Source: Gallionellaceae bacterium (GTDB lineage Bacteria > Pseudomonadota > Gammaproteobacteria > Burkholderiales > Gallionellaceae). From it: a stretch of DNA of 64,000 nt. The stretch lies in assembly GCA_030834965.1 (NCBI GenBank), contig JAUQWW010000040.1, positions 1-64,000 on the forward strand, given 5' to 3'. Position 1 is the first letter of the stretch; each line of letters opens with the position of its first letter. The notes below the pieces were generated by a model. The model did no database searches. It saw only the letters and a list, made by a program, of their open reading frames with translations, and was not told the origin of the DNA. Made by a program: the position numbers and the translations under genes. Positions 1 to 64,000 of this stretch are shown here, one piece after another.

Positions 1-1292
1 CGCAAATGCGCCAGCTTCTCGGCAATTTTCGCTTCCAGCCCGCGGTCGGTCGGCTGGTAAAAGTTCACTTCCGGCATGCCTTCCGGGAAATAATTCTCGC
101 CTGCCGCATAGCCTTCCGCCTCGTCATGCGCATAGCGGTAGCCCTTGCCGTAATCCAGTTCTTTCATCAATTTGGTCGGGGCGTTGCGCAAATGCAGCGG
201 CACTTCGCGCGAGCCGTCCTGGGAGACGAAAGCGCGGGCGGAATTATACGCGACATAGCCCGCATTCGACTTGGCTGCGACGGCGAAATAGATCACCACC
301 TGCGCCAGCGCCAGCTCGCCTTCGGGCGAGCCGAGACGCTCATAGGTTTCTGCCGCATTCAGCGCAAGCTGCATGGCGCGCGGATCGGCCAGTCCGATAT
401 CTTCCCAGGCCATGCGCACGATGCGCCGCGCGAGGTAACGCGGGTCGGCGCCGCCATCGAGCATGCGCACCAGCCAGTAGAGCGCGGCATCCGGATCGGA
501 ACCGCGCACCGATTTGTGCAGCGCTGAAATCTGGTCGTAGAACGCCTCGCCGCCCTTGTCGAAACGGCGCAGGTTCTGGGCCAGCGTGTCATCGAGAAAC
601 TCGGCATCAATCCGGGTAATTTTTTTGGTTTGCGCCGCGTTCTGCAATTGCTCCAGCACGTTCAACAGACGGCGCGCATCGCCATCGGCATAACCGATGA
701 TGCGCTCGCGCGCCGCGTCATCAAATTCCACACCCTGCAACGCGGCCTGCTGCGCACGCTGGAACAGTTGCCCCAGCTCTGCGCCAGACAGTGATTTCAG
801 CACGTACACCTGAGCGCGCGACAGCAGCGCACTATTCACTTCGAACGATGGATTCTCGGTAGTTGCGCCGATGAAGGTAACCAGACCCTGTTCGACGAAA
901 GGCAGAAAGGCATCCTGCTGCGACTTGTTGAAGCGGTGTACTTCATCCACGAACAGGATGGTGTGGCGCCCGCTCTGCTGCAAGGTGTGCTGCGCCTGCG
1001 CGATGGCGTCGCGGATGTCCTTCACGCCGGACAGCACAGCCGACAGCGGCACGAACTCTGCATCGAACGCCGAGGCCATGAGCCTGGCCAACGTAGTCTT
1101 GCCCACGCCCGGCGGCCCCCACAGAATCATCGAGTGCAGCTTGCGGGATTCGAATGCGAGGCGCAGCGGCCTGCCCGCGCCCAGCAAATGCGATTGGCCG
1201 ATTACTTCGTCGATGTGTTTCGGACGCAGGCGCTCGGCGAGCGGTGCGGCGGGAGATGGTGCATCGAACAGATTGTCTTGGGTTGTGGACAT
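1..1292 (-). CDS. rarA: Replication-associated recombination protein A (RarA/MgsA), C-terminus cut by window edge
   Basis: AAA+ ATPase of the RarA/MgsA/WRNIP1 family, which acts at stalled replication forks with single-strand-binding protein. Seen: an N-terminal segment beginning MSTTQDNLFD, Walker A GPPGVGKT near residues 59-66, Walker B ILFVDEVHRF near 105, and sensor-like IGATTENPSFEV. The protein still reads in frame at the left edge, where the family C-terminal segment with YFPEG and TDRGLE is visible, so only about 10-20 residues should be missing. Start taken at 1292; an in-frame ATG at 1310 is possible and neither has a clear ribosome binding site. It follows lolA on the same strand, a common gammaproteobacterial and betaproteobacterial order (ftsK-lolA-rarA). 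Confidence 0.95.
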   Translation of the reverse strand, partial: MSTTQDNLFDAPSPAAPLAERLRPKHIDEVIGQSHLLGAGRPLRLAFESRKLHSMILWGPPGVGKTTLARLMASAFDAEFVPLSAVLSGVKDIRDAIAQAQHTLQQSGRHTILFVDEVHRFNKSQQDAFLPFVEQGLVTFIGATTENPSFEVNSALLSRAQVYVLKSLSGAELGQLFQRAQQAALQGVEFDDAARERIIGYADGDARRLLNVLEQLQNAAQTKKITRIDAEFLDDTLAQNLRRFDKGGEAFYDQISALHKSVRGSDPDAALYWLVRMLDGGADPRYLARRIVRMAWEDIGLADPRAMQLALNAAETYERLGSPEGELALAQVVIYFAVAAKSNAGYVAYNSARAFVSQDGSREVPLHLRNAPTKLMKELDYGKGYRYAHDEAEGYAAGENYFPEGMPEVNFYQPTDRGLEAKIAEKLAHL

Positions 1293-1338
1293 ATTGTTAA
1301 GCAATGGCATCAAACTAACGGCAGCACAACCAGGGCAA

Positions 1339-1396
1339 CCTCTCCCGGCACCTTATCAGGAGAGGTGACGAGCGCGCTCTCACTTGGCAAGGGGAG
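1339..1396. repeat. REP-like palindromic sequence between lolA and rarA
   Basis: An inverted repeat with arms CCTCTCC (1339-1345) and GGAGAGG (1359-1365) is followed by a G-rich stretch. It resembles the palindromes at 5648-5696 and 10150-10174, so it probably belongs to one dispersed family. The minus-strand transcript from lolA to rarA crosses it. No U-tract is present, so it is unlikely to be an intrinsic terminator. Confidence 0.5.
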
Positions 1397-1410
1397 GCTT
1401 GGGGAGGGGT

Positions 1411-2028
1411 TTATTCGCCCAGCACATCCGCACCTTTCGGCGGCACGAACTTGAACAATTGCGGTGACAGTTGCGGGTTGTGCTGCAACTTGGAGAAGCG
1501 CAACACGGTGGTATTCCCGAAAGTATCGTGCAGCTCCATGATGACCAGCTCGGATTGCGCGTTGAACGCCATGCGTATTTTCTCGAAGCTGGTGTCCTGC
1601 GTGCGAGGCACTGCCTGCAGCCAGTCGAGTTCGTCCTGGCTGCCGCTATCCTTGAGCACAAAGCCGCGCTCGATCTCGTTGCTGCCGGACAGCAATGCTG
1701 CCGGGCTGCTGCCCAGCGCCGCATCCAGTTTCTTCACGGTGACCTGATTCAGCTCCACGTCATGCAGCCAGAATTTCGCCCCATCGCCCACTATCAGTTG
1801 CTCATACGGTTTCTGATACACCCAGCGAAACTTGCCGGGGCGCACGAACTGCATGGTGCCGGAAGCCGACTGGATGCGCTTGCCGGACTTGTCCAGCACA
1901 TCCTGCGTGAAATTCGCCTGTGCGGAATGGGTGGCGGCGATGAAGTTTTTCAGCTTTTCGATGCCACTTGCCTGTGCAGCAAATGACCAGATACAGACCA
2001 GCAGGCCGAACAGTACTTTCTTGATCAT
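1411..2028 (-). CDS. lolA: Outer-membrane lipoprotein carrier protein LolA
   Basis: Periplasmic chaperone that takes lipoproteins from the LolCDE transporter and passes them to LolB at the outer membrane. The 205-residue product starts with a signal peptide (MIKKVLFGLLVCIWSF...) with a probable AQA cleavage site near residue 20. The mature part has the family pattern of Gln-Ala-Asn-Phe-Thr-Gln followed by GTMQFVRPGKFRW and a hydrophobic half-barrel. The length is normal. It lies 11 bases downstream of ftsK on the same strand and is followed by rarA, so the three are probably cotranscribed. Confidence 0.95.
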   Translation of the reverse strand: MIKKVLFGLLVCIWSFAAQASGIEKLKNFIAATHSAQANFTQDVLDKSGKRIQSASGTMQFVRPGKFRWVYQKPYEQLIVGDGAKFWLHDVELNQVTVKKLDAALGSSPAALLSGSNEIERGFVLKDSGSQDELDWLQAVPRTQDTSFEKIRMAFNAQSELVIMELHDTFGNTTVLRFSKLQHNPQLSPQLFKFVPPKGADVLGE

Positions 2029-2039
2029 GGGGAAAACCT

Positions 2040-4331
2040 CTATTCTTGACGTCCGGGCGCGATGACTTCGCGGTTGCCATTGCTCTGCATGGCGGACACG
2101 ATGCCGGCGCGCTCCATCTGCTCCACCAGGCGCGCGGCACGGTTGTAGCCAATGCGCAGATGGCGCTGCACCAGCGAAATGGACGCGCGGCGCGACTTGA
2201 CCACGATTTCCACCGCCTGGTCGTACAGCGCATCTGCTTCTGCATCCGCACCGCCTTCCGCCTCGCCGCCCGCTTCCTGCTCTTCCAGCGACGTCAGCAC
2301 GCCCTCGACGTAATTCGGCATGCCTTGCGCCTTGAGATATTCGGCGACGCGATGCACTTCCTGGTCGGACACGAACGCGCCATGCACGCGCTGCGGGTAG
2401 CCGGTGCCCGGCGGCAGGTAGAGCATGTCGCCCTGGCCGAGCAGCGCCTCCGCGCCCATCTGGTCGAGTATGGTGCGCGAGTCGATCTTGCTCGAAACCT
2501 GGAACGCCACGCGCGTCGGCACGTTGGCCTTGATCAGGCCGGTGATCACGTCCACCGACGGACGCTGCGTCGCCAGCACCAGGTGTATGCCGGAAGCGCG
2601 CGCCTTCTGCGCCAGGCGTGCGATCAGTTCCTCGACTTTCTTGCCGACCACCATCATCAGGTCGGCCAGCTCGTCGATGAACACCACGATGAATGGCAAT
2701 TCCTCCAGCGCTTCGGGATTGTCCGGCGTCAGCGTGAAGGGGTTGGTGAGCGGCTGCCCGGCCTTGGCGGCATCGTGCACCTTCTGGTTATAGCCGGCGA
2801 TGTTGCGCACGCCGAGCGACGACATCAGGCGATAGCGCTTGTCCATTTCCTGCACACACCAGTTGAGCGCAGAAGCCGCCTGGCGCATGTCGGTGACCAC
2901 CGGTGCAAGCAGATGCGGTATGCCCTCATACACCGACAGCTCCAGCATCTTGGGATCGACCAGCAGCAGGCGCACCTGATGCGGCGTGGCCTTGTACAGC
3001 AGGCTGAGGATCATGGCGTTGATCGCCACCGACTTGCCTGAACCAGTCGTGCCCGCCACCAGCACGTGCGGCATCTTGCCCAGGTCCGCCACCACCGGCT
3101 TGCCTGCGATATCCTTGCCCATCGCCATGGTGAGCGTCGAATGCATGTCCGCATACGCCTGCGAACCCAGGATCTCGGACAGCTTCACGACCTGTCGTTT
3201 CGGATTGGGCAGTTCCAGCGCCATGTATGCCTTGCCAGGTATGGTCTCCACCACACGGATGCTGACAACCGACAGCGCGCGCGCCAGGTCTCTCACCAGA
3301 TTGGTGATCTGGCTGCCTTTCACCCCGACGGCGGGTTCGATCTCGTAGCGCGTGATGACCGGGCCCGGATAGGCGGCCACCACCTTCACTTCCACCCCGA
3401 AATCACCGAGCTTGCGCTCGATCAGGCGCGAGGTGAATTCCAGCGTCTCGGCCGACAGCACTTCGACTTCATGCGCCGGCTGATCCAGCAGATGCAGCGG
3501 CGGCAGGGGCGAATCGGGCATATCCGCAAACAACGGCACCTGCTTTTCTTCCACCACACGCGAGGATTGGCGCACTTCGTACAGCGGCTGCTCGATGTAA
3601 ATGGGCTGATGCTCCTCCACGCGCTTCTTCTCTTCCTCGACCACCACCATGCGCTCGGTCGACGCCTGCACGCCGATGCGCTTGTCCTGCCAAGTCTGCC
3701 AGGTGTTGCGCACCCACAGATAGCTGGTCTCGGAAGCGGCGCCCACCCAATCGACAAAACGCAGCCACGACAGGCCGCTGAACAGGCTGAAGCCGGCGGC
3801 GATCAGCGTCAGCAGGAACAGCGTGGAACCGGTAAAACCAAGAAATTTCGCCAGCGCATCGCCCACGATTGCCCCCAGCATACCGCCGGGCTCACCCGGC
3901 AGCGCGGCTTTCAGGCTATGCAGCCGCAGCGCTTCCAGCGCGCTGCTGGACAACAGCAGCACCGCGAAACCCAGCAGCGCCACCCACAAGGCGCGGCGGT
4001 CAAACAGACTATCCGGGGACATGCGCCGATAGCCTGTCCACACGCGCTGTATCAGGAATACCGTCCACCACCAGGCGGAGAAACCGAACACATACAGCAG
4101 CACATCCGCCAGCCATGCACCAAATACGCCGCCCGGATTGTGCGTTGCAGCGCCGCTGGCGCTATGCGACCAAGCGGGATCGTTGCGGTCATAGCCAAAC
4201 AGGATGAGGATCAGATACATCGCCACGGCGGTCAGCAGCAGCCAGCGCGATTCGCGCAGAAGGGCGACCAACCGTGCCGGTAACGGGGAAGGTTTATTGG
4301 CGGTGCTGCTTAGTGACATGGAACGTTTCAC
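2040..4331 (-). CDS. ftsK: DNA translocase FtsK
   Basis: Septal DNA pump that moves sister chromosomes apart and activates XerCD recombination at dif. The 763-residue protein has about four membrane segments in residues 30-190, a short linker, a motor domain with Walker A GTTGSGKS at 427-434 and Walker [13 protein letters not shown] near 547-558, and a C-terminal winged-helix gamma domain (from about 700) that would read KOPS sequences. The linker is much shorter than in E. coli FtsK (about 1,330 residues), as in many betaproteobacteria. An internal Met5 is a possible alternative start. The gene begins a minus-strand group with lolA and rarA. Confidence 0.97.
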
Positions 4332-4450
4332 AACAAGAAGGATAACCGATATTCGATTCCGGAATCATACCTCAAGCCGGGGAAACCTTCCCGGCCAAAG
4401 CGCCCTATTCACAAAACTGTAAAACAACTATTTCATGAATGACATTAAGA

Positions 4451-5038
4451 TCACGGGTGTGCCATGCGCAGCAGTAATTTTACATCCTGCACCAGCAGTT
4501 CGGCGCGTTGGCCGTAAGGGGCAAGCAGCATCGGTTTCCCGCTTGCGCCGATGAGGTAGGTGCCGGTGGAATGATCCAGCGTGTAACCGTTGTTGCCGTC
4601 CTGTTTTTTGTAAATCATGCCGAACGCGCTGGCGGCCTCACGGGTAGCCTGTGCATCTCCGTACAATCCCAGGAAAGCCGGATGAAATGCCGGGACGTAC
4701 TGCGCCAGCAGTTCGCGCGTATCGCGTTCCGGGTCAAGCGTGACGAAAAGTACCTGCACACGCTCCGCATCTTTGCCCAGCGAACGCACCACCTGCGCCA
4801 GGTCGGCCAGAGTGGCGGGGCAGATATCGGGGCAATGTGTATAGCCAAAAAACAGCAGCACCACCTTGCCCCGGAAATCCGCCAAGGTGCGCGGTTTGCC
4901 GGTGTGGTCGGTGAGGTGAAAATCCGCACCCGCATATTGCGCGCTGACGTCGCTGGCCTGGAAGGGGGAAGGCAGCCTGGGCTCGCCGCACCCGCACAGC
5001 AGGACAATAAGTGACAGGATGAGCAGATTGCGCATCAT
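4451..5038 (-). CDS. SCO1/SenC family copper chaperone lipoprotein
   Basis: Periplasmic thioredoxin-fold protein of the type that delivers copper or reduces cysteines during cytochrome c oxidase CuA assembly. The 195-residue protein has a lipoprotein signal with probable acylated Cys17, the copper-binding CxxxC motif THCPDIC (Cys69 and Cys73), and the distal ligand His156 in TLDHSTG. All three Sco ligands are therefore present. Its ATG overlaps the stop of the upstream TauE-like gene by four bases, so the two are translationally coupled. No oxidase subunit gene lies in the window, so the target oxidase cannot be named. Confidence 0.92.
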   Translation of the reverse strand: MMRNLLILSLIVLLCGCGEPRLPSPFQASDVSAQYAGADFHLTDHTGKPRTLADFRGKVVLLFFGYTHCPDICPATLADLAQVVRSLGKDAERVQVLFVTLDPERDTRELLAQYVPAFHPAFLGLYGDAQATREAASAFGMIYKKQDGNNGYTLDHSTGTYLIGASGKPMLLAPYGQRAELLVQDVKLLLRMAHP

Positions 5039-5820
5039 GCGGGAATGTGGCAGCTGCCGCTCCAGCCGTAGGTGGCAAAGGTATAGCCCACTTTAACCAG
5101 GCCATACAACCCGAATCCCATCACGACTAGCCCTGCCGCCAACCGCACGCGCGGGGCCTGCACCCAGTGGCGGCAGCGTTCCCAGAACAGGCCGATGGCC
5201 AGCAGATTGGGCAACGTGCCCAGGCCGAACGCCAGCATAACCAGCGCACCTTGGGGCGCGCTGCCGCTGGCCAGCGAGGTGATCAGCACACTGTACACCA
5301 GCCCGCATGGCAGCCAGCCCCACAAAGCGCCCAGCGCCAGCGCGCGCGGCAGCGTATTCACCGGCAGCAGGCGTTGCGTGTAGGGCTGAATGCGCTGCCA
5401 CAGGCCGCGCCCGGCCTGTTCGATATGGCGCACCACGCCCCAGATGCCGGCCAGATACAAACCCAGTGCAATCAGCATCAGGCTGGACAGCGCAAACAAC
5501 AAATGCTGGATGGGCACCACATCACGCAGCAGCAGGCCGGCCTGCCCCAGGCTGCCGGCCAGCGCGCCCGCCACGGCATAACTGACTATGCGCCCGCTGC
5601 TGTAGGCCAGATGGAACGGCCAGCGTGCCCCCACATTAAATCCAATCCTCTCCCGAAGGGAGAGACGTTCGCCTCCTCTCCCGCTTGCGGGAGAGGATTG
5701 AGGAGATGGCTTTGGAAGCTGCGCGGTAAACACGCCGACGATGCTGCCGCACATGCCGAGGCAGTGCACGCCGCCCAGCAGGCCGACGAAGAACACTGCG
5801 ATGATGCTGAATTCAGTCAT
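5035..5820 (-). CDS. TauE/SafE-family (UreH-like) membrane protein with repeat-derived insertion
   Basis: Polytopic inner-membrane protein of the sulfite exporter TauE/SafE superfamily; the form with GGVHCLGMCG in its first helix is often found near cytochrome oxidase or copper-handling genes. I chose the ATG at 5820 (MTEFSIIAVFF) because the longer frame adds 25 residues of non-family sequence read from bioD. The product has 261 residues and about six membrane segments. After the first helix there is a Ser/Pro/Arg-rich insert of about 25 residues, encoded by the double palindrome at 5648-5696. Start overlaps the bioD end by 8 bases and the stop overlaps the Sco gene by 4, implying a bioD-tauE-sco operon. 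Confidence 0.85.
   Translation of the reverse strand: MTEFSIIAVFFVGLLGGVHCLGMCGSIVGVFTAQLPKPSPQSSPASGRGGERLSLRERIGFNVGARWPFHLAYSSGRIVSYAVAGALAGSLGQAGLLLRDVVPIQHLLFALSSLMLIALGLYLAGIWGVVRHIEQAGRGLWQRIQPYTQRLLPVNTLPRALALGALWGWLPCGLVYSVLITSLASGSAPQGALVMLAFGLGTLPNLLAIGLFWERCRHWVQAPRVRLAAGLVVMGFGLYGLVKVGYTFATYGWSGSCHIPA
5648..5696. repeat. Double REP-like palindrome inside a coding region
   Basis: Two adjacent hairpins: CTCTCCC-GAA-GGGAGAG (5648-5664) and a perfect 10-bp stem CCTCTCCCGC/GCGGGAGAGG with a 2-nt loop (5675-5696). Both lie within the TauE-like gene and keep its reading frame open. Confidence 0.85.
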
Positions 5821-6511
5821 GGGTATCCGGGGAAATTCCGTCGCTCCCCTCAGCAAGCAACGCCAAGTTGAGCTGCGCCGCCACCGCGCGCACATCCGGC
5901 TGTTCCTGATAGGGCACTACTCCCAGCAATGGCGCGCCAACGCGCCGCTCCAGCGCCTCGATGTTTTCCTGCAAGGCGGGCATGCCTTCATCCACCACGT
6001 TGGCCACCCAGCCCGCGCATTTCAATCCGCAATCGCTGATTGCAAGGGCCGTGAGCAGCGCATGGTTGATACAGCCCAGCCGCATGCCCACCACCATGAT
6101 CACCGGCCGGCCCAATTGCAGAGCGAGATCGGCACTGTCCTGCGTGTCGTTCAGCGGCACGCAGAAGCCGCCCACTCCTTCCACGATTACGACATCCGAC
6201 TGTGACGCCAGCTCACGATATGAATTGAGTATGCGCGCGAGATCGATGCGCACGCCCGCATTTCGCGCGGCGATATGCGGCGCAACGGGCTGCAGAAAAC
6301 TGTAGGGATTGATCTGGCCCAGGCTTGCCAGAATGTTGCTGGCGGCGCGCAACTGTTTCACATCTTCGTTCTGGCCATCCTCATCACACCCCGCCGCCAC
6401 CGGTTTCATGCCGGCGACGCGTTTGCCCTGTGCAGCAAAGGCATGCAGCAGGGCGCAACTGATCAGCGTCTTGCCGACACCGGTGTCGGTGCCTGTTACG
6501 AAATAGCTCAT
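5813..6511 (-). CDS. bioD: ATP-dependent dethiobiotin synthetase BioD
   Basis: Closes the ureido ring of dethiobiotin from 7,8-diaminopelargonate, CO2 and ATP, the penultimate biotin step. The 232-residue protein starts MSYFVTGTDTGVGKT, which contains the P-loop GTDTGVGKT, and carries the VIVEGVGGFCVPL motif in mid-protein. The start at 6511 is supported by AGGAAG five bases upstream; an upstream in-frame Met would add 26 unrelated residues. It is separated from the other bio genes by the oppositely oriented chemoreceptor gene. No bioA is in the window. Confidence 0.96.
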   Translation of the reverse strand: MSYFVTGTDTGVGKTLISCALLHAFAAQGKRVAGMKPVAAGCDEDGQNEDVKQLRAASNILASLGQINPYSFLQPVAPHIAARNAGVRIDLARILNSYRELASQSDVVIVEGVGGFCVPLNDTQDSADLALQLGRPVIMVVGMRLGCINHALLTALAISDCGLKCAGWVANVVDEGMPALQENIEALERRVGAPLLGVVPYQEQPDVRAVAAQLNLALLAEGSDGISPDTHD

Positions 6512-6747
6512 TTCTTCCTGTAAAGTTGGGGCTTCATGTTTCGTTGCGAAGCACGGGAAGACGAACATTCCCGGGCGCACCGGAATCATTATAGCAAGGC
6601 CTCATATCGGCACGTGGCGGCATCATGCGCGGATTTACCGTTCATTCCGGAAATTCGACCATTCGTTCCTCGCGCGTTGACGCTATGCAAGCGCGCCAAT
6701 ATTCTCCAGCATCGGAGCAAAACGACAAATTCAAACGAGGACCTTTC

Positions 6748-8457
6748 ATGAATCAGGCTGCCCGCTCAATGAGCATCAAAACCCGTTTGTTGCTGGTGAT
6801 AGTCGTGTCGCTGGTGGGCATGCTGATTGTATCCGCATTCGCGTTGATGGCAGAAAAATCCACGCTGCTGGAAGACCGGAAAATCAAGACGAGGCATCTG
6901 GTCGAAGTGGCGCATGGCGTGCTGGCCCACTACTACAACCTGCAAAAGACCGGCGTGCTCAGCGAAGAGGCTGCCAAGGATGCAGCGATCAGGGTGCTCA
7001 AGGAAGTCCGCTACGACCAGAAGGAATATTTCTGGGTCAACGATTTCACGGCCCCGGTTCCAAAAATGGTCATGCATGCGACCGTGCCCACGCTGGACGG
7101 CAAGGTGCTGGATGCGGAGAAATTCAATTGCGCAACCAGCCTGCAAGCCGGCCTGGAAGGCCCTGTCGAAAAAACGGATGGAAAGAAGAATCTGTTCGTG
7201 GCCTTTAACGAAGTCGCCAGCAAGGCCGGTTCCGGCTACGTAACCTACAACTGGCCGAAGCCCAAGGCCGGTGGCGGCACTACCACGGAACTGTACGGCA
7301 AGATGTCCTTCGTCAAGAAATTCGACGAATGGAACTGGCTCGTCGGCTCCGGAATCTACATCGACGACGTGGATAGCATCTTCTGGCAAAGGGCGACCTG
7401 GCTGATCGCCATCGTGCTTGCCGTTACGGTCCTGATCGGCATCCTTCTTCTATTGCTGATCCGGAGCATCATCCAGCCGCTGGCTGAGCTCAGGGAAGCG
7501 ATGAAAACCATTCAAACGACGCAGGACCTTTCGCGGCGCGTGACGATCAGGTCAAGCAACGAGGTCGGTGAAATCGGCCTGTCGTTCAACGAAATGGTCA
7601 AGAGTTTCCAGGATATCATTCATCAGGTTGTCTCCAGCGTTCAGGAAGTCATGAGCAATTCCGCCCAGCTGTCCGAATCGTCGCAGCGCGTCGCCGCCAG
7701 CTCGAACCAGCAAAGCGAAGCGGCCACTTCCATGGCAGCGGCGGTGCAGGAAATGTCGGCGAGCATCGATCGTGTTGCCGACAATTCCAAGGAGACCCAT
7801 CACATTGCCGAGCAAGCCGGTGAATTGTCCGCCCAGGGCGGGGAGATCGTGCACAACGCCGCCGAAGAAATGACGAAGATCGCCGATTCGGTCAATCATT
7901 CCACGCAGCTGATCCAGGCACTGGGGGACCAATCGCATCAGATTTCAGCCATCGTCAACGTCATCAAGGAAATAGCCGACCAAACCAATCTGCTGGCGCT
8001 CAATGCCGCAATTGAAGCCGCGCGTGCCGGCGAACAGGGACGCGGTTTTGCCGTGGTGGCGGATGAGGTCAGAAAGCTGGCCGAGCGCACGACCAACTCG
8101 ACACAGGAAATCAGCACGATGATTGGAAGCATTCAAGGTGGAATCATCAGCGCGGTATCCAGCATGGATGAAGGAACGTCCAGGGTGCGTGACGGTGTGG
8201 CCATGGCCAAACAGGCCGGGGAATCCATGCTGAAAATCCGCGAAGGCGCCAGCCAGGTCATCGCTTCCGTCAGTGAAGTCATGGAGGCATTGCGCGAGCA
8301 AAGCCTGACCAGCGAACAGGTTGCCGGAAGTGTGGAAAGCATTGCCCAGATGACCGAGCAGAACAGTGGTGAGGTCAGAGAAATCGCCACAACTGCGGAG
8401 CGCCTGGCGGAACTTGCGGGTTCACTGCAAAGTTCTGTCAGCCAGTTCAGGGTGTAA
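6748..8457 (+). CDS. Methyl-accepting chemotaxis protein with Cache sensor
   Basis: Transmembrane chemoreceptor that would control the CheA kinase. The 569-residue protein has a first membrane helix (about residues 10-32), a periplasmic single-Cache-type domain with the typical [11 protein letters not shown] segment, a second helix near 210-232, a HAMP domain, and a long cytoplasmic coiled coil. The signalling tip ([19 protein letters not shown] and [20 protein letters not shown]) is intact. No CheR-tethering pentapeptide is seen at the C-terminus (ends SQFRV). Start at 6748 follows CGAGGA at good spacing; the longer frame from 6625 lacks such a site. It interrupts the bio cluster. The ligand cannot be read from sequence. 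Confidence 0.95.
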
Positions 8458-8475
8458 GCAGCTACAGCGTGCAGC

Positions 8476-9345
8476 TCATAGCTTGAACGGCGTCTGGATG
8501 ATCGCGCGCCCGTCGGCAATCTTTTTCGGCTGCGGCTTCCACGCGTGGCCGTAGATGATTTCAAAAGTGGCGGGCAGCTTGCCGTCGCGGCGCATGCGTT
8601 CATAATTCTCCACCACCTTGTTCCACGTCCCCTTTCCCATCATGCCCTGCGCGCGCCCGGCGGTGGCATTGTGCGCGCCGATGCGGCGCAAGTCCTGCAT
8701 CGCCGCCTTCACGTCGTCATAGGTCAATGTGATGTATTCCATGTCCATCACCGGCTCGGCAAAACCCGCCGCCACCAGCATGTCACCGATGTCGTGCATG
8801 TCAGCAAAACGGTTGATGTGATTGTAGCCATCCGCATCGTGGAAGGCCGCGCGCAGTTCCTTCAGCGTATCGGGCCCGAAGGTGGAAAACATCAGCAGCC
8901 CTTCCGTTTTCAGCACGCGATGCATTTCCACAAAAGTTGCGGGCAGATCGTTGCACCATTGCACGGTGAGGTTGGACCAAATCAGCTCCACGCTGTTGGC
9001 CGCCAGCGGCAGCGCCTCGACATCGGCGCAGAGCGAACTTTGCCTGCCGCCTGCAAAGAGTTTACGCCACCAGCCTGATTGGTCGCGCCCTGCTTGCAAC
9101 ATGCCCAGCGCAATGTCGAGCGCCACCACTTGTGCCGCCGGGTAGCGCTGTTCCAGCTGGCGTGCGCCCCAGCCGGTGCCGCTGCCTGCATCCAGAATGC
9201 GCGCAGGCTGCCGCTTGATGTAATCCAGCCGCTCCAGCATGCGGCTGCATACTTCGCGCTGCAGTACCGCAGCGGCGTCATATTGCTGCGCTGCGCGGCT
9301 GAAGGAACGGCGCACCTGGCGCTTGTCTATTTCAAATTCATTCAT
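8476..9345 (-). CDS. bioC: Malonyl-ACP O-methyltransferase BioC
   Basis: S-adenosylmethionine-dependent methyltransferase that caps malonyl-ACP so that fatty acid synthase can build the pimeloyl chain of biotin. The 289-residue protein has methyltransferase motif I (ILDAGSGTGWGARQLE) near residue 50, followed by VVALDIA and the ELIWSNLTVQWCND segment typical of BioC. The start overlaps the end of bioH by 8 bases. The gene converges with the chemoreceptor gene, 18 bases away. Confidence 0.95.
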   Translation of the reverse strand: MNEFEIDKRQVRRSFSRAAQQYDAAAVLQREVCSRMLERLDYIKRQPARILDAGSGTGWGARQLEQRYPAAQVVALDIALGMLQAGRDQSGWWRKLFAGGRQSSLCADVEALPLAANSVELIWSNLTVQWCNDLPATFVEMHRVLKTEGLLMFSTFGPDTLKELRAAFHDADGYNHINRFADMHDIGDMLVAAGFAEPVMDMEYITLTYDDVKAAMQDLRRIGAHNATAGRAQGMMGKGTWNKVVENYERMRRDGKLPATFEIIYGHAWKPQPKKIADGRAIIQTPFKL

Positions 9346-10108
9346 GCAAGAAATCCGTTATCTGCTTCACAAATATTTCCGGGTGCGACAGGAATGGTGC
9401 ATGCGCCGCGCCTGCAATATTTACCAGGCGCGCATTCGGCAACGCTTGCGCCAGATACGCTGAAGCAGCGGGGGGCGTCAGCGTATCGCGTGTGCCAGCG
9501 ATGACCAGGGCAGCCTGTCCAATCTGTGCCAGCTGCGTGCGGAAATCGGTATCCAGCAAAATCGCAAGGCCGCCATACAGCGCTGCGATATCAGGTTCGC
9601 CACGATCAAACAGGCGCTCACGCAGAGTATGCAACAGCTCGCGTTCGCCCTCGCTGCCTCGCACTTGCAACGCCAGAAAACGCTTCAGGGTGGCCTGGTA
9701 ATCCTGTGTCATGGCGTCAGAGAACGCCTCCAGGACATCCTCTGGCATCGCACACGACCAATCCGCACATTGCACAAAACACGGTGTGCTGGCGGCCAGA
9801 ACCAATTTCTCTATTTGTGCCGGGCACCGTTGTGCCCAGCGCAGTGCGATCTGCCCACCGAGTGACCAGCCGCAAACATTCAGCGGCTCATCGAACTGCG
9901 TGGACAACTCATCAACGATGGCATCAAGAGAAAACGAAGAATCTTGCTCGCCAGTCCTAGAACTAAAGCCGTGACCCGGCAAATCCACGCATTGCACGCG
10001 AAAACTATGCGCCAGTTGCTGTACCGCATCGCCCCACATGCCGCCATGCATGCCCCACCCATGCAGCATCAGCAGCGGCTTGCCGCTGCCATAACTCTCA
10101 ACGTGCAT
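9338..10108 (-). CDS. bioH: Pimeloyl-ACP methyl ester carboxylesterase BioH
   Basis: Alpha/beta hydrolase that removes the methyl group once the pimeloyl chain is finished. Oxyanion-hole motif LHGWGMHGGMW lies near the N-terminus and the nucleophile elbow is GWSLGG; a late Asp (GTRDTLTP) and a His in GAAHAPFLSHPE complete a plausible triad. I chose ATG 10108 because GAGG sits nine bases upstream; ATG 10117 is also in frame. About 256 residues, normal for BioH. Coupled to bioC by overlap. Confidence 0.93.
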   Translation of the reverse strand: MHVESYGSGKPLLMLHGWGMHGGMWGDAVQQLAHSFRVQCVDLPGHGFSSRTGEQDSSFSLDAIVDELSTQFDEPLNVCGWSLGGQIALRWAQRCPAQIEKLVLAASTPCFVQCADWSCAMPEDVLEAFSDAMTQDYQATLKRFLALQVRGSEGERELLHTLRERLFDRGEPDIAALYGGLAILLDTDFRTQLAQIGQAALVIAGTRDTLTPPAASAYLAQALPNARLVNIAGAAHAPFLSHPEIFVKQITDFLHE

Positions 10109-10149
10109 GGCAGCCATCCTCACCAACAATAAAGCACGCCATGCCCGTC

Positions 10150-10174
10150 CCCTCTCCCGCCTTGCGGGCGAGGG
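10150..10174. repeat. REP-like palindrome between bioF and bioH
   Basis: Arms CCCTCTCCCGC (10150-10160) and GCGGGCGAGGG (10164-10174) pair with one mismatch. It belongs to the same sequence type as the palindromes at 1339 and 5648. It lies in the 95-base gap of the bio operon; no U-tract follows on either strand. Confidence 0.7.
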
Positions 10175-10203
10175 AGCAAACGCCTCGCTGCGCGAATTTG
10201 AAA

Positions 10204-11358
10204 TTACTGTGCAAGCTCATGCAAACCCTCTGCCAGTTGTGAAACATCGTCCGCACTGTGTGCGGCGGACAGGGAGATGCGCAGCCGCGCCGTGCCCTGC
10301 GGCACGGTCGGCGGGCGTATTGCCGGAACCCAGATTCCGCGTACGCGCAGCCCTTCGCTCAATACTACGGCGTCCTCATTGGAACCGACCAGCAAGGGCT
10401 GGATGGGCGTGAATGAAGGCATCAGCGACCACGGCAACCCGCTCAGGCCAGCACGCAACTGCACGATCAATTTGCGCAGGTGCTCACGCCGCCATTCTTC
10501 CTCGCGCATTACTTCCAAACTTGCCAGCAGTGAGGAAGCCAGCGCCGGCGGGCTGGCCGTGGTGTAGATGTAGCTGCGCGCATTCTGCACTAGTGTTTCT
10601 GTCACAACTTTCTCGGCAGCGACGAAAGCGCCGGACACCCCTGCGGCCTTGCCCAATGTCGCCATGTAAATGATGCGCGGCAATTCCAAACTGAAATGCG
10701 CCAGCGAGCCGCGCCCTTCCTTGCCCAGCACGCCGAAGCCGTGCGCATCGTCCACCAGCAGCCAGGCATCATGCTGCTCGCACAATGCCAGCAGCTCCGG
10801 CAGCGGCGCGATGTCGCCATCCATGCTGAATACTGCATCAGTGATGATCAGCTTGCGCCCGCCATGGGTTTCTTCCAGCAGTTGCGCGAGATGCGCCATA
10901 TCGTTGTGACGATAGCGCTTCACCGTGGCGCGCGACAGCAGCATCGCGTCATTGAGCGAAGCGTGATTCAGCTTGTCAGCAAACACCGTGTCGCCGCGCC
11001 CGACAAGCGCCTGCACGGCGCCAAGGTTGGCGAGATAGCCGGTCGAGAACAGCAGCGCATGCGGCTTGCCGACGAATGCAGCGAGCGCCTGCTCCAGCTC
11101 GTGGTGTGCACCGGAGTGGCCGCTGACGAGATGCGAGGCACCCGCACCCACTCCGTATTGCTGCGCGCCGTGTTGCAGTGCCTCGATCAGTCGCGGATGA
11201 TTTGCCAGCCCGAGGTAATCATTGCTGCAAAAGGAAAGATAGTCTTTCCCATCAACCGTAATGTGCACACCCTGCGGCGATTCCAGAACGCGGCGGCGGC
11301 GCTGCAAGCCTTGCGCAGCGCGTTCGTCGAGCTTATGTTGAAGAACGGTAAACGGCAT
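10204..11358 (-). CDS. bioF: 8-amino-7-oxononanoate synthase BioF
   Basis: PLP enzyme that condenses pimeloyl-ACP with alanine, the first ring-assembly step of biotin. The 384-residue protein shows FCSNDYLGLANHPRL, GHSGAHHELE, VDDAHGFGVLG and the PLP-binding lysine in ATLGKAAGVSG, in the order expected for the alpha-oxoamine synthase family. Length is normal. It sits between bioB and bioH on the minus strand. Confidence 0.96.
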   Translation of the reverse strand: MPFTVLQHKLDERAAQGLQRRRRVLESPQGVHITVDGKDYLSFCSNDYLGLANHPRLIEALQHGAQQYGVGAGASHLVSGHSGAHHELEQALAAFVGKPHALLFSTGYLANLGAVQALVGRGDTVFADKLNHASLNDAMLLSRATVKRYRHNDMAHLAQLLEETHGGRKLIITDAVFSMDGDIAPLPELLALCEQHDAWLLVDDAHGFGVLGKEGRGSLAHFSLELPRIIYMATLGKAAGVSGAFVAAEKVVTETLVQNARSYIYTTASPPALASSLLASLEVMREEEWRREHLRKLIVQLRAGLSGLPWSLMPSFTPIQPLLVGSNEDAVVLSEGLRVRGIWVPAIRPPTVPQGTARLRISLSAAHSADDVSQLAEGLHELAQ

Positions 11359-11366
11359 GGATTTTC

Positions 11367-11440
11367 GTAGCTTGGGTTAGCGGCTTCATCGCGTAACCCA
11401 ACAACGCATCGTTGGGTTGCGCTACGCTAACCCAACCTAC
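11367..11440. repeat. Nested inverted-repeat element between bioB and bioF
   Basis: Outer arms at 11367-11382 and 11425-11440 match at 15 of 16 positions (GTAGCTTGGGTTAGCG and its complement with one change). Inside is a second inverted pair around GTAACCCAAC and GTTGGGTTGC. The 74-base block could form a cruciform or a two-level RNA hairpin in the bio transcript. It looks like a small dispersed palindromic element. There is no terminal U-tract. Confidence 0.7.
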
Positions 11441-11445
11441 ATTCC

Positions 11446-12441
11446 TTAATGGTTTTCGGAAAACGGATACATCCCCAGCTTGTCCAGCAGCGCACGGTCG
11501 CGCTCCACATCCGGGTTGCCGGTGGTCAGCAGTTGCTCGCCGTAGAAGATCGAGTTCGCCCCGGCCAGGAAGCACAGTGCCTGAACCGCTTCGGACATCT
11601 GCTGCCGCCCCGCGGACAGGCGCACGCGCGCGGTAGGCATGGTGATACGCGCGACCGCGATGGTGCGCACAAAATCGAGCGGATCGATGTCTTCGGTTTC
11701 AGCCAGCGGCGTGCCTTCGACCTTGACCAGATTATTGATCGGCACGCTGTCCGGATAGGGGTCGAGGTTCGCCAGCTGCGCAATCAGGCCGGCGCGCTGC
11801 GTGAGATTCTCGCCCATGCCGACGATGCCGCCGCTGCAGACATGCAGCCCGGCTCTGCGCACGCGCTCGATCGTGTCCAGCCTGTCCTGGTAATCGCGCG
11901 TGCTGATGATGCTGCCATAGAACTCTGGAGCGGTATCGAGGTTGTGGTTGTAGTAATCCAGCCCGGCATCGCGCAATTGCAGCACTTGCTCGTCATTCAG
12001 CATGCCGAGCGTGGCGCAGGTTTCCATGCCGATGCCGCGCACCGCCTTCACCATTTCGACCACGCTCGCCATATCGTCGCCGCTCGGTTCGCGCCACGCC
12101 GCCCCCATGCAAAACCGTCCCGCCCCGCGGTCCTTCGCAGCCTGCGCGGCCTCCACCACGGCAGAGACGTCCAGCATTGCACGGCTTTCCACGCCTGTGT
12201 CGTTGAACGCCGATTGCGGGCAATACCCGCAATCCTCGGAACACCCACCGGTCTTGATCGACAGCAAGGTGGAAAGCTGCACTGCGTTCGGGTCGAAATG
12301 TTGACGATGCACCTGTTGTGCGCGGTACAGCAGATCGGAAAACGGCAGCTTGAACAGCGCCTCGATCTCGTCGACGCTCCAGCGCGGCTCGGCCTCCTGC
12401 TTCTGGACAGGGCGGAAAAATTTCACGGTCTGAGTCGTCAT
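11446..12441 (-). CDS. bioB: Biotin synthase BioB
   Basis: Radical SAM enzyme that inserts sulfur into dethiobiotin. The 4Fe-4S motif CSEDCGYC (CxxxCxxC) lies near residue 60 and is followed by [18 protein letters not shown] and the C-terminal [14 protein letters not shown] segment are also typical. Start taken at 12441 ([11 protein letters not shown]); an in-frame start at 12480 would add 13 residues. First gene of the bioB-F-H-C group and divergent from comF, so the 81 bases between 12441 and 12523 should hold both promoters. I could not recognise a BirA operator there. Confidence 0.96.
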
Positions 12442-12522
12442 GGCTTGTGGTCTGAATGAATTACAATAGCCCGGCATCATCCTTGAAAGGGCGCGCGCTT
12501 GTCAATTTTGACGCAGCATTTT

Positions 12523-13212
12523 ATGAACATCTGCTCAACATTTGAGCAGATGCTTCCCACCCAGCCCTGCGTGCTGTGCGGCGCAGCCAGCCGCCATGGC
12601 GCATGGTGCGCGGCATGCGATGCCGCCCTACCCTATCTGGCTGACGCGCATTGCCCGGTGTGCGCGCTGCCCACGCTGGATGGCGCAACCTGTGGACGCT
12701 GCCTGAAACGCGTGCCGCTTTTCAACCGCACCGTGGCGGCCTTCGCCTATGCTTTTCCGCTCGACAAGCTGGTGCAGGCCCTGAAATTTGGGGAACAGCT
12801 GATGCTGGCAAATAGCCTCGCAGACAAGCTGGCGCTGCGCATCAAAGTACCTCCAGATTGCATCGTGGCGATGCCGCTGCATCCCGCCCGCCTGCGTGAG
12901 CGCGGCTTCAACCAGTCCCGGGAACTGGCGCGACGGCTCGCAACAAAACTGGATGTTCCATTATTGAGCCAGGCCTGCCAGCGCGTGCGCGACACGCCGC
13001 CGCAATCTGCGCTGAAATGGAAGGAGAGGGGAAAGAACATGCGTCGCGCCTTTAGCTGCACGACCGATTTGTCAGGCAAGCATGTTGCGATGGTGGATGA
13101 CGTGATGACCAGCGGCGCTTCGCTGAATGAACTGGCGCTGGCTCTGCGCCGCGCCGGCGCGCGCGAGGTGAGTGCGTGGGTGATTGCGCGGACGCTGCCG
13201 CACACCGGCTGA
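12523..13212 (+). CDS. comF: ComF family protein (phosphoribosyltransferase-like)
   Basis: ComF/GntX-type protein, associated with DNA uptake in competent bacteria and often encoded beside bio genes in Gram-negatives. The N-terminus carries Cys pairs (CVLCG, CAAC, CPVC, CGRC), which should bind zinc; the C-terminal half is a type I phosphoribosyltransferase domain with a PRPP loop-like VAMVDDVMTSGAS. I used ATG 12523; a TTG start at 12499 and ATG 12553 are alternatives. About 229 residues. The stop abuts the mshN stop on the opposite strand. Confidence 0.88.
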   Translation: MNICSTFEQMLPTQPCVLCGAASRHGAWCAACDAALPYLADAHCPVCALPTLDGATCGRCLKRVPLFNRTVAAFAYAFPLDKLVQALKFGEQLMLANSLADKLALRIKVPPDCIVAMPLHPARLRERGFNQSRELARRLATKLDVPLLSQACQRVRDTPPQSALKWKERGKNMRRAFSCTTDLSGKHVAMVDDVMTSGASLNELALALRRAGAREVSAWVIARTLPHTG

Positions 13213-14403
13213 TCAGAGCTCTCTCAGCCGCTGCGCCACAAACGCCTGCAGATCCTCGCTGAGGTTATGCGTTTCGATGGCGCGCTTAAATGTGTCGCGC
13301 GCCTCGTCCTTGCGTTGCAGCGCCTGCAGAGAAATCCCCTGCCCCATCAGCCATACGCCAGAATTCGGTGAGAGCTGCAGCGCCTTCTGGTAATACGTGA
13401 CGGCTTCCTTGTGACGGCCCAACCGTTGCAGCAGCGCCGCGACAAACGCCTGATAATCGGCCTGCTGGCTCGCATAGGGCAAAGTCTTTTGCAGCGTTAG
13501 CAATGCAGACCACGGTGTATCGCGTTCAACCTGCAGGCGCGCAAGTACCATGGCAAACCAGCTGTGCTTGAGATTGTTTTTTAGCCCCTCTTTCAGCACA
13601 CGCTCGGCATCGTCGATACGCTTGTTTTCCAGCAGCAATACAACCAGGGCCTGGCGTGCGGCATCGTGACCGGCGTCGAGCCGCAATGCCGCTTCGTATC
13701 CGGCCAATGCTTCATTTATGTGCCCCTGCTGCATCAACGCGGCCGCCTTGCGGAATTCGTTGTCCGCCTGCTGCTCAACGCTGACCTGCTTGGTGCGCTT
13801 ATCCAACTTGCCTCCAATGGCAGCAGCAAGTGCCGGCGCAGCGGGGGGCACTTTGCGTTCTGCCGCAGGCTCTGTCTGCTGCACATCCGCATGGTCATCC
13901 GCACTGCCGGCCGGAACGGCAAAAGCCTCTCGTGCTTGGAGACGCGCCTTTGCAGCCTTGGGTGCGCTATAACTGCCTTTTGCGGCGAGCGGTTTGGCGT
14001 GCAAATCGGAAGATTGCGGGGTGATGCCAGATTCGCTGTTGATGCCCGGAACGAGTGGAGCCGCTTTTTGCGCGCCTTCCTCTTGAATAGCCTCCTCCTT
14101 TTGAGGAGCCTCCGGCGCGACTGCCGCAACGGGCTGCGATGGAGCAGCCGGTTCGGGCGCGGCTCTCGGCGCTGAAATCGGCGTGGCGGGCCCCTGCGCG
14201 GCAGGCACCCGTACTGAAGTCTTGTGCTGCCAGTACCACCCCGCCCATGCTGCCAAACCGACCAGCACCAGCACGCCCCCCATCATCAATGCGGCCTTGC
14301 GCCTGTTCTCCAACAAATTCACCACGCGGATTGCGTAGCCGCCGGGCAGCGAGTCCGCCCCGTTCTTTGCCAGATCGTTCAGAGTCTCGTTAATCGCATT
14401 CAT
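13213..14403 (-). CDS. mshN: MSHA biogenesis protein MshN-like, TPR protein
   Basis: 396-residue inner-membrane protein with a cytoplasmic N-terminus (MNAINETLNDLAKNG), one membrane helix near residues 37-55, a long Pro/Ala-rich linker and a C-terminal block of TPR repeats from about residue 215. This matches MshN, a bitopic component that links the inner-membrane platform to the MshL secretin. It is the last gene of the mshI-PilN-like-J-K-L-N run, 9 bases after mshL. In Vibrio an ATPase gene, mshM, stands between mshL and mshN; here it is missing. Confidence 0.82.
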   Translation of the reverse strand: MNAINETLNDLAKNGADSLPGGYAIRVVNLLENRRKAALMMGGVLVLVGLAAWAGWYWQHKTSVRVPAAQGPATPISAPRAAPEPAAPSQPVAAVAPEAPQKEEAIQEEGAQKAAPLVPGINSESGITPQSSDLHAKPLAAKGSYSAPKAAKARLQAREAFAVPAGSADDHADVQQTEPAAERKVPPAAPALAAAIGGKLDKRTKQVSVEQQADNEFRKAAALMQQGHINEALAGYEAALRLDAGHDAARQALVVLLLENKRIDDAERVLKEGLKNNLKHSWFAMVLARLQVERDTPWSALLTLQKTLPYASQQADYQAFVAALLQRLGRHKEAVTYYQKALQLSPNSGVWLMGQGISLQALQRKDEARDTFKRAIETHNLSEDLQAFVAQRLREL

Positions 14404-14412
14404 TGCAGCAGC

Positions 14413-16209
14413 CTAATGATTTGTCATGCCGCTCATACGGTCACGGCTGCGCACGATGTCATCGGACCAGCTGCCGTCGCTGTCCACCACCGTGGGCTTG
14501 AGCAGCAGGATCAGCTCGCGTTTGTCCGTGCGCCTGCTGGTCTGGCCGAACAAGGGTTTCGACATGCCGGGCAGGCCGGACTTATCGTCAAAGGTCGCCT
14601 GGCGCATCAGGCCGCCGATGACCACGATCTGTCCATCGCGCGCGCGCACGATGCTGTCGGTTTCCGAGACCGAGGTCGATGCCATGGGAATGGTCCCGCC
14701 CGTTGCCCCTGTCTGGCCGAACAGCGCAAATTTGTTCTTCTCGGAAATACTGGTAACCGAAGGGTGCACATGCAGGATGATCTCATTGTGCTCGTTGATG
14801 TTCGGCGTCACGTCCAGTGCAATCCCCGAAAACATCGAAGAATAGAGAGGTGTAACCGTGCCAGCTGTGGTGGAAGTAGTGGTCGTTATGGTCGATGTCG
14901 TGGAAAACCCGGTAATGAAGTATTCGTCCGTCCCGACCTTCAATATGGCCTTCTGATTGTTCAAGGTCGCGATGCGCGGACTGGACAGCACATGCACGCT
15001 GCCTTGTGTCTCCAGGAAATTCAGCAGCGCGGCGAAATTGCTGGTCTGCAACGCCATGCCGAACATCGAGCCGGCAACGCCCGCCGCAGCGGCACCCAGA
15101 GTGGCGCCCGGCAAGGACGAAATCGCGGAGTTGCCCAGGGTTTGCGCCGCGCCCCCGGCAGCATTGGGCATCATCATGCCGTCCGGGGACAGCACCCCGA
15201 ACGAGCTTCTTCTGTTCGAGCCGAGGTTCGCGAAACCCGCCCAGTTCACGCCGGACTGATAGCCGTCATTCAGCTGCACCTCGACGATCTTGGCTTCCAG
15301 TATGACCTGGCGCTCGATCGAAATTTGCGAGGCCTTGAGGTAGGCCGTGACACTCTTCAATTCGTCGGGCATGGCGCGCACCACGATTACGCCGGACATG
15401 GAGTTGATCACCACACTGCGCCCGTTTTCGTTGCCGACGATGGCTTTCAGCGACGCCTCCAGCTCAGTCCAGAAGTTGGACTTGGGATTGGATGTCGTGA
15501 TGACCGTGCTGCTGCTTCTCCCCCCGCCACTCGTACCGGTGGTTCCAGTCGTCGCGCCTGTTGTGCCTGCTACGCCTGTGGTACCCGTTGTACCTGCTGC
15601 GCCCGTTGTGGCGGCGGTAGTGCCAGTCGTACCGGTCGTGCCGGTTGTCGTACCTCCGCTGCTTGACGATTGCACGCTCAGCATGGACGAACCGCCACGA
15701 TTTGCCGTCAGGTAATTCACCTGAAACAGCCGGGTTTGCAGCGTGAGCGGCTGAATGAAAATACGGTTGGCATCAACCTTGTATTCGTAGCCATACATGT
15801 CCCGGATTGCCTCCAGTGCCTCGAACACGGTCACGTCTTTCAGGTTGAGCGAGATGGCGCCGGTAATGCCGGGTGGCACCAGCATGTTGTAGCGCGTTCC
15901 GGATACGACCGCCATGAATACCTGGCTTGCCGGCGTGTTGTTGACGGTGAGATCGAACCGGGCTTCCAGCGGCTTGTTGTCGACCTTGGGCATCGTCATC
16001 ACAAGCGGCGGCAGCAGTGCATTGTTGACTGCTTCTATATTGATGGTTTTGGCGTTTTCCCGTTGCCGTATGCTTTCCCGGGCGACTGCGTCCATTTCGC
16101 CCTGGACTGCTTGCGCTGTCGCATTATGCGTCGCGCTTGGCGTGGCGCAGGCTGAAAGGCCGGCCAGTGCCAGCATTCCCAATGACAGCAGTTTAAGTTT
16201 TCGACTCAT
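14413..16209 (-). CDS. mshL: MSHA pilus outer-membrane secretin MshL
   Basis: Outer-membrane ring through which the pilus exits. The 598-residue product has a lipoprotein-type signal (LAGLSAC, Cys near 21), an STN-like periplasmic segment, and a C-terminal secretin domain containing VLSSPRIATLNNQKA and GGLMRQATFDDKSGLPG. Between residues about 178 and 230 is a Thr/Gly-rich tract made of short GTTGTTG-type units, encoded by a low-complexity repeat around 15525-15660. That tract may vary in length between strains. The start overlaps the mshK stop by four bases. Confidence 0.93.
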   Translation of the reverse strand: MSRKLKLLSLGMLALAGLSACATPSATHNATAQAVQGEMDAVARESIRQRENAKTINIEAVNNALLPPLVMTMPKVDNKPLEARFDLTVNNTPASQVFMAVVSGTRYNMLVPPGITGAISLNLKDVTVFEALEAIRDMYGYEYKVDANRIFIQPLTLQTRLFQVNYLTANRGGSSMLSVQSSSSGGTTTGTTGTTGTTAATTGAAGTTGTTGVAGTTGATTGTTGTSGGGRSSSTVITTSNPKSNFWTELEASLKAIVGNENGRSVVINSMSGVIVVRAMPDELKSVTAYLKASQISIERQVILEAKIVEVQLNDGYQSGVNWAGFANLGSNRRSSFGVLSPDGMMMPNAAGGAAQTLGNSAISSLPGATLGAAAAGVAGSMFGMALQTSNFAALLNFLETQGSVHVLSSPRIATLNNQKAILKVGTDEYFITGFSTTSTITTTTSTTAGTVTPLYSSMFSGIALDVTPNINEHNEIILHVHPSVTSISEKNKFALFGQTGATGGTIPMASTSVSETDSIVRARDGQIVVIGGLMRQATFDDKSGLPGMSKPLFGQTSRRTDKRELILLLKPTVVDSDGSWSDDIVRSRDRMSGMTNH

Positions 16210-16631
16210 TTCTTCTCCTTCTTTCCCGCCTCGCTGGTTGATTGATCAACCGGCTTTTCCTTCCGGGAAACACGTTTCACTTTATGTGCTTCCGGCAGCA
16301 CGGCCACATTTTTTTTCTTGATTTCCACGCCAGGAAACAAGGCCAGCACTTGCCGGCCCTGCGATCCCTCCAACACTACACCGCTCTCGCTGACCTCAAT
16401 CAACCTAACATCGCCATGTTTCGCGCCCAGTTCAATCGTTTGACCATCGATGATGGCCGCACGCCGGTTGGGGGAAATCAGGATGGTCTGCAGCGCATTG
16501 CCCGCCGGGATGACATCGCCGGCAGGGGCGTTGATTTCAGCGGGCGGCTTCGTCGGATCGTTCAGTACCTGTGCCGACCCGATGGCCGGCATGCACAGCA
16601 TTAGCAGCGCACAGCCATTGCGGCAGAACAT
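16206..16631 (-). CDS. mshK: MSHA biogenesis protein MshK-like
   Basis: Small periplasmic protein of about 141 residues with a signal peptide (MFCRNGCALLMLCMPAIGSAQ), the sequence LNDPTKPP just after cleavage, and a PilP/GspC-like core (ILISPNRRAAIIDGQTIELGAKHGDVRLIEV). It probably connects the inner-membrane proteins with the secretin. I chose ATG 16631 because GAGGGG stands seven bases upstream; the ATG at 16658 overlaps mshJ and adds non-signal sequence. Confidence 0.8.
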   Translation of the reverse strand: MFCRNGCALLMLCMPAIGSAQVLNDPTKPPAEINAPAGDVIPAGNALQTILISPNRRAAIIDGQTIELGAKHGDVRLIEVSESGVVLEGSQGRQVLALFPGVEIKKKNVAVLPEAHKVKRVSRKEKPVDQSTSEAGKKEKK

Positions 16632-16642
16632 CAATACGCCCC

Positions 16643-17335
16643 TCAAATCTGTAGCCATATCTTGTCCAGACTCAGGGTATAGAGCGTCAGCGTCAGGGTC
16701 ACATCCGGATATGCCGCTTCCATATCTACCTCGCCCCAGAACATTTGGGCGGGCAACTGCTCAAGCGCAGTGAGGTATTGCAGCAAATCCGGATAACTGC
16801 CGCGTACAGTAATCCGCACGCCATGCCGGAACACCTGCTTGTCCGGCACGACCGCGGCGTCCACAGGTACAGCGCGTTCCCTTTCTTTCCCCGGCTTGGC
16901 CGCCTTATCGATCAGCGGGGCAGCAGGCAAGGTTTGCAGACTGATTAATTGCAGCCTGCCATTCCGCCTGAGCACCTCCTCCAGCAGACCGCCCATGTTT
17001 TCCGGGGCTACCAGGCGCTCGCGGCGGCTTTGCAGGTAAATATCTCCTTCGGCGATTTGCCGCTTGACTTGCTCCAGATGCTGGCGCATCGGTGAGATTG
17101 CATCCGCCCTCTTGGCCGCCAGCAAGGTTTCTATCTCTGCCAGTATCCCCTTCATCCTCTCCTGTTTCTGTACCACCTCGGCAGACAGTTTTTTCTGCTG
17201 CGCCAGCAGGGGGTCAAGAAACGTCGTCATGATCAGCGAGACCAGCATGAACGCGACAGCAGCAAAAATCAGCGCACGCTCCCGCAGTGACATGCCGTCA
17301 ATCTTGTCTGCGAGCTTTTTCCAGTACTGCTTCAT
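16643..17335 (-). CDS. mshJ: MSHA biogenesis protein MshJ (PilO/GspM-like)
   Basis: 230-residue bitopic inner-membrane protein: a short cytoplasmic N-terminus (LADKIDGMSLRERALIF), a membrane helix near 22-42, a coiled-coil segment (about 45-110) and a ferredoxin-like periplasmic domain. This is the GspM/PilO architecture. It overlaps the PilN-like gene by four bases and mshK follows. Confidence 0.83.
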   Translation of the reverse strand: MKQYWKKLADKIDGMSLRERALIFAAVAFMLVSLIMTTFLDPLLAQQKKLSAEVVQKQERMKGILAEIETLLAAKRADAISPMRQHLEQVKRQIAEGDIYLQSRRERLVAPENMGGLLEEVLRRNGRLQLISLQTLPAAPLIDKAAKPGKERERAVPVDAAVVPDKQVFRHGVRITVRGSYPDLLQYLTALEQLPAQMFWGEVDMEAAYPDVTLTLTLYTLSLDKIWLQI

Positions 17336-17946
17336 TGCTTCACCGCCCAGCTAGTCTCAAGCGATTGCAGCGTGAACTCCACATAACGCCCGCCTTCACC
17401 GCTTCGCTGCATCTGGAGTGCCGCAATCGATTTCCCGCTCATCACTTTTTCGTGGCCCAGCCTGCGAATATAGGCCGGCACCAATTCGGGGGACAACACT
17501 GCACCGCTCATGCTCATCTGTGCCGCATCCCCGATGATATTAAAGCGTGTCAGCCATAAACCGTGCTCTGCCTGGCGTGCGAATGCGCGCATGTATTCCG
17601 AATAGCCGGTGGTATTGCCTATCACCCCGCTTCTCAAGGTTTCGACGATCTCATTCTGGGCAGACAGCTTGGCTTCTGCCACCCTCAATTCCTCTTCCAG
17701 GGTTTCATTGACTTGCTGCGGCGAGAACCCTTCTTTGTAGCGCTTCAGCTTCTCCTGCTCGGAAACATAGCGCTTGTCCGTTTCTTGAGACTGCCTGGTC
17801 AGCGACTTGACCTGATACACCGCGTAACCATAGAACAGCGTCGACCCCGCCATGATCAGTGCCAGCCCCTGCAGCATGGTGACCAATGAAAACAATTTTT
17901 TCTGTTTCAGAAAAACAGGATTGAACAGATTAATCTGCTGGCTCAC
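17332..17946 (-). CDS. PilN-like MSHA assembly protein
   Basis: 204-residue bitopic protein of the PilN/GspL-C type. MSQQINLFNPVFLKQKKLFS at the N-terminus contains the INLFNP motif that binds the PilM-type cytoplasmic partner, followed by a membrane helix near 20-45 and a periplasmic coiled coil. The upstream mshI encodes that PilM-like partner. Four-base overlaps with mshI and mshJ indicate coupled translation. In Shewanella-like loci the equivalent is sometimes called MshI2. Confidence 0.8.
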   Translation of the reverse strand: MSQQINLFNPVFLKQKKLFSLVTMLQGLALIMAGSTLFYGYAVYQVKSLTRQSQETDKRYVSEQEKLKRYKEGFSPQQVNETLEEELRVAEAKLSAQNEIVETLRSGVIGNTTGYSEYMRAFARQAEHGLWLTRFNIIGDAAQMSMSGAVLSPELVPAYIRRLGHEKVMSGKSIAALQMQRSGEGGRYVEFTLQSLETSWAVKQ

Positions 17947-18899
17947 AGCGCCCGCCTTTCCTGCCGCAGGGCCGCGCCCAGCGCCAGGAACACCTGGGCT
18001 GCATATTCACTGTTCGCCAGCTCAGGCACTGCGCCGATCTCCAGAACCTGCGCCAGATCAATCTGCTCCACCGGCACATCCAGATCGGCACCCAGCAGTT
18101 GAACCAGGCCCAGCTGCTCTGGCGCGGAAACCAGCAAACGCTGCACCGAAATGTAGCTGTATTGGCGGCCGAAATAATCCATGGATCGCTCCAACTCCAG
18201 CTGCAGCCGTTCCAGATACTGCGTGCGCATGCTTTCATCGGTATCCTGCAATTGCCCTATGGTGATTTCGATGCGGCGCGCCAGATACAACTCTCCGCTG
18301 CACGTGAAAGTGAGCAGACCGCCATTGTCATCGAGCGACAGCAGTGCCAGCCCGCTCTCTCCCTCCTCAAACAAAACGGCAATATTGCGCTGCGCCATTT
18401 CCGGAATATCGATCACCTTGAGATCAATCTTCGCCTTCTCGAACAGGGAAATGCGATTCTGTATGACGCTGTTGTGTGCGGCAATCGCATACAGTGCCTG
18501 CGGGCGCTCGCCGCCGCCGCTGTTGGCGGGAATCTTCAGCACATCGATGGTGGCCTCTTCCACGAGGTAATCCAGCGAATCCTTGATGCGCCAGCGGATG
18601 GCCGTCTTCATCTCCTCCACGGGAATATTGGGCGTGTCCACCAGCAGCATCTGATATTCACCGGGCTCAAGCAGCGTGATGAACTGGAAATCGCCAATCC
18701 GCGCATCCTTGCGGAGTTTTTCCAGCGCAGCCGGTGTCACATTGTCTGCGGGATGGAAGGCGCACATCAGCACTTCCGGCTTGGCGCCGGCGTGCCTGAC
18801 CTGCGCAAAATACACGCCGTGACTGTTCACGCAAGCGGCGACCCACCCTATGTGCTGGTCGGTGCGGCGGAACAATTTGGATAGATTCGGGATTTTCAT
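17943..18899 (-). CDS. mshI: MSHA biogenesis protein MshI (PilM-like)
   Basis: 318-residue cytoplasmic protein resembling PilM/GspL-N. It has an actin-like fold signature (VAACVNSHGVYFAQV near the N-terminus, then VIDIPEMAQRNIAVLF and LLSLDDNGGLLTFTCSGELYLARRI). It should dock on the INLFNP motif of the next gene product. First gene of the mshI-N group, after a 185-base gap from mshP. Confidence 0.82.
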   Translation of the reverse strand: MKIPNLSKLFRRTDQHIGWVAACVNSHGVYFAQVRHAGAKPEVLMCAFHPADNVTPAALEKLRKDARIGDFQFITLLEPGEYQMLLVDTPNIPVEEMKTAIRWRIKDSLDYLVEEATIDVLKIPANSGGGERPQALYAIAAHNSVIQNRISLFEKAKIDLKVIDIPEMAQRNIAVLFEEGESGLALLSLDDNGGLLTFTCSGELYLARRIEITIGQLQDTDESMRTQYLERLQLELERSMDYFGRQYSYISVQRLLVSAPEQLGLVQLLGADLDVPVEQIDLAQVLEIGAVPELANSEYAAQVFLALGAALRQERRAL

Positions 18900-18942
18900 T
18901 ACCAGCTTATCTTATTGATAACAATTCATGAAACGCGCATGG

Positions 18943-18970
18943 GACTACCCGTGGTCTCACTATATCGGCA
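18943..18970 (-). promoter_or_regulatory. Possible weak sigma-28-like promoter upstream of mshI
   Basis: On the minus strand a GCCGATAT octamer (complement of 18962-18969) matches seven of eight positions of the FliA -10 element and lies about 60 bases before the mshI ATG. The -35 octamer at the correct 11-base spacing (TCAATTAA) is poor. The element is listed because it would agree with the two strong sites at the pilin genes. The remaining bases of this 185-base gap show no other recognisable feature. Confidence 0.25.
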
Positions 18971-19084
18971 CGGATTCCATTTAATTGAGCAAACAGGGGG
19001 GAGAAATGCTGGCAATTCCGTCGTTCAGGCGACGCGGAACAAATCCGGCTACATCGCTGCTGCGGATGGTTGAAGCGGAGAAAT

Positions 19085-19564
19085 CTATTTCCAGAGGATG
19101 ACGTGGCTGGCAGCAATTCCCTGATTCCAGATGGCCGCCTGAATTTCGCGCTCGACATAGTCTGCGCTTCCCGGCGTCGCACCGTTCACTCCGCTGGCAG
19201 TGGCGGCAATGTTATACACCCATATGTTGCTTGCGCCCTCTACGGCTGAGGCGGCACTGCACTGCACATTCACACTGAATTCGGATAGCGCGCCGGGCAA
19301 CGGCACCGCGCTGCTGGCTGCCCCCGTCTGGCAGGCAGTGGCAAATGCGCCGCCTGTAACACCGGACTGCGTAATCTGAAATGCGCTCCACTCGACCCCC
19401 GCCCGCGCCGCCTGGTAGGCACGAGAACCCAGCACATCGATCGCCGAACCTTGCTGCTGCGCGGTAAAAAACGTCATCATCAGCGCACCGAGGCCCGCCA
19501 GCACCACCAGCAGGAAAATGGCCGTAATCAGGCTGAATCCTTGTTGGGTCTTGTATTTCATCAT
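19085..19564 (-). CDS. mshP: MSHA minor pilin-like protein MshP (PilX-like)
   Basis: About 159 residues. The N-terminus MMKYKTQQGFSLITAIFLLVVLAG has a short basic leader, a Gly-Phe processing site and a hydrophobic helix, but Glu5 of ordinary pilins is replaced by Thr/Ala-type residues, as in PilX/GspK-like proteins. The remainder is a small domain with Cys residues. Start at 19564, ten bases after the mshO stop. Last gene of the pilin group. Confidence 0.78.
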   Translation of the reverse strand: MMKYKTQQGFSLITAIFLLVVLAGLGALMMTFFTAQQQGSAIDVLGSRAYQAARAGVEWSAFQITQSGVTGGAFATACQTGAASSAVPLPGALSEFSVNVQCSAASAVEGASNIWVYNIAATASGVNGATPGSADYVEREIQAAIWNQGIAASHVILWK

Positions 19565-19574
19565 GGCGCAAGCC

Positions 19575-20399
19575 TCATGGCACATTGCTGACATGGGCAG
19601 CACCGTACAGGCTGATGCTTTCGCCGCTTTCGGTGAGGGTCAGCTGCATCGTCACGAGCCCGGGGCGCGCCCGCACAAAGCTGCAGGCGCTCACGTGGCT
19701 TGCCAGCAATGCGCTAGCTGCGGTCACCAAGGGTGCGGCAGCCACATTGGCCGGCTGTGCCGCCTGAATGGGGTAGCCCCAGTAGCGCTTCAGCGTGCCA
19801 TTCGCCGGATCGCACACATAGCTTACCGGCGTGGAAATCACCTGGAAGCTGTTGCCGGGCGATGGTGAGGGAAACGTCACGGACGCCACGGTCACTTTCG
19901 CTGCCGTATTCGAGATCCAGGCCGCGCGATTGCTTGCAGGCACCTCGTAGGCGCTGTGGCCCACGGCGCCAGTGTTGTGCACGGCCACTTCCTCTCCCGC
20001 GACGAAGGCCGGCATCGTGCCGATCACTTCAAAGCAGGTGTCAGCGGCAACGAACGACAACTCATCTCCCGCCCCACCGCAGCTGCCGGAGCCCCCTGCC
20101 GCATCGGCGCGATAACGCCCCCCTCCTTTCGCCGGAATGAATTCCAGATAGGCGCTCCCCCCGCTCGTCGTCACCCGCGCGCTGTTTGGCAGCGCCAGAC
20201 GCAGATCGCGCGTGATGCGTAATAGCGCCGTATCCGCGACGCCGGCCATGCCTGCGCGGCGCGTGCTATCCACGTAGCCCTGCACCGGCCCGCCGATGAA
20301 CAGCGCAACCATCCCGCCTATGATGGCGGTGATAACCATCACCATGATCATCTCGGCCAGCGTGAACCCGCCTTGAGAAGAGCGGAGGCTGCTTTTCAT
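19575..20399 (-). CDS. mshO: MSHA minor pilin MshO (PilW-like)
   Basis: About 274 residues with a class III-type prepilin leader: MKSSLRSSQGGFTLAEMIMVMVITAIIG, cut between Gly and Phe, with Glu5 present. The downstream domain carries paired cysteines (GSCGGAGDE, DTCFEV, SYVCDP, SACSFV). I chose ATG 20399, preceded by CAGGAAA. ATG 20417, which overlaps the mshD stop as TGATG, is also plausible and adds six residues. Confidence 0.82.
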   Translation of the reverse strand: MKSSLRSSQGGFTLAEMIMVMVITAIIGGMVALFIGGPVQGYVDSTRRAGMAGVADTALLRITRDLRLALPNSARVTTSGGSAYLEFIPAKGGGRYRADAAGGSGSCGGAGDELSFVAADTCFEVIGTMPAFVAGEEVAVHNTGAVGHSAYEVPASNRAAWISNTAAKVTVASVTFPSPSPGNSFQVISTPVSYVCDPANGTLKRYWGYPIQAAQPANVAAAPLVTAASALLASHVSACSFVRARPGLVTMQLTLTESGESISLYGAAHVSNVP

Positions 20400-20416
20400 T
20401 TTCCTGGGCGGATGCA

Positions 20417-20908
20417 TCAGTAGTTCGTCCGGTATCCGGTTGCGGAAGTTATCTGCCCGGCAGGATCGGTTACGCTCACCGTGATCTGCACCGCGCTTGC
20501 GGCGGGAATGGTTCCCCATGCAGCCGGCAGCGCCGTCACCTGCGCTGCGACATGGTAGTTACCCAATCCGGGCACAACCGTCAGTGTTCCGTCCGCAGGA
20601 AAAACACCGGAGGTGGCGAAGCCGTTGTAGTTGAACACACTGTCGAAGCTCGTGCGATTGGCTTGCGTATAGGGGCCGGCGAAAACACCGGAAAAGGGTT
20701 GCAGCTCAATCTCCTCCAGCAGCGATTCGGCAACCGCCAGTGCCTGCTTACGCACCAGCGTATCGGCGCTGTGCGCGGTGACCTGATTCATCACCAGCAA
20801 TATCCCCGCCAGTGCGAGGCTGACAATCACGATGAACATGATGAGTTCGATCAGGCTGGCGCCACGCTGGCGCGCCGATGCGGCGCAGGAAAAACTGCTA
20901 ATGGACAT
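20417..20908 (-). CDS. mshD: MSHA minor pilin MshD (PilV-like)
   Basis: About 163 residues. Prepilin leader with processing motif RQRGASLIELIMFIVIVSLALAG (Gly-Ala cut, Glu5 present), then an N-terminal helix and LVRKQALAVAESLLEEIELQPF, which is typical of PilV/MshD. Start at 20908 is just inside the end of mshC. The longer frame to 21064 is a read into mshC and was not used. Confidence 0.82.
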   Translation of the reverse strand: MSISSFSCAASARQRGASLIELIMFIVIVSLALAGILLVMNQVTAHSADTLVRKQALAVAESLLEEIELQPFSGVFAGPYTQANRTSFDSVFNYNGFATSGVFPADGTLTVVPGLGNYHVAAQVTALPAAWGTIPAASAVQITVSVTDPAGQITSATGYRTNY

Positions 20909-21413
20909 AGCCGGTTTCCGCCTCGACCATGATGGGAATGGCATAGTTGCTGATGGTAATAGCCCCCGCCGCACTGGGTCTGCCCAGCGCATCAAAGTAA
21001 AATGGCGCCGGAAGGGGGGTGGCAAATGACGCGCTGCTGCTGGAAACCGAATAGGGTGCTGCACCTGCCGGACCGGCGAGATCGCTGCCTCCGGGGCAAG
21101 CAGTCATGGTCAAATGCGCGGCGCTCGGTGCGACAGGATCGTAGGTCAACTTGAGACTGCTGCTCGTGGGAAAATCCACGCATACAAAGCGGTTCTGCCC
21201 AATCGCCGCCTTCTGCGCGTAGCGCAGCGCGGAAATGACTTGGTCGTAAAAACCGCGGCTTTCGAATGTATTGCGATCAAAAAAACGCGGGGCGGCCATG
21301 GCCGCGAGAATGCCCAGTATGACGATCGTTGTGACCAGCTCGACCAGCGTGAAGCCGCGCGCAGGGTGCGAGCCAAACGGAATCATTCCGGGCAATTTTT
21401 GCAAGCGCTTCAT
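20898..21413 (-). CDS. mshC: MSHA minor pilin MshC (GspH/FimT-like)
   Basis: About 171 residues. Leader ending HPARG, then [25 protein letters not shown], with Glu5. The globular part resembles GspH/FimT, which sit at the pilus tip. Start at 21413 (MKRLQKLPG); ATG 21386 is an alternative. It is the first gene after the mshA1 terminator and overlaps mshD by 11 bases. Its transcription probably depends on read-through from mshA1. Confidence 0.82.
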   Translation of the reverse strand: MKRLQKLPGMIPFGSHPARGFTLVELVTTIVILGILAAMAAPRFFDRNTFESRGFYDQVISALRYAQKAAIGQNRFVCVDFPTSSSLKLTYDPVAPSAAHLTMTACPGGSDLAGPAGAAPYSVSSSSASFATPLPAPFYFDALGRPSAAGAITISNYAIPIMVEAETGYVH

Positions 21414-21435
21414 CTTATTAGGGCTACCACCATGG

Positions 21436-21462
21436 AAAAGGGGCGGGATAAATTCCCGCCCC
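21436..21462 (-). terminator. Intrinsic terminator after mshA1
   Basis: A perfect 9-bp GC-rich stem (21440-21448 with 21454-21462) and a 5-nt loop are followed on the minus strand by TTTT. It lies between the mshA1 stop and mshC, so minor-pilin transcription would be attenuated relative to the major pilin. Confidence 0.88.
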
Positions 21463-21484
21463 CTCATGTTACACAACCTTCAGC

Positions 21485-21925
21485 TTAGATGCAGGCTGCA
21501 CGGCCGGGTGATGCAGAGATTGTTACACCAGGATTCGCCACAGTTGCCTCGGTATATGTAAACGCGCAAGCTACATGGCCCGCATCAACGGCCCAGACAT
21601 TTGAAGCTGCGGTCACCGAATTATTATAATCCCCCAGGTTAGCAAGAACACCAATCGCATCCGAAGTCGGCCAGCCATATGCCATAGAGATGGTCACCCC
21701 TTCCATTACGACTGCCGTCATGGAAGTTGCATTCGCTGATGCAATTTGCACGGAGTGAGCCAGCGCAGCCGCCGACTGTGCCGCACCACGCGCACCGTCA
21801 ATTTTTGCCAGACGCGCGTCCGCCTGCAGATCGGCAAACTTCGGCAATGCCGTCGCCGCCAGTATCCCCAGGATCACGATCACCACGATCAATTCGATCA
21901 ATGTAAAACCTTGTTGTTGTTTCAT
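21485..21925 (-). CDS. mshA: MSHA-type major pilin, copy 1
   Basis: Type IVb-like pilin of 146 residues. Leader MKQQQG, then [24 protein letters not shown] with Glu5. The C-terminal domain has a cysteine pair (VACAF and the penultimate AACI), which should form the D-region disulfide. GGAG six bases before the ATG supports the start. A strong sigma-28-type promoter lies about 150 bases upstream and a terminator follows. The first 45 residues are almost identical to those of the neighbouring copy 2, while the C-terminal domains have diverged. Confidence 0.92.
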
Positions 21926-22077
21926 TTTAATCTCCTTAACACTTTTGGGAACAGTATCATGGAGCCCGTCCCGAACTCCTTCGCAAGGCCGCAGCCCCAC
22001 TTGTCAACACACCCCACGAGGTGCAGTCGCCATTCACTTCTTTTAGTGCAGGCAGTACGCAACCGCCATGAGTCAAG

Positions 22078-22104
22078 CTATCGGCCTCCGTTATGGAAAC
22101 TTTA
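22078..22104 (-). promoter_or_regulatory. Sigma-28 (FliA) promoter of mshA copy 1
   Basis: Read on the minus strand: TAAAGTTT, 11 bases, GCCGATAG. The E. coli FliA consensus is TAAAGTTT, 11 bases, GCCGATAA, so 15 of 16 positions match with exact spacing. Predicted transcription start near 22071, leaving a 5' leader of about 145 nt before the mshA1 ATG. Confidence 0.82.
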
Positions 22105-22361
22105 GTGCGCATTTGAATTTTTTGTGGGCAGCACAAGCAATACAGTGCAACCGGTTACTGTTTTGTGCCCGCATGACCCACCCCCTTCGCAGCTTGACGT
22201 CACACAGGCTCGCACAGTGCCAAGGTAACAGCTCATCCGGTCATGCAAGCCCGGAATAGAAGCAAAAAACTGGCTATTTTTTGCTACTGTACGCTTTATC
22301 CATGCATCCGTTCGCATCGCGCCTTTCGATAAACCCGGGAGAGCATTATCGGAACCGCCCC
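22105..22361. other. Upstream block of mshA copy 1, no gene seen
   Basis: Non-coding stretch between the sigma-28 promoter of mshA1 and the terminator of mshA2. It shares short blocks with the region upstream of mshA2: AAACTTTAG, TTTTGTG and GGTAACAGCTC followed by CAAGCC, at nearly equal distances (AAACTTTAG to GGTAACAGCTC is 127 bases here and 123 there). This shows that the duplication that made two pilin genes included the regulatory region. Confidence 0.6.
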
Positions 22362-22390
22362 AAAAGCAAAGGGGCGGCAAAAACCGCCCC
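22362..22390 (-). terminator. Intrinsic terminator after mshA2
   Basis: On the minus strand GGGGCGG, a TTTTTG loop, CCGCCCC, then TTTGCTTTT (22384-22390 pairs with 22371-22377). It starts 20 bases after the mshA2 stop. A third copy of the arm (22355-22361) could form an alternative hairpin. Confidence 0.88.
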
Positions 22391-22410
22391 ATCAAGTCAA
22401 TCAATCCAGG

Positions 22411-22842
22411 TTACAAACAGTTCGCGCGGCCCGGCGATGGGTCTATCGTCACGCCGGAAGCGCCCGTAGCCGGGTAATAGGTAACCTGGCAAGTTGGATG
22501 ACCGCTATCCACCGCAATCGACAGCCCTGGGGCAGAAGCAGCAGTGACGTAATCAACCAGATTGGCAGCAACAAAAATTCCGGATACCGTTGGGTAGCCA
22601 TACACCATGCTGACAGTCAGGCCTTCCAGAGTAACCGCAGCATCTGACGCCAGCCCCATCGCCAGTTGCGTGGAGTGGGCAAGGGCAGCGGCCGAATTCA
22701 TGGCGCCGCGCGCCCCGTCAATTTTTGCCAGGCGCGCATCCGCCTGCAGATCGGCGAACTTGGGCAGTGCAGTTGCCGCCAGAATGCCGAGTATCACAAT
22801 CACCACGATCAGCTCGATTAATGTAAAACCTTGATGTTTCAT
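22411..22842 (-). CDS. mshA: MSHA-type major pilin, copy 2
   Basis: 143-residue pilin: leader MKHQG, then [24 protein letters not shown]. The C-terminal cysteine pair is present (PTCQV and penultimate ANCL). GAGG precedes the ATG at 22842. It has its own sigma-28-type promoter and terminator, so it forms a one-gene unit next to copy 1. The variable half differs clearly from copy 1, so the two could give fibres with different surface properties. Confidence 0.92.
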   Translation of the reverse strand: MKHQGFTLIELIVVIVILGILAATALPKFADLQADARLAKIDGARGAMNSAAALAHSTQLAMGLASDAAVTLEGLTVSMVYGYPTVSGIFVAANLVDYVTAASAPGLSIAVDSGHPTCQVTYYPATGASGVTIDPSPGRANCL

Positions 22843-22979
22843 TTTTTCACCTCTAGCAATTTTGTTGGCACCCGCCGCACAGGTCCGCAACTCCACCATG
22901 CAATGCACATGAGACCGTTGCGCGCTGCCGCTGCCTGCTCCGACTCACCGCACTGGCGATATCACTGCCACTGGGTCAA

Positions 22980-23006
22980 TTATCGGTTTTAACCTGAGAA
23001 ACTTTA
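22980..23006 (-). promoter_or_regulatory. Sigma-28 (FliA) promoter of mshA copy 2
   Basis: Read on the minus strand: TAAAGTTT, 11 bases, ACCGATAA; 15 of 16 positions match the FliA consensus with exact spacing. Predicted leader of about 130 nt to the ATG at 22842. The 11-base spacer differs in sequence from that of copy 1 while both boxes are kept, which is what selection on a promoter would produce. Confidence 0.82.
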
Positions 23007-23223
23007 GGGTGCATCCGATTACTGGTTGCGGCTGGAACACAACACCACCGTTCAATAATTTTGTGTCCAAACGATTTCCCGACTCTGCAGCCGGTCACAG
23101 AACAGGCTGGCATGATGCTACGGTAACAGCTCCGCCAGACAGGCAAGCCAGAAATAAGGGCAGGAAACGGGGCTATTTATAATGCACAAAAGTGAGGCTC
23201 GACATTCAAGCCAATTCCAGCAG
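23007..23223. other. Intergenic region upstream of mshA copy 2
   Basis: About 215 bases without a gene between the sigma-28 site and the stop of the membrane-protein gene. It carries the conserved blocks also found upstream of copy 1. No terminator with a U-tract was seen for the membrane-protein gene, so some read-through toward mshA2 is possible. Confidence 0.5.
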
Positions 23224-23835
23224 CTATTTCAGCCAGACGGTCACCCCGGCGAGGGTGTAGAGGCTGCCGATCAACAACAACGCACCCACCAGCTGAACAT
23301 TCCGGAACACGTAGTCATCCATGCCGGGACGAACCATTTCGAGGGGTTTGAGGCCGCGACGCAAGGAAAGCCATTGGTTGGCGCCCTGCTCGAATCCGCG
23401 CAACATGCTGGGCCGCGACATCAGGAACAAGCTGATAATCGAGGTGAATGCGGCCCCCAGCAGGATGCTTAGCACCACCGCATCCAGCAACACAGCCGTG
23501 ATCGTGGGTGTAAGCAGAAATATTCTGGACAGGCCGGCAAGCGTGCCAAGCCTGTCGAAGCGAGCGGTAAAAAAATAAATGAGAAAAATCGCTCCTGCCA
23601 GCAGCGAGATTCCGCTTATACGGTGATGCCGGTAAAACCAGCGGTCTACCTTGATCGCCTGCTCCAGCATGCGATCTATCTGACGCGTGGCAACCCAGCG
23701 GTTGGCATGCCTGTTCGCGTGCAGCAGCCAGCTCGGGTGCAATATCAGCGCGACGCCTGCGAGCAGCCCGGCAATGCTGCCAACCATCAGAAACAACAAC
23801 AGCGCATGCAAAAGTAACGTATTGGCAAGAGACAT
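23224..23835 (-). CDS. Hypothetical membrane protein within the MSHA locus
   Basis: 203 residues with about four membrane segments (near 5-30, 72-92, 105-135 and 180-200) and an Arg/His-rich loop between the first two. I do not recognise the family. It lies between the pseudopilin gene (96 bases upstream) and mshA2, on the same strand, so it is probably transcribed with mshE-mshG. A pilus-related role is only a guess from position. Confidence 0.75.
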   Translation of the reverse strand: MSLANTLLLHALLLFLMVGSIAGLLAGVALILHPSWLLHANRHANRWVATRQIDRMLEQAIKVDRWFYRHHRISGISLLAGAIFLIYFFTARFDRLGTLAGLSRIFLLTPTITAVLLDAVVLSILLGAAFTSIISLFLMSRPSMLRGFEQGANQWLSLRRGLKPLEMVRPGMDDYVFRNVQLVGALLLIGSLYTLAGVTVWLK

Positions 23836-23931
23836 ACCAGCCTTATCATATTCATCGCAGATGCCATTGCGGACATCCTATATTCCTTGGGTTCGTGGAA
23901 ACAATCGAGCCCAGCTTACTGGGGATCTTCC

Positions 23932-24450
23932 TTATTCAAACCACCGGTATGGTTCAACTGGCTCGACCAGTGTGCCTACCAGCTCCTTGGCTCCCTTGCC
24001 GCGTACACCCTTGACCGTGTCATATATCAGATTGACACGGTAGCGTACCCATTTTTGCCCATCCTTGCCAGGCACAAAGTAATCGGCACGATTCAGGACA
24101 TAAATCAATTCCTTCGACTTCAGGTCAAACATCCAGCTACCGGGCTCAACGGCGCTTGGTTGAGGATCATAGAATTCCCCAGCGTAATTGGTTGGCGCTT
24201 TTTGCAGCCACCTCATCGGGTTATCCGCCGCCAGCGCGGTGACTTCCGCTTCCCGTCCGCGCACCATCAGGCGCCCGTACTGCATGATCAGCGCGCTTTG
24301 CAGCGCCCCCGCCACCTCAACCATCGCGGTCTTTTCTGCACGCTCCTGATAGAACCATATCCGATTAAGGAACACCGTATAGAGGATGGCCACAACGGTG
24401 ACCACCACGACCAGCTCGATCAGGGTGAAGCCTTTTGAGGAATTCCTCAT
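23932..24450 (-). CDS. MSHA-locus pseudopilin (MshF/MshB position)
   Basis: 172 residues with a prepilin leader MRNSSKG, then FTLIELVVVVTVVAILYTVFL, including Glu5. The globular part (WLQKAPTNYAGEF, WMFDLKSKELIYVLNRADYF) is typical of proteins found right after mshG. In Vibrio the gene at this place is mshF and the next is mshB; I cannot decide between them. Its ATG overlaps the mshG stop as ATGA. The longer frame to 24480 is not needed. Confidence 0.78.
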   Translation of the reverse strand: MRNSSKGFTLIELVVVVTVVAILYTVFLNRIWFYQERAEKTAMVEVAGALQSALIMQYGRLMVRGREAEVTALAADNPMRWLQKAPTNYAGEFYDPQPSAVEPGSWMFDLKSKELIYVLNRADYFVPGKDGQKWVRYRVNLIYDTVKGVRGKGAKELVGTLVEPVEPYRWFE

Positions 24451-25682
24451 CTGTGCAACGCTGCCTTGCCCAGATCCCATATCGGCAGAAAAATCCCCAG
24501 CGCCAGGATCAGCACCATGATGCCCAGCCCAACGATCAATATGGGCTCGATCTGGGCGCTGATGGTTTTCACATCATAATCCACCTCGCGCTCGTACAGG
24601 CCTGCAACCTCAAACATCAAGCCATCCATGTCGCCGCTTTCCTCGCCCACCGCAATCATCTGCAGCACGACAGGGTTGAACACACCGGTCGCCACGGCAG
24701 TACGCAAAATGCTTTCGCCGCGCTCCACACCATCACGCATCTGCTCGATGCGTGAGCGCATATACTCGTTATCCAGCACCATCCCTACCACGTTCATTCC
24801 CTGCACAATGGGGATGCCGCTCTTGAAGGCCAGCGCCAGGCTGCGTGCAAAGCGCGCCAAGGTACCCTTGAATATGATTTTTCCTGCGATGGGAATCCGG
24901 AATTTGTACTTGTCCCACTGGTATCTGCCGCCCCGCGTGTTAGTGACTATGCGGAAGGCGGCCACCGCACCCAGCACAATCGCCAGCAGCAGCGGCCAGT
25001 AGTGCACCATGAAGTTGGAAAAGCCTATGAGCAACCTGGTCAGGAAAGGCAATTCGGTGTGGAAACCCTCGAACACCTTGACGAACGCCGGAATGACGAA
25101 GAGATTCACGATCAGGATGGCAATTCCCATGGCAATGACCACGAATATCGGGTAGCGCACTGCGCTACGAATGCTTTCATGCATCTGCTTCTCGAATTCG
25201 AGATGGGCATACAGGCGGATGAAGACTTCATCGAGCATACCGGTCATCTCGCCGATTTGCACCATGCTGACATAAAACACGGAAAACACCTTTGGATGGC
25301 GCCGCATCGCAATGCTGAGATCCCTCCCGCTGTCCAGGCTTTCGCGCAAGTCCTGCAAGACGGCGGCAAAAGCGGCATTTTTTGTCGATTCCTGCAAGCC
25401 CGCCAGCGCGCGCATGATGGGCACACCCGCTTTGAGCAGCGTATACATCATGCGGCTGAACAGCATCAGCTCCAGCGGCCCGACTTTTTTCTCTGTCAGC
25501 GAATTCCACAGCGAGGAGCTTTTATCGGTAACGCGCCGCATTCCCTCCGAGGGATTAATCTCGACAGGCGTGATGCCAATATTGAACAACTGGTTGGCAA
25601 TCGTCCCGGTATCAGGACCCTCCAACGTACCCTGCACCAGTTCGCCGCGCGCGCTCCTTCCCTTGTAGGCGAATGTCGCCAT
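24447..25682 (-). CDS. mshG: MSHA platform protein MshG (GspF/PilC family)
   Basis: 411-residue polytopic inner-membrane protein of the GspF/PilC family. Two homologous halves are visible, each with a cytoplasmic helical domain (LKAGVPIMRALAGL near 95 and FKSGIPIVQGMNVV near 295) and three membrane helices in total. It organises pilus polymerisation together with the MshE ATPase, whose stop codon overlaps its start by one base. Confidence 0.93.
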   Translation of the reverse strand: MATFAYKGRSARGELVQGTLEGPDTGTIANQLFNIGITPVEINPSEGMRRVTDKSSSLWNSLTEKKVGPLELMLFSRMMYTLLKAGVPIMRALAGLQESTKNAAFAAVLQDLRESLDSGRDLSIAMRRHPKVFSVFYVSMVQIGEMTGMLDEVFIRLYAHLEFEKQMHESIRSAVRYPIFVVIAMGIAILIVNLFVIPAFVKVFEGFHTELPFLTRLLIGFSNFMVHYWPLLLAIVLGAVAAFRIVTNTRGGRYQWDKYKFRIPIAGKIIFKGTLARFARSLALAFKSGIPIVQGMNVVGMVLDNEYMRSRIEQMRDGVERGESILRTAVATGVFNPVVLQMIAVGEESGDMDGLMFEVAGLYEREVDYDVKTISAQIEPILIVGLGIMVLILALGIFLPIWDLGKAALHR

Positions 25683-27385
25683 CAGTCCTCCACCTGATTG
25701 CTGATGCGCATGACTTCCGCCACTGAGGTGTGCCCCTGCGTCATCAGCTCCAGTGCACGGTCAAGCATGGTTTTCCCCTGCATGATCGCGCGCGCTGCCT
25801 GAGTGAAGCGGCTGGCATCATCATGTGCAGCTGCCTCCACCAATGGCTCGGTCATTTCCAGCATTTCATATACGCCCACACGGCCAAGATAACCCGTATT
25901 ATTGCAGCGCGAACAGCCGCGCCCATGCTTAAGCTCACCCCATGAGCCGCGCTGAATGCCCTCATGCTCCAGCCACTCCACCTCCTGCGGCGTGGGGCTA
26001 TATGGCTCGCTGCAGCTTTCACACACACGCCGCAACAGGCGCTGAGCGAGCACCACCTGCACCGTAGCGGCCACCATGTATCTCGGCGCACCCATGTCCA
26101 CCAGGCGCGACAATGTACTGACAGCATCACGCGTATGCAGCGTGGAAAACACCATGTGCCCGGTCATCACCGCACGCAGACCGATATGCACGGTTTCCTC
26201 ATCGCGCATTTCACCCACTAAGATGACATCCGGGTCCTGGCGCAATGCCGCACGCAATATGCGCGCATAAGTCAGATCGATCTTTGCATTCACCTGCACC
26301 TGATTGATGCCCGGCAAACGATATTCGATCGGATCTTCGACGGTGATGATTTTCTGCTCCACGGAGTTGATCTCTGCCAGCCCGGCATACAACGTAGTGG
26401 TCTTGCCGCTGCCCGTCGGCCCGGTAACCAGAACCATGCCGCTGCTGCGCTGAATGGTTTTTCGGAAGCGCTCCAGCATGTCCGGCGGCATGCCCAGCTT
26501 GTCCAGCGCAAGGAAGTTGCCACCCTGGTTAAGCAGGCGCATCACCACCGATTCTCCGTATTGCGTGGGCATGGTGGCAATACGCACGTCCACCGCTTCA
26601 TCGCGTACTTGTATGTTGAAGCGGCCATCCTGTGGAAGACGCTTTTCCGAGATATCCAGCCCCGACATCAGCTTAAGCCGCAGTACCAGCGCAGGTGCGA
26701 TCTTGTTGTCGGCCTCGGTCTGCAGATGCAGTACACCGTCTATGCGGAAGCGGATTTGCAGACGCCCTTCCTGCGGCTCGATGTGAATATCGGAGGCGCG
26801 AATCTGCGTGGCATCGCCAAACATGGTCTGCAACAATTTGACAACGGGAGCCTCATCGCTACCTGGCGTCTCGCCCATCGCGCTGAAATCCACAGTGGTG
26901 TCGCCCAGCTCGTCGGAAAGCTCACGTGCCAGGCCGGAAATTTCTGCGGTGCGGCGATAGATGCGATCGATGGTCTCCAGCAGCTGCCCTTCGGTGACCA
27001 CTGCGATTTCTATGTCGCGCTTGAGGATGCGGGTCAGTTCGTCGAAGGCAAACAGATCCGTGGGGTCGCCCATGCCGACGAGCAGGCGGCCATTGCGCTC
27101 TTCCAGCACCAACACGCGAAAACGCCGCGCCTGGCTCTCCGACAAACGACGGATGATCTCGGGGTTAACGTTATAAAACTTGAGGTTGACGTAGGGTATG
27201 CCGAGTTGCTTGCCCAGCATTTCCGCAACCTGGTCTTCGCTGACAAAGGCATTATCCGCGAGTATCCGGCCAATCTTGCGTCCGCTGCGTTTCTGCTCTT
27301 CCAGCGCGAACATGAGCTGTTCCTGCGAAATGAGCTTATGTTGCATCATCAATTCGCCGAGCCGAATTTTTTCCGGGCGCGCCAT
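25682..27385 (-). CDS. mshE: MSHA pilus extension ATPase MshE (GspE family)
   Basis: 567-residue secretion ATPase. The N-terminal MshEN domain, which binds c-di-GMP in Vibrio MshE, is present with two repeat motifs (RLGELMMQHKLIS... and KIGRILADNAFVS...). The Gly near the middle of each motif seems replaced (Lys and Ala), so nucleotide binding is uncertain. The motor has Walker A GPTGSGKTT, an Asp box VEDPIEYRLPG, Walker B DPDVILVGEMRDEET and a four-cysteine zinc motif (CESC and CSRC). First gene of the mshE-G group. Confidence 0.94.
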   Translation of the reverse strand: MARPEKIRLGELMMQHKLISQEQLMFALEEQKRSGRKIGRILADNAFVSEDQVAEMLGKQLGIPYVNLKFYNVNPEIIRRLSESQARRFRVLVLEERNGRLLVGMGDPTDLFAFDELTRILKRDIEIAVVTEGQLLETIDRIYRRTAEISGLARELSDELGDTTVDFSAMGETPGSDEAPVVKLLQTMFGDATQIRASDIHIEPQEGRLQIRFRIDGVLHLQTEADNKIAPALVLRLKLMSGLDISEKRLPQDGRFNIQVRDEAVDVRIATMPTQYGESVVMRLLNQGGNFLALDKLGMPPDMLERFRKTIQRSSGMVLVTGPTGSGKTTTLYAGLAEINSVEQKIITVEDPIEYRLPGINQVQVNAKIDLTYARILRAALRQDPDVILVGEMRDEETVHIGLRAVMTGHMVFSTLHTRDAVSTLSRLVDMGAPRYMVAATVQVVLAQRLLRRVCESCSEPYSPTPQEVEWLEHEGIQRGSWGELKHGRGCSRCNNTGYLGRVGVYEMLEMTEPLVEAAAHDDASRFTQAARAIMQGKTMLDRALELMTQGHTSVAEVMRISNQVED

Positions 27386-27604
27386 AATATTTTCCTCAAA
27401 CCGGGCAAGCCGGAATTAAAACAGGCTAAACTCTCTCCCAGTCACAAAGAGCAGTGGCAGGAATTCTCGATTACCTTCCACTACAATGTTACGACCTGGC
27501 AGGGATAAGACTTTTATATCGTCATTTTCGCCCATTTCTGAAGGTCCACTGATTAACTTAACGGGCGGAAACCACCTCTTTTTAGTGTTTTAAATAACAT
27601 TTTA

Positions 27605-28093
27605 ATGTTTAACGTAATTCTGTATCAGCCGGAGATCCCGCCCAACACCGGCAACGTCATCCGCCTGTGCGCCAATACCGGGACGCAGTTGCACCTGATC
27701 CGCCCGCTCGGTTTTGATCTGGATGACAAACAGTTGCGCCGTGCCGGGCTGGATTATCATGAATACGCCAATGTGCGCGTGCATGACAACCTCGCCGCCT
27801 GCCTGCAATCGTTGCCGGACGTACGCCTGTTCGCCTTCACCACCAAGGGTGCACAGGCCTACCATGAGGTGGATTATCAGGCTGGGGATGCCCTGCTGTT
27901 TGGCCCGGAAAGTCAAGGCTTGCCTGCGGACGTACTGGAATCACTGCCGGGAGAGCATCGGCTGCGCCTGCCCATGCTGCCGCACAACCGCAGCCTGAAT
28001 TTGTCCAATACGGTTGCCGTCGCGGTGTACGAGGCGTGGCGCCAGTGCCGGTTTGAAGGAGCTAACCAAACTCCGCATTCGGTACGCGATTGA
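27605..28093 (+). CDS. trmL: tRNA (cytidine(34)-2'-O)-methyltransferase TrmL
   Basis: SPOUT-class methyltransferase that modifies the wobble ribose of tRNA-Leu. The 162-residue protein starts MFNVILYQPEIPPNTGNVIRLCANTG and has the knot motifs LFGPESQGLP and LPMLPHNRSLNLSNTVAVAVYE. Length is normal. Its 3' end overlaps the convergent gpsA by 32 bases. Confidence 0.95.
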   Translation: MFNVILYQPEIPPNTGNVIRLCANTGTQLHLIRPLGFDLDDKQLRRAGLDYHEYANVRVHDNLAACLQSLPDVRLFAFTTKGAQAYHEVDYQAGDALLFGPESQGLPADVLESLPGEHRLRLPMLPHNRSLNLSNTVAVAVYEAWRQCRFEGANQTPHSVRD

Positions 28094-29051
28094 GCAAATC
28101 TTCGACTGCATTTGCCGCCGGAACGTGTTCATACAGCACGCGATATACCGCCGCGCTGATTGGCATATCCACATCCAGCCGTTGCGCCAGCCGATGCACT
28201 TCGCGCACGGTATACACGCCCTCTGCCACATGCCCCAGTTGGCGCAGGATGTCCGGCAGCGCCTGTTGTTGTGCCAGCAATATGCCTACCTGGCGGTTGC
28301 GCGATAAATCCCCGGTACAGGTCAGGATCAAATCACCCGCTCCGGACAGCCCCCCCAGCGTTTCCGCGCGCCCCCCCAGCTTCAGTCCCAGCCGTGTCAT
28401 CTCCGCCAGCCCACGCGTAATCAACGCAGCGCGGGCGTTGTGGCCAAAGCCCATGCCATCGGCGATACCGGCTGCGATGGCCAGCACATTCTTGATTGCA
28501 CCACCCACCTCCACCCCGACAATGTCGGTGCTGGAATAGATGCGCAGCCGCGCATGGTGCAGCGACTGCGCGGCCTGCCGGGCAAATTGACCATCGCCGG
28601 ACGCCAGTGTCAGTGCAGTGGGCAACCCGCGCGCCACTTCCAGGGCGAAGCTCGGCCCGGACAGGATGCCATAGCGGAATGCGGGCGGCAGCGTTTCCGC
28701 AGCGATCTGATGCGGCAACTGCGCGGTATCTGCTTCAAATCCCTTGCATGCCCAGATTACCGGAACGGGCGCAGGCAGTTGCGCAATCTGGTGCAACGTG
28801 GTTCGCAGCGCGGCAATCGGCACAGCGACCAGTATAAATTCCGCGCCTGCAAATGCTTCATCCAGATCGGAAGTGAGGTGCAGTGCCTGCGGCAGCGCTG
28901 CCTCCGGCAGGTAGCGCTGGTTGCAGCGGCTGGCGCGCATCGCAGCGATTTGCGCCGCATCACGCGCCCATAGCGTAACACGATGATGTGTCGACAGGCT
29001 GATGGCAAGCGCAGTGCCCCATGCGCCCGCTCCCAGGATGGTGATATTCAT
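28062..29051 (-). CDS. gpsA: Glycerol-3-phosphate dehydrogenase [NAD(P)+]
   Basis: Reduces dihydroxyacetone phosphate to sn-glycerol 3-phosphate for phospholipid synthesis. The 329-residue protein opens with the dinucleotide motif ITILGAGAWGTALAI and has the catalytic-lysine segment GGAIKNVLAIAAGIADG plus NARAALITRGLAEM. Last gene of the secB-side minus-strand series; secB-gpsA neighbourhood is common in proteobacteria. Confidence 0.96.
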   Translation of the reverse strand: MNITILGAGAWGTALAISLSTHHRVTLWARDAAQIAAMRASRCNQRYLPEAALPQALHLTSDLDEAFAGAEFILVAVPIAALRTTLHQIAQLPAPVPVIWACKGFEADTAQLPHQIAAETLPPAFRYGILSGPSFALEVARGLPTALTLASGDGQFARQAAQSLHHARLRIYSSTDIVGVEVGGAIKNVLAIAAGIADGMGFGHNARAALITRGLAEMTRLGLKLGGRAETLGGLSGAGDLILTCTGDLSRNRQVGILLAQQQALPDILRQLGHVAEGVYTVREVHRLAQRLDVDMPISAAVYRVLYEHVPAANAVEDLLNRVPNAEFG

Positions 29052-29077
29052 GGTGTCATGAAGTCAAAAAATGATTC

Positions 29078-29190
29078 AACCACGGAAGACGCAGACAAAA
29101 CCGGAAAAGACATTGCCTTTATTATTTTCACGCCAAGCAGGATGCACGGTCAGGATCGCATTTTCCGTGCAATCCGTGTCTTCTGTGGTT
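29078..29190. repeat. MITE-like inverted-repeat element
   Basis: Arms AACCACGGAAGAC (29078-29090) and its complement with one change (29178-29190) enclose about 87 bases of AT-richer sequence. It fills the 150-base gap between gpsA and the SH3 gene and encodes nothing visible. The arm sequence resembles the ACCACAGAAGACAC-type units scattered in many bacterial genomes. Confidence 0.5.
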
Positions 29191-29203
29191 ATTGCCTGCC
29201 AGA

Positions 29204-29650
29204 TTAGCCGCCCCATACATCAGCCGTCTTGACATAGCCTGTCACACCGTCCTGATGTCGAACCTTGAGCCAGCCGCCTCCCGTGTTTTCCAGCAACTCC
29301 AGCGCCACCTGTTGGCGCGCCTGCAAGACCACAGCAGCGTTTTCCTCAGGCGCCTGGCGCATGGCAGCCAGCGCTGCCGTCACCACCACAAAGCGCTTGT
29401 TGCTCAGCGCACGCTTTTCTATCCAGGACAGACTGCCAGAACTGTCGCGTACCTTGACCCAGCTATCCAGGCTGACCACCTGCTCCAACGGCAGGTAGCG
29501 ACTGACAACGAATAATTTTTTTGCCTTGAGCGAGGGTGCATCATAGAGGATGGCAGAGCCATCCGCGACCGAAACATAGTCCAGCGCGTGGGCGGGGACT
29601 GCTACCGCCAGCAGCGCGGCGCCCAGAACCATAACAGCACGCACACTCAT
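29204..29650 (-). CDS. SH3-domain periplasmic protein
   Basis: 148 residues: signal peptide (VLGAALLAVAVPAHA) followed by two bacterial SH3-like repeats (YVSVADGSAILYDAPSLKAKKLFVVS and FVVVTAALAAMRQAPEENAAVVLQ...). Such proteins often contact peptidoglycan, but no enzymatic domain is present and the specific role is unknown. Three bases after secB. Confidence 0.82.
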   Translation of the reverse strand: MSVRAVMVLGAALLAVAVPAHALDYVSVADGSAILYDAPSLKAKKLFVVSRYLPLEQVVSLDSWVKVRDSSGSLSWIEKRALSNKRFVVVTAALAAMRQAPEENAAVVLQARQQVALELLENTGGGWLKVRHQDGVTGYVKTADVWGG

Positions 29651-29653
29651 GGC

Positions 29654-30130
29654 CTAGTGGGTGGTGGCGGACGCAGCCTCTGCCTGCTGTTTTTTCTGTT
29701 GCTGGTACAGCGCCTCAAAATTGATCGGATTGAGCAACACCGGCGCAAATCCGGCGCGCACCGCCACATCCGACACCACTTCCCGAAGATAGGGATAGAG
29801 GATATTGGGGCAGACAACCCCCAGCACCTGCTCCAGTTCTTCCTGAGGCAGATTGCGCACCTGGAAGATGCCGGCCTGTTTGACCTCGATGAGGAACATC
29901 ACCTTGTCCTTTTCCGCCAGCTTTGCGGTAACCGTGATGGTGATGGATACCTCAAACACACCCTCCCCGACGGGAACGGCCTGGGTATGCAACTGTATGT
30001 CAATCTGCGGATTTACGCGCTCCAGAAAAATTTCTGGCGCATGAGGAATTTCCAGCGACAGATCCTTTACATACAGCTTCTCGATATTGAACAGGGGTTG
30101 TTGCTGTTGTGATGCTGCCGCTTCAGTCAT
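29654..30130 (-). CDS. secB: Protein-export chaperone SecB
   Basis: Tetrameric cytosolic chaperone that keeps preproteins unfolded and delivers them to SecA. 158 residues; core PLFNIEKLYVKDLSLEIPHAPEIF and the late VCPNILYPYLREVVSDVAVRAGFAP segment are diagnostic. Start at 30130 with GAGG upstream; the in-frame extension to 30190 overlaps grxC and is not typical. Confidence 0.96.
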   Translation of the reverse strand: MTEAAASQQQQPLFNIEKLYVKDLSLEIPHAPEIFLERVNPQIDIQLHTQAVPVGEGVFEVSITITVTAKLAEKDKVMFLIEVKQAGIFQVRNLPQEELEQVLGVVCPNILYPYLREVVSDVAVRAGFAPVLLNPINFEALYQQQKKQQAEAASATTH

Positions 30131-30170
30131 TATTTTATCCTCACAAAGTATTTCAGATTCACCAAAGTCA

Positions 30171-30440
30171 TTATTCAATAGCCGTGGCATTCAAAAGCTG
30201 AGCCAATTCACCGCTATGCTCCAGCGCAGCCAGATCGTCATAGCCGCCAACATGACGTGTGCCGATATAAATCTGCGGCACGGTACGCCTGCCGGTCTTT
30301 TCCATCATCGCCACACGCAGCTCGGGTTGCAGGTCGACACGTATTTTTTCTATTTCCGTCACCCCCTTGGCACGCAGCAAACGCTCGGCCATGACGCAAT
30401 ACGGACACACTTCGGTGCAGTACATCAATACGTTCTGCAT
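30171..30440 (-). CDS. grxC: Glutaredoxin 3
   Basis: 89-residue glutaredoxin with the dithiol active site CPYC near residue 12 and the glutathione-binding TVPQIYIG and GGYDDL segments. Start at 30440, two bases after the rhodanese stop. The order rhodanese-grxC-secB is common in betaproteobacteria. Confidence 0.95.
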   Translation of the reverse strand: MQNVLMYCTEVCPYCVMAERLLRAKGVTEIEKIRVDLQPELRVAMMEKTGRRTVPQIYIGTRHVGGYDDLAALEHSGELAQLLNATAIE

Positions 30441-30442
30441 CG

Positions 30443-30868
30443 CTATTTCTCCAGCGGCAAGCCTGCCTTCTGCCATGCCAGCACGCCGCCTTTCAAATTA
30501 TACGCCAGTCCGAACCCGCCCTTGCCCAGCACGGTGCACGCCGCCGCTGAACGCTGGCCGCTGCGGCAGACAACCAGAATGGGGTGCTCGCGGTAGCGCT
30601 CCAGTTCGCCAATGCGTTCACGCAGCTTGCCGAGCGGGATGAGTTTCGCATTCAGCAGGTGTCCTCCCTTGAATTCACTCTCTTCGCGCACGTCCAGAAT
30701 GACTGCATTCTTGTGGTTGATCAATTGCAGAGAAGCGGCAGTATCCACCTCCTTCACCCCGCGCATGCGGTTTCCCACAAACGACCACAACAGCATCAGG
30801 CCGCTGGTTACCGCCATCAGAATGGTCCAGATATTATCTTGTACGAACTGCAAGCTGATACTCCTCAT
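30443..30868 (-). CDS. Membrane-anchored rhodanese-like protein
   Basis: 141 residues: an N-terminal membrane helix (residues about 12-30) and a single rhodanese domain with ILDVREESEFKGGHL and the active-site loop VVCRSGQRSAAA, where the Cys is the predicted sulfur carrier. Probably handles sulfane sulfur near the inner membrane. The start lies 35 bases inside the end of the upstream ligase gene. Confidence 0.9.
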   Translation of the reverse strand: MRSISLQFVQDNIWTILMAVTSGLMLLWSFVGNRMRGVKEVDTAASLQLINHKNAVILDVREESEFKGGHLLNAKLIPLGKLRERIGELERYREHPILVVCRSGQRSAAACTVLGKGGFGLAYNLKGGVLAWQKAGLPLEK

Positions 30869-32618
30869 ATTTTTTGAGCGCGAATTCTAGCAGAGCAGCG
30901 AAATGCACGGGGTCTTTCTGCGCCAGGGTGCGCAACTTCTCGCGCTCCGCCGGGAATTCAGCTGGAAACGCCCAGATGGACCGCTCGATCTGCAATTGTG
31001 CCGCCGCCTGCTCGCCGGATAGCGCCATAAGAAACGCTTCGCGGTACGCCACGGGGCTGGCCGGCAGAAAGCGAACTACGCTGCTGTTCAGTTCGCGCTT
31101 AGCCCCCAGATGGTCGGCATTCACTTCTATCATGTTGCTCATCACCAACTCGGCATAGGGTTGCAGCAAGGCTTGCTTGTGCGTCGCCACCAAGCCCTCA
31201 TTTACGGCCCGGAAATAATTTTCATCAACAGCGGATGTCGGCCGCATGCTGCGCATGCCCTCCAGCTTGCGGTAACCCTGCCACACCTGCATCAATGACA
31301 GCACGCCAAGCAACAATATGGCCGCCACCGACAAACGCCCTACGCCACGCAATTCCAGACGATAGGTGGTATTGTCCAGCATGCCCAGGGTCAGCGCGGC
31401 CACACCAATGAAATAGGCATACCACAGCGGATATTCCACCAAGCTGTGGATACCCAACACCGCAAGCAATCCGTAACCCCACCAGTGGTAAAAGCTACGC
31501 GATGCGCTGTATGCCTGGCGCAGCCACAGCGCCAGCGTGCCGAACAATATGAACAGCCCAGCCACACCCATTTCTGCGGCGATCTGCATCACCATATTAT
31601 GGGCGTTGTTATATATGCCCTGAATGATGGTATTGCGCAGCGACGGGCCAAGCATAAAGTGTTGCCAGCCGAACTGGCCGAAACCCGCACCCAGCCAGGG
31701 ATTCTGCGTGAAGATCAACCACGCCTCGTGCCATAAATGCAGCCGGATACTGCGGCCGCCCGCCTGACTGGTCAGGCGCTCCACAGCGGTGACGGCGTCA
31801 GGAGGCCCGGCCAGCCAGGGAATCATCACGACCAGGTGCATCAAACCAAAACCCAGAAGCAACAACAGGCTGTAACGCAACAACGGCAGATACATGTTGT
31901 CGCGGCGCCGCCACAGAAAGGACATCGCTATCATGAATAGAAGGTACAACCACGAACTGCGTGACCCGCTCAATACCAGCACGAATAGCAGCGGTGCCGC
32001 CAGCAGCGCAACTAGCCACATGTGCAATCGCAAGCGCAGACGCAACAGGCCAAGCGAGATCAGCCCCAGCATGATGTAATTGGCATAGTGGTTGGGCTGC
32101 GCCACATTGCCATACACTGCACCAGAAACCTTGACTGCGACCAAGGTATCGAGAAACGTGTGCAACCGATAATATTGCAATATTCCTGCCATCGCATTCA
32201 GCTCCGCTCCCAGCAACAGGAACGCAGCCAGCACAGTGGCCAGTACAGGCAGGCCAAACTCCTCGCGTAACCTGTGGCCCAACATGATCAGCAGCGCCGC
32301 CCACATCAAATACAGGGACGTCAGTAGCGTATGGCTAAAATACGCCACCTTGCCCAGCGCAAACTGCACCACGATAAGAAGCATCAGCCCGATGGGCAGC
32401 ATGACGATGCGCGGAATTTCCGGCTGCTGCCAATAGCGCTTCGTCATCAGCAAAGGCATGGCGCACAAGCCGAGCATGGCGGCGCCCCATTCCTGATAGA
32501 AGGTGGTAAGCGGAAAGTGGTGGCGGTAATACAGAAACGGCAAAGCCCACATCAACCCGATAGACACCAGGCTGACGTGGGCGTAGCGTATCGGACCGAA
32601 TGCCGGTTTGCTTAGCAA
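30834..32618 (-). CDS. PglL/Wzy-family O-oligosaccharyltransferase or O-antigen ligase
   Basis: 594-residue inner-membrane protein with about 11-12 membrane segments, a Wzy_C core (QPNHYANYIMLGL, SGSRSSWLYLLF, and a large periplasmic loop with GFGQFGWQHF and NAHNMVMQIAAEMG) and a soluble C-terminal part. This organisation fits PglL/PilO-type ligases, which glycosylate type IV pilins and other proteins. A role in modifying the two MSHA pilins encoded some 10 kb away is an inference; lipopolysaccharide ligase is the alternative. Confidence 0.8.
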   Translation of the reverse strand: MLSKPAFGPIRYAHVSLVSIGLMWALPFLYYRHHFPLTTFYQEWGAAMLGLCAMPLLMTKRYWQQPEIPRIVMLPIGLMLLIVVQFALGKVAYFSHTLLTSLYLMWAALLIMLGHRLREEFGLPVLATVLAAFLLLGAELNAMAGILQYYRLHTFLDTLVAVKVSGAVYGNVAQPNHYANYIMLGLISLGLLRLRLRLHMWLVALLAAPLLFVLVLSGSRSSWLYLLFMIAMSFLWRRRDNMYLPLLRYSLLLLLGFGLMHLVVMIPWLAGPPDAVTAVERLTSQAGGRSIRLHLWHEAWLIFTQNPWLGAGFGQFGWQHFMLGPSLRNTIIQGIYNNAHNMVMQIAAEMGVAGLFILFGTLALWLRQAYSASRSFYHWWGYGLLAVLGIHSLVEYPLWYAYFIGVAALTLGMLDNTTYRLELRGVGRLSVAAILLLGVLSLMQVWQGYRKLEGMRSMRPTSAVDENYFRAVNEGLVATHKQALLQPYAELVMSNMIEVNADHLGAKRELNSSVVRFLPASPVAYREAFLMALSGEQAAAQLQIERSIWAFPAEFPAEREKLRTLAQKDPVHFAALLEFALKKYEEYQLAVRTR

Positions 32619-32824
32619 CTGCCGCCTTTGATCCCGAATTTTGCCAGAATATTATTCAGTGGGCAGAAGCGGGTAAAACCGCTCTGGAAAAGGTTCAGGC
32701 CGACAAAGGCGGTAAAAAAAAGAAAGTTCTTGCTGACGAATAGCGGACTGCCTTCTACGCCCAACGACAGGGAAAGCAGGACAAAAAATCCCGCAACAAT
32801 TCGAACGATACGTTCTGCATTCAT
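32612..32824 (-). CDS. DUF2892 (YgaP-type) membrane protein
   Basis: 70 residues with two membrane segments. The pattern ERIVRIVAGFF... and FTRFCPLNNILAKFG matches the DUF2892 family, which is the membrane domain fused to rhodanese in E. coli YgaP. It lies 31 bases after the RND gene and overlaps the ligase gene by 7 bases. A separate rhodanese gene follows further down the same strand. Confidence 0.85.
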   Translation of the reverse strand: MNAERIVRIVAGFFVLLSLSLGVEGSPLFVSKNFLFFTAFVGLNLFQSGFTRFCPLNNILAKFGIKGGSC

Positions 32825-32855
32825 GGACTACTCTCCTTCTCTTGGTTAAAAAATT

Positions 32856-35800
32856 TTACCCGAATTTCTTGTACAGCGTGGCGTAATACAGCACCGGGAT
32901 CACCACCAGCGTCAGCAAGGTGGAAACCAGGATGCCGAAAATCAGCGCGATGGCCAGCCCGTTGAAGATCGGATCATCCAGGATAAACAGCGCGCCCAGC
33001 ATGGCGGCCAGCCCGGTCAGGATAATAGGTTTGGCACGCGCGCTGGCTGCCGCAATGACGGCCTGCTGCAACCCCACGCCGTCGCGCAATTGCAGATTGA
33101 CGAAGTCCACCAGCAGGATGGAATTGCGCACGATGATGCCGGCCAGCGCGATCATGCCTATCATGGAAGTCGCGGTGAATTGCGAACCGAGCAAGGCATG
33201 CCCCGGCATCACGCCAATGATGGTGAGCGGGATCGGCGCCATGATGATGAGCGGCACCAGATAGCTCTTGAATTGCGCCACCACCAGCAGATAGATCAGC
33301 ATCAACCCTACCGCATAGGCAATACCCATGTCGCGGAAGGTCTCGAAGGTCACCTGCCATTCGCCGTCCCACTTCAGCGCATAAGCCGCATAAGGATTGG
33401 AAGGCGTATTGAAATACCAGCTTTGCAGCATTCCGCCCTCTGCCAGCTCCTTATTCTTGAGCTTGCCATCGATCCCAAACATGCCGTACAGCGGGCTGTC
33501 CAGCTTGCCTGCCATGTCGCCGAACACATACACCACTGGCAGCAGGTCCTTGTGATAGATCGGGTAATCGCGCTCCACCGGCACGACCTGCACCAACTCG
33601 GACAATGGAACCAGTACATCCCCTTGGGCAACACCATCGCGTGCGCGCACCTTGAGCTTGAGCACATCTTCGATGCGGCTGCGGTTTTCCGCAGGCAGGC
33701 CGAGGCGCAACGGCAATGCATATTTTGCGGTATCGTCGTGCAAAGAGGTCACATTCTGCCCGGCCAGCGCGACATGAATTGCATCCACGATGTCGCGCGG
33801 CGCCACGCCGAGCAGGGCCGCCTTGCTCTGCAGCACATGCAGCACCAGCTTGGGCGCGGCTTCAGTTACGCTGTCGTCGATAGCGACGATATCCGCGGTG
33901 TTGGCGAACTGCGCGCGCACTATGCCCGCCACCTTGCGTGCGCCGTCATAATCCGGCCCGTATATCTCCGCCACGATGGGCGACATTACCGGCGGGCCAG
34001 GCGGCACCTCGACGATTTTCACCTTCGCCTTCCACTTTTCTGCAATCGCCTCGATCGGTTCACGCACGCTGCTGGCAATCTGATGGCTGCTGCGCTCGCG
34101 CTCATGCTTGGCTCTCAGGTTTACCTGAATATCGCCCTGCTCGCTGGCTGTGCGCAGATAATACTGGCGTACCAGCCCATTGAAATTGATCGGGGCAGCC
34201 GTGCCTGCATAGCCCTGATAGTCTGTCACGTCCGGCACCGTGGCGAGGTATGCGCCAATCTCGTGCAGCACGGCGGAGGTCTGCTCCAGGGCCGTGCCGC
34301 TCGGCATGTCCACCACCACCTGGAATTCGGACTTGTTGTCGAACGGCAGCATTTTCAGCACCACCAGCTTGACCCCCGCCAACGCCACGGCAAGAAACAA
34401 TCCGGCAAAAATGGCCAGCCAGAGTTTGCGCCGGGCCGATTTGCCTTTTTCGCGATTGAGAAAGGGGGTCAGGCGCGCACTGAAGAAACGCGTCAGCGCG
34501 CTATCATGTTCATCCTTGGTTGCCGCATGGTGAGAAGCGGAAAAGCGCAACGCCAGCCACGGGGTGATGACAAACGCCACTGCCAGCGAGATCAGCATGC
34601 CCATGCTGGCGTTGATCGGAATGGGGCTCATATACGGCCCCATCAGGCCGCTGACAAACGCCATCGGCAGCAATGCGGCAATCACCGCGAACGTGGCCAG
34701 AATGGTTGGACCGCCGACTTCGTCCACAGCTTCCGGGATGACCTCGGACAGAGGCTGGCCCTTTGACAGTACGCGCTTTCGGTGGATGTTCTCAACTACC
34801 ACGATGGCATCGTCCACCAGTATGCCGATGGAAAAGATCAGCGCGAACAGCGACACGCGGTTAAGCGTAAAGCCCCACGCCCACGAGGCAAACAGCGTGA
34901 CTGCGAGCGTAAGTATCACCGCAACACCCACAATGAAAGCCTCGCGCCGGCCCAGCGCCATCCACACCAATGCGATCACCGCCGTGGTGGCGAAGATCAG
35001 TTTCTGGATCAGCTTCATCGCCTTGTCGTTGGCGGTCTCGCCGTAGTTGCGCGTGACGGTGACATGCACGTCGGAAGGGATCACGCTGCCCTTCAACTCT
35101 TCCACGCGCTTGAGCAGCTTATTGGCAACTTCGACCGCATTTTCGCCCGGCTTCTTGCTCACTGCCACGGTCACAGCGGTGAATTCGCCTCTGGCCTGGA
35201 TTCCCTTGTCAGCCGCCGCTGCGCCCGCTCCCAGCCATACATAGCTGGATGGCTGATCGGCGCCATCCAGCACCTCCGCCACATCGCGCAAATAAACCGG
35301 CTTGCCGCCGGCCACGCCCACCACCAGCTGGCTTACTTCCTGCGCATTGCTCAGGAAATTGCCGGTCTGCACCAGCACTTCGCGGTTGTCCTGCGTCAGA
35401 CTCCCAGCATTCTGCGATATGTTGGCAGCCTGCAAGGCGGCACGCACATCCTGCACCGACAAATGATACGCATTGAGCGTTTCCGGATTGAGCAGCACGC
35501 GCACCATACGCTGGGTTGCCCCTATGGTGTGCACTTCACGCGTCCCCTTTACACGCTTCAGCTCGGACTCGATTGCATGCGCTACCTGGGTCAGTGCCAG
35601 CCCGCCGCCGACTGCTTCCTCGCGCCACAGCGTGAGCGCCACGACTGGCACATCGTCTATGCCCTTGGCCTTGATCAGCGGCGGCAACACGCCCAGCGTG
35701 GGTGGCAGCCAATCGGCATTCGAATTGATTACATCATAGAGCTTGACCATGGAAGGGCCGTGCTGCTCACCTACCTTGAACTGCACGGTAAGCACCGCCA

Positions 35801-36077
35801 TGCCCGGCTGCGACACCGAGTACACATGATCCATCCCGGCAATCTGCGACAGCACCTGTTCGGCCGGAGTAGCGACGGTACGCGCCACATCCTGTGCAGA
35901 TGCGCCGGGATAGGCGATCAGTACGTTCGCCATGGTGACGTTGATCTGCGGCTCTTCCTCGCGCGGCGTGACCAGCACGGCGAATAAACCCAGCAGCATC
36001 GCTACCAGCGCCAGCAACGGCGTGATCTGGCTGTGCAGGAAATGCTTGGCGATGCGCCCGGAGATTCCCATACCCAT
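32856..36077 (-). CDS. RND efflux transporter permease
   Basis: 1,073-residue inner-membrane proton-driven pump of the AcrB/HAE superfamily. N-terminal helix, two large periplasmic loops and twelve membrane helices; TM4 carries the acidic pair in GILVDDAIVVVENI. The N-terminus (TPREEEPQINVTMANV) is typical of a subgroup of RND pumps with short adaptors. Its start overlaps the adaptor stop by one base. No outer-membrane channel gene is adjacent. The substrate is unknown; the sulfide-type regulator upstream suggests a link to sulfur stress. Confidence 0.93.
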   Translation of the reverse strand: MGMGISGRIAKHFLHSQITPLLALVAMLLGLFAVLVTPREEEPQINVTMANVLIAYPGASAQDVARTVATPAEQVLSQIAGMDHVYSVSQPGMAVLTVQFKVGEQHGPSMVKLYDVINSNADWLPPTLGVLPPLIKAKGIDDVPVVALTLWREEAVGGGLALTQVAHAIESELKRVKGTREVHTIGATQRMVRVLLNPETLNAYHLSVQDVRAALQAANISQNAGSLTQDNREVLVQTGNFLSNAQEVSQLVVGVAGGKPVYLRDVAEVLDGADQPSSYVWLGAGAAAADKGIQARGEFTAVTVAVSKKPGENAVEVANKLLKRVEELKGSVIPSDVHVTVTRNYGETANDKAMKLIQKLIFATTAVIALVWMALGRREAFIVGVAVILTLAVTLFASWAWGFTLNRVSLFALIFSIGILVDDAIVVVENIHRKRVLSKGQPLSEVIPEAVDEVGGPTILATFAVIAALLPMAFVSGLMGPYMSPIPINASMGMLISLAVAFVITPWLALRFSASHHAATKDEHDSALTRFFSARLTPFLNREKGKSARRKLWLAIFAGLFLAVALAGVKLVVLKMLPFDNKSEFQVVVDMPSGTALEQTSAVLHEIGAYLATVPDVTDYQGYAGTAAPINFNGLVRQYYLRTASEQGDIQVNLRAKHERERSSHQIASSVREPIEAIAEKWKAKVKIVEVPPGPPVMSPIVAEIYGPDYDGARKVAGIVRAQFANTADIVAIDDSVTEAAPKLVLHVLQSKAALLGVAPRDIVDAIHVALAGQNVTSLHDDTAKYALPLRLGLPAENRSRIEDVLKLKVRARDGVAQGDVLVPLSELVQVVPVERDYPIYHKDLLPVVYVFGDMAGKLDSPLYGMFGIDGKLKNKELAEGGMLQSWYFNTPSNPYAAYALKWDGEWQVTFETFRDMGIAYAVGLMLIYLLVVAQFKSYLVPLIIMAPIPLTIIGVMPGHALLGSQFTATSMIGMIALAGIIVRNSILLVDFVNLQLRDGVGLQQAVIAAASARAKPIILTGLAAMLGALFILDDPIFNGLAIALIFGILVSTLLTLVVIPVLYYATLYKKFG

Positions 36078-37138
36078 TATTTTTTCGCCTGTTGTGCCAG
36101 CGCCATGCCCGCCTTGATGGCATCCAGCGCGACACGCTCGCCCGAATTCAATCCGGCCAGCACTTCAATCTCGTCCTGACCTGCTGTCTGGCCCAGGCGT
36201 ACCTGGCGCAGCTTCACCACGCCCTTGTCATCGACTACATATACCGCCACCACCTCGCTGCGGCGTACGACTGCACTGGCCGGGACAAGCAGCTTGTTCG
36301 CCTTGCCCACCACAAAATGCACGCGCACGAACATGCCGGGGTATACGTTTCCCTCCTTGGCGCCTGCTTCACTGGCCGGCAGGTAGACGCGCACCTGCGT
36401 GCTGTGCGTGCGTGCGTCGGCGGCGGGCTGCACCGACACCGAAACAGCCTGCGCCCGGCGCTTGAGCGAGGGCAGTTCCACTGTTGCCTGCGGGCGCGCA
36501 CCGATGTCTGCCAGCCTGTCCTGGGGCACGCTGACGATGGCGCGCATCTCCGCCGGATCGAAGCCGGTCATCAGCGGCTTGCCGACCGTGACCATTTCGC
36601 CCAGCTCCACCAGGCGCGCCGCCACAATCCCGGCGTAGGGCGCAACCACGGCGGTGTAGCCATGGGCCAGCGCCGACTGCCCGGCGCCGGCCTCGCTCGC
36701 CGCGGCCTGTGCCAGCGCTACCTTGTAATCGGCCTGCGCCTTGTCCAGCGCGGCCTGGCTGATGAATTTCTGTGCAAACAACTGGCGCGCGCGCTCATAA
36801 TTGGACTTGGCATTCTGCATGGCGGCCTGCGCCTGCATCACCTGCGCCTGGCTGCCTGCCACCGCCTGCGCCGCCTCGCGCTCGTCGATACGCAGGATAA
36901 CCTGGCCCTTCCTGACGCTATCGCCGACATCGAAGTTGATTTCCTTCACGCGTCCGGCAATTTGTGCCGACACGGTGGATTGCCGGACCGCCTCCACCAC
37001 ACCGTCGGCACTATAGGTTTGTGCCACCTCGCGATACTGCGCCGGCGCAACGGCAAGCTGCTCCGCCGCCTGTGCAGGCAGCATAGCCACTCCAATAGCA
37101 GAACCCAGTACCAGCAAACACAGCGCGCGATGCTTCAT
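36077..37138 (-). CDS. RND efflux periplasmic adaptor subunit
   Basis: About 353 residues: signal peptide ending PAQA, barrel-sandwich lipoyl-like halves (GRVKEINFDVGDSVRKGQVILRIDE and the later AVVAPYAGIVAARLVELGEMVTVGKPL), a coiled-coil hairpin near 85-160 and a beta-barrel domain. Links the pump to an outer-membrane channel. Start at 37138 (MKHRALC). Its promoter overlaps an 18-bp palindrome. Confidence 0.93.
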   Translation of the reverse strand: MKHRALCLLVLGSAIGVAMLPAQAAEQLAVAPAQYREVAQTYSADGVVEAVRQSTVSAQIAGRVKEINFDVGDSVRKGQVILRIDEREAAQAVAGSQAQVMQAQAAMQNAKSNYERARQLFAQKFISQAALDKAQADYKVALAQAAASEAGAGQSALAHGYTAVVAPYAGIVAARLVELGEMVTVGKPLMTGFDPAEMRAIVSVPQDRLADIGARPQATVELPSLKRRAQAVSVSVQPAADARTHSTQVRVYLPASEAGAKEGNVYPGMFVRVHFVVGKANKLLVPASAVVRRSEVVAVYVVDDKGVVKLRQVRLGQTAGQDEIEVLAGLNSGERVALDAIKAGMALAQQAKK

Positions 37139-37166
37139 TCGGATCACCCATCCACACAATTAACAA

Positions 37167-37199
37167 TATTAGAATATTCTAATACACAACAAAAAGCAA
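37167..37199 (-). promoter_or_regulatory. Promoter with ArsR-type operator of the efflux operon
   Basis: A perfect 18-bp palindrome, TATTAGAATATTCTAATA (37167-37184), lies between the regulator gene and the adaptor gene. On the minus strand TTGCTT (37194-37199), a 17-base spacer and TATTCT (37171-37176) form a plausible sigma-70 promoter whose -10 box lies in the palindrome. A repressor bound there would block transcription. AT-rich operators of this form are typical of ArsR/BigR proteins. Confidence 0.75.
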
Positions 37200-37204
37200 T
37201 CCGG

Positions 37205-37507
37205 CTAGGTGGTACAAAACAAATCGCGCATCATTTCCACCAGCTTGAGCGTGCGCGGATTGCCGATGCGGTAATACACCCGGTTGGCATCCTTGCGCGT
37301 GCTGAGCACCCCCTTGTCGCGCAGGATAGCCAAGTGCTGCGAAATATTGCTTTGTGTCGTTCCGACATCCGCCACGATGTCCTGCACGCTGACCTCCTTG
37401 GCGCCGAGCACGCACAGTATCTTCAGGCGCAATGGATGGGCGATCGCCTTGATTGCCAGCGATGCCTGCAGGATGTCCTCATCACGGTCGATCAACTTTT
37501 TTGACAT
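37205..37507 (-). CDS. ArsR-family regulator, BigR/SqrR-like persulfide sensor
   Basis: 100-residue winged-helix repressor. Helix-turn-helix VGTTQSNISQHLAILRDKGVL is typical of ArsR proteins. No CxC metal site (ELCVCDL type) is present. Two cysteines remain: Cys32 (KILCVLG) and Cys98 (LFCTT). Their spacing of 66 is the same as Cys42/Cys108 in BigR and Cys41/Cys107 in SqrR, where they form a di- or tetrasulfide in response to persulfides. GGAGG before ATG 37507 fixes the start. It is upstream of and on the same strand as the efflux genes. Confidence 0.85.
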   Translation of the reverse strand: MSKKLIDRDEDILQASLAIKAIAHPLRLKILCVLGAKEVSVQDIVADVGTTQSNISQHLAILRDKGVLSTRKDANRVYYRIGNPRTLKLVEMMRDLFCTT

Positions 37508-37643
37508 TTTTACCTCCCTCCATTTCATATACGGCACCATGCGATGCCGCAAAATCGGCTAAAATACAAAGCCAGTAAATTAGCAACCGCTTATATTTTG
37601 ATACGCTGCCGCACCAAAAGTCCAGCATGAAAGTTGATCCAGC

Positions 37644-39173
37644 ATGAAAATCACCCCCGTCCTCCTGCTTATCCTCGATGGCTTCGGCTACCGTGAAGAC
37701 CCAGACCACAACGCCATAGCGCATGCGCGCAAGCCAAACTGGGACCGGCTGTGGCGCGAATTCCCGCATACGCTGATCAATGCTTCGGAAATGTCGGTAG
37801 GCCTGCCACAGGGCCAGATGGGCAATTCCGAAGTGGGACACCTCAACATCGGTGCGGGCCGCGTGGTGTATCAGGATTTGACGCGCGTGGACCTGGCCAT
37901 TCAGGACGGCAGCTTTTTTGCTAACCCTGCGTTTACCCAAGCCGTTGCACAGGCAAAGGAACATGGCACGGCGCTGCACATCATGGGCCTGCTGTCGCCC
38001 GGCGGCGTACACAGTCACGAAGACCATATCCACGCGCTGCTGGAGCTGGCCGCGCGCGCCGGCCTGCGCAAAATCCATGTCCACGCCTTTCTTGATGGCC
38101 GCGACACCCCGCCGCGCAGCGCCGAACATTCGCTGCAACGTTTGCAGGAAAAATGCGCTGCCCTCGGCGCTGGGCGCATCGCCTCAATTGTCGGACGCTA
38201 CTACGCGATGGATCGGGACAACCGCTGGGAGCGCGTACAAACGGCCTATGACCTGCTGACCCAGGGCAAGGCCGCATTCAGCGCGCCCGATGCGGTAACT
38301 GGATTGCAGCAAGCCTACGCGCGCGACGAAAATGACGAATTCGTGAAAGCCACGGCCATCGGCGAGCCCTATTCCATGCAGGACGGGGACGTGGCGATAT
38401 TCATGAATTTCCGCGCCGATCGTGCGCGCGAAATCACCCGCGCCCTGACCGATGCTACGTTCGACCAGTTCGCACGCGAACGCTTCCCCCAGCTGGCGAG
38501 CTTTGTCACGCTGAGCAGTTATGGCGACGACTTCAGCCACCTGCCTGCCGCCTTCGCACCGACCTCTATCCATAACGGCTTTGGCGAATATGTTTCCGGC
38601 CTGGGACTCAAGCAGTTGCGCATCGCAGAAACGGAAAAATACGCCCACGTCACCTATTTCTTCAACGGCGGCAAGGAACAGCCTTATGCGGGCGAAGAGC
38701 GCATCCTGGTTCCCTCCCCCAAGGTAGCGACCTACGACCTCAAGCCGGAAATGAGTGCGTTCGAGGTCACCGACAAGCTCGAAGCGGCGATCCGCAGCGG
38801 ACAGTACCAGGCCATCATCTGCAACTATGCCAACGGCGACATGGTCGGCCACAGCGGCATCATGGAGGCCGCAGTCAAGGCGGTTGAAGTGCTGGACATA
38901 TGCGTTGGCCGCGTGGTGGAGGCCATGCTGGAATGCGGCGGCGAGGTGTTGATCACCGCCGACCACGGCAATGCCGAGCAGATGCTGGACCGCAGCACGT
39001 GCCAGGCGCATACCGCGCACACTCTTAACCTGGTTCCGTTCCTGTACATAGGCCGCAAGGCCACCATGATAGACGGCGGCGCGCTGCAGGACGTCGCCCC
39101 CACCCTGCTCGCCATGATGGGCCTGCCGTTACCGCCGGAGATGACAGGCAGGCCCCTAATCACGCTCCAGTGA
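37644..39173 (+). CDS. gpmI: 2,3-bisphosphoglycerate-independent phosphoglycerate mutase
   Basis: Interconverts 3- and 2-phosphoglycerate in glycolysis using two Mn ions. 509 residues; [18 protein letters not shown] at the N-terminus, catalytic Ser in [16 protein letters not shown], and the late [11 protein letters not shown] metal motif, all of the alkaline-phosphatase superfamily. Length is normal. It starts a plus-strand operon with envC and ctpA, an order common in proteobacteria. Confidence 0.97.
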
Positions 39174-40339
39174 TCAAGCTCGTCTGCATCACACTGCTTG
39201 GTTTCTGCCTGATGGCAGGTACCGGCGGCGCGCTGGCATCACGGCAGGACGAACTGGACAACCTGCGCAAGCGCATTGCCAGCTTGCAACAGGAGCTGGA
39301 AAAGACCAGTGAATCGAAGTCCGAAGTAGCGGATGCGCTGCGCGAGTCGGAACGCGCAATCAGCGACAGCAACCGCAAGCTGGCCGAACTGGAGCTGCAA
39401 CACCGCGCTGCCGACCAAACCCTCGGGGTATTACAGCAACAGGCGCGGCAGCTGGAGCACAACATGCACGGGCAGCAACGCCAGCTGGAGAAATTGCTTT
39501 ACCAGCAATATCTGGGCGGCAAGCAGGAATATCTCAAGCTGTTGCTCAACAACCAGGATCCCAACCAGACCGCGCGCGAGATGCAGTATTACGAATATAT
39601 TGCACGCAGCCGCGCGGCCTGGCTCAAGTCACTGCGCGCCAACCTTGCGCAACTGCAAACGGTCACCACCCAAACCCAACAGAAAAGTGCGGAAATCGCT
39701 GCGTTGCAGGCGGAACAGAATTCACAAAAGCAAATCCTGGAAAGAGACAAGCGTACGCATAAACAGGTGCTCGATAAAATTGCGCTGCAGCTCAAGCAGC
39801 AGCGCCGCGAGATCGGCCGCCTGCAACGCGACGAGAACCGCCTGGCCCGGCTGGTGGAAAAGCTCTCCAGAATGCTGGCACAACCAAAGGGCAAGGGGGT
39901 GTTCAAGAATGACCGGTTGCCCGATGACCGTTTTGACGGCAAGCCGTTCGAACAACTCAAGGGCATGCTGAACCTGCCGGTAAGGGGCGAAGTGACAAAT
40001 AAATATGGCAGCACCCGCCCGGACAGCACTGTGCTGTGGAAGGGCCTGTTCATGCGCGCTTCAGCCAACCAGCCGGTCAAGGCGGTGGCTGCAGGCCGGG
40101 TGGTATTTGCCGACTGGCTGCGCGGCTTCGGGAACTTATTGATCATAGACCATGGCAAAGGCTATATGAGCTTGTATGGCAACAACGAAACGCTATACAA
40201 ACAGGTGGGGGACGTCCTGCGCGGAGGAGATACCGTGGCCGCTGTAGGCAACAGCGGCGGAAATGAAGATTCCGGTTTATACTTCGAATTACGCCACGAG
40301 GGAAAACCGCTCGATCCTGGGAAATGGATATCCCGATAA
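39170..40339 (+). CDS. envC: Murein hydrolase activator EnvC-like (degenerate LytM)
   Basis: 389 residues: signal peptide, two coiled-coil segments (about 25-100 and 160-235), and a C-terminal LytM/M23 domain. The zinc ligands are absent: the usual HxxxD place reads KGLFMRAS and the HxH place reads LYFELRHEG. This is the pattern of E. coli EnvC, which activates amidases instead of cutting peptidoglycan. Translation starts at GTG, overlapping the gpmI stop by four bases. Confidence 0.9.
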
Positions 40340-40375
40340 TCATGAGTCGCAGCAAAATCACTATAGAGGTCAAAC

Positions 40376-41794
40376 ATGCGTAGTCGTATTGAAAAAACCG
40401 GATTGGTTGTGCTGGGCCTGATTGCGGGCGTGCTGATCAGCCTGAATTTCTCCGCCATCTCCGCCATCTCCGACAAGGACAGCGAAGCAACGTTACCGAT
40501 CGAGGACCTGCGTGCCTTTTCCGAAGTATTTGGCCGCATCAAGAGCGACTATGTGGAACCCGTCCCCGACAAGAAACTCATCACCGGCGCGATCAATGGC
40601 ATGTTAAGCGGACTTGATCCGCATTCTGCCTATCTGGATGCCGAAGACTTCAAGGAGCTGCAAGTCGGCACCCAGGGCGAGTTCGGCGGTTTGGGCATCG
40701 AAGTTGGCATGGAGGACGGCCTGGTAAAAGTTGTCTCGCCGATCGAGGATACGCCCGCATTCAACGCGGGCATCAAGAGCGGCGATCTCATCATCAAGCT
40801 TGACGACACGCTGGTAAAGGGCCTGACGCTGAATGAGGCGGTCAAGCGCATGCGCGGCAAGCCGGGCAGCAAGATCGTCCTGACCATCATCCGCAAGAGT
40901 GAACCAAAGCCGATGATCATCACGCTGACGCGCGCCATCATCAAGGTGCAAAGCGTCAAGTCCAAGCTGATTGAGCCTGGCTACGCTTTTATCCGCATCA
41001 CCCAGTTCCAGGAACACACGGGCGAGAACCTCGCCACTGCACTGAAAGATTTATTCAAGCAGAGCGAGGGAAAAATGAATGGCCTGGTGCTGGATCTGCG
41101 CAATGACCCGGGCGGCCTCCTTAACGGCGCGGTGGCAGTATCCGCTGCCTTTTTGCCCAAGGATGCGCTGGTGGTCTACACCGAGGGTCGTACCGATGAC
41201 GCCAAAATGCGCCTGACAGCCACTCCGGGAAATTACATACGCGGCCATGGCGAGAAGGCCGTCGATTACCTGAAAGACCTGCCTGCAGGTGCCAAGAGCG
41301 TGCCCATGGTGGTACTGGTAAACGGCGGATCTGCATCTGCTTCAGAAATTGTCGCGGGCGCATTGCAGGATCATAAGCGCGCCCTCATCATGGGCACACA
41401 GACTTTCGGCAAGGGATCGGTGCAAACCATTCTGCCGCTGAGCGCCAGCACCGCGATCAAGCTCACCACTGCTCGCTATTACACGCCCGGCGGACGCTCC
41501 ATACAGGCCAAGGGTATCGTTCCCGACATCATGGTGGAAGATCCTGCGTCCAGCGGGCAGGATAACGCCTTCCACCTGCGCGAGTCCGATCTTGAGCGCC
41601 ACCTGAGCAATGGCCGCGAGCCCGACGAAAAGTTGGACAGCGCAAAACCGGCAGCACCGGCCAAGACACCGGCCAAGCCCAAGGACACCGACACGAACAA
41701 GTCGGAAATTGTCGAGTTCGGCGCAAAGAACGATTACCAGATGAATCAGGCCTTGAATCTGCTGAAGGGGATGCATATCCTGCAAAAGAAGTAA
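40376..41794 (+). CDS. ctpA: S41 family C-terminal processing peptidase
   Basis: 472-residue periplasmic serine protease. N-terminal membrane or signal segment, PDZ domain (FGGLGIEVGMEDGLVKVVSPIEDTPA), and the catalytic Ser in GGSASASEIVAGAL with Lys in TFGKGSVQT. The tail is Pro/Ala/Lys-rich. Follows envC by 36 bases; such a pairing is common and links proteolysis with cell-wall turnover. Confidence 0.95.
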   Translation: MRSRIEKTGLVVLGLIAGVLISLNFSAISAISDKDSEATLPIEDLRAFSEVFGRIKSDYVEPVPDKKLITGAINGMLSGLDPHSAYLDAEDFKELQVGTQGEFGGLGIEVGMEDGLVKVVSPIEDTPAFNAGIKSGDLIIKLDDTLVKGLTLNEAVKRMRGKPGSKIVLTIIRKSEPKPMIITLTRAIIKVQSVKSKLIEPGYAFIRITQFQEHTGENLATALKDLFKQSEGKMNGLVLDLRNDPGGLLNGAVAVSAAFLPKDALVVYTEGRTDDAKMRLTATPGNYIRGHGEKAVDYLKDLPAGAKSVPMVVLVNGGSASASEIVAGALQDHKRALIMGTQTFGKGSVQTILPLSASTAIKLTTARYYTPGGRSIQAKGIVPDIMVEDPASSGQDNAFHLRESDLERHLSNGREPDEKLDSAKPAAPAKTPAKPKDTDTNKSEIVEFGAKNDYQMNQALNLLKGMHILQKK

Positions 41795-41832
41795 GCGCGA
41801 TTGGCCTTAACAATGTGACATAGTGAATCTAC

Positions 41833-41861
41833 TGCAGACCATAAAATCAGTCTGCAGTGGC
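41833..41861. repeat. Small hairpin after ctpA
   Basis: Perfect 9-bp arms ACTGCAGAC and GTCTGCAGT separated by about 10 bases. No U-tract follows on the plus strand, so termination at this site is doubtful. Confidence 0.4.
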
Positions 41862-41890
41862 ATTGACACTGTGGGGACAGTGAGGATGAA

Positions 41891-42295
41891 ATGGCCGCGT
41901 CTATTGAAACACTGAAACAGCGCGAATTGTTTTTCGCAGAGGAACCTCCTGGCCAGGCCCAACGTGCCTACGAACTGCTCAAGGGACTGGATGACCTGCA
42001 AGTCGAGCCGGGCACGCAGCCAAACAGCCTGAGCATCAGCTACGACCTGCTGAACTATTCCTTGAGCGGCCTGGAAAAGGCGCTGATCAAGCAAGGCTTC
42101 AGTTTTGACAAAGGCGTATTGCGTCAGATCGACAGGAAGCTTGTGCAATACAGTGAGGAAGTGGAATACCACAACCTCAACACTCGCGAGCGCCCCACCA
42201 AATCACGCGATCGGGAGATATTTGTGAAAGCGTATGACAGCCAACTGCACGGTGACTACGACAACACACCGGAAGACCTGCGCGACTACAAATAA
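41891..42295 (+). CDS. Hypothetical protein, 134 residues
   Basis: I do not recognise this family by name. No signal peptide or membrane segment is present. The region from about 35 to 75 (LQVEPGTQPNSLSISYDLLNYSL...LIKQGFSFD) has the beta-alpha-beta pattern of a heavy-metal-associated or ferredoxin-like fold, but has no CxxC. The C-terminus is very rich in charged and Tyr residues. It sits alone between ctpA and the E1-like gene. Confidence 0.7.
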   Translation: MAASIETLKQRELFFAEEPPGQAQRAYELLKGLDDLQVEPGTQPNSLSISYDLLNYSLSGLEKALIKQGFSFDKGVLRQIDRKLVQYSEEVEYHNLNTRERPTKSRDREIFVKAYDSQLHGDYDNTPEDLRDYK

Positions 42296-42381
42296 TCCCT
42301 GCACAACTTGCATGTGATTGCCTCTAACACCCCAGAATTCGCCCAAATGCAGGGCACGAAGACACTTCAAGAGACACACAC

Positions 42382-43134
42382 ATGAATGACCAACAGCTGC
42401 TGCGCTACAGCCGCCATATCCTGCTCCCGGAAATTGATGTCGCGGGCCAGCAAAAACTGCTGGATGCGCGTGCACTGGTCATCGGCGCCGGCGGGCTGGG
42501 CTCTCCCGCTGCCCTGTTCCTCGCCGCAAGCGGAGTGGGCAGCCTGACATTGTGCGATGGAGACACGGTAGACCTGACCAATCTGCAGCGCCAGATTCTG
42601 CACCGCACTTCCAGCCTCGGCATGCCCAAGGTGGAGTCCGCGCGCGCCGCGCTCGCCGATATCAACCCCGAAGTGAACATCATCGCCTTGAACCAGCGCG
42701 TGGATGAAAACCGTCTGCTCGAGCTGGCTGCACAGGCCGATGTTGTGCTGGATTGCAGCGACAACTTTGCGACGCGCTATGCCCTTAACCGAGTCTGCGT
42801 ACAACTGAAAAAGCCGCTGATATCCGGAGCAGCCACCCGTTTTGACGGCCAGGTTGCAGTATTTGATCTGCGCCATGCACACAGCCCATGCTATCACTGC
42901 CTCTACCCGGAGCATGCCGATACCCCTGAGACGCGCTGCGCAGTCATGGGCGTGTTTGCTCCGCTGGTCGGCATCATCGGCAGCCTGCAGGCAGCCGAGG
43001 CGCTCAAACTCCTGCTGGGCGTGGGTACCTTGCTTTTTGGCAGACTGCTGGTGATGGACGCGCTGCACATGGAATTGCGCACCGTCAAACTGAGCAAGGA
43101 TGGCGCCTGTTCGGTTTGCGGCACGTCAAAGTAA
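42382..43134 (+). CDS. ThiF/MoeB/HesA family adenylyltransferase (E1-like)
   Basis: 250-residue enzyme that adenylates the C-terminal Gly of a small ubiquitin-like sulfur carrier (MoaD or ThiS type). ATP-binding VIGAGGLGSPAALFLAASGVG, the ARg-finger segment DLTNLQRQILH, catalytic Cys near TRCAVMGVFAPLVG, and zinc CxxC pairs (CYHC and CSVC) are all present. No moaD, thiS or rhodanese fusion is beside it, so the choice between molybdopterin and thiamine use cannot be made. Confidence 0.92.
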   Translation: MNDQQLLRYSRHILLPEIDVAGQQKLLDARALVIGAGGLGSPAALFLAASGVGSLTLCDGDTVDLTNLQRQILHRTSSLGMPKVESARAALADINPEVNIIALNQRVDENRLLELAAQADVVLDCSDNFATRYALNRVCVQLKKPLISGAATRFDGQVAVFDLRHAHSPCYHCLYPEHADTPETRCAVMGVFAPLVGIIGSLQAAEALKLLLGVGTLLFGRLLVMDALHMELRTVKLSKDGACSVCGTSK

Positions 43135-43142
43135 AATGAATA

Positions 43143-43174
43143 TTGGCACGAAAGCAGTGTTGGCACGAAAGCAG
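43143..43174. repeat. Two-copy 17-bp tandem repeat
   Basis: TTGGCACGAAAGCAG occurs at 43143-43157 and again at 43160-43174. It lies in the short gap before the cyclic-nucleotide-binding gene; it could be a protein-binding direct repeat or replication slippage. Confidence 0.5.
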
Positions 43175-43247
43175 GTTCCTTCGTGACAAATCAAGGGTAA
43201 AATCCCCGGCTGCCAAGGTCAAATAACTCAATATTGTCTGTAACGAA

Positions 43248-43721
43248 ATGTCAGAAAAATCCCTGCTACTCGACGAAATCGGCGACTTGCTGATGGACTG
43301 CGATCTCTTCAAGAACTTCCCCTCCCGCGATATCCAGACGGTTGCGCGTTATTTTAGTCTCAGCGAGTTGGAGGAAGGCGAGACCGTCTTCAATGAGGGC
43401 GACCCCGGGACTTTCATGTGCATTGTCGGTTCGGGAGATATCGCCGTCCTGAAGTCCAATCTGGATGAAGAAAAAGTCACTCTGGCCACGCTGCATGAAG
43501 GCCGGACATTCGGTGAGATGGCGTTGCTCGATGGCGAGCGGCGCTCCGCCACATGTGTCGCGGCAACGGATTGTGTGCTGTTGACGTTATCGCAGGAATC
43601 TTTGGACAAGATGCTCACGGAGGCCCCGCGAACCGCCGCCACCGTGATACGCGCGGTAGCCATAGCACTCTCGAAAAGGTTGCGCATGGCCGATGGAAAA
43701 TTGGTGGATCAGCGCCTGTAG
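43248..43721 (+). CDS. Cyclic nucleotide-binding domain protein
   Basis: 157 residues forming one cNMP-binding domain (FFPSRDIQTVARYF-like entry helix, EEGETVFNEGDPGTFMCIVGSGDIAVL, and the phosphate-binding cassette FGEMALLDGERRSATCVAA). No DNA-binding or catalytic domain follows, so it is a stand-alone sensor, maybe binding a partner protein. The Glu and Arg of the cassette are kept. Confidence 0.88.
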   Translation: MSEKSLLLDEIGDLLMDCDLFKNFPSRDIQTVARYFSLSELEEGETVFNEGDPGTFMCIVGSGDIAVLKSNLDEEKVTLATLHEGRTFGEMALLDGERRSATCVAATDCVLLTLSQESLDKMLTEAPRTAATVIRAVAIALSKRLRMADGKLVDQRL

Positions 43722-43729
43722 TTTCCTGT

Positions 43730-44005
43730 GTGTGTCCCGCACATGAGCTGGCGTCCTCTTCCTGCATCCATTATCCGTACGGCAACGGGCTGCTCGGCTA
43801 CATACGCAAAATCGCAGCGCGCACCGAGCAGTTTTTCTGCCCGATCAGGCACGCGGGCAATATACTCGACACCCACTCACACTACAGCCGGTTCCCCGAC
43901 TATGGCGAGGCCGATAATTTCCGCAGTTGTGCGCGGCTTGAGCAAGATGAAACCGCGCCTCCCGATGTTTCCCGGGCAGCGCCGCCTGCGCCACCCGATC
44001 ACTAA
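43730..44005 (+). CDS. Possible small Cys-containing protein
   Basis: Uncertain. This frame has no ATG but a GTG at 43730; the reading includes CIHYPYGNGLLGYIRKIAAR, TEQFFCPIRHAGNILDTHSHY and SRFPDYGEADNFRSC, which looks more like conserved protein than like noise (balanced aromatic residues, spaced Cys/His that could bind a metal). The last 20 residues are low-complexity Pro/Ala. No good ribosome binding site is visible. It fills the 301 bases between the cNMP protein and the MscS gene. It may be a real small gene or a decayed one. Confidence 0.35.
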   Translation: MCPAHELASSSCIHYPYGNGLLGYIRKIAARTEQFFCPIRHAGNILDTHSHYSRFPDYGEADNFRSCARLEQDETAPPDVSRAAPPAPPDH

Positions 44006-44022
44006 CGCACCATGAGGACAAC

Positions 44023-44931
44023 ATGAGCCTTTTGCATGACGCATGGAAAGACACACTGGGTATTGCCAGGGAACCGCTGGTCAAAATTGGAAGCACCGAT
44101 CTCACGCTGCTTCGTCTGCTCGGTCTGACGCTCATCATCGTCATCGTCTGGAAAATCACGCATCTCACCAGACGTGCCATTTTCAGGCTATCGACGCCGA
44201 CGACCGACCCGGCGGTGTATCTGTTAAGCCGCCTGGCCAGCTATTTCGTGTGGATCATAGGCATACTGATCGGGCTGAATTACCTGGGCTTCGAGCTTTC
44301 CAGCTTCGCCTTTCTGGGGGGTGCAATGGGCCTGGGGCTGGGCTTCGGCCTGCAAAACATTTTGTCCAATTTCGTTGCCGGCATCATCATCCTGTTCGAA
44401 CGCACGCTCAAAGTCGGCGACACCGTGGAATTGCAGTCCGGCGTGACCGGCAAAGTCACCGAAATCAATCTGCGCTACACCCGCATCACCACATCGGACT
44501 CCATAGACATTCTCGTGCCCAACTCCGAATTCATCAGCGGGCGCGTGGTGAACTGGACATTCAGCGACCCCATCCGCCGCACCCATATTCCATTTTCTGC
44601 GGCTTACGGCACGGACAAGGAACGGGTGCGCGAAGCAGGCATCGCCGCAGCCATGCGCGTGCCCACCACCATCACCGATGACGAAGAACGCAAGCCGGAG
44701 GTATGGCTGATACGCATGGGCGAAAACGCACTGGAATTCGAGCTGGTGGTGTGGATTGACCAGGATGCGGTCAAATCGCCCGGAACCACCCATATCAGCT
44801 ATATGTGGGAACTGGAAACAGAGTTGCGCAAGCGCGGCATCGAGATACCCTTCCCGCAACGCGACCTGCACATCAAGAATTCCAGGCTCACCGTTGCGGT
44901 GGAGACAGCACAGGCTGTCGCGCCACAATAA
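44023..44931 (+). CDS. MscS-family mechanosensitive channel
   Basis: 302 residues: membrane helices near 28-46, 65-87 and a pore helix (LGGAMGLGLGFGLQNILSNFVAGIIIL) with the Gly/Ala packing of MscS TM3, then the beta domain (GDTVELQSGVTGKVTEINLRYTRITT) and a C-terminal alpha/beta domain. Releases solutes at hypo-osmotic shock. Confidence 0.94.
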   Translation: MSLLHDAWKDTLGIAREPLVKIGSTDLTLLRLLGLTLIIVIVWKITHLTRRAIFRLSTPTTDPAVYLLSRLASYFVWIIGILIGLNYLGFELSSFAFLGGAMGLGLGFGLQNILSNFVAGIIILFERTLKVGDTVELQSGVTGKVTEINLRYTRITTSDSIDILVPNSEFISGRVVNWTFSDPIRRTHIPFSAAYGTDKERVREAGIAAAMRVPTTITDDEERKPEVWLIRMGENALEFELVVWIDQDAVKSPGTTHISYMWELETELRKRGIEIPFPQRDLHIKNSRLTVAVETAQAVAPQ

Positions 44932-45001
44932 GCCACTGATGGTGAGGTCGCATTTTCAGTTTTGTGGTTAAATTAGCGCCCCTCAAAGAATTGCCTGCCC
45001 C

Positions 45002-45733
45002 ATGGAAAAAGTACGCCTCTCAAAATTGATGTCCGAACAGGGCCTGTGCTCGCGCCGCGAAGCGGACAGCTACATCGAGCGCGGCTGGGTGCTGGTGGAT
45101 GGACAGCCGGTCACCGAGCTCGGCACAAAAATTCTCCCCACGCAGCGCATCACCCTCAACCGCGCTGCGCAGAGCCTGCAACAGAAGCGCGTGACCATCC
45201 TGCTGAACAAGCCCGTCGGCTTCGTTTCCGGGCAGGCGGAAGACAACCACAAGCCCGCCGTCACACTCATCAACGCGGCCTCGCGCTTCCCTGCCGACAA
45301 GTCGCCGCACCGTTTCAGCCCCGCGCACCTCAGAGGCCTTGCCCCCGCAGGCCGCCTCGACATCGATTCGCAGGGCCTGCTCGTGCTGACCCAGGATGGC
45401 CGCATCGCGAAACAACTGATCGGCGAAGACTCCCCCATCGAAAAAGAATACCTTGTGCGCGTGCAAGGCAAGCTCGTCGGCAACGGCTTGCAGATGCTGA
45501 GCCACGGCCTGAAGCTGGACGGCGAAGCGCTCAAACCCGCCAAGGTAACCTGGCAGAACGAAGACCAGCTGCGCTTCATTCTGCGCGAAGGAAAAAAACG
45601 CCAGATCCGCCGCATGTGCGAACTGGTGGGACTGAAGGTCACCGGCCTGAAGCGCGTGCGTATTGGAAAGGTGAAACTGGGCGACTTGCCCACCGGGCAA
45701 TGGCGCTACTTGCGCGAGGACGAGTTGTTCTGA
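45002..45733 (+). CDS. rluF: RluF-like ribosomal pseudouridine synthase
   Basis: 243-residue RsuA/RluB/E/F-family enzyme: N-terminal S4 domain ([31 protein letters not shown]), catalytic Asp in [14 protein letters not shown], and the late [19 protein letters not shown] motif. The family is certain; assignment to RluF (23S U2604) rather than a sister enzyme rests on overall appearance. Confidence 0.88.
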
Positions 45734-45806
45734 AGTAACGTAGTTACAAACCTGAATTCATAAAACGGTGTATTATGACCATTATTCCGTGACCATGGAG
45801 AATGTA

Positions 45807-46040
45807 ATGGAAATTTCAGCCGGAGAATTCAAGGCCAAATGCCTCAAGTTAATGGACAACGTGGCGCGCACCCACGAGCCACTGGTCATCACCAAACACG
45901 GTAAGCCCGTAGCCATGATGGTACCGGTGATGCCTGAGCCCGCCACGCCACTGTTTGGCTACATGGCCGGCACCGCAACCGTGCGCGGCGACATCGTTGC
46001 GCCGCTCGATGTGGAATGGGAAGCGGAAAGCGAAGCGTGA
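45807..46040 (+). CDS. Phd/YefM-family antitoxin
   Basis: 77-residue antitoxin: the DNA-binding N-terminus MEISAGEFKAKCLKLMDNV and VITKHGKPVAMMVP are typical of Phd/YefM. GGAG six bases before ATG 45807 supports this start; ATG 45795 is also in frame. The acidic C-terminus (DVEWEAESEA) should wrap the toxin. It would autorepress the pair. Confidence 0.92.
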   Translation: MEISAGEFKAKCLKLMDNVARTHEPLVITKHGKPVAMMVPVMPEPATPLFGYMAGTATVRGDIVAPLDVEWEAESEA

Positions 46041-46468
46041 CACCCACAGCCCCGCTCCTGCTGCTGGACACCCACGTCTGGCTCTGGTTTGCCTTGGGCG
46101 ATACCGGACGCCTCACCGCCTCGGTGCGCAAAAAAATCGAGGCCGCCGCGCATGGCGGCAAACTTGCTGTTTCGGCCATTTCGGTGTGGGAAATCGGCAT
46201 GCTGGAAGCCAAAGGACGCATCGTTCTTGGCTCGCCTTGCGAAAAATGGGTGAAGACCGCACTGACTTTACCGGGCATGCGCCTGATCGGACTGGAGCCG
46301 GAAATCGCCGTTGCCAGCTCCCGCCTGCCGGGCGAAATGCACGGCGACCCGGCGGATCGCATTTTGACCGCTACGGCAAGGGCGCACGATGCCGTGCTGG
46401 CGACAGCGGACGAACGTTTAGTGGAATACGGCAAGGCAGGGTTTATGCGGGTACTGGATACGAGGTGA
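46037..46468 (+). CDS. VapC-type PIN-domain toxin
   Basis: 143-residue RNase. PIN acidic residues are in LLLDTHVWLWFAL, SVWEIGMLEAKGR and HGDPADRILTATARAH; all appear intact. Starts at GTG overlapping the antitoxin stop (GTGA). The terminator hairpin at 46551-46575 lies just downstream. Confidence 0.92.
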   Translation: MTPTAPLLLLDTHVWLWFALGDTGRLTASVRKKIEAAAHGGKLAVSAISVWEIGMLEAKGRIVLGSPCEKWVKTALTLPGMRLIGLEPEIAVASSRLPGEMHGDPADRILTATARAHDAVLATADERLVEYGKAGFMRVLDTR

Positions 46469-46543
46469 GCGCAGTTTCTTCACGCTGCCGCCAGAAAGTG
46501 CAGGCCATCATCACGGAATTGCAAGAACGGATTGGGTTGTCGT

Positions 46544-46575
46544 AAAAAGCAAAGGGCCGCATATAGCGGCCCTTT
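46544..46575 (-). terminator. Terminator of tracrRNA (also faces vapC)
   Basis: Perfect 10-bp stem AAAGGGCCGC/GCGGCCCTTT (46551-46560 with 46566-46575) with a 5-nt loop, followed on the minus strand by GCTTTTT. On the plus strand the tract is poorer, but it may still stop vapC transcription before it enters cas9. Confidence 0.85.
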
Positions 46576-46633
46576 CATTTGGTGCATCTCTCAGCTTGTT
46601 AGCGTCCAGAGCACAAATCCCAATCTACTGGTA
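46544..46633 (-). ncRNA. tracrRNA of the type II-C CRISPR system
   Basis: The 21 bases 46606-46626 are identical to an inner part of the CRISPR repeat, giving a minus-strand RNA complementary to a minus-strand crRNA repeat. After the anti-repeat the RNA reads CTAACAAGCTGAGAGATGCACC, written here only as CTAACAAG and GAGATGC, which resembles the nexus of the Neisseria meningitidis tracrRNA, and it ends with the terminator hairpin. The crRNA GTT end also pairs with AAC after a short bulge, as in known II-C duplexes. Predicted length about 90 nt, divergent from cas9. Ends are predictions. Confidence 0.85.
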
Positions 46634-46639
46634 GGGCTC

Positions 46640-46669
46640 ATCCTATTCGGCCAAGGGTTATCCCGTCAA
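46640..46669 (-). promoter_or_regulatory. Predicted promoter of the tracrRNA
   Basis: Minus strand: TTGACG (46664-46669), 18-base spacer, TAGGAT (46640-46645). This would start the RNA near 46633, shortly before the anti-repeat. It lies in the gap between the tracrRNA and cas9, which must also hold the cas9 promoter. Confidence 0.6.
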
Positions 46670-46717
46670 GCGATTCGGCATAGAATGGCCGCTCCAACAA
46701 GAAAAATGGAGAAAATC

Positions 46718-49700
46718 GTGCTGCAAAAGATGCGCTATCGTTTAGCCCTCGATTTGGGATCAACCTCTCTCGGCTGGGCCATGCTGCGGCTCAACGCCAA
46801 CAATGAGCCGTGCGCCGTCATCAAGGCTGGAGTGCGCATCTTCTCGGATGGTCGGGAACCTGCTGGAAAAGGGCAAATCGGCGCATCATTGGCGGCAATT
46901 CGCCGAGAGAAACGTCAAGCACGCCGCCGCCGCGACCGTTTGCTGAAGCGTAAGGCGCGCATGATGCGCACGCTCATCGAACACGGCTTCTTCCCGGCCG
47001 ACGAAGCCCAACGCAAAGCGCTGGAGACACTGAACCCCTACACCCTGCGCGCCAAAGGGCTGGATGAACCGCTGATACCCGGAGAATTCGCCCGCGCCCT
47101 GTTCCACATCAATCAGCGGCGCGGCTTCAAGAGTAACCGCAAGACAGACAAGAAAGAAAACGACAGCGGCGCGCTGAAATCCGCTATCAAGAAAGTGCAT
47201 GAAACGCTCGCCGCAGAAAATTGCCGCACCATCGGAGAATGGCTCCACAAACGCGACATTGCCGGGCAACCCGTGCGCGCCCGTTACCGCCAGGAAAAAA
47301 TCGCCAAAGAAGATGGCAAGAGCAAAATCAACAAGTATTACGACCTCTACATAGACCGCGGCATGATCGAGCACGAGTTTGACGAGTTATGGAAAAAACA
47401 GAACGAACTCAATCCTCTCCTGTTCAACGAAAAGGCGCGCGCCGACCTGAAAGATGTGCTGTTATTCCAGCGCAAACTCAAGCCGGTCAAGGCCGGGCGC
47501 TGCACCTTCATGCCGGAAGAAGAGCGCGCACCGCTCGCTTTGCCCAGCACGCAACGGTTCCGCATGTATCAGGAAGTGAACAACCTGCGCATCTTGCGCG
47601 AAGGGCTAAAGGAAGAACCGCTGACACTCAAGCAGCGTGACGATCTGATTGCCGCACTGGAAGAAAAGAGCAAACTCTCATTCACGCAGATCAAGAAACT
47701 GCTCGGCGTGGGTGGGGCCGTACAGTTCAACTTTGAAGACCCGAAACGGCAGGAACTCAAAGGCAACACCACCAGTGCCATTCTGGGCAAGGCCGAACAC
47801 TTCGGCGCTGCGTGGTTCAAATTCGATGAAGCAAAGCAGGATGCCATCGTGATGAATTTGGTCAAGGAAGAGAACGAAGCAGAACTCATCCGCTTGCTGC
47901 AGGACGGGACCAGCGTTGACGAGCAGCATGCCGAAGCAATTGCCAATGCCAGCCTGCCTGAAGGTTACGGCAGCCTGTGCGAAAAAGCGCTGGCGCGCAT
48001 CCTGCCGGAACTGAAGCGCGAGGTCATTACCTACGACAAAGCTGCCACGCTGGCGGGTTTTCACCATAGTCAGTTGAACGATAATCAGGAAATCGCCGGA
48101 CACACGTTCCCGTTCGAGCGCGTCAACACCGAAACGAGCGAAATCAAAACCGTCCATCTCTTTCACGAACTACCCTACTACGGTGAAGCGCTGCAACGCC
48201 ATGTCGGTTTCGGCAGCGGCAAACCGGAAGACGTGCCGGAAAAGCGTTACGGCAAGATCGCCAACCCAACCGTGCACATCGGCCTGAACCAGGTGCGACT
48301 GGTGGTAAACGCCCTGATCAAGCGCTACGGCCACCCCAGCGAAATCATCGTCGAGCTGGCGCGCGAACTGAAGCAAAGCCGCGAGCAGCGCAAGGAAGAA
48401 CACGAGCGCCAGGCTGAAAACCAGAAACGCAATACCCGCCTGCGTGCCGACATCGCCAGCACATTGAAGATCAGCGAAGAACGGGTATCGCGCGACGACA
48501 TCGAGAAAATGATCCTGTGGGAAGAGTTGAGCCGCAACGTGGCGGATCGCCGCTGCCCCTATTCCGGCGCGCAGATCGGCATCGCGATGCTGCTCTCCGA
48601 CGAAGTGGAGATCGAACACATCCTGCCCTTCTCGCAAACACTGGACGACAGCCTCAACAACAAAACCGTGGCTATGCGCCAGGCGAACCGCATCAAAGGC
48701 AACCGCACGCCTTGGGAGGCGCGCAACGACTTTGCCACACAGGGATGGAAGCAGGAGGACATGCTGGCAAGGGCAGAGCAGATGCCCAAGTCCAAGCGCT
48801 ATCGCTTTGCTGAGAACGGCTACCAGCGCTGGCTCAAGGACGACAAAGGCTTTCTTGCACGCGCCCTGAACGATACGCGCCACTTGAGCAAGGTCGCTTT
48901 TGAATATCTCAAACTCGTCTGTCCCGATACGCGCGTCATCCCGGGCCGCATGACGGCCATGTTGCGCGCCAAGTTCGGACTTAACGATGTGCTGGGGCTG
49001 CATGGCGAGAAGAACCGCAACGATCACCGCCACCACGCCGTCGATGCCTGCGTGATTGGCGTGACCGACCAAGGTCTGCTGCAACACTTCGCCAAGGCAA
49101 GTGCCAGCGCGCGTGAGCGGCAGCTCAACCGCCTGGTGGAATCCATGCCGCTGCCTTGGGACAGTTATCGGGAGCATGTGCAACGGGCGGTCGAGCGAAT
49201 TTGGGTGAGCCACAAGCCAGACCATAGCCACGAGGGCGCAATGCACAACGACACCGCTTATGGTTTGCGCGAGAACGGCAAAGTCGTTACGCATAAAACG
49301 GTGGGCGGCGTGCGAGAACGCAATGAGGAAAATCTTAAGGTTATTGAAATGACTTGCGCCAAAACCAATGAGCGGCATGGTTTGTTGCCGGACGGCCAAC
49401 CAAAACCCTACAAGGGCTACAAAGGCGACAGCAACTATTGCATCGAAATCGTACGCAATGAAAAAGGCAGATGGGGAGGGGAGGTTATTTCCACGTTTGA
49501 TGCTTACCAGATAGCAAGGCAGCATGGCATAGAGCGGCTACGTCATCCGAAATTGAGTGTGAGCGAAAAACCATTGGTAATGCGATTAACTAAATTCGAC
49601 TATGTAAGACTAGACACTGATGGAACCACCCGCACCTTCCAGATTGCCTCAATAAACTCTGCAGGGCGTTTAACGTTATCCAATCATCTAGAAGCAAACA

Positions 49701-49837
49701 CCGATGCCAGAAATAGGGATAAAGACGGCGATTGGCGATATACCTATAAACAAGCAGGTTCGCTCCAATCAGCAAAGGCACGACGGGTTTCAGTCTCACC
49801 CATCGGCGAAATCCGCGATTCCGGTTTCAAGGAATAG
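46718..49837 (+). CDS. cas9: CRISPR-associated endonuclease Cas9, type II-C
   Basis: RNA-guided double-strand DNA nuclease, about 1,039 residues, small as expected for subtype II-C. RuvC-I Asp12 in LALDLGSTSLGWAM, an Arg-rich bridge helix (RREKRQARRRRDRLLKRKAR), RuvC-II Glu546 in IIVELAREL, HNH His634 in EVEIEHILPFS with the CPYSG Cys before it, and RuvC-III in NDHRHHAVDA (His772/773, Asp776): all catalytic residues are present. The C-terminal PAM-interacting region is intact. Start is uncertain: GTG 46718 has GGAG six bases upstream; ATG 46706 and ATG 46730 are in frame. Followed by cas1 after five bases. Confidence 0.97.
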   Translation: MLQKMRYRLALDLGSTSLGWAMLRLNANNEPCAVIKAGVRIFSDGREPAGKGQIGASLAAIRREKRQARRRRDRLLKRKARMMRTLIEHGFFPADEAQRKALETLNPYTLRAKGLDEPLIPGEFARALFHINQRRGFKSNRKTDKKENDSGALKSAIKKVHETLAAENCRTIGEWLHKRDIAGQPVRARYRQEKIAKEDGKSKINKYYDLYIDRGMIEHEFDELWKKQNELNPLLFNEKARADLKDVLLFQRKLKPVKAGRCTFMPEEERAPLALPSTQRFRMYQEVNNLRILREGLKEEPLTLKQRDDLIAALEEKSKLSFTQIKKLLGVGGAVQFNFEDPKRQELKGNTTSAILGKAEHFGAAWFKFDEAKQDAIVMNLVKEENEAELIRLLQDGTSVDEQHAEAIANASLPEGYGSLCEKALARILPELKREVITYDKAATLAGFHHSQLNDNQEIAGHTFPFERVNTETSEIKTVHLFHELPYYGEALQRHVGFGSGKPEDVPEKRYGKIANPTVHIGLNQVRLVVNALIKRYGHPSEIIVELARELKQSREQRKEEHERQAENQKRNTRLRADIASTLKISEERVSRDDIEKMILWEELSRNVADRRCPYSGAQIGIAMLLSDEVEIEHILPFSQTLDDSLNNKTVAMRQANRIKGNRTPWEARNDFATQGWKQEDMLARAEQMPKSKRYRFAENGYQRWLKDDKGFLARALNDTRHLSKVAFEYLKLVCPDTRVIPGRMTAMLRAKFGLNDVLGLHGEKNRNDHRHHAVDACVIGVTDQGLLQHFAKASASARERQLNRLVESMPLPWDSYREHVQRAVERIWVSHKPDHSHEGAMHNDTAYGLRENGKVVTHKTVGGVRERNEENLKVIEMTCAKTNERHGLLPDGQPKPYKGYKGDSNYCIEIVRNEKGRWGGEVISTFDAYQIARQHGIERLRHPKLSVSEKPLVMRLTKFDYVRLDTDGTTRTFQIASINSAGRLTLSNHLEANTDARNRDKDGDWRYTYKQAGSLQSAKARRVSVSPIGEIRDSGFKE

Positions 49838-49842
49838 GCACG

Positions 49843-50772
49843 ATGATAGGCCGCATCGTCGAAGTAGCAGATGACAAGCGGCATTTGTTCCTGTCTCGTG
49901 GCTTTCTGGTGGTGCAGGACACCGAGGGCGAGCGCAAAGAGTTGGGGCAGGTGCCGGTGGATGACATCGCTGCCGTCATCGCCAATGCGCACGGGCTGAG
50001 CTACACCAATAACCTGCTGGTGGCGCTGGCCGAACGCTGCGCTCCCTTTGTGCTGTGTGCCGCCAATCACAACGCCGTCGGCATGGTGCTGCCCATCGAA
50101 GGCAACTACCAGCAGGCCAAGCGTTACGATGCGCAGATTGCAGCCACCCAGCCGCTCGTCAAGCGGCTGTGGGCAGAGATCGTAAAATCTAAACTCCAGC
50201 AGCAGGCTGCAGCGCTGGAAGCTGCGGGCGCCTCGCATGTGCCACTGCAAGCCTTGGTGCGCAAGGTCCGCTCCGGTGATCCTGACAATTTTGAGGCGCA
50301 AGGCGCACGCCGCTACTGGGGGTTACTGTTCGGCGACAGCTTCAGGCGCGAACAAAACGGCGATGGCTTGAATGCCCTGCTCAATTACGGCTATACCGTC
50401 TTGCGCGCCGCCACCGCCCGTGCCGTGGTCGCGGCTGGCTTGCACCCCACGATCGGCATGCACCACAGCAACGAAGGCAACGCCATGCGGCTGGTGGATG
50501 ACCTGATGGAACCCTTCCGCCCCGTGATCGACCTCAAGGTCTGGCAACTGAACAAACAAGGCGAAAGCGAAGTGACACCAGAAACCAAGCGAGCCCTGGT
50601 GCACACGCTCTATGACGACATGCAGACCAGCGCAGGGGCGACACCTGTCATGGTCTGTACGCAAAAACTTGCCACCTCGCTGGCTCAAGTCTTCATGGGC
50701 GAAAGAGACAAGCTTGATCTGCCCTTGCCGGGTTTGCCCATCAGCCTGGCCGCCTCATTGCAAGTCGACTGA
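49843..50772 (+). CDS. cas1: CRISPR integrase Cas1, type II
   Basis: 309-residue spacer-integration nuclease. Metal ligands are visible: Glu in NFEAQGARRYW, His in GMHHSNEGN and the acidic residues in RLVDDLMEPFRPVID. Normal length for II-C Cas1. Six bases separate it from cas2. No cas4 or csn2 is present, which fits II-C. Confidence 0.97.
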   Translation: MIGRIVEVADDKRHLFLSRGFLVVQDTEGERKELGQVPVDDIAAVIANAHGLSYTNNLLVALAERCAPFVLCAANHNAVGMVLPIEGNYQQAKRYDAQIAATQPLVKRLWAEIVKSKLQQQAAALEAAGASHVPLQALVRKVRSGDPDNFEAQGARRYWGLLFGDSFRREQNGDGLNALLNYGYTVLRAATARAVVAAGLHPTIGMHHSNEGNAMRLVDDLMEPFRPVIDLKVWQLNKQGESEVTPETKRALVHTLYDDMQTSAGATPVMVCTQKLATSLAQVFMGERDKLDLPLPGLPISLAASLQVD

Positions 50773-50778
50773 AGCAAC

Positions 50779-51105
50779 ATGCTTTCGGGATACCGCCTGA
50801 TGTGGATCGTCGTCATGTTCGATTTGCCGGTGGTGGAAAAAGCCGAACGCAAGGCCGCCACGGTTTTTCGCAACGCCTTGCTGGACATGGGTTTCGAGAT
50901 GGCACAGTTCTCGGTTTACATGCGATTCTGCAACAGCCAGGCGCAAATAGACACCTATTGCACCATGGTGGAAAAGTGTTTGCCTGCCGGCGGCAAAGTG
51001 AATATCCTTCAATTCACCGACAAGCAATACGAACGCATCATCACCTTCAACGGAAAATCCAAACAGGCCGCCAATAAATCACCCGACCAATTCAATCTTT
51101 TCTGA
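50779..51105 (+). CDS. cas2: CRISPR-associated protein Cas2
   Basis: 108-residue ferredoxin-fold partner of Cas1. LMWIVVMFDLPVVEKAERKAAT contains the conserved Asp after the first strand; the VNILQFTDKQYERIITFNG segment is typical of type II Cas2. Last gene of the cas operon, followed by a hairpin terminator and the array. Confidence 0.96.
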   Translation: MLSGYRLMWIVVMFDLPVVEKAERKAATVFRNALLDMGFEMAQFSVYMRFCNSQAQIDTYCTMVEKCLPAGGKVNILQFTDKQYERIITFNGKSKQAANKSPDQFNLF

Positions 51106-51129
51106 TGGAAACACGTATTTCTAATCGCC

Positions 51130-51170
51130 AAAAACACAACAACCGCCTGACGAATCAGGCGGTTGTTGTG
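51130..51170 (-). terminator. Terminator between cas2 and the CRISPR array
   Basis: Perfect 16-bp stem (51135-51150 with 51155-51170) and 4-nt loop, followed on the minus strand by TTTTT (51130-51134). It would end minus-strand array transcripts 6 bases after the last repeat, and may also end the cas operon on plus. Confidence 0.88.
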
Positions 51171-51175
51171 CTGCG

Positions 51176-52200
51176 AGTTTAGCAGATTGGGATTTGTGCT
51201 CTGGCCGGAACAGTGATGATAAACAAGAGTGCAGCGGGTACAGTTTAGCAGATTGGGATTTGTGCTCTGGCCGGAACAACGATTTAATTTCCGCGCGCGG
51301 CTTAATCAGTTTAGCAGATTGGGATTTGTGCTCTGGCCGGAACGCCATCAAGATTCTTAAAACCGTCAATTACAGTTTAGCAGATTGGGATTTGTGCTCT
51401 GGCCGGAACGGAACAGTCGGATCGTTGCCGCTGAATGTTAGTTTAGCAGATTGGGATTTGTGCTCTGGCCGGAACTCCTGCCTTTAGCCAGTATCGTGCT
51501 GCTAAAGTTTAGCAGATTGGGATTTGTGCTCTGGCCGGAACGTGGCGTCTGCAACACTGAATGTTTGCGTTAGTTTAGCAGATTGGGATTTGTGCTCTGG
51601 CCGGAACACTGACAACAGGGGCAGTATTTGCAAATGGAGTTTAGCAGATTGGGATTTGTGCTCTGGCCGGAACGGCTGGGGTACAGGCAGAATTCAACGG
51701 GAGAGTTTAGCAGATTGGGATTTGTGCTCTGGCCGGAACGTCGACGGTGGCGTTGTAACCTCTATCACAAGTTTAGCAGATTGGGATTTGTGCTCTGGCC
51801 GGAACTGCGGATTGCGCCTTGATGATTTCAGCTTGAGTTTAGCAGATTGGGATTTGTGCTCTGGCCGGAACCAGTTCCAGTTTAACAACTGTGCCGCTGC
51901 TAGTTTAGCAGATTGGGATTTGTGCTCTGGCCGGAACCGTTACAACCATCACCACTTGCGTAGTCGAGTTTAGCAGATTGGGATTTGTGCTCTGGCCGGA
52001 ACTATAACAAGGCGCAGGAAATGCTCGACCATAGTTTAGCAGATTGGGATTTGTGCTCTGGCCGGAACCTCGCGTGCGTGCGCCCGCATTACGCGGGTAG
52101 TTTAGCAGATTGGGATTTGTGCTCTGGCCGGAACCTCACCGCGCGTGGTGTGCTCTGCCACTACAGTTTAGCAGATTGGGATTTGTGCTCTGGCCGGAAC
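51176..52200 (-). CRISPR. Type II-C CRISPR array, 16 repeats and 15 spacers
   Basis: Sixteen 36-nt repeats, apparently identical, start at 51176, 51242, 51308, 51374, 51440, 51506, 51572, 51638, 51704, 51770, 51836, 51902, 51967, 52033, 52099 and 52165. Spacers are 30 nt, except the one at 51938-51966, which is 29 nt. Read on the minus strand the repeat begins GTTCCGG and ends TGCTAAACT. The anti-repeat in the tracrRNA and the left-hand terminator show that the minus strand is the crRNA strand. The last nine bases resemble the extended -10 motif TGnTACAAT found at the end of Neisseria II-C repeats. No degenerate end repeat is seen. Confidence 0.98.
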
Positions 52201-52202
52201 AA

Positions 52203-52245
52203 GACGCTGGAGTGAGATGCCCGCAAGGGGCATCACTCCAGCGTC
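52203..52245. repeat. Long hairpin abutting the leader-side repeat
   Basis: GACGCTGGAGTG and its complement form the outer stem; with the inner GATGCCC/GGGCATC arm the total is about 19 bp with one bulge and a short loop. It starts two bases after the rightmost repeat, where a leader would be expected. Confidence 0.75.
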
Positions 52246-52319
52246 GCGCTCCGCGCGGCTTGGTAGAAAATGAGCACCTCCACCCATCGCGGAATACTCG
52301 CGCGATACTCTCCGTCCTC

Positions 52320-52649
52320 TATGGCCTCTACGTCGCCCGCGGGTTCGTCTCCGCCCACCTCGCCAACCAGACCGGCTTCGGCGAAGAAGACCTCGAATTA
52401 CTGTGGCAATCGCTCGTCAGCATGTTAGAACACCACAGCTCCGCCGCGCGTGACGAAATGATGACGCGCGGACTATACGTATTCAAGCATGATAGCGAGT
52501 TGGGCAACACTCCCACGCGCAGCCTATTCGCCCGCATCCAACTCACACTCACCGATGGCATTGCCGTACCGCGCGATTTCTCGGACTATACTGTTTCCGT
52601 CGTGGAGGATGCGATGCCTTCCGTTGTAGCTCTTATCAGGAGGTGCTGA
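52320..52649 (+). pseudogene. 3' remnant of a type I-C cas7 (csd2) gene
   Basis: The frame reads YGLYVARGFVSAHLANQTGF, then EEDLELLWQSL, SAARDEMMTRGLYVFKHDSELGN and DYTVSV, which is the C-terminal third of a Cas7c/Csd2 protein, the backbone subunit of the type I-C Cascade. About 110 residues remain of roughly 290. The 5' part is gone: upstream the frame runs into the hairpin and the CRISPR repeats. No other type I-C gene is in the window. Confidence 0.8.
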
Positions 52650-52650
52650 A

Positions 52651-52935
52651 ATGGAATGGCGCAACCGTGTTGTCTCCAACCCTGAAATTCTGGTGGGCAA
52701 ACCCACCATTAAGGGAACCAGGATTTCCGTTGAGTTGATTTTGGGCTGGCTGGCGAATGGCTGGACGTTCGAGCAGATTCTGGAATCCTATCCAAACATC
52801 ACTCGCGAAGACATTGTGGCTGCATTGGCCTTTGCCGCCGAACGGCTGCACGAGGAGGATACATTCCGCTGCCGAAGCTTGTCGAAGGCCGGATGTAGCG
52901 CCCGCGCCTTGGCGCAGGCAAAGATTGAAACATAG
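52651..52935 (+). CDS. DUF433-family antitoxin, probably with frameshifted C-terminus
   Basis: 94 residues. The first 70 (RNRVVSNPEILVGKPTIKGTRISVELIL, GWTFEQILESYPNITREDIVAAL) form the DUF433 winged-helix domain, usually an antitoxin of a PIN-like (DUF5615) toxin. AGGAGG precedes the ATG. After HEED the sequence FRCRSLSKAGCSARALAQ is unlike the family; the +1 frame from about 52856 reads YIPLPKLVEGRM then stop, which looks like the proper end. No toxin gene follows. Confidence 0.75.
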   Translation: MEWRNRVVSNPEILVGKPTIKGTRISVELILGWLANGWTFEQILESYPNITREDIVAALAFAAERLHEEDTFRCRSLSKAGCSARALAQAKIET

Positions 52936-52953
52936 GCAAATTTCTACTGCTGC

Positions 52954-54621
52954 TCAGAGCAGGCTCGCAACCAGCTGAAAGTGCACTTGGTAGTTGCGCG
53001 GGGCGAGCGGCACGTCGGTGAGTCCATAGCCGAAGGTCGCGCGCGCGTATACGCGCTTGTCCAGCACTGCCTGGAGGCCCCAGCCGATGCCGGTAAGGCG
53101 ATCCTCCGAGGACAGCGCCGAATTGGGGGCGCGGAACGGTTTGACGCGGCCGTGATCTGCAAAGAAGAAGCCGGTGGCGGTAAATTCACGGGATTCAAGT
53201 GACCGATTGGTGAGCGGGTGGTGCAATTCGAGATTCACTGCGTATCCCTTGTCGCCGGCATACGTGCCGACCGTGTAACCGCGCACGCTGCCCTCGCCGC
53301 CCAGGAAGAACTGCTCGCTCGAGGCGAGGTTCCGTTCACCGGTCGCTTGCCACACCAGGCTGCCGCGGAACGACAGTCCGTTGCCAAGTTCGCGGTTATA
53401 GCGCACGGCGCCACGATCGATGCCGAAACGCGTGCGGTCGACCACCGTTGCCTGCCCCCAGTAGCGCGCATAATTCGCGAACCAGAAGTTCCTTTGGTCC
53501 GAGGCCTGCACCTCCGCACCCAGGCTGTGGTCGCTGCTGTCGGTCCGCTGCAGGAACACGCCGTCGATCCAGTTCGAGCTGGAGCGTTTTTTTGCACCCG
53601 CAAGCACGTCCAGCTGCGCGCGCGCGCCGACGTAGGCGGGCTGGCGCAGCGACAGCACGTTGGCATTTGATTCGCCGGTGATCTTGAGGGTCGCCAGTGG
53701 CCCGTCGATGATTTGGGTCAGGTCGCGGTAATGGGTTAGGTTCAGGCGTCCGCCCCAGGTATTGATCGGAAACCCATAGCCGTAAGAAAGGCTCTCCTGC
53801 CCTTCCGCCTTGGTCAGGGACAGAGCGAGATCGTCGCGAAACCCCAGGAGACTGCGGTTGAGGTAGCTGATCCCGCCGCGCCATTCCCCCGTGGACTCGC
53901 TGCCGAAATTATCCAGCGCCAGGCGCAGTTCGTGCCGCGGCGGCTCGGTGACAGCCACGTGCAGGTCTGTGGTGGCGAACTCCAGACCGGGCTTGAGTTC
54001 GGCGCGCAACTGCACATCGTTGGAGCGGTTGAAGCGCACCAGGCCCCGCTCGAGACGGTTCAGGTCCACGAGTTCGTTCGGCTTCAGGCGCAATCGCGCG
54101 GTGATGTAATCGGTGCGCGTGGTCGCGTTGCCTTCAATGTTTATCCGGCCGACGCGCCCCTCGATCAGCCGCACGCGGACGATGCCCTCCGAAACATCCT
54201 GCGGGGGGAGCACGGCCACCGCCGTGACGACGCCCTTGGCCCGGTAAAGCGCGTTGACGCGTTCGACCAGTCGCTGCAGGTCGGCGAGCGTAAGGTGCCT
54301 GCCGACGAATTCCATGCCGATCGCCTCGAGCTCGGCTGCGCTCAGGATTGCCGAAGGGGTGAACTGGATTTCCCGCACCGGGAAGCGCACCGCATCCGGC
54401 GCGGCCTGGGCGGAGGGTGCTTCGAGGGCGTCACGCTTGACTGGCTCGCTCGGCGTGAGCCGCTCGCGCTCGGCCTCGCGCCGCCGACGCTCTTCATCGA
54501 TCTGGCGCTGCTGGACCGCCCCGGGATCGGCTGCAGGGGGCACCACTATTTGCTGGGCCATCGCCTGCGCTGAGACAAGAACAGCTGCCACAAACAACGC
54601 TTTTCGGATCATTTCGGGCAC
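52954..54621 (-). CDS. Two-partner secretion transporter, FhaC/ShlB family (TpsB)
   Basis: 555-residue outer-membrane protein: signal peptide ending AMAQQ, an N-terminal plug helix region rich in Arg/Glu (residues about 35-60), two POTRA domains (FPVREIQFTPSAILSAAELEAI and GRVGRINIEGNATTRTDY), and a 16-strand barrel with the conserved LGGEGSVRGY loop (FhaC motif 3). It exports the giant protein encoded just upstream; its ATG lies 13 bases inside that gene, with GGAG as ribosome binding site. Confidence 0.94.
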   Translation of the reverse strand: MPEMIRKALFVAAVLVSAQAMAQQIVVPPAADPGAVQQRQIDEERRRREAERERLTPSEPVKRDALEAPSAQAAPDAVRFPVREIQFTPSAILSAAELEAIGMEFVGRHLTLADLQRLVERVNALYRAKGVVTAVAVLPPQDVSEGIVRVRLIEGRVGRINIEGNATTRTDYITARLRLKPNELVDLNRLERGLVRFNRSNDVQLRAELKPGLEFATTDLHVAVTEPPRHELRLALDNFGSESTGEWRGGISYLNRSLLGFRDDLALSLTKAEGQESLSYGYGFPINTWGGRLNLTHYRDLTQIIDGPLATLKITGESNANVLSLRQPAYVGARAQLDVLAGAKKRSSSNWIDGVFLQRTDSSDHSLGAEVQASDQRNFWFANYARYWGQATVVDRTRFGIDRGAVRYNRELGNGLSFRGSLVWQATGERNLASSEQFFLGGEGSVRGYTVGTYAGDKGYAVNLELHHPLTNRSLESREFTATGFFFADHGRVKPFRAPNSALSSEDRLTGIGWGLQAVLDKRVYARATFGYGLTDVPLAPRNYQVHFQLVASLL

Positions 54622-57600
54622 TCCATATCGAGGTCTGGATCACATTCGAGGGAGACGGGCACACCCGTGTACGTGACCAGCGAACCGCGCTCTTCGGAAA
54701 CAGGCGTACGTTCGGAAACGAGCCGCTTGAGGTTGAGCATCGAGAGCGCGTCCTCGCCCTGTTCAACCACACTGAAATTCGGCCCGTCCGGTGTGATCAC
54801 CTCGTGCAGCGGGCTGTGGTGGATGGCAAACGCACTCGTGGCGATATGATTTTCGCTCAGACTGAATGAGAACGGCACGCCCGCCGAATAGAGCTGCACG
54901 TCGGAGGGCTGGATGCTGCGGTTATGCTGGTCCACCAGGACCGTGCTGAGCGGATTCACGAACGTCGCCCGGTCAACGATCAGCGCGTTGTCGATCGAGA
55001 ACGCCCCCAAGGGCAGATTCACGTTCGCCGTCGAAGCAAAGAAGTTGTCGAACGCAAAGCCGCCGGAACCGGACAGAGTGAGATTAACATCAGACGCGAT
55101 GCCGCCGCCAAAGCCGGTGATGGAACCTCCCACCGTGCCAGAACCACCGTTCACCGCCGCGCTCACATGAGGGCCGGCCAACACCAGATTCGAGCCTACG
55201 TTCAGCATGTCAACGCTGACGCCGTTGCGGCCCGACACTGCAACGTCGGTTTGGCCGGAGACACTGGCGAGATTAACGCTGCCCCCACTCGACGTGATCG
55301 AGATGCTTTTGTCGGGGTTGGTGTTGCCGGTGCCGGTGCTGGTCACCGAGTTGCCGGTGATATCCCCGCCAGCGGTCAGCAACACGCGGTCTCCGGCTGT
55401 GATGGAGACGATGTTCACCGCATTCTCCTCGGCGAGATCAATGATTCCTCCCGAACTGGCCTCCAGGTTATGTACCCGGATGTCGAGCGGATTGTCGCCT
55501 ATGCCGAGCGCACCCGAGATGGTCAGTTTCGCCTCGGGTTCCGTGTCTGCCACAATGTCCAGGCGCGTGTCGCCATTGTCCAGAATCCGGCCGGCTGTAC
55601 TGACAATGCGGATCGCGCTGGCGGTGGGATTGCCGGTCTCGATGCCGGTGATGAGAGCATCACCCACGGTCTCGATATCGATGGTGCCTGCGTCAACCCG
55701 CACTCTCGCGGCATGAGTGCCGTCGTCTTCCATCGTCAGGGTGTTGGCGCGCAGAAACACGCCAAGCGTCGTGGCGTGTACGTCGGCATTGGGCGTCATC
55801 GTCATTGGTCCGCCGGACACCAGACTGATCGCACCCGGTCCGGCCACCGGACCAGCGATCTTCATGCCGGTTGCAGACGATAACCAAACAGCATCCCCGG
55901 AAATCACCGAGCCGATGTTGAAGCTCTCACCGGCCGGCCCGTTCAGATAAACGCCCTTGCCGAATGTGCTGGCGCTGGCGGTGATCAGGCCGTCCGGGTT
56001 GACGCCGGCATCCAGCGGATTGCCCGGCGTGCCGATGCTGCCGGTTTGCGCCGCCAGCCAGATATTGTTGCCGCGCAGATTGTTGTCCGGCGTGACCGAC
56101 GACTCGCCGCTGTGGAAGTCGAGAATCGAGCCCACGGCACCGAGACGGATGTCGCCGCGCGAGAACATCGTATCCACGGCCAGATCCTGTGCTGCATCAA
56201 TCCAGATGTCGCCTGCAGCGCGCGCGATGACGCCGGCGCTGCTCGACGCATTGATGCGCATCGGCGCGTTGGCCGCGCCGATGCCGCCGTTGGCCGCTTC
56301 CAGGATCATGCTGTCGCCGGCAAAGTTGGCCGCGCCGGGAACGGATGGCGCACTGAACAGCGAGCCGGCAGTCTTGATGCGAATGTCCTTGGCGGCGTTG
56401 ATGCGGTCGATGCGCAGGTCCTGCTCCGAGCCGATGAAGGCAAAGCCCGTGCTGGCCGTGGCGTTCAGCGCGCCGAGCCCGGTTGTCACGTTTACCGGGC
56501 GCGGCTGGGTGATGGTGATGATATTGCCACTATTGTCCAGCGTCGCGTCACCGCGTTCGGCGGCGGCGAGCGCGGCCTTCTGTTCCGTGGTCAGCGCATT
56601 CAGACCGGCTGACAGATCAATCGTCAGCGGGTCGTTGAGTGAGCCGATGTCGGTACCCGCGATCAGCGTAACGTTGCGGCCCTTCGCGTTCGGCTCCTTG
56701 ATCGTGGTCACGGTGTCGGTAATATTCTTCAGCAGGCCGGCGCCGACCGACAATGCCAGCTGGGCATCCGTCCACGACGAACCCTTGCGAATCTGCGCCT
56801 CTTCGGCCGCGGTCGCATCATAGCGGAACCCCGGCGTGTATGCGGCGGTGAATCCGCCCACCTCGGCATGCAACTGATGGTACTGCGCGGTGCGGTTGTC
56901 GGCGAACTGCGAAATCTGCAGCGCGTTCATGCCGGAAGCAGCCAGCGCATCGTGCTCGGCCTGCGACACGGTGTAGTGAAATCCCGGGTCGTACAGCGTG
57001 CCCTGGTCCGGCTGACGTTTGCGCAGCTGCCAGTAGAGCTGGTAATTGTTGTTCTTCCCGTTCTCGAACGCGGCTACCGCCTCGTCTGCCTTTTCCACCG
57101 CCAGCGCACCGCGCAAGCGCAGCGCATCCCACAGATCCGCGAGCTCCTGCTGCGTGCGCGTGTCGGTGGTCGCAAACGGGTTGTTGTCGATGACCTTGCC
57201 GGCGGTCTCGATGCGCACATCACCCGCGAGCGATTCCGCCGCAATCAGCAGCAGGTTGCCCGAATAGACCGACGCGTTGCCGGGATCGCCCACGTTCTTG
57301 ATGTTGATGTTGTCGCGCGCGGTCGCCATCAAACCGTTGTTGGGCCATTGCGCCTGATTGGTCGTGTAGCCGGTGCGCACGATCAGCGGATCATTCACCG
57401 TGTCGCTCAGCGCGCCGATGCCGCCATTGCGCGACAGAAGTTCGACGCGTTGCCCCTGAATGTAAGACGAAGTATTCCAGGCCAGCAGGTTGCGATCGGC
57501 TTCCAGCACGACATTTGAGACACCCGCACCGCCGATGGTGCCAACTTTCAGATCGCCGACGACCTGCCCGACGCGCACCTCGCCGGAAGTCGAGACTGCG

Positions 57601-60600
57601 TCGAGCTTGCCATCCTTGACGTTCACCAGCAGCGACTGCGCGGGTGCGCCGATCCCGGTGCCGGCGCTCAGCGTGACGTTATTGCCCCCGATAATCGGCA
57701 GGTCGCCGTTCTGGATAATTGAACCGGCCGAAGACACGCTGGTGTTGCCGTTGCGGTTGTTGATCGCCGCGTTCATCACGACGTTACCGATTGAGGAGAC
57801 GCCAACATTGCCCTGGTCGAAGCCGATGTATTCGATGCCGATCGGGTAGTCGCCCCTGACGCTGTCGGTAATCGTGGTCTTGGTGCCGCGGGTGACGGTG
57901 TACTCCATGTAGTAGGTCGCATTCGCGCACAGCGTCCACCAGTTGCAGTCCTTCCAGCTGCGCCCCGGGGTTTTTACGCTTGAGGTCGTTTGCGTCTGCT
58001 GGCGCCCGCCCGTTATGGAGCTGGCTCCATATACCGCAGGACTGGAGGGGAAGTACGCGTTGCTGACGCTCGGTGTCGGCCAGACCTGCAGGAATTCCCC
58101 CTGCGAAAGAGGATCGTTGCTGCGCGTAATCGAATTGATCTTGTACCGGTCGAGCACAGGCGCGCTCGTGATGCCGAACCACCCGTTCTGGGAGTAGCGA
58201 TAATAGTCCACCTTGACCTGGTCGTAGCCCACCGTCATCACGTAGCGCAGTCCGGCGGTCGGGTCATAGAAGTCGCCGCTGCGCGAGGCACCCGGGTTGC
58301 GCGTGAATGTTCTGGTCATGATGATCGGCGTGCCGCCATTCGGCTTGCCGTCATCATCGACGGAGTTGTCGGGTCTGATGCCCGCGATGTTGGTGATATT
58401 GATTTCGCCGCTGACGCCGCGGCCGGTGTCGAGCAGATTGACCCACAGCGGCAGGCTGGTCTCGTTGTCGACCTTGATCTGGCCGTAACCGTCCATGACG
58501 CGCAGTTTTCCGCCGTTGTTCTGATTGGTGTTGAATATCTGGCCGAACAGCTCGATGTAGCCGCCCTGCACGCGCACGCCACCGAGCTCGAGGCGGTTTT
58601 CCCTGGCATTGTAACGGACCGTGACTTTTTCCCAGTTGCCCTGCACGTTGCCGGTCAGGCCGGCTAACGTGGCGCCGCTGACATCGTAAAACTCGGCGCC
58701 GAGTGCGGCCTTCGCCGCTGGCGACAGCGCGTTGTAGTGGGCCTGTGCCTGCGCAAACGAACCGCTGCCAGCGCCGGGAATCGTGACCGTGGCGCTCGCC
58801 GGTATGCGCACACCCCATTCAGGAATGCCGCTCTGGACGTTGCCGTTGATATTCAGGTAACGCGCGGCAATCAACACGCTGCCATTGGCGACGATGCCGG
58901 ACCCTGCACTCTCCGGCGTGCGGTCGATGCGGGCGATGTTGCCGGGGAAAGCGAGATGGCTGTCTCCGGGACTGGTGGTCAGCGGCGCGCCAGCGGTGTG
59001 GAAGAACGTATCGGTGTAGCTCTGCACGAAATCGCCATTGCGCGTCTTGATTTCCACATCGTCGGCGCGCACGTTCGCAGTCTCGGGCGGCAGGATCAGA
59101 TTCCCCGCGCTGTCGCGTTTCTGCTCGAGTCGGATGCTGCCGGCGGCGCTGTCGATCTTCACCAGGCCGCGCAGGTTGCTGACATCGCCCTGCAGGATGA
59201 TGTCCGGCGCCAGCGTTGGTACGTTGGCGGGTGTCTGGGCGATGTACAGCGGATCAAGCGGATCGTACTTGCTCTCGACCAGAATGCGCGGCTTGCCCGG
59301 CGTCACCGGATTGCCATTGGAATCAAACTCGCTTTCCGCAGTGAAGACCTTGAACGCAGCGCCGCCGGCCGCGCCGTTGACGTTGTTGATCTGTGCATTG
59401 CCCTTGACGTCCACACTGTTGAAATACACCTTGCCGCCCTCGTCCGGCGGGATGGTCAGATTCTTCAGGATCAGGAAGTTCGGCCCGTTGTTGGTGATCT
59501 TGATCTCGGCATCTCCCGGCGCATCAAGCATGCCGTTCCCGTGCAGCCTGTCGCCGCGCACATAAATGTTGCCCAACTGAGCGAGGGAATCGCTGATCGT
59601 CAGGAATTTTGCCACCGGCCCACCGGCCGCAACAGGGCTCAAATAATTTTGATCATTCGGATCGGTGATGGCGAGATTGGCCTGGACAGTGCTGATCTGG
59701 GTATCGAGGTTGCCGATCTGGCCGTCGAGCTGTGCGAGCTGCGTGTTGTTGCTGTTGATCGTCGCGGTGTTGCTGTTGATCGTCGCGGTGTTGTTTGAAA
59801 TCGTCGTGTTGTTGTTGCTGATCGTCGTGTTGTTGCTCGCAATCGTGGCGTTGTTCGCGTCGATCTTGCTCTGGAAGGTGGCGCGCGCCGGATCGGCTGC
59901 CGGCAGCGCATCCAGTTTCTGCTGCCATTGCGCATTGTCAGCGATCAGCGCTGTGTTCTGGTTAGCCAGTGTCGTGTTGGTGCTGGTCAGTGATGTGTTG
60001 GTGCCAGTCAACCCGTTATTGGTGTTAGCCAGGTTCGTGTTGGTGCTGGCCAGCGTCGTGTTCTCGGTAGCCAGGGTCGTCTTCTGTGTGTCGTAATCAT
60101 GGCGCGTCGTGCTCATCCCCGTGACCGCTTCCTGCGCGGCCTGCCGCGGGCTGATGGTTGCCACGCCGCTGAATCCGGGCTGCCCGTTGCGCGGGAAACC
60201 GAGTTCATCCAGCTTGCGCTCGAGGAACGCGATCTCCGAACGGTAGGCAGCCACGGCGATGGATGCGTCGGCGTTGGCATTGTCGACCGTATACTGACGA
60301 ATCAGGCCTTCGAGGTCATTGATGCGCGACAGGATGTCGGCCGCGATATCGCGGAATCCGGTGCCGGTGATCGAGATGCCGTCAGTCTGCTTGGTCGGCG
60401 TACCGTCTGGCCCGATGACGAGTTCCTGCTTGCGGTGGATGCCGACACGGACGTCGCCGTTGACTTCAACATCGGTGGTCTGATTCTTGATCGAGCGCCC
60501 GGTGCGTGTCTCGAACGACACGTCGCCGCCGCCGAAGGCGTTGCTGATCGCGCTCGCGATCTTCGCCAGCGTTTCGCGCCAGATGTCCTTGCCGATGCCG

Positions 60601-63600
60601 ACGCCGGAGGCGGTGGTCGCGCCCTCTTCGGCATACAGCGACACATGCCGCACTGCGGCAACATCCGCACCGCTGCCGATGCTGATCTGGCCATGCGTGC
60701 CGATGATGGCGTCGGCAACGGGGTCGCGATTAACGGGAATCGCGGTGTTGTTGTAGACGTCGGTGCGCGCCGTCGCCCTGATATCGCTGCCGGCGTCCGC
60801 AGTGTTGGCGCCGGCGGAAAGCTTGATGTCGTGCAGCGATTCCATCGAGGCGCCAGCGCCGATGTCGATGGTGTTGGCAGCCTGGAATCTCGACACGCTG
60901 TCGCCTGCCGGCGCCACACCGACCAGGCCGTATACGTCCACCGCCGTTTGCGTATAGAGGTCGGCAACCGAACGCGCGCCCAGAGCAATGTCGCCCACAC
61001 TGATCATCTCGGCAAATTCGCCCTCGCGCACAGTGGCATTATTGCTGTCCGCAAGGATTGCAGATTTGCCGCTCGCAGCGGAAACCGCGCCACCGGAGCT
61101 CATCTTCACCTTGTCCCTGGCGGTGACGCTGTTCCACGCGTCGAGCGCATAGACCCCCGGTGCATTGCGGTCGCCGGTCTGCTCCAGGTGCGCGCCGGCG
61201 TCGGCCTGGACCAGCGCGTTGGTGACGATGGTGGTGGTGCTGCCCGCAGCCGGCACGTCAACAAGGCCGCCGGAACTCGAATTGACATTCCACGCCGGTA
61301 CATCGCGTGACAAACCAGGAATCTGCGGCGAAGCCGGAGCATACTTCAGCACATCGTTATGGGCCTGCATGGTGATGTTGTCGGCCTCGACATAGCCGCT
61401 GGTGCCGATGTGCGCCTCACTCCGGGCATCGACGGAATTGCTGGCTTTCGCGCCGCTGACGCCGATCAGCGAGGCATTGGTGCTGTCCATCCAGCTGTCG
61501 AAATTCGCCCCGTGGCTGGCTGATATGAAGAACGAGGTCACGTCGATCTTGCGGGCGTTGCCCGCGGTATTGTTGCCGCTGCCGGTGCGCGCGTATGTCT
61601 GGCTGGTGTTGGAGGTGGATGCCTCGGAGAACGGCGCCGATGCGATGCCGCCGCTGCCGGCGAGGCCGTAGGCGTAGTTCGTGTCGTCACTGGCCGCAAG
61701 AATCTGCAGCGTGTTTCCGCTGACCTTGACGCGGTCGCCCAGCACCGCCTGGGTCAGCGTATTCGAATTGGCGTAGGAATAATCGGCACCCACCGCGATG
61801 AAGCCGGCGGAGAAACCTTCGCCCGACGACGTTTGCTGCGATGCGCTGTCGGCTCTGACAGTGGTTACACCTGTCACCGCCAGCGTACTGTCGGCACCCA
61901 CCAGGGCGCTGGTCTCGCCCGTGCCTTCCGCAGTCGCGACGGTGGCGTTGACACCCAGCAGCAGGCCGCCCGATGAGCCGGTGGCGCGTGCCAGCGCAGA
62001 TGGCGCAGCGCCGATGCTGCGCGTGGCGACCACATCGAGTTGCGCCGCAGTGATGCTGGCATGCTCGCCGATCCCCACAATGATTTTCGGCTTCGCGCGG
62101 GCCGTCGCCTCGGAGGACCCTACGCCGGCCACCGATATGCTGACGCCCTCAGCCGTTGCCGCGGCAGCGGCTTCGGCATTCCCCTCGACCGTCACAGCGC
62201 TGTCCACGGTAACGGCGGACCGGCTGCCGATGCCGGCGGTTACCGTCGGGCCAACCTCTGCCGTCGCGATCGACCCCTGCCCTGCCACGATGCCGCCCGC
62301 GGCCGCCTGGGAATGCGCCGTGCCGTGCGAATCGGCCTGGGCACTCACGCTCAGGCTGCCTACGCTGTCCCCTGCATTCTGGCTGTCCTGCCCGACGCCG
62401 ACGTCCTCATACACTGAAGCTCCTACCGTGCCGCCGATGTCGGTCCTGGCCTTGGAGAGGCCGCCGGCTGCTGCGCCGACGCTGATGCCGAAGGTGCGCG
62501 TGTTGACGTTATGCAAAGCGGTAGCGTCAATCTCCACCTGGTCAGCCTTGTCGATCTGCACACCGCTGCCCAGGTATGCGATGGTGCTGCTGTCGTCGTT
62601 GTAGATCGCCAGCGCGGCATTCACGGCGACGATGCCACCCGTGCCGACATAGGAATTTAGCTTGCCCGTGTCGTCGCTATGGGCCGTGACCTGGACGTTG
62701 CCGCCAGCCTCGACCTGGGCGGTGCCGCTGATGAACGCCTGGCTGGCGCTGCTCACGTTGACCACGCCGATCCCGGCACCCAGGCCGAGGGCGCCCACCG
62801 ACGCCGCGCCAGTGAGGATGTCGATGTCGATTTTCTGCCTGGCGCTTACGTCCACGTGACTGCCGGCCTCGACCGTCGCCCCGTCGATGAAGGCGGCGTT
62901 GCCGCTCGGGGCCGGGTTGTTCAACTGACCGCTGATGGAAACCGCCGAGCGTTTGGCCTGCGCATCGCTGGAGATGGATTGGATGCGGCTGTCGCTTGAG
63001 CCTGCGAGCAGCGAGCCGATGCTGCCGTCCGCGGCCTGATTGTCCGCATAGCCGTTGACGTCGGCAAAATCGCCGCCATCGGACTTGAGCTGGTCCTTCG
63101 ACTCCTTGTCCAGCCCGGTCCCCACCGAGTACACGGCAACGCCGCCGGCGATGGCGCCGAGCCCGCCCGCCGCGCTCACCACCACCGAGTCGATCTCGGT
63201 CCTGGACAAGGCGTTCACGTCCACGTCGCGCGCGGCATGAACCTCGGCGCCGTTGCCGATGGATGCGCTGGTGTCGTTCTTGAAGTTCCCCACGTCCACG
63301 CCGCCGGCCACGCCGACCGCACCCACGCCCAGAGAACCAGCGATGACGTTGCTCCTGGTGCTGTTGCGGGCGCTGACGTTGACGTCCTGCTCCACGTTGC
63401 CGTCCGTCACGCCCTTGTTGATTTTGGCGTTGCTGGCGATGGACGCATGTGTGTCGGAATCCACGGTCTGCACGGTGACCGCACCCGACACGCCGGCGAA
63501 GAATCCGCCTGCCCCGGCGGCCGCCACCGAGAACACGTCCTCTGAAGAACTGGCCTCGACCGAGAGTCCCTTGATCGTGCCGGTGTCGTCCACGCTGTTG

Positions 63601-64000
63601 CCGCTGTAGGCGGTCATGAGGCCGGTGTCATTGCCGCGGGCATTGATCGTAGCGCCGGTGCCCACCGCTGCCGTCGTGTTCTTGCTCAACGAGGTGATGC
63701 CCACCGCGCCGCCGACCCCGGCGCCGCCGATGCCGATGGCCACGGTGCCTGCGATCATGTCGGTCTCCGTATCGTCGCGCGCGCTGATGCGCGCGTTGCC
63801 GCCAGCGTCCACCGTGGAATCCGTGCCGGTGACGGCGCTCGTGGCGGTGTTCAGCGCCAGCACCGACACCGAACCGGAAACGCCGACCGTGCCGGCCACG
63901 CCCAGGCTGGCGGAGATGGACAGCACCTCTTCCTCGGCTCGGGCCAGCACCTCCACGTCCTTCCTGGCGTTGACCAGCGCACCCGTGCCGACACTGGCCC
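54609..64000 (-). CDS. Giant filamentous hemagglutinin-like adhesin (TpsA), 5' end outside window
   Basis: More than 3,100 residues, open to the right edge, so the signal peptide and TPS domain lie beyond 64000. The visible part is a long beta-helix: many short repeats with alternating Val/Ile, Gly, Asn and Asp (for example GNVQVTAHSDDTGKL and VEAGGNVQV types), as in LktA/FHA-like adhesins. An Asn/Thr-rich, heptad-like insert is encoded at about 59660-60110. The extreme C-terminus has two cysteines eight apart (CDPDLDMEC), similar to the anchor loop of Haemophilus HMW1. The next gene is its transporter. Likely a cell-surface adhesin. Confidence 0.92.
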   Translation of the reverse strand, partial: ASVGTGALVNARKDVEVLARAEEEVLSISASLGVAGTVGVSGSVSVLALNTATSAVTGTDSTVDAGGNARISARDDTETDMIAGTVAIGIGGAGVGGAVGITSLSKNTTAAVGTGATINARGNDTGLMTAYSGNSVDDTGTIKGLSVEASSSEDVFSVAAAGAGGFFAGVSGAVTVQTVDSDTHASIASNAKINKGVTDGNVEQDVNVSARNSTRSNVIAGSLGVGAVGVAGGVDVGNFKNDTSASIGNGAEVHAARDVDVNALSRTEIDSVVVSAAGGLGAIAGGVAVYSVGTGLDKESKDQLKSDGGDFADVNGYADNQAADGSIGSLLAGSSDSRIQSISSDAQAKRSAVSISGQLNNPAPSGNAAFIDGATVEAGSHVDVSARQKIDIDILTGAASVGALGLGAGIGVVNVSSASQAFISGTAQVEAGGNVQVTAHSDDTGKLNSYVGTGGIVAVNAALAIYNDDSSTIAYLGSGVQIDKADQVEIDATALHNVNTRTFGISVGAAAGGLSKARTDIGGTVGASVYEDVGVGQDSQNAGDSVGSLSVSAQADSHGTAHSQAAAGGIVAGQGSIATAEVGPTVTAGIGSRSAVTVDSAVTVEGNAEAAAAATAEGVSISVAGVGSSEATARAKPKIIVGIGEHASITAAQLDVVATRSIGAAPSALARATGSSGGLLLGVNATVATAEGTGETSALVGADSTLAVTGVTTVRADSASQQTSSGEGFSAGFIAVGADYSYANSNTLTQAVLGDRVKVSGNTLQILAASDDTNYAYGLAGSGGIASAPFSEASTSNTSQTYARTGSGNNTAGNARKIDVTSFFISASHGANFDSWMDSTNASLIGVSGAKASNSVDARSEAHIGTSGYVEADNITMQAHNDVLKYAPASPQIPGLSRDVPAWNVNSSSGGLVDVPAAGSTTTIVTNALVQADAGAHLEQTGDRNAPGVYALDAWNSVTARDKVKMSSGGAVSAASGKSAILADSNNATVREGEFAEMISVGDIALGARSVADLYTQTAVDVYGLVGVAPAGDSVSRFQAANTIDIGAGASMESLHDIKLSAGANTADAGSDIRATARTDVYNNTAIPVNRDPVADAIIGTHGQISIGSGADVAAVRHVSLYAEEGATTASGVGIGKDIWRETLAKIASAISNAFGGGDVSFETRTGRSIKNQTTDVEVNGDVRVGIHRKQELVIGPDGTPTKQTDGISITGTGFRDIAADILSRINDLEGLIRQYTVDNANADASIAVAAYRSEIAFLERKLDELGFPRNGQPGFSGVATISPRQAAQEAVTGMSTTRHDYDTQKTTLATENTTLASTNTNLANTNNGLTGTNTSLTSTNTTLANQNTALIADNAQWQQKLDALPAADPARATFQSKIDANNATIASNNTTISNNNTTISNNTATINSNTATINSNNTQLAQLDGQIGNLDTQISTVQANLAITDPNDQNYLSPVAAGGPVAKFLTISDSLAQLGNIYVRGDRLHGNGMLDAPGDAEIKITNNGPNFLILKNLTIPPDEGGKVYFNSVDVKGNAQINNVNGAAGGAAFKVFTAESEFDSNGNPVTPGKPRILVESKYDPLDPLYIAQTPANVPTLAPDIILQGDVSNLRGLVKIDSAAGSIRLEQKRDSAGNLILPPETANVRADDVEIKTRNGDFVQSYTDTFFHTAGAPLTTSPGDSHLAFPGNIARIDRTPESAGSGIVANGSVLIAARYLNINGNVQSGIPEWGVRIPASATVTIPGAGSGSFAQAQAHYNALSPAAKAALGAEFYDVSGATLAGLTGNVQGNWEKVTVRYNARENRLELGGVRVQGGYIELFGQIFNTNQNNGGKLRVMDGYGQIKVDNETSLPLWVNLLDTGRGVSGEINITNIAGIRPDNSVDDDGKPNGGTPIIMTRTFTRNPGASRSGDFYDPTAGLRYVMTVGYDQVKVDYYRYSQNGWFGITSAPVLDRYKINSITRSNDPLSQGEFLQVWPTPSVSNAYFPSSPAVYGASSITGGRQQTQTTSSVKTPGRSWKDCNWWTLCANATYYMEYTVTRGTKTTITDSVRGDYPIGIEYIGFDQGNVGVSSIGNVVMNAAINNRNGNTSVSSAGSIIQNGDLPIIGGNNVTLSAGTGIGAPAQSLLVNVKDGKLDAVSTSGEVRVGQVVGDLKVGTIGGAGVSNVVLEADRNLLAWNTSSYIQGQRVELLSRNGGIGALSDTVNDPLIVRTGYTTNQAQWPNNGLMATARDNINIKNVGDPGNASVYSGNLLLIAAESLAGDVRIETAGKVIDNNPFATTDTRTQQELADLWDALRLRGALAVEKADEAVAAFENGKNNNYQLYWQLRKRQPDQGTLYDPGFHYTVSQAEHDALAASGMNALQISQFADNRTAQYHQLHAEVGGFTAAYTPGFRYDATAAEEAQIRKGSSWTDAQLALSVGAGLLKNITDTVTTIKEPNAKGRNVTLIAGTDIGSLNDPLTIDLSAGLNALTTEQKAALAAAERGDATLDNSGNIITITQPRPVNVTTGLGALNATASTGFAFIGSEQDLRIDRINAAKDIRIKTAGSLFSAPSVPGAANFAGDSMILEAANGGIGAANAPMRINASSSAGVIARAAGDIWIDAAQDLAVDTMFSRGDIRLGAVGSILDFHSGESSVTPDNNLRGNNIWLAAQTGSIGTPGNPLDAGVNPDGLITASASTFGKGVYLNGPAGESFNIGSVISGDAVWLSSATGMKIAGPVAGPGAISLVSGGPMTMTPNADVHATTLGVFLRANTLTMEDDGTHAARVRVDAGTIDIETVGDALITGIETGNPTASAIRIVSTAGRILDNGDTRLDIVADTEPEAKLTISGALGIGDNPLDIRVHNLEASSGGIIDLAEENAVNIVSITAGDRVLLTAGGDITGNSVTSTGTGNTNPDKSISITSSGGSVNLASVSGQTDVAVSGRNGVSVDMLNVGSNLVLAGPHVSAAVNGGSGTVGGSITGFGGGIASDVNLTLSGSGGFAFDNFFASTANVNLPLGAFSIDNALIVDRATFVNPLSTVLVDQHNRSIQPSDVQLYSAGVPFSFSLSENHIATSAFAIHHSPLHEVITPDGPNFSVVEQGEDALSMLNLKRLVSERTPVSEERGSLVTYTGVPVSLECDPDLDMECPK
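59660..60110 (-). repeat. Low-complexity tandem-repeat segment inside the TpsA gene
   Basis: Blocks of 18-24 bp, made of variants of GTTGTTGCTGATCGTC and GTGTTGGTGCTGG on the plus strand, are repeated in two groups (about 59745-59860 and 59960-60080). They encode Asn-Thr-rich units such as NNTTISNNNTTISNN and TNTNLANTN, flanking a charged stretch. Length change by slippage is likely. Confidence 0.8.

Follow-up and report, generated by a model that had tools for sequence, protein, structure and literature searches.

The ArsR-family protein encoded in the window (the whole stretch of 64,000 nucleotides, or 64 kb, that was analysed here) is interpreted as a persulfide-type dithiol repressor of the neighbouring adaptor-pump-DUF2892 operon and of a small regulon with a role in sulfide stress, a reading to which a probability of roughly 0.8 is assigned. 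Its core, namely a persulfide-type ArsR, an operator at the pump promoter and a function connected to sulfur, is supported at the level of sequence by an invariant cysteine pair, by the relationship to HlyU, BigR, SqrR and YgaV, by an operator that is tied to the pump, and by a candidate regulon comprising pump, TolC, rhodanese, DsrC and SQR genes. The following features of the locus were annotated:

37205..37507, minus strand: ArsR-family repressor, 100 aa (PF01022 and NF033788 over cut-off)
37167..37184, no strand assigned: putative operator, perfect 18-bp palindrome TATTAGAATATTCTAATA with the core ATTAG-N6-CTAAT (conservation, shuffles, genome search)
36077..37138, minus strand: RND periplasmic adaptor, MFP (TIGR01730 over cut-off, PF16576)
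32856..36077, minus strand: RND inner-membrane pump of an uncharacterised subfamily, 1073 aa (PF00873, 481 bits)
32612..32824, minus strand: DUF2892/YgaP-like_TM small membrane protein (PF11127 over cut-off)
30834..32618, minus strand: Wzy/PglL-like O-antigen ligase, 594 aa (PF11846, PF04932)
30443..30868, minus strand: membrane-anchored rhodanese, YibN-type (PF00581), first gene of a rhodanese-grxC-secB-gpsA cluster

The arsR gene extends from the ATG at 37507 to the stop codon at 37205 and has the ribosome site GGAGGGAGG. The protein contains exactly two cysteines, Cys32 and Cys98, and their spacing of 66 residues is shared with BigR (Cys42/Cys108) and sHdrR (Cys50/Cys116). The CxC in alpha3 or the His/Asp/Glu site in alpha5 by which metal-sensing ArsR/SmtB proteins are recognized could not be found, alpha3 being free of CxC and alpha5 of a His/Asp metal site. 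The sequence-only reading, which had claimed two cysteines with a BigR-like spacing and no metal-binding CxC, was thus correct in these points. Among 132 distinct orthologs, Cys32 and Cys98 are present in all 132 and are the only cysteines in 124; a histidine in alpha5 is absent from 130, and the region of the recognition helix, QSNISQHLAILRDK, hardly varies.

In a ranking of PDB sequences, HlyU, BigR, SqrR and YgaV were found on top, followed by a drop to Rv0081 and NolR and then to PagR and SmtB. The predicted model (pLDDT 86) matches the folds of HlyU, NolR, SqrR, BigR and YgaV, with NolR interleaved at a high rank, and places Cys32 within a helix of residues 25-34 (alpha2) and Cys98 at the end of a helix of residues 84-97 (alpha5). 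A cysteine pair in alpha2 and alpha5 is the feature by which the persulfide-sensing ArsR cluster was defined in a network analysis (PMC10509353). The protein carries this pair of the RSS-sensing group (SSN cluster 4: SqrR/BigR/HlyU/YgaV), and persulfide sensors are its closest characterised relatives according to both the PDB sequence and the fold matches. Fold and cysteine pair are shared with SqrR, BigR, HlyU, YgaV and sHdrR, although the identity to these repressors is only about 28-37%. With 73.1 bits against a curated cut-off of 155 for the BigR equivalog model NF040642, the protein does not qualify as a BigR ortholog by the NCBIfam standard.

The palindrome TATTAGAATATTCTAATA is located between the arsR stop codon and the ATG of the adaptor gene at 37138 and is the longest perfect one in the 64-kb window. 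When the 66-bp intergenic stretch was shuffled 100,000 times, a perfect palindrome of at least 18 bp arose in 6 cases. The claim of a perfect 18-bp palindrome at 37167-37184 ahead of the adaptor-pump operon was therefore borne out. Its further claim of an overlap with the -10 box is plausible: a strict sigma-70 promoter scan at the locus gave no match, yet across 67 sites a TTG is kept at -16 to -14, in the position of a -35 hexamer relative to a TATNCT that follows at 17 nt within the palindrome. This predicted placement resembles that of BigR and YgaV, for which an operator at the -10 region has been described. The sequence itself, ATTAG-N6-CTAAT, is distinct from the ATTC-N8-GAAT motif suggested for SqrR and YgaV. 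Upstream of arsR no good operator was found at the loci compared; the best site there usually has 2-6 mismatches, for which reason autoregulation by ArsR was rejected.

An ArsR ortholog is encoded in about 125 of 150 genomes of the family Gallionellaceae (Gallionella, Sideroxydans and other Gallionellaceae among the named relatives). The core with at most one mismatch is present behind arsR in 54 of 63 loci with a pump, whereas it was detected in 1 of 26 loci without one (1/10 and 0/16), at a background of 0.3-1.8% in shuffled sequences. The loci with a pump comprise 25 of 30 family loci that kept it, 18 of 19 loci outside the family with an orthologous pump, and 11 of 14 loci with a non-orthologous pump, mostly of Thiobacillus and Hydrogenophilales types. 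In the last group, an RND pump with 38-40% identity follows arsR (L147, L149, L153, L158, L159, L162, L166, L167, L176, L178, L185 and L190), and in four loci examined the adaptor of the non-orthologous pump is preceded by a TolC-type or similar gene. The class-level matches are gammaproteobacterial-type loci, 19 of 20 of them without a nearby pump, and no operator was found between arsR and the rhodanese gene in the pump-less gammaproteobacterial loci.

Where gene orders have changed, the site stays with the adaptor. This was observed in one locus with an SQR-like gene between arsR and the adaptor (L061 in genome G085) and in three in which the adaptor is placed elsewhere (L204, L206 and L211). 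An extended pattern of the operator was found in 94 of 100 family genomes with an ArsR ortholog versus 5 of 20 without (120 genomes in total; Fisher p 1.3e-10, uncorrected for shared ancestry), and its reversed control is rare in the family genomes.

Sites away from arsR were located by pattern searches. Among the matches listed, all nine exact off-locus sites precede a single-domain rhodanese gene (4), a TolC-type channel gene (2) or a displaced adaptor gene (3), and the one-mismatch sites among the matches listed include two more TolC genes. In the host genome (3.07 Mb), there are only four perfect core sites, compared with none for the reversed control. One of them is the site at the pump operon, one lies 30 nt before the ATG of a TolC gene (contig C41), and two are located in contig C101. 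Furthermore, a one-mismatch site in the host precedes a gene of the DsrC/TusE family (contig C74; TIGR03342 and PF04358 over cut-off), which was seen in this one genome only. The pump, the outer-membrane channel that its operon lacks (TolC) and a sulfur carrier (DsrC/TusE) thus have the site in common.

Several other matches were set aside. The two perfect sites in C101, at 11168 near an integrase-type gene and at 15949, look unrelated and have no clear target, and one-mismatch sites by genes for a DEAD-box helicase, a Rieske protein, a CcoG-like protein, YbeY/CorC and a helicase-like protein were not accepted as targets. Two near-identical TolC-type genes in the host are broken at contig ends (C41:59839-60222, C73:60186-60569 and C45:6-1061), and among these the operator was seen at the C41 copy only. 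In one relative (L207, about position 2511), a one-mismatch operator is located upstream of the gene for cytochrome bd oxidase subunit I (CydA); control of cytochrome bd by YgaV has been published for E. coli (PMC9774250).

The genes for the DUF2892 protein and the rhodanese are located downstream on the same strand as arsR, as had been claimed (PF11127 and PF00581). The distance from arsR to the rhodanese gene amounts to 6.3 kb, with the pump operon and, unmentioned in the sequence-only reading, the PglL-like gene in between. The latter is found between the DUF2892 and rhodanese genes in most Gallionellaceae-type loci and is missing from the stretch between arsR and the rhodanese gene in many relatives outside the family; this ligase, of the O-antigen or protein glycosylation kind, is probably a neighbour and not part of the response. 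In the family loci read, arsR is nearly always found between gpmI-envC-ctpA and rhodanese-grxC-secB-gpsA. The corresponding order in E. coli is gpsA-secB-grxC-yibN opposite gpmM-envC, by which the rhodanese of the window is YibN-type by position; it has its own N-terminal hydrophobic stretch.

This synteny weakens the proposal that the DUF2892 protein and the rhodanese are the two halves of YgaP, since the rhodanese is a YibN-type protein encoded behind a PglL-like gene. The proposal is partly rescued by relatives with contiguous loci. In gammaproteobacterial relatives, arsR is followed directly by the rhodanese gene or by DUF2892 and rhodanese genes (L143, L257-L260), and where the pump is missing, the DUF2892 gene stands directly after arsR. 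The contiguous arsR-DUF2892-rhodanese arrangement in relatives indicates a genuine linkage of long standing between the three genes, and the pump seems to be a subsequent, lineage-specific insertion into this block. Compared with ygaVP of E. coli, the locus thus has in common an ArsR gene with genes for a DUF2892/YgaP-like membrane protein and a rhodanese nearby. It differs in that the domains are encoded by separate genes instead of a rhodanese fused to the YgaP membrane segment directly after the regulator, that a pump operon is inserted, and that the rhodanese has YibN synteny.

The pump does not reach the cut-off of any NCBIfam RND model, with MdtB/C, AcrB, MexB and others all far below, and it scores higher on multidrug-type models than on the HME-RND model TIGR00914 for CusA/CzcA (238 bits versus a cut-off of 701). 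Orthologs with 57-86% identity are encoded in 116 of 349 genomes of the order. For 40 pump loci outside the family, a DUF2892 gene was found nearby in 35 and an SQR-like gene in the cluster in 10. In some lineages that lack an ortholog of this ArsR, the pump has as its neighbour a different ArsR in which the two cysteines are also present (L269, L287, L291, L295, L300). In other Burkholderiales-type genomes, an ArsR of another type, which carries CxxxC in alpha5, takes this place (L288, L289, L290, L293, L296, L297, L299). A BigR-type dithiol sensor is therefore not in charge of the pump in all cases; the CxxxC type may be another sensor for the same stress.

Further sulfur genes accompany the system. 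Within the family, an SQR-like gene is located between the adaptor and pump genes in four loci (L040, L049, L052, L063) and after arsR in L061; the protein of L040 scores as type III SQR-like, below the cut-off. The host contains a dsr cluster (G000:C7:25165-36928, L239), whose gene names derive from reading the sequence and whose DsrC copies were confirmed by TIGR03342. It ends with a DsrC paralog, an SQR gene and a siroheme-synthase-like gene, and this SQR is 65% identical to the protein of L040. In total, four DsrC/TusE homologs are encoded in the host genome, while no dioxygenase of the Blh/ETHE1 type was found there over the cut-off (best score 27.6 bits). In Azospira suillum, moreover, an operon with the gene order MFP-SQR-RND has been reported to be induced by H2S (PMC5358917). 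The candidate sulfur-gene regulon and the result of the dioxygenase search support the proposal of the sequence-only reading that a sulfide or persulfide response makes use of an RND pump and not of a dioxygenase.

Taken together, the following mechanism is proposed. The reduced ArsR dimer would bind ATTAG-N6-CTAAT over the -10 region and block transcription of the adaptor-pump-DUF2892 operon. Sulfur oxidation by SQR and dsr, or external sulfide, would raise the level of cytoplasmic persulfide, upon which a polysulfide bridge would join Cys98 and Cys32 and ArsR would leave the DNA. The regulon would then be switched on, consisting of the RND pump and adaptor, the TolC channel, the DUF2892 protein and, in the host, a DsrC/TusE-like sulfur carrier, with a single-domain rhodanese or SQR as the carriers in relatives. 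The pump would help to remove from the cell some compound connected with sulfide stress. Binding of the site by this ArsR, repression as the outcome, persulfide as the inducer and an action of the pump in sulfide stress are what we infer from the cysteine pair, the operator with its conservation and genomic targets, and the co-located sulfur genes.

The preferred guess for the pump substrate is sulfane sulfur or some product of sulfide stress, with metal-sulfide as a minor one. A more far-reaching version, in which RND, DUF2892 and TolC form a dedicated exporter of persulfides, polysulfides or zero-valent sulfur from SQR and rhodaneses and in which a persulfide-sensing ArsR controls pump, channel and sulfur carriers, is possible and regarded as doubtful.

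An ArsR that acts as a general thiol redox sensor for peroxide or electrophiles, like MexR or RexT, together with an ordinary multidrug pump, is considered improbable. The pump does resemble RND proteins of the MdtB/MexB type, and two-cysteine regulators such as MexR answer peroxide as well as sulfane sulfur (PMC11211675). HlyU, the nearest solved relative of the present ArsR, however, shows a reaction with persulfide but none with H2O2 (PMC10509353), and the members of the regulon handle sulfur.

Sensing of a metal or metalloid by ArsR, with the pump exporting heavy metals in the manner of CzcA/CusA, appears very improbable. It would fit the membership in the ArsR family, the frequent occurrence of metal systems among ArsR-neighboured RND pumps, the pairing of some pump relatives with an ArsR of the CxxxC-alpha5 type, and a proposal made for Azospira suillum. 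In this organism, the operon Dsui_3440-3443 is highly expressed under H2S oxidation and gave a fitness signal; its deletion left the H2S oxidation rate unchanged, and the authors propose metal-sulfide export (PMC5358917). Its order of MFP, SQR, RND and small protein genes is that of relatives L269-L272 and L281, a likeness by gene order alone, and the paper mentions no ArsR regulator (PMC5358917). Against metal sensing stand the ArsR sequences described above, without CxC in alpha3 and nearly always without a histidine in alpha5, the low score of the pump on the CusA/CzcA model, and operator targets that are rhodanese, TolC, DsrC and pump genes and not metal genes. It is hardly credible that the linkage of arsR and rhodanese is nothing but leftover gene order and that ArsR is unconnected with the pump. 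Although the rhodanese gene belongs to a conserved yibN-grxC-secB-gpsA block with the pump as a lineage-specific insertion, the operator moves with the pump and not with arsR, is lost with the pump, and is also found before non-orthologous replacement pumps.

The persulfide-type repressor proposed here is of a known sensor type, and its setting is in part known as well. Induction of an RND pump system by sulfane sulfur has been described for MexR-mexAB-oprM and MarR (PMC11211675). These regulators belong to the MarR family, which is unrelated to ArsR, and no comparable sulfur-gene regulon is described in the available part of that paper. Li et al. (2025) reported RND pump, sqr and rhodanese genes beside sulfane-sulfur ArsR repressors (PMC12423496); for the RND cases, the accessible part of the article gives no operator, regulon or mechanism. 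The main candidate target, an RND pump with TolC, distinguishes the present system from SqrR, BigR, HlyU, YgaV and sHdrR. Within the literature searchable here, the operator ATTAG-N6-CTAAT, the regulon of pump, TolC, rhodanese and DsrC, and the retention of the site with a non-orthologous pump appear to be new.

The system bears on how cells dispose of excess sulfane sulfur and on the cargo of the many uncharacterised RND pumps in environmental bacteria. Across iron and sulfur oxidisers, one operator links an RND pump, TolC, a rhodanese and a DsrC-like carrier, and, by gene order, SQR. The regulon is thereby defined and open to testing, and the pump becomes a clear candidate for efflux under sulfide stress. 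The appearance of an MFP-SQR-RND operon with no known regulator in an H2S transcriptome may also find its explanation here. If the pump indeed exports sulfur, chemolithotrophs would have an outlet for sulfane sulfur in place of its oxidation by a dioxygenase.
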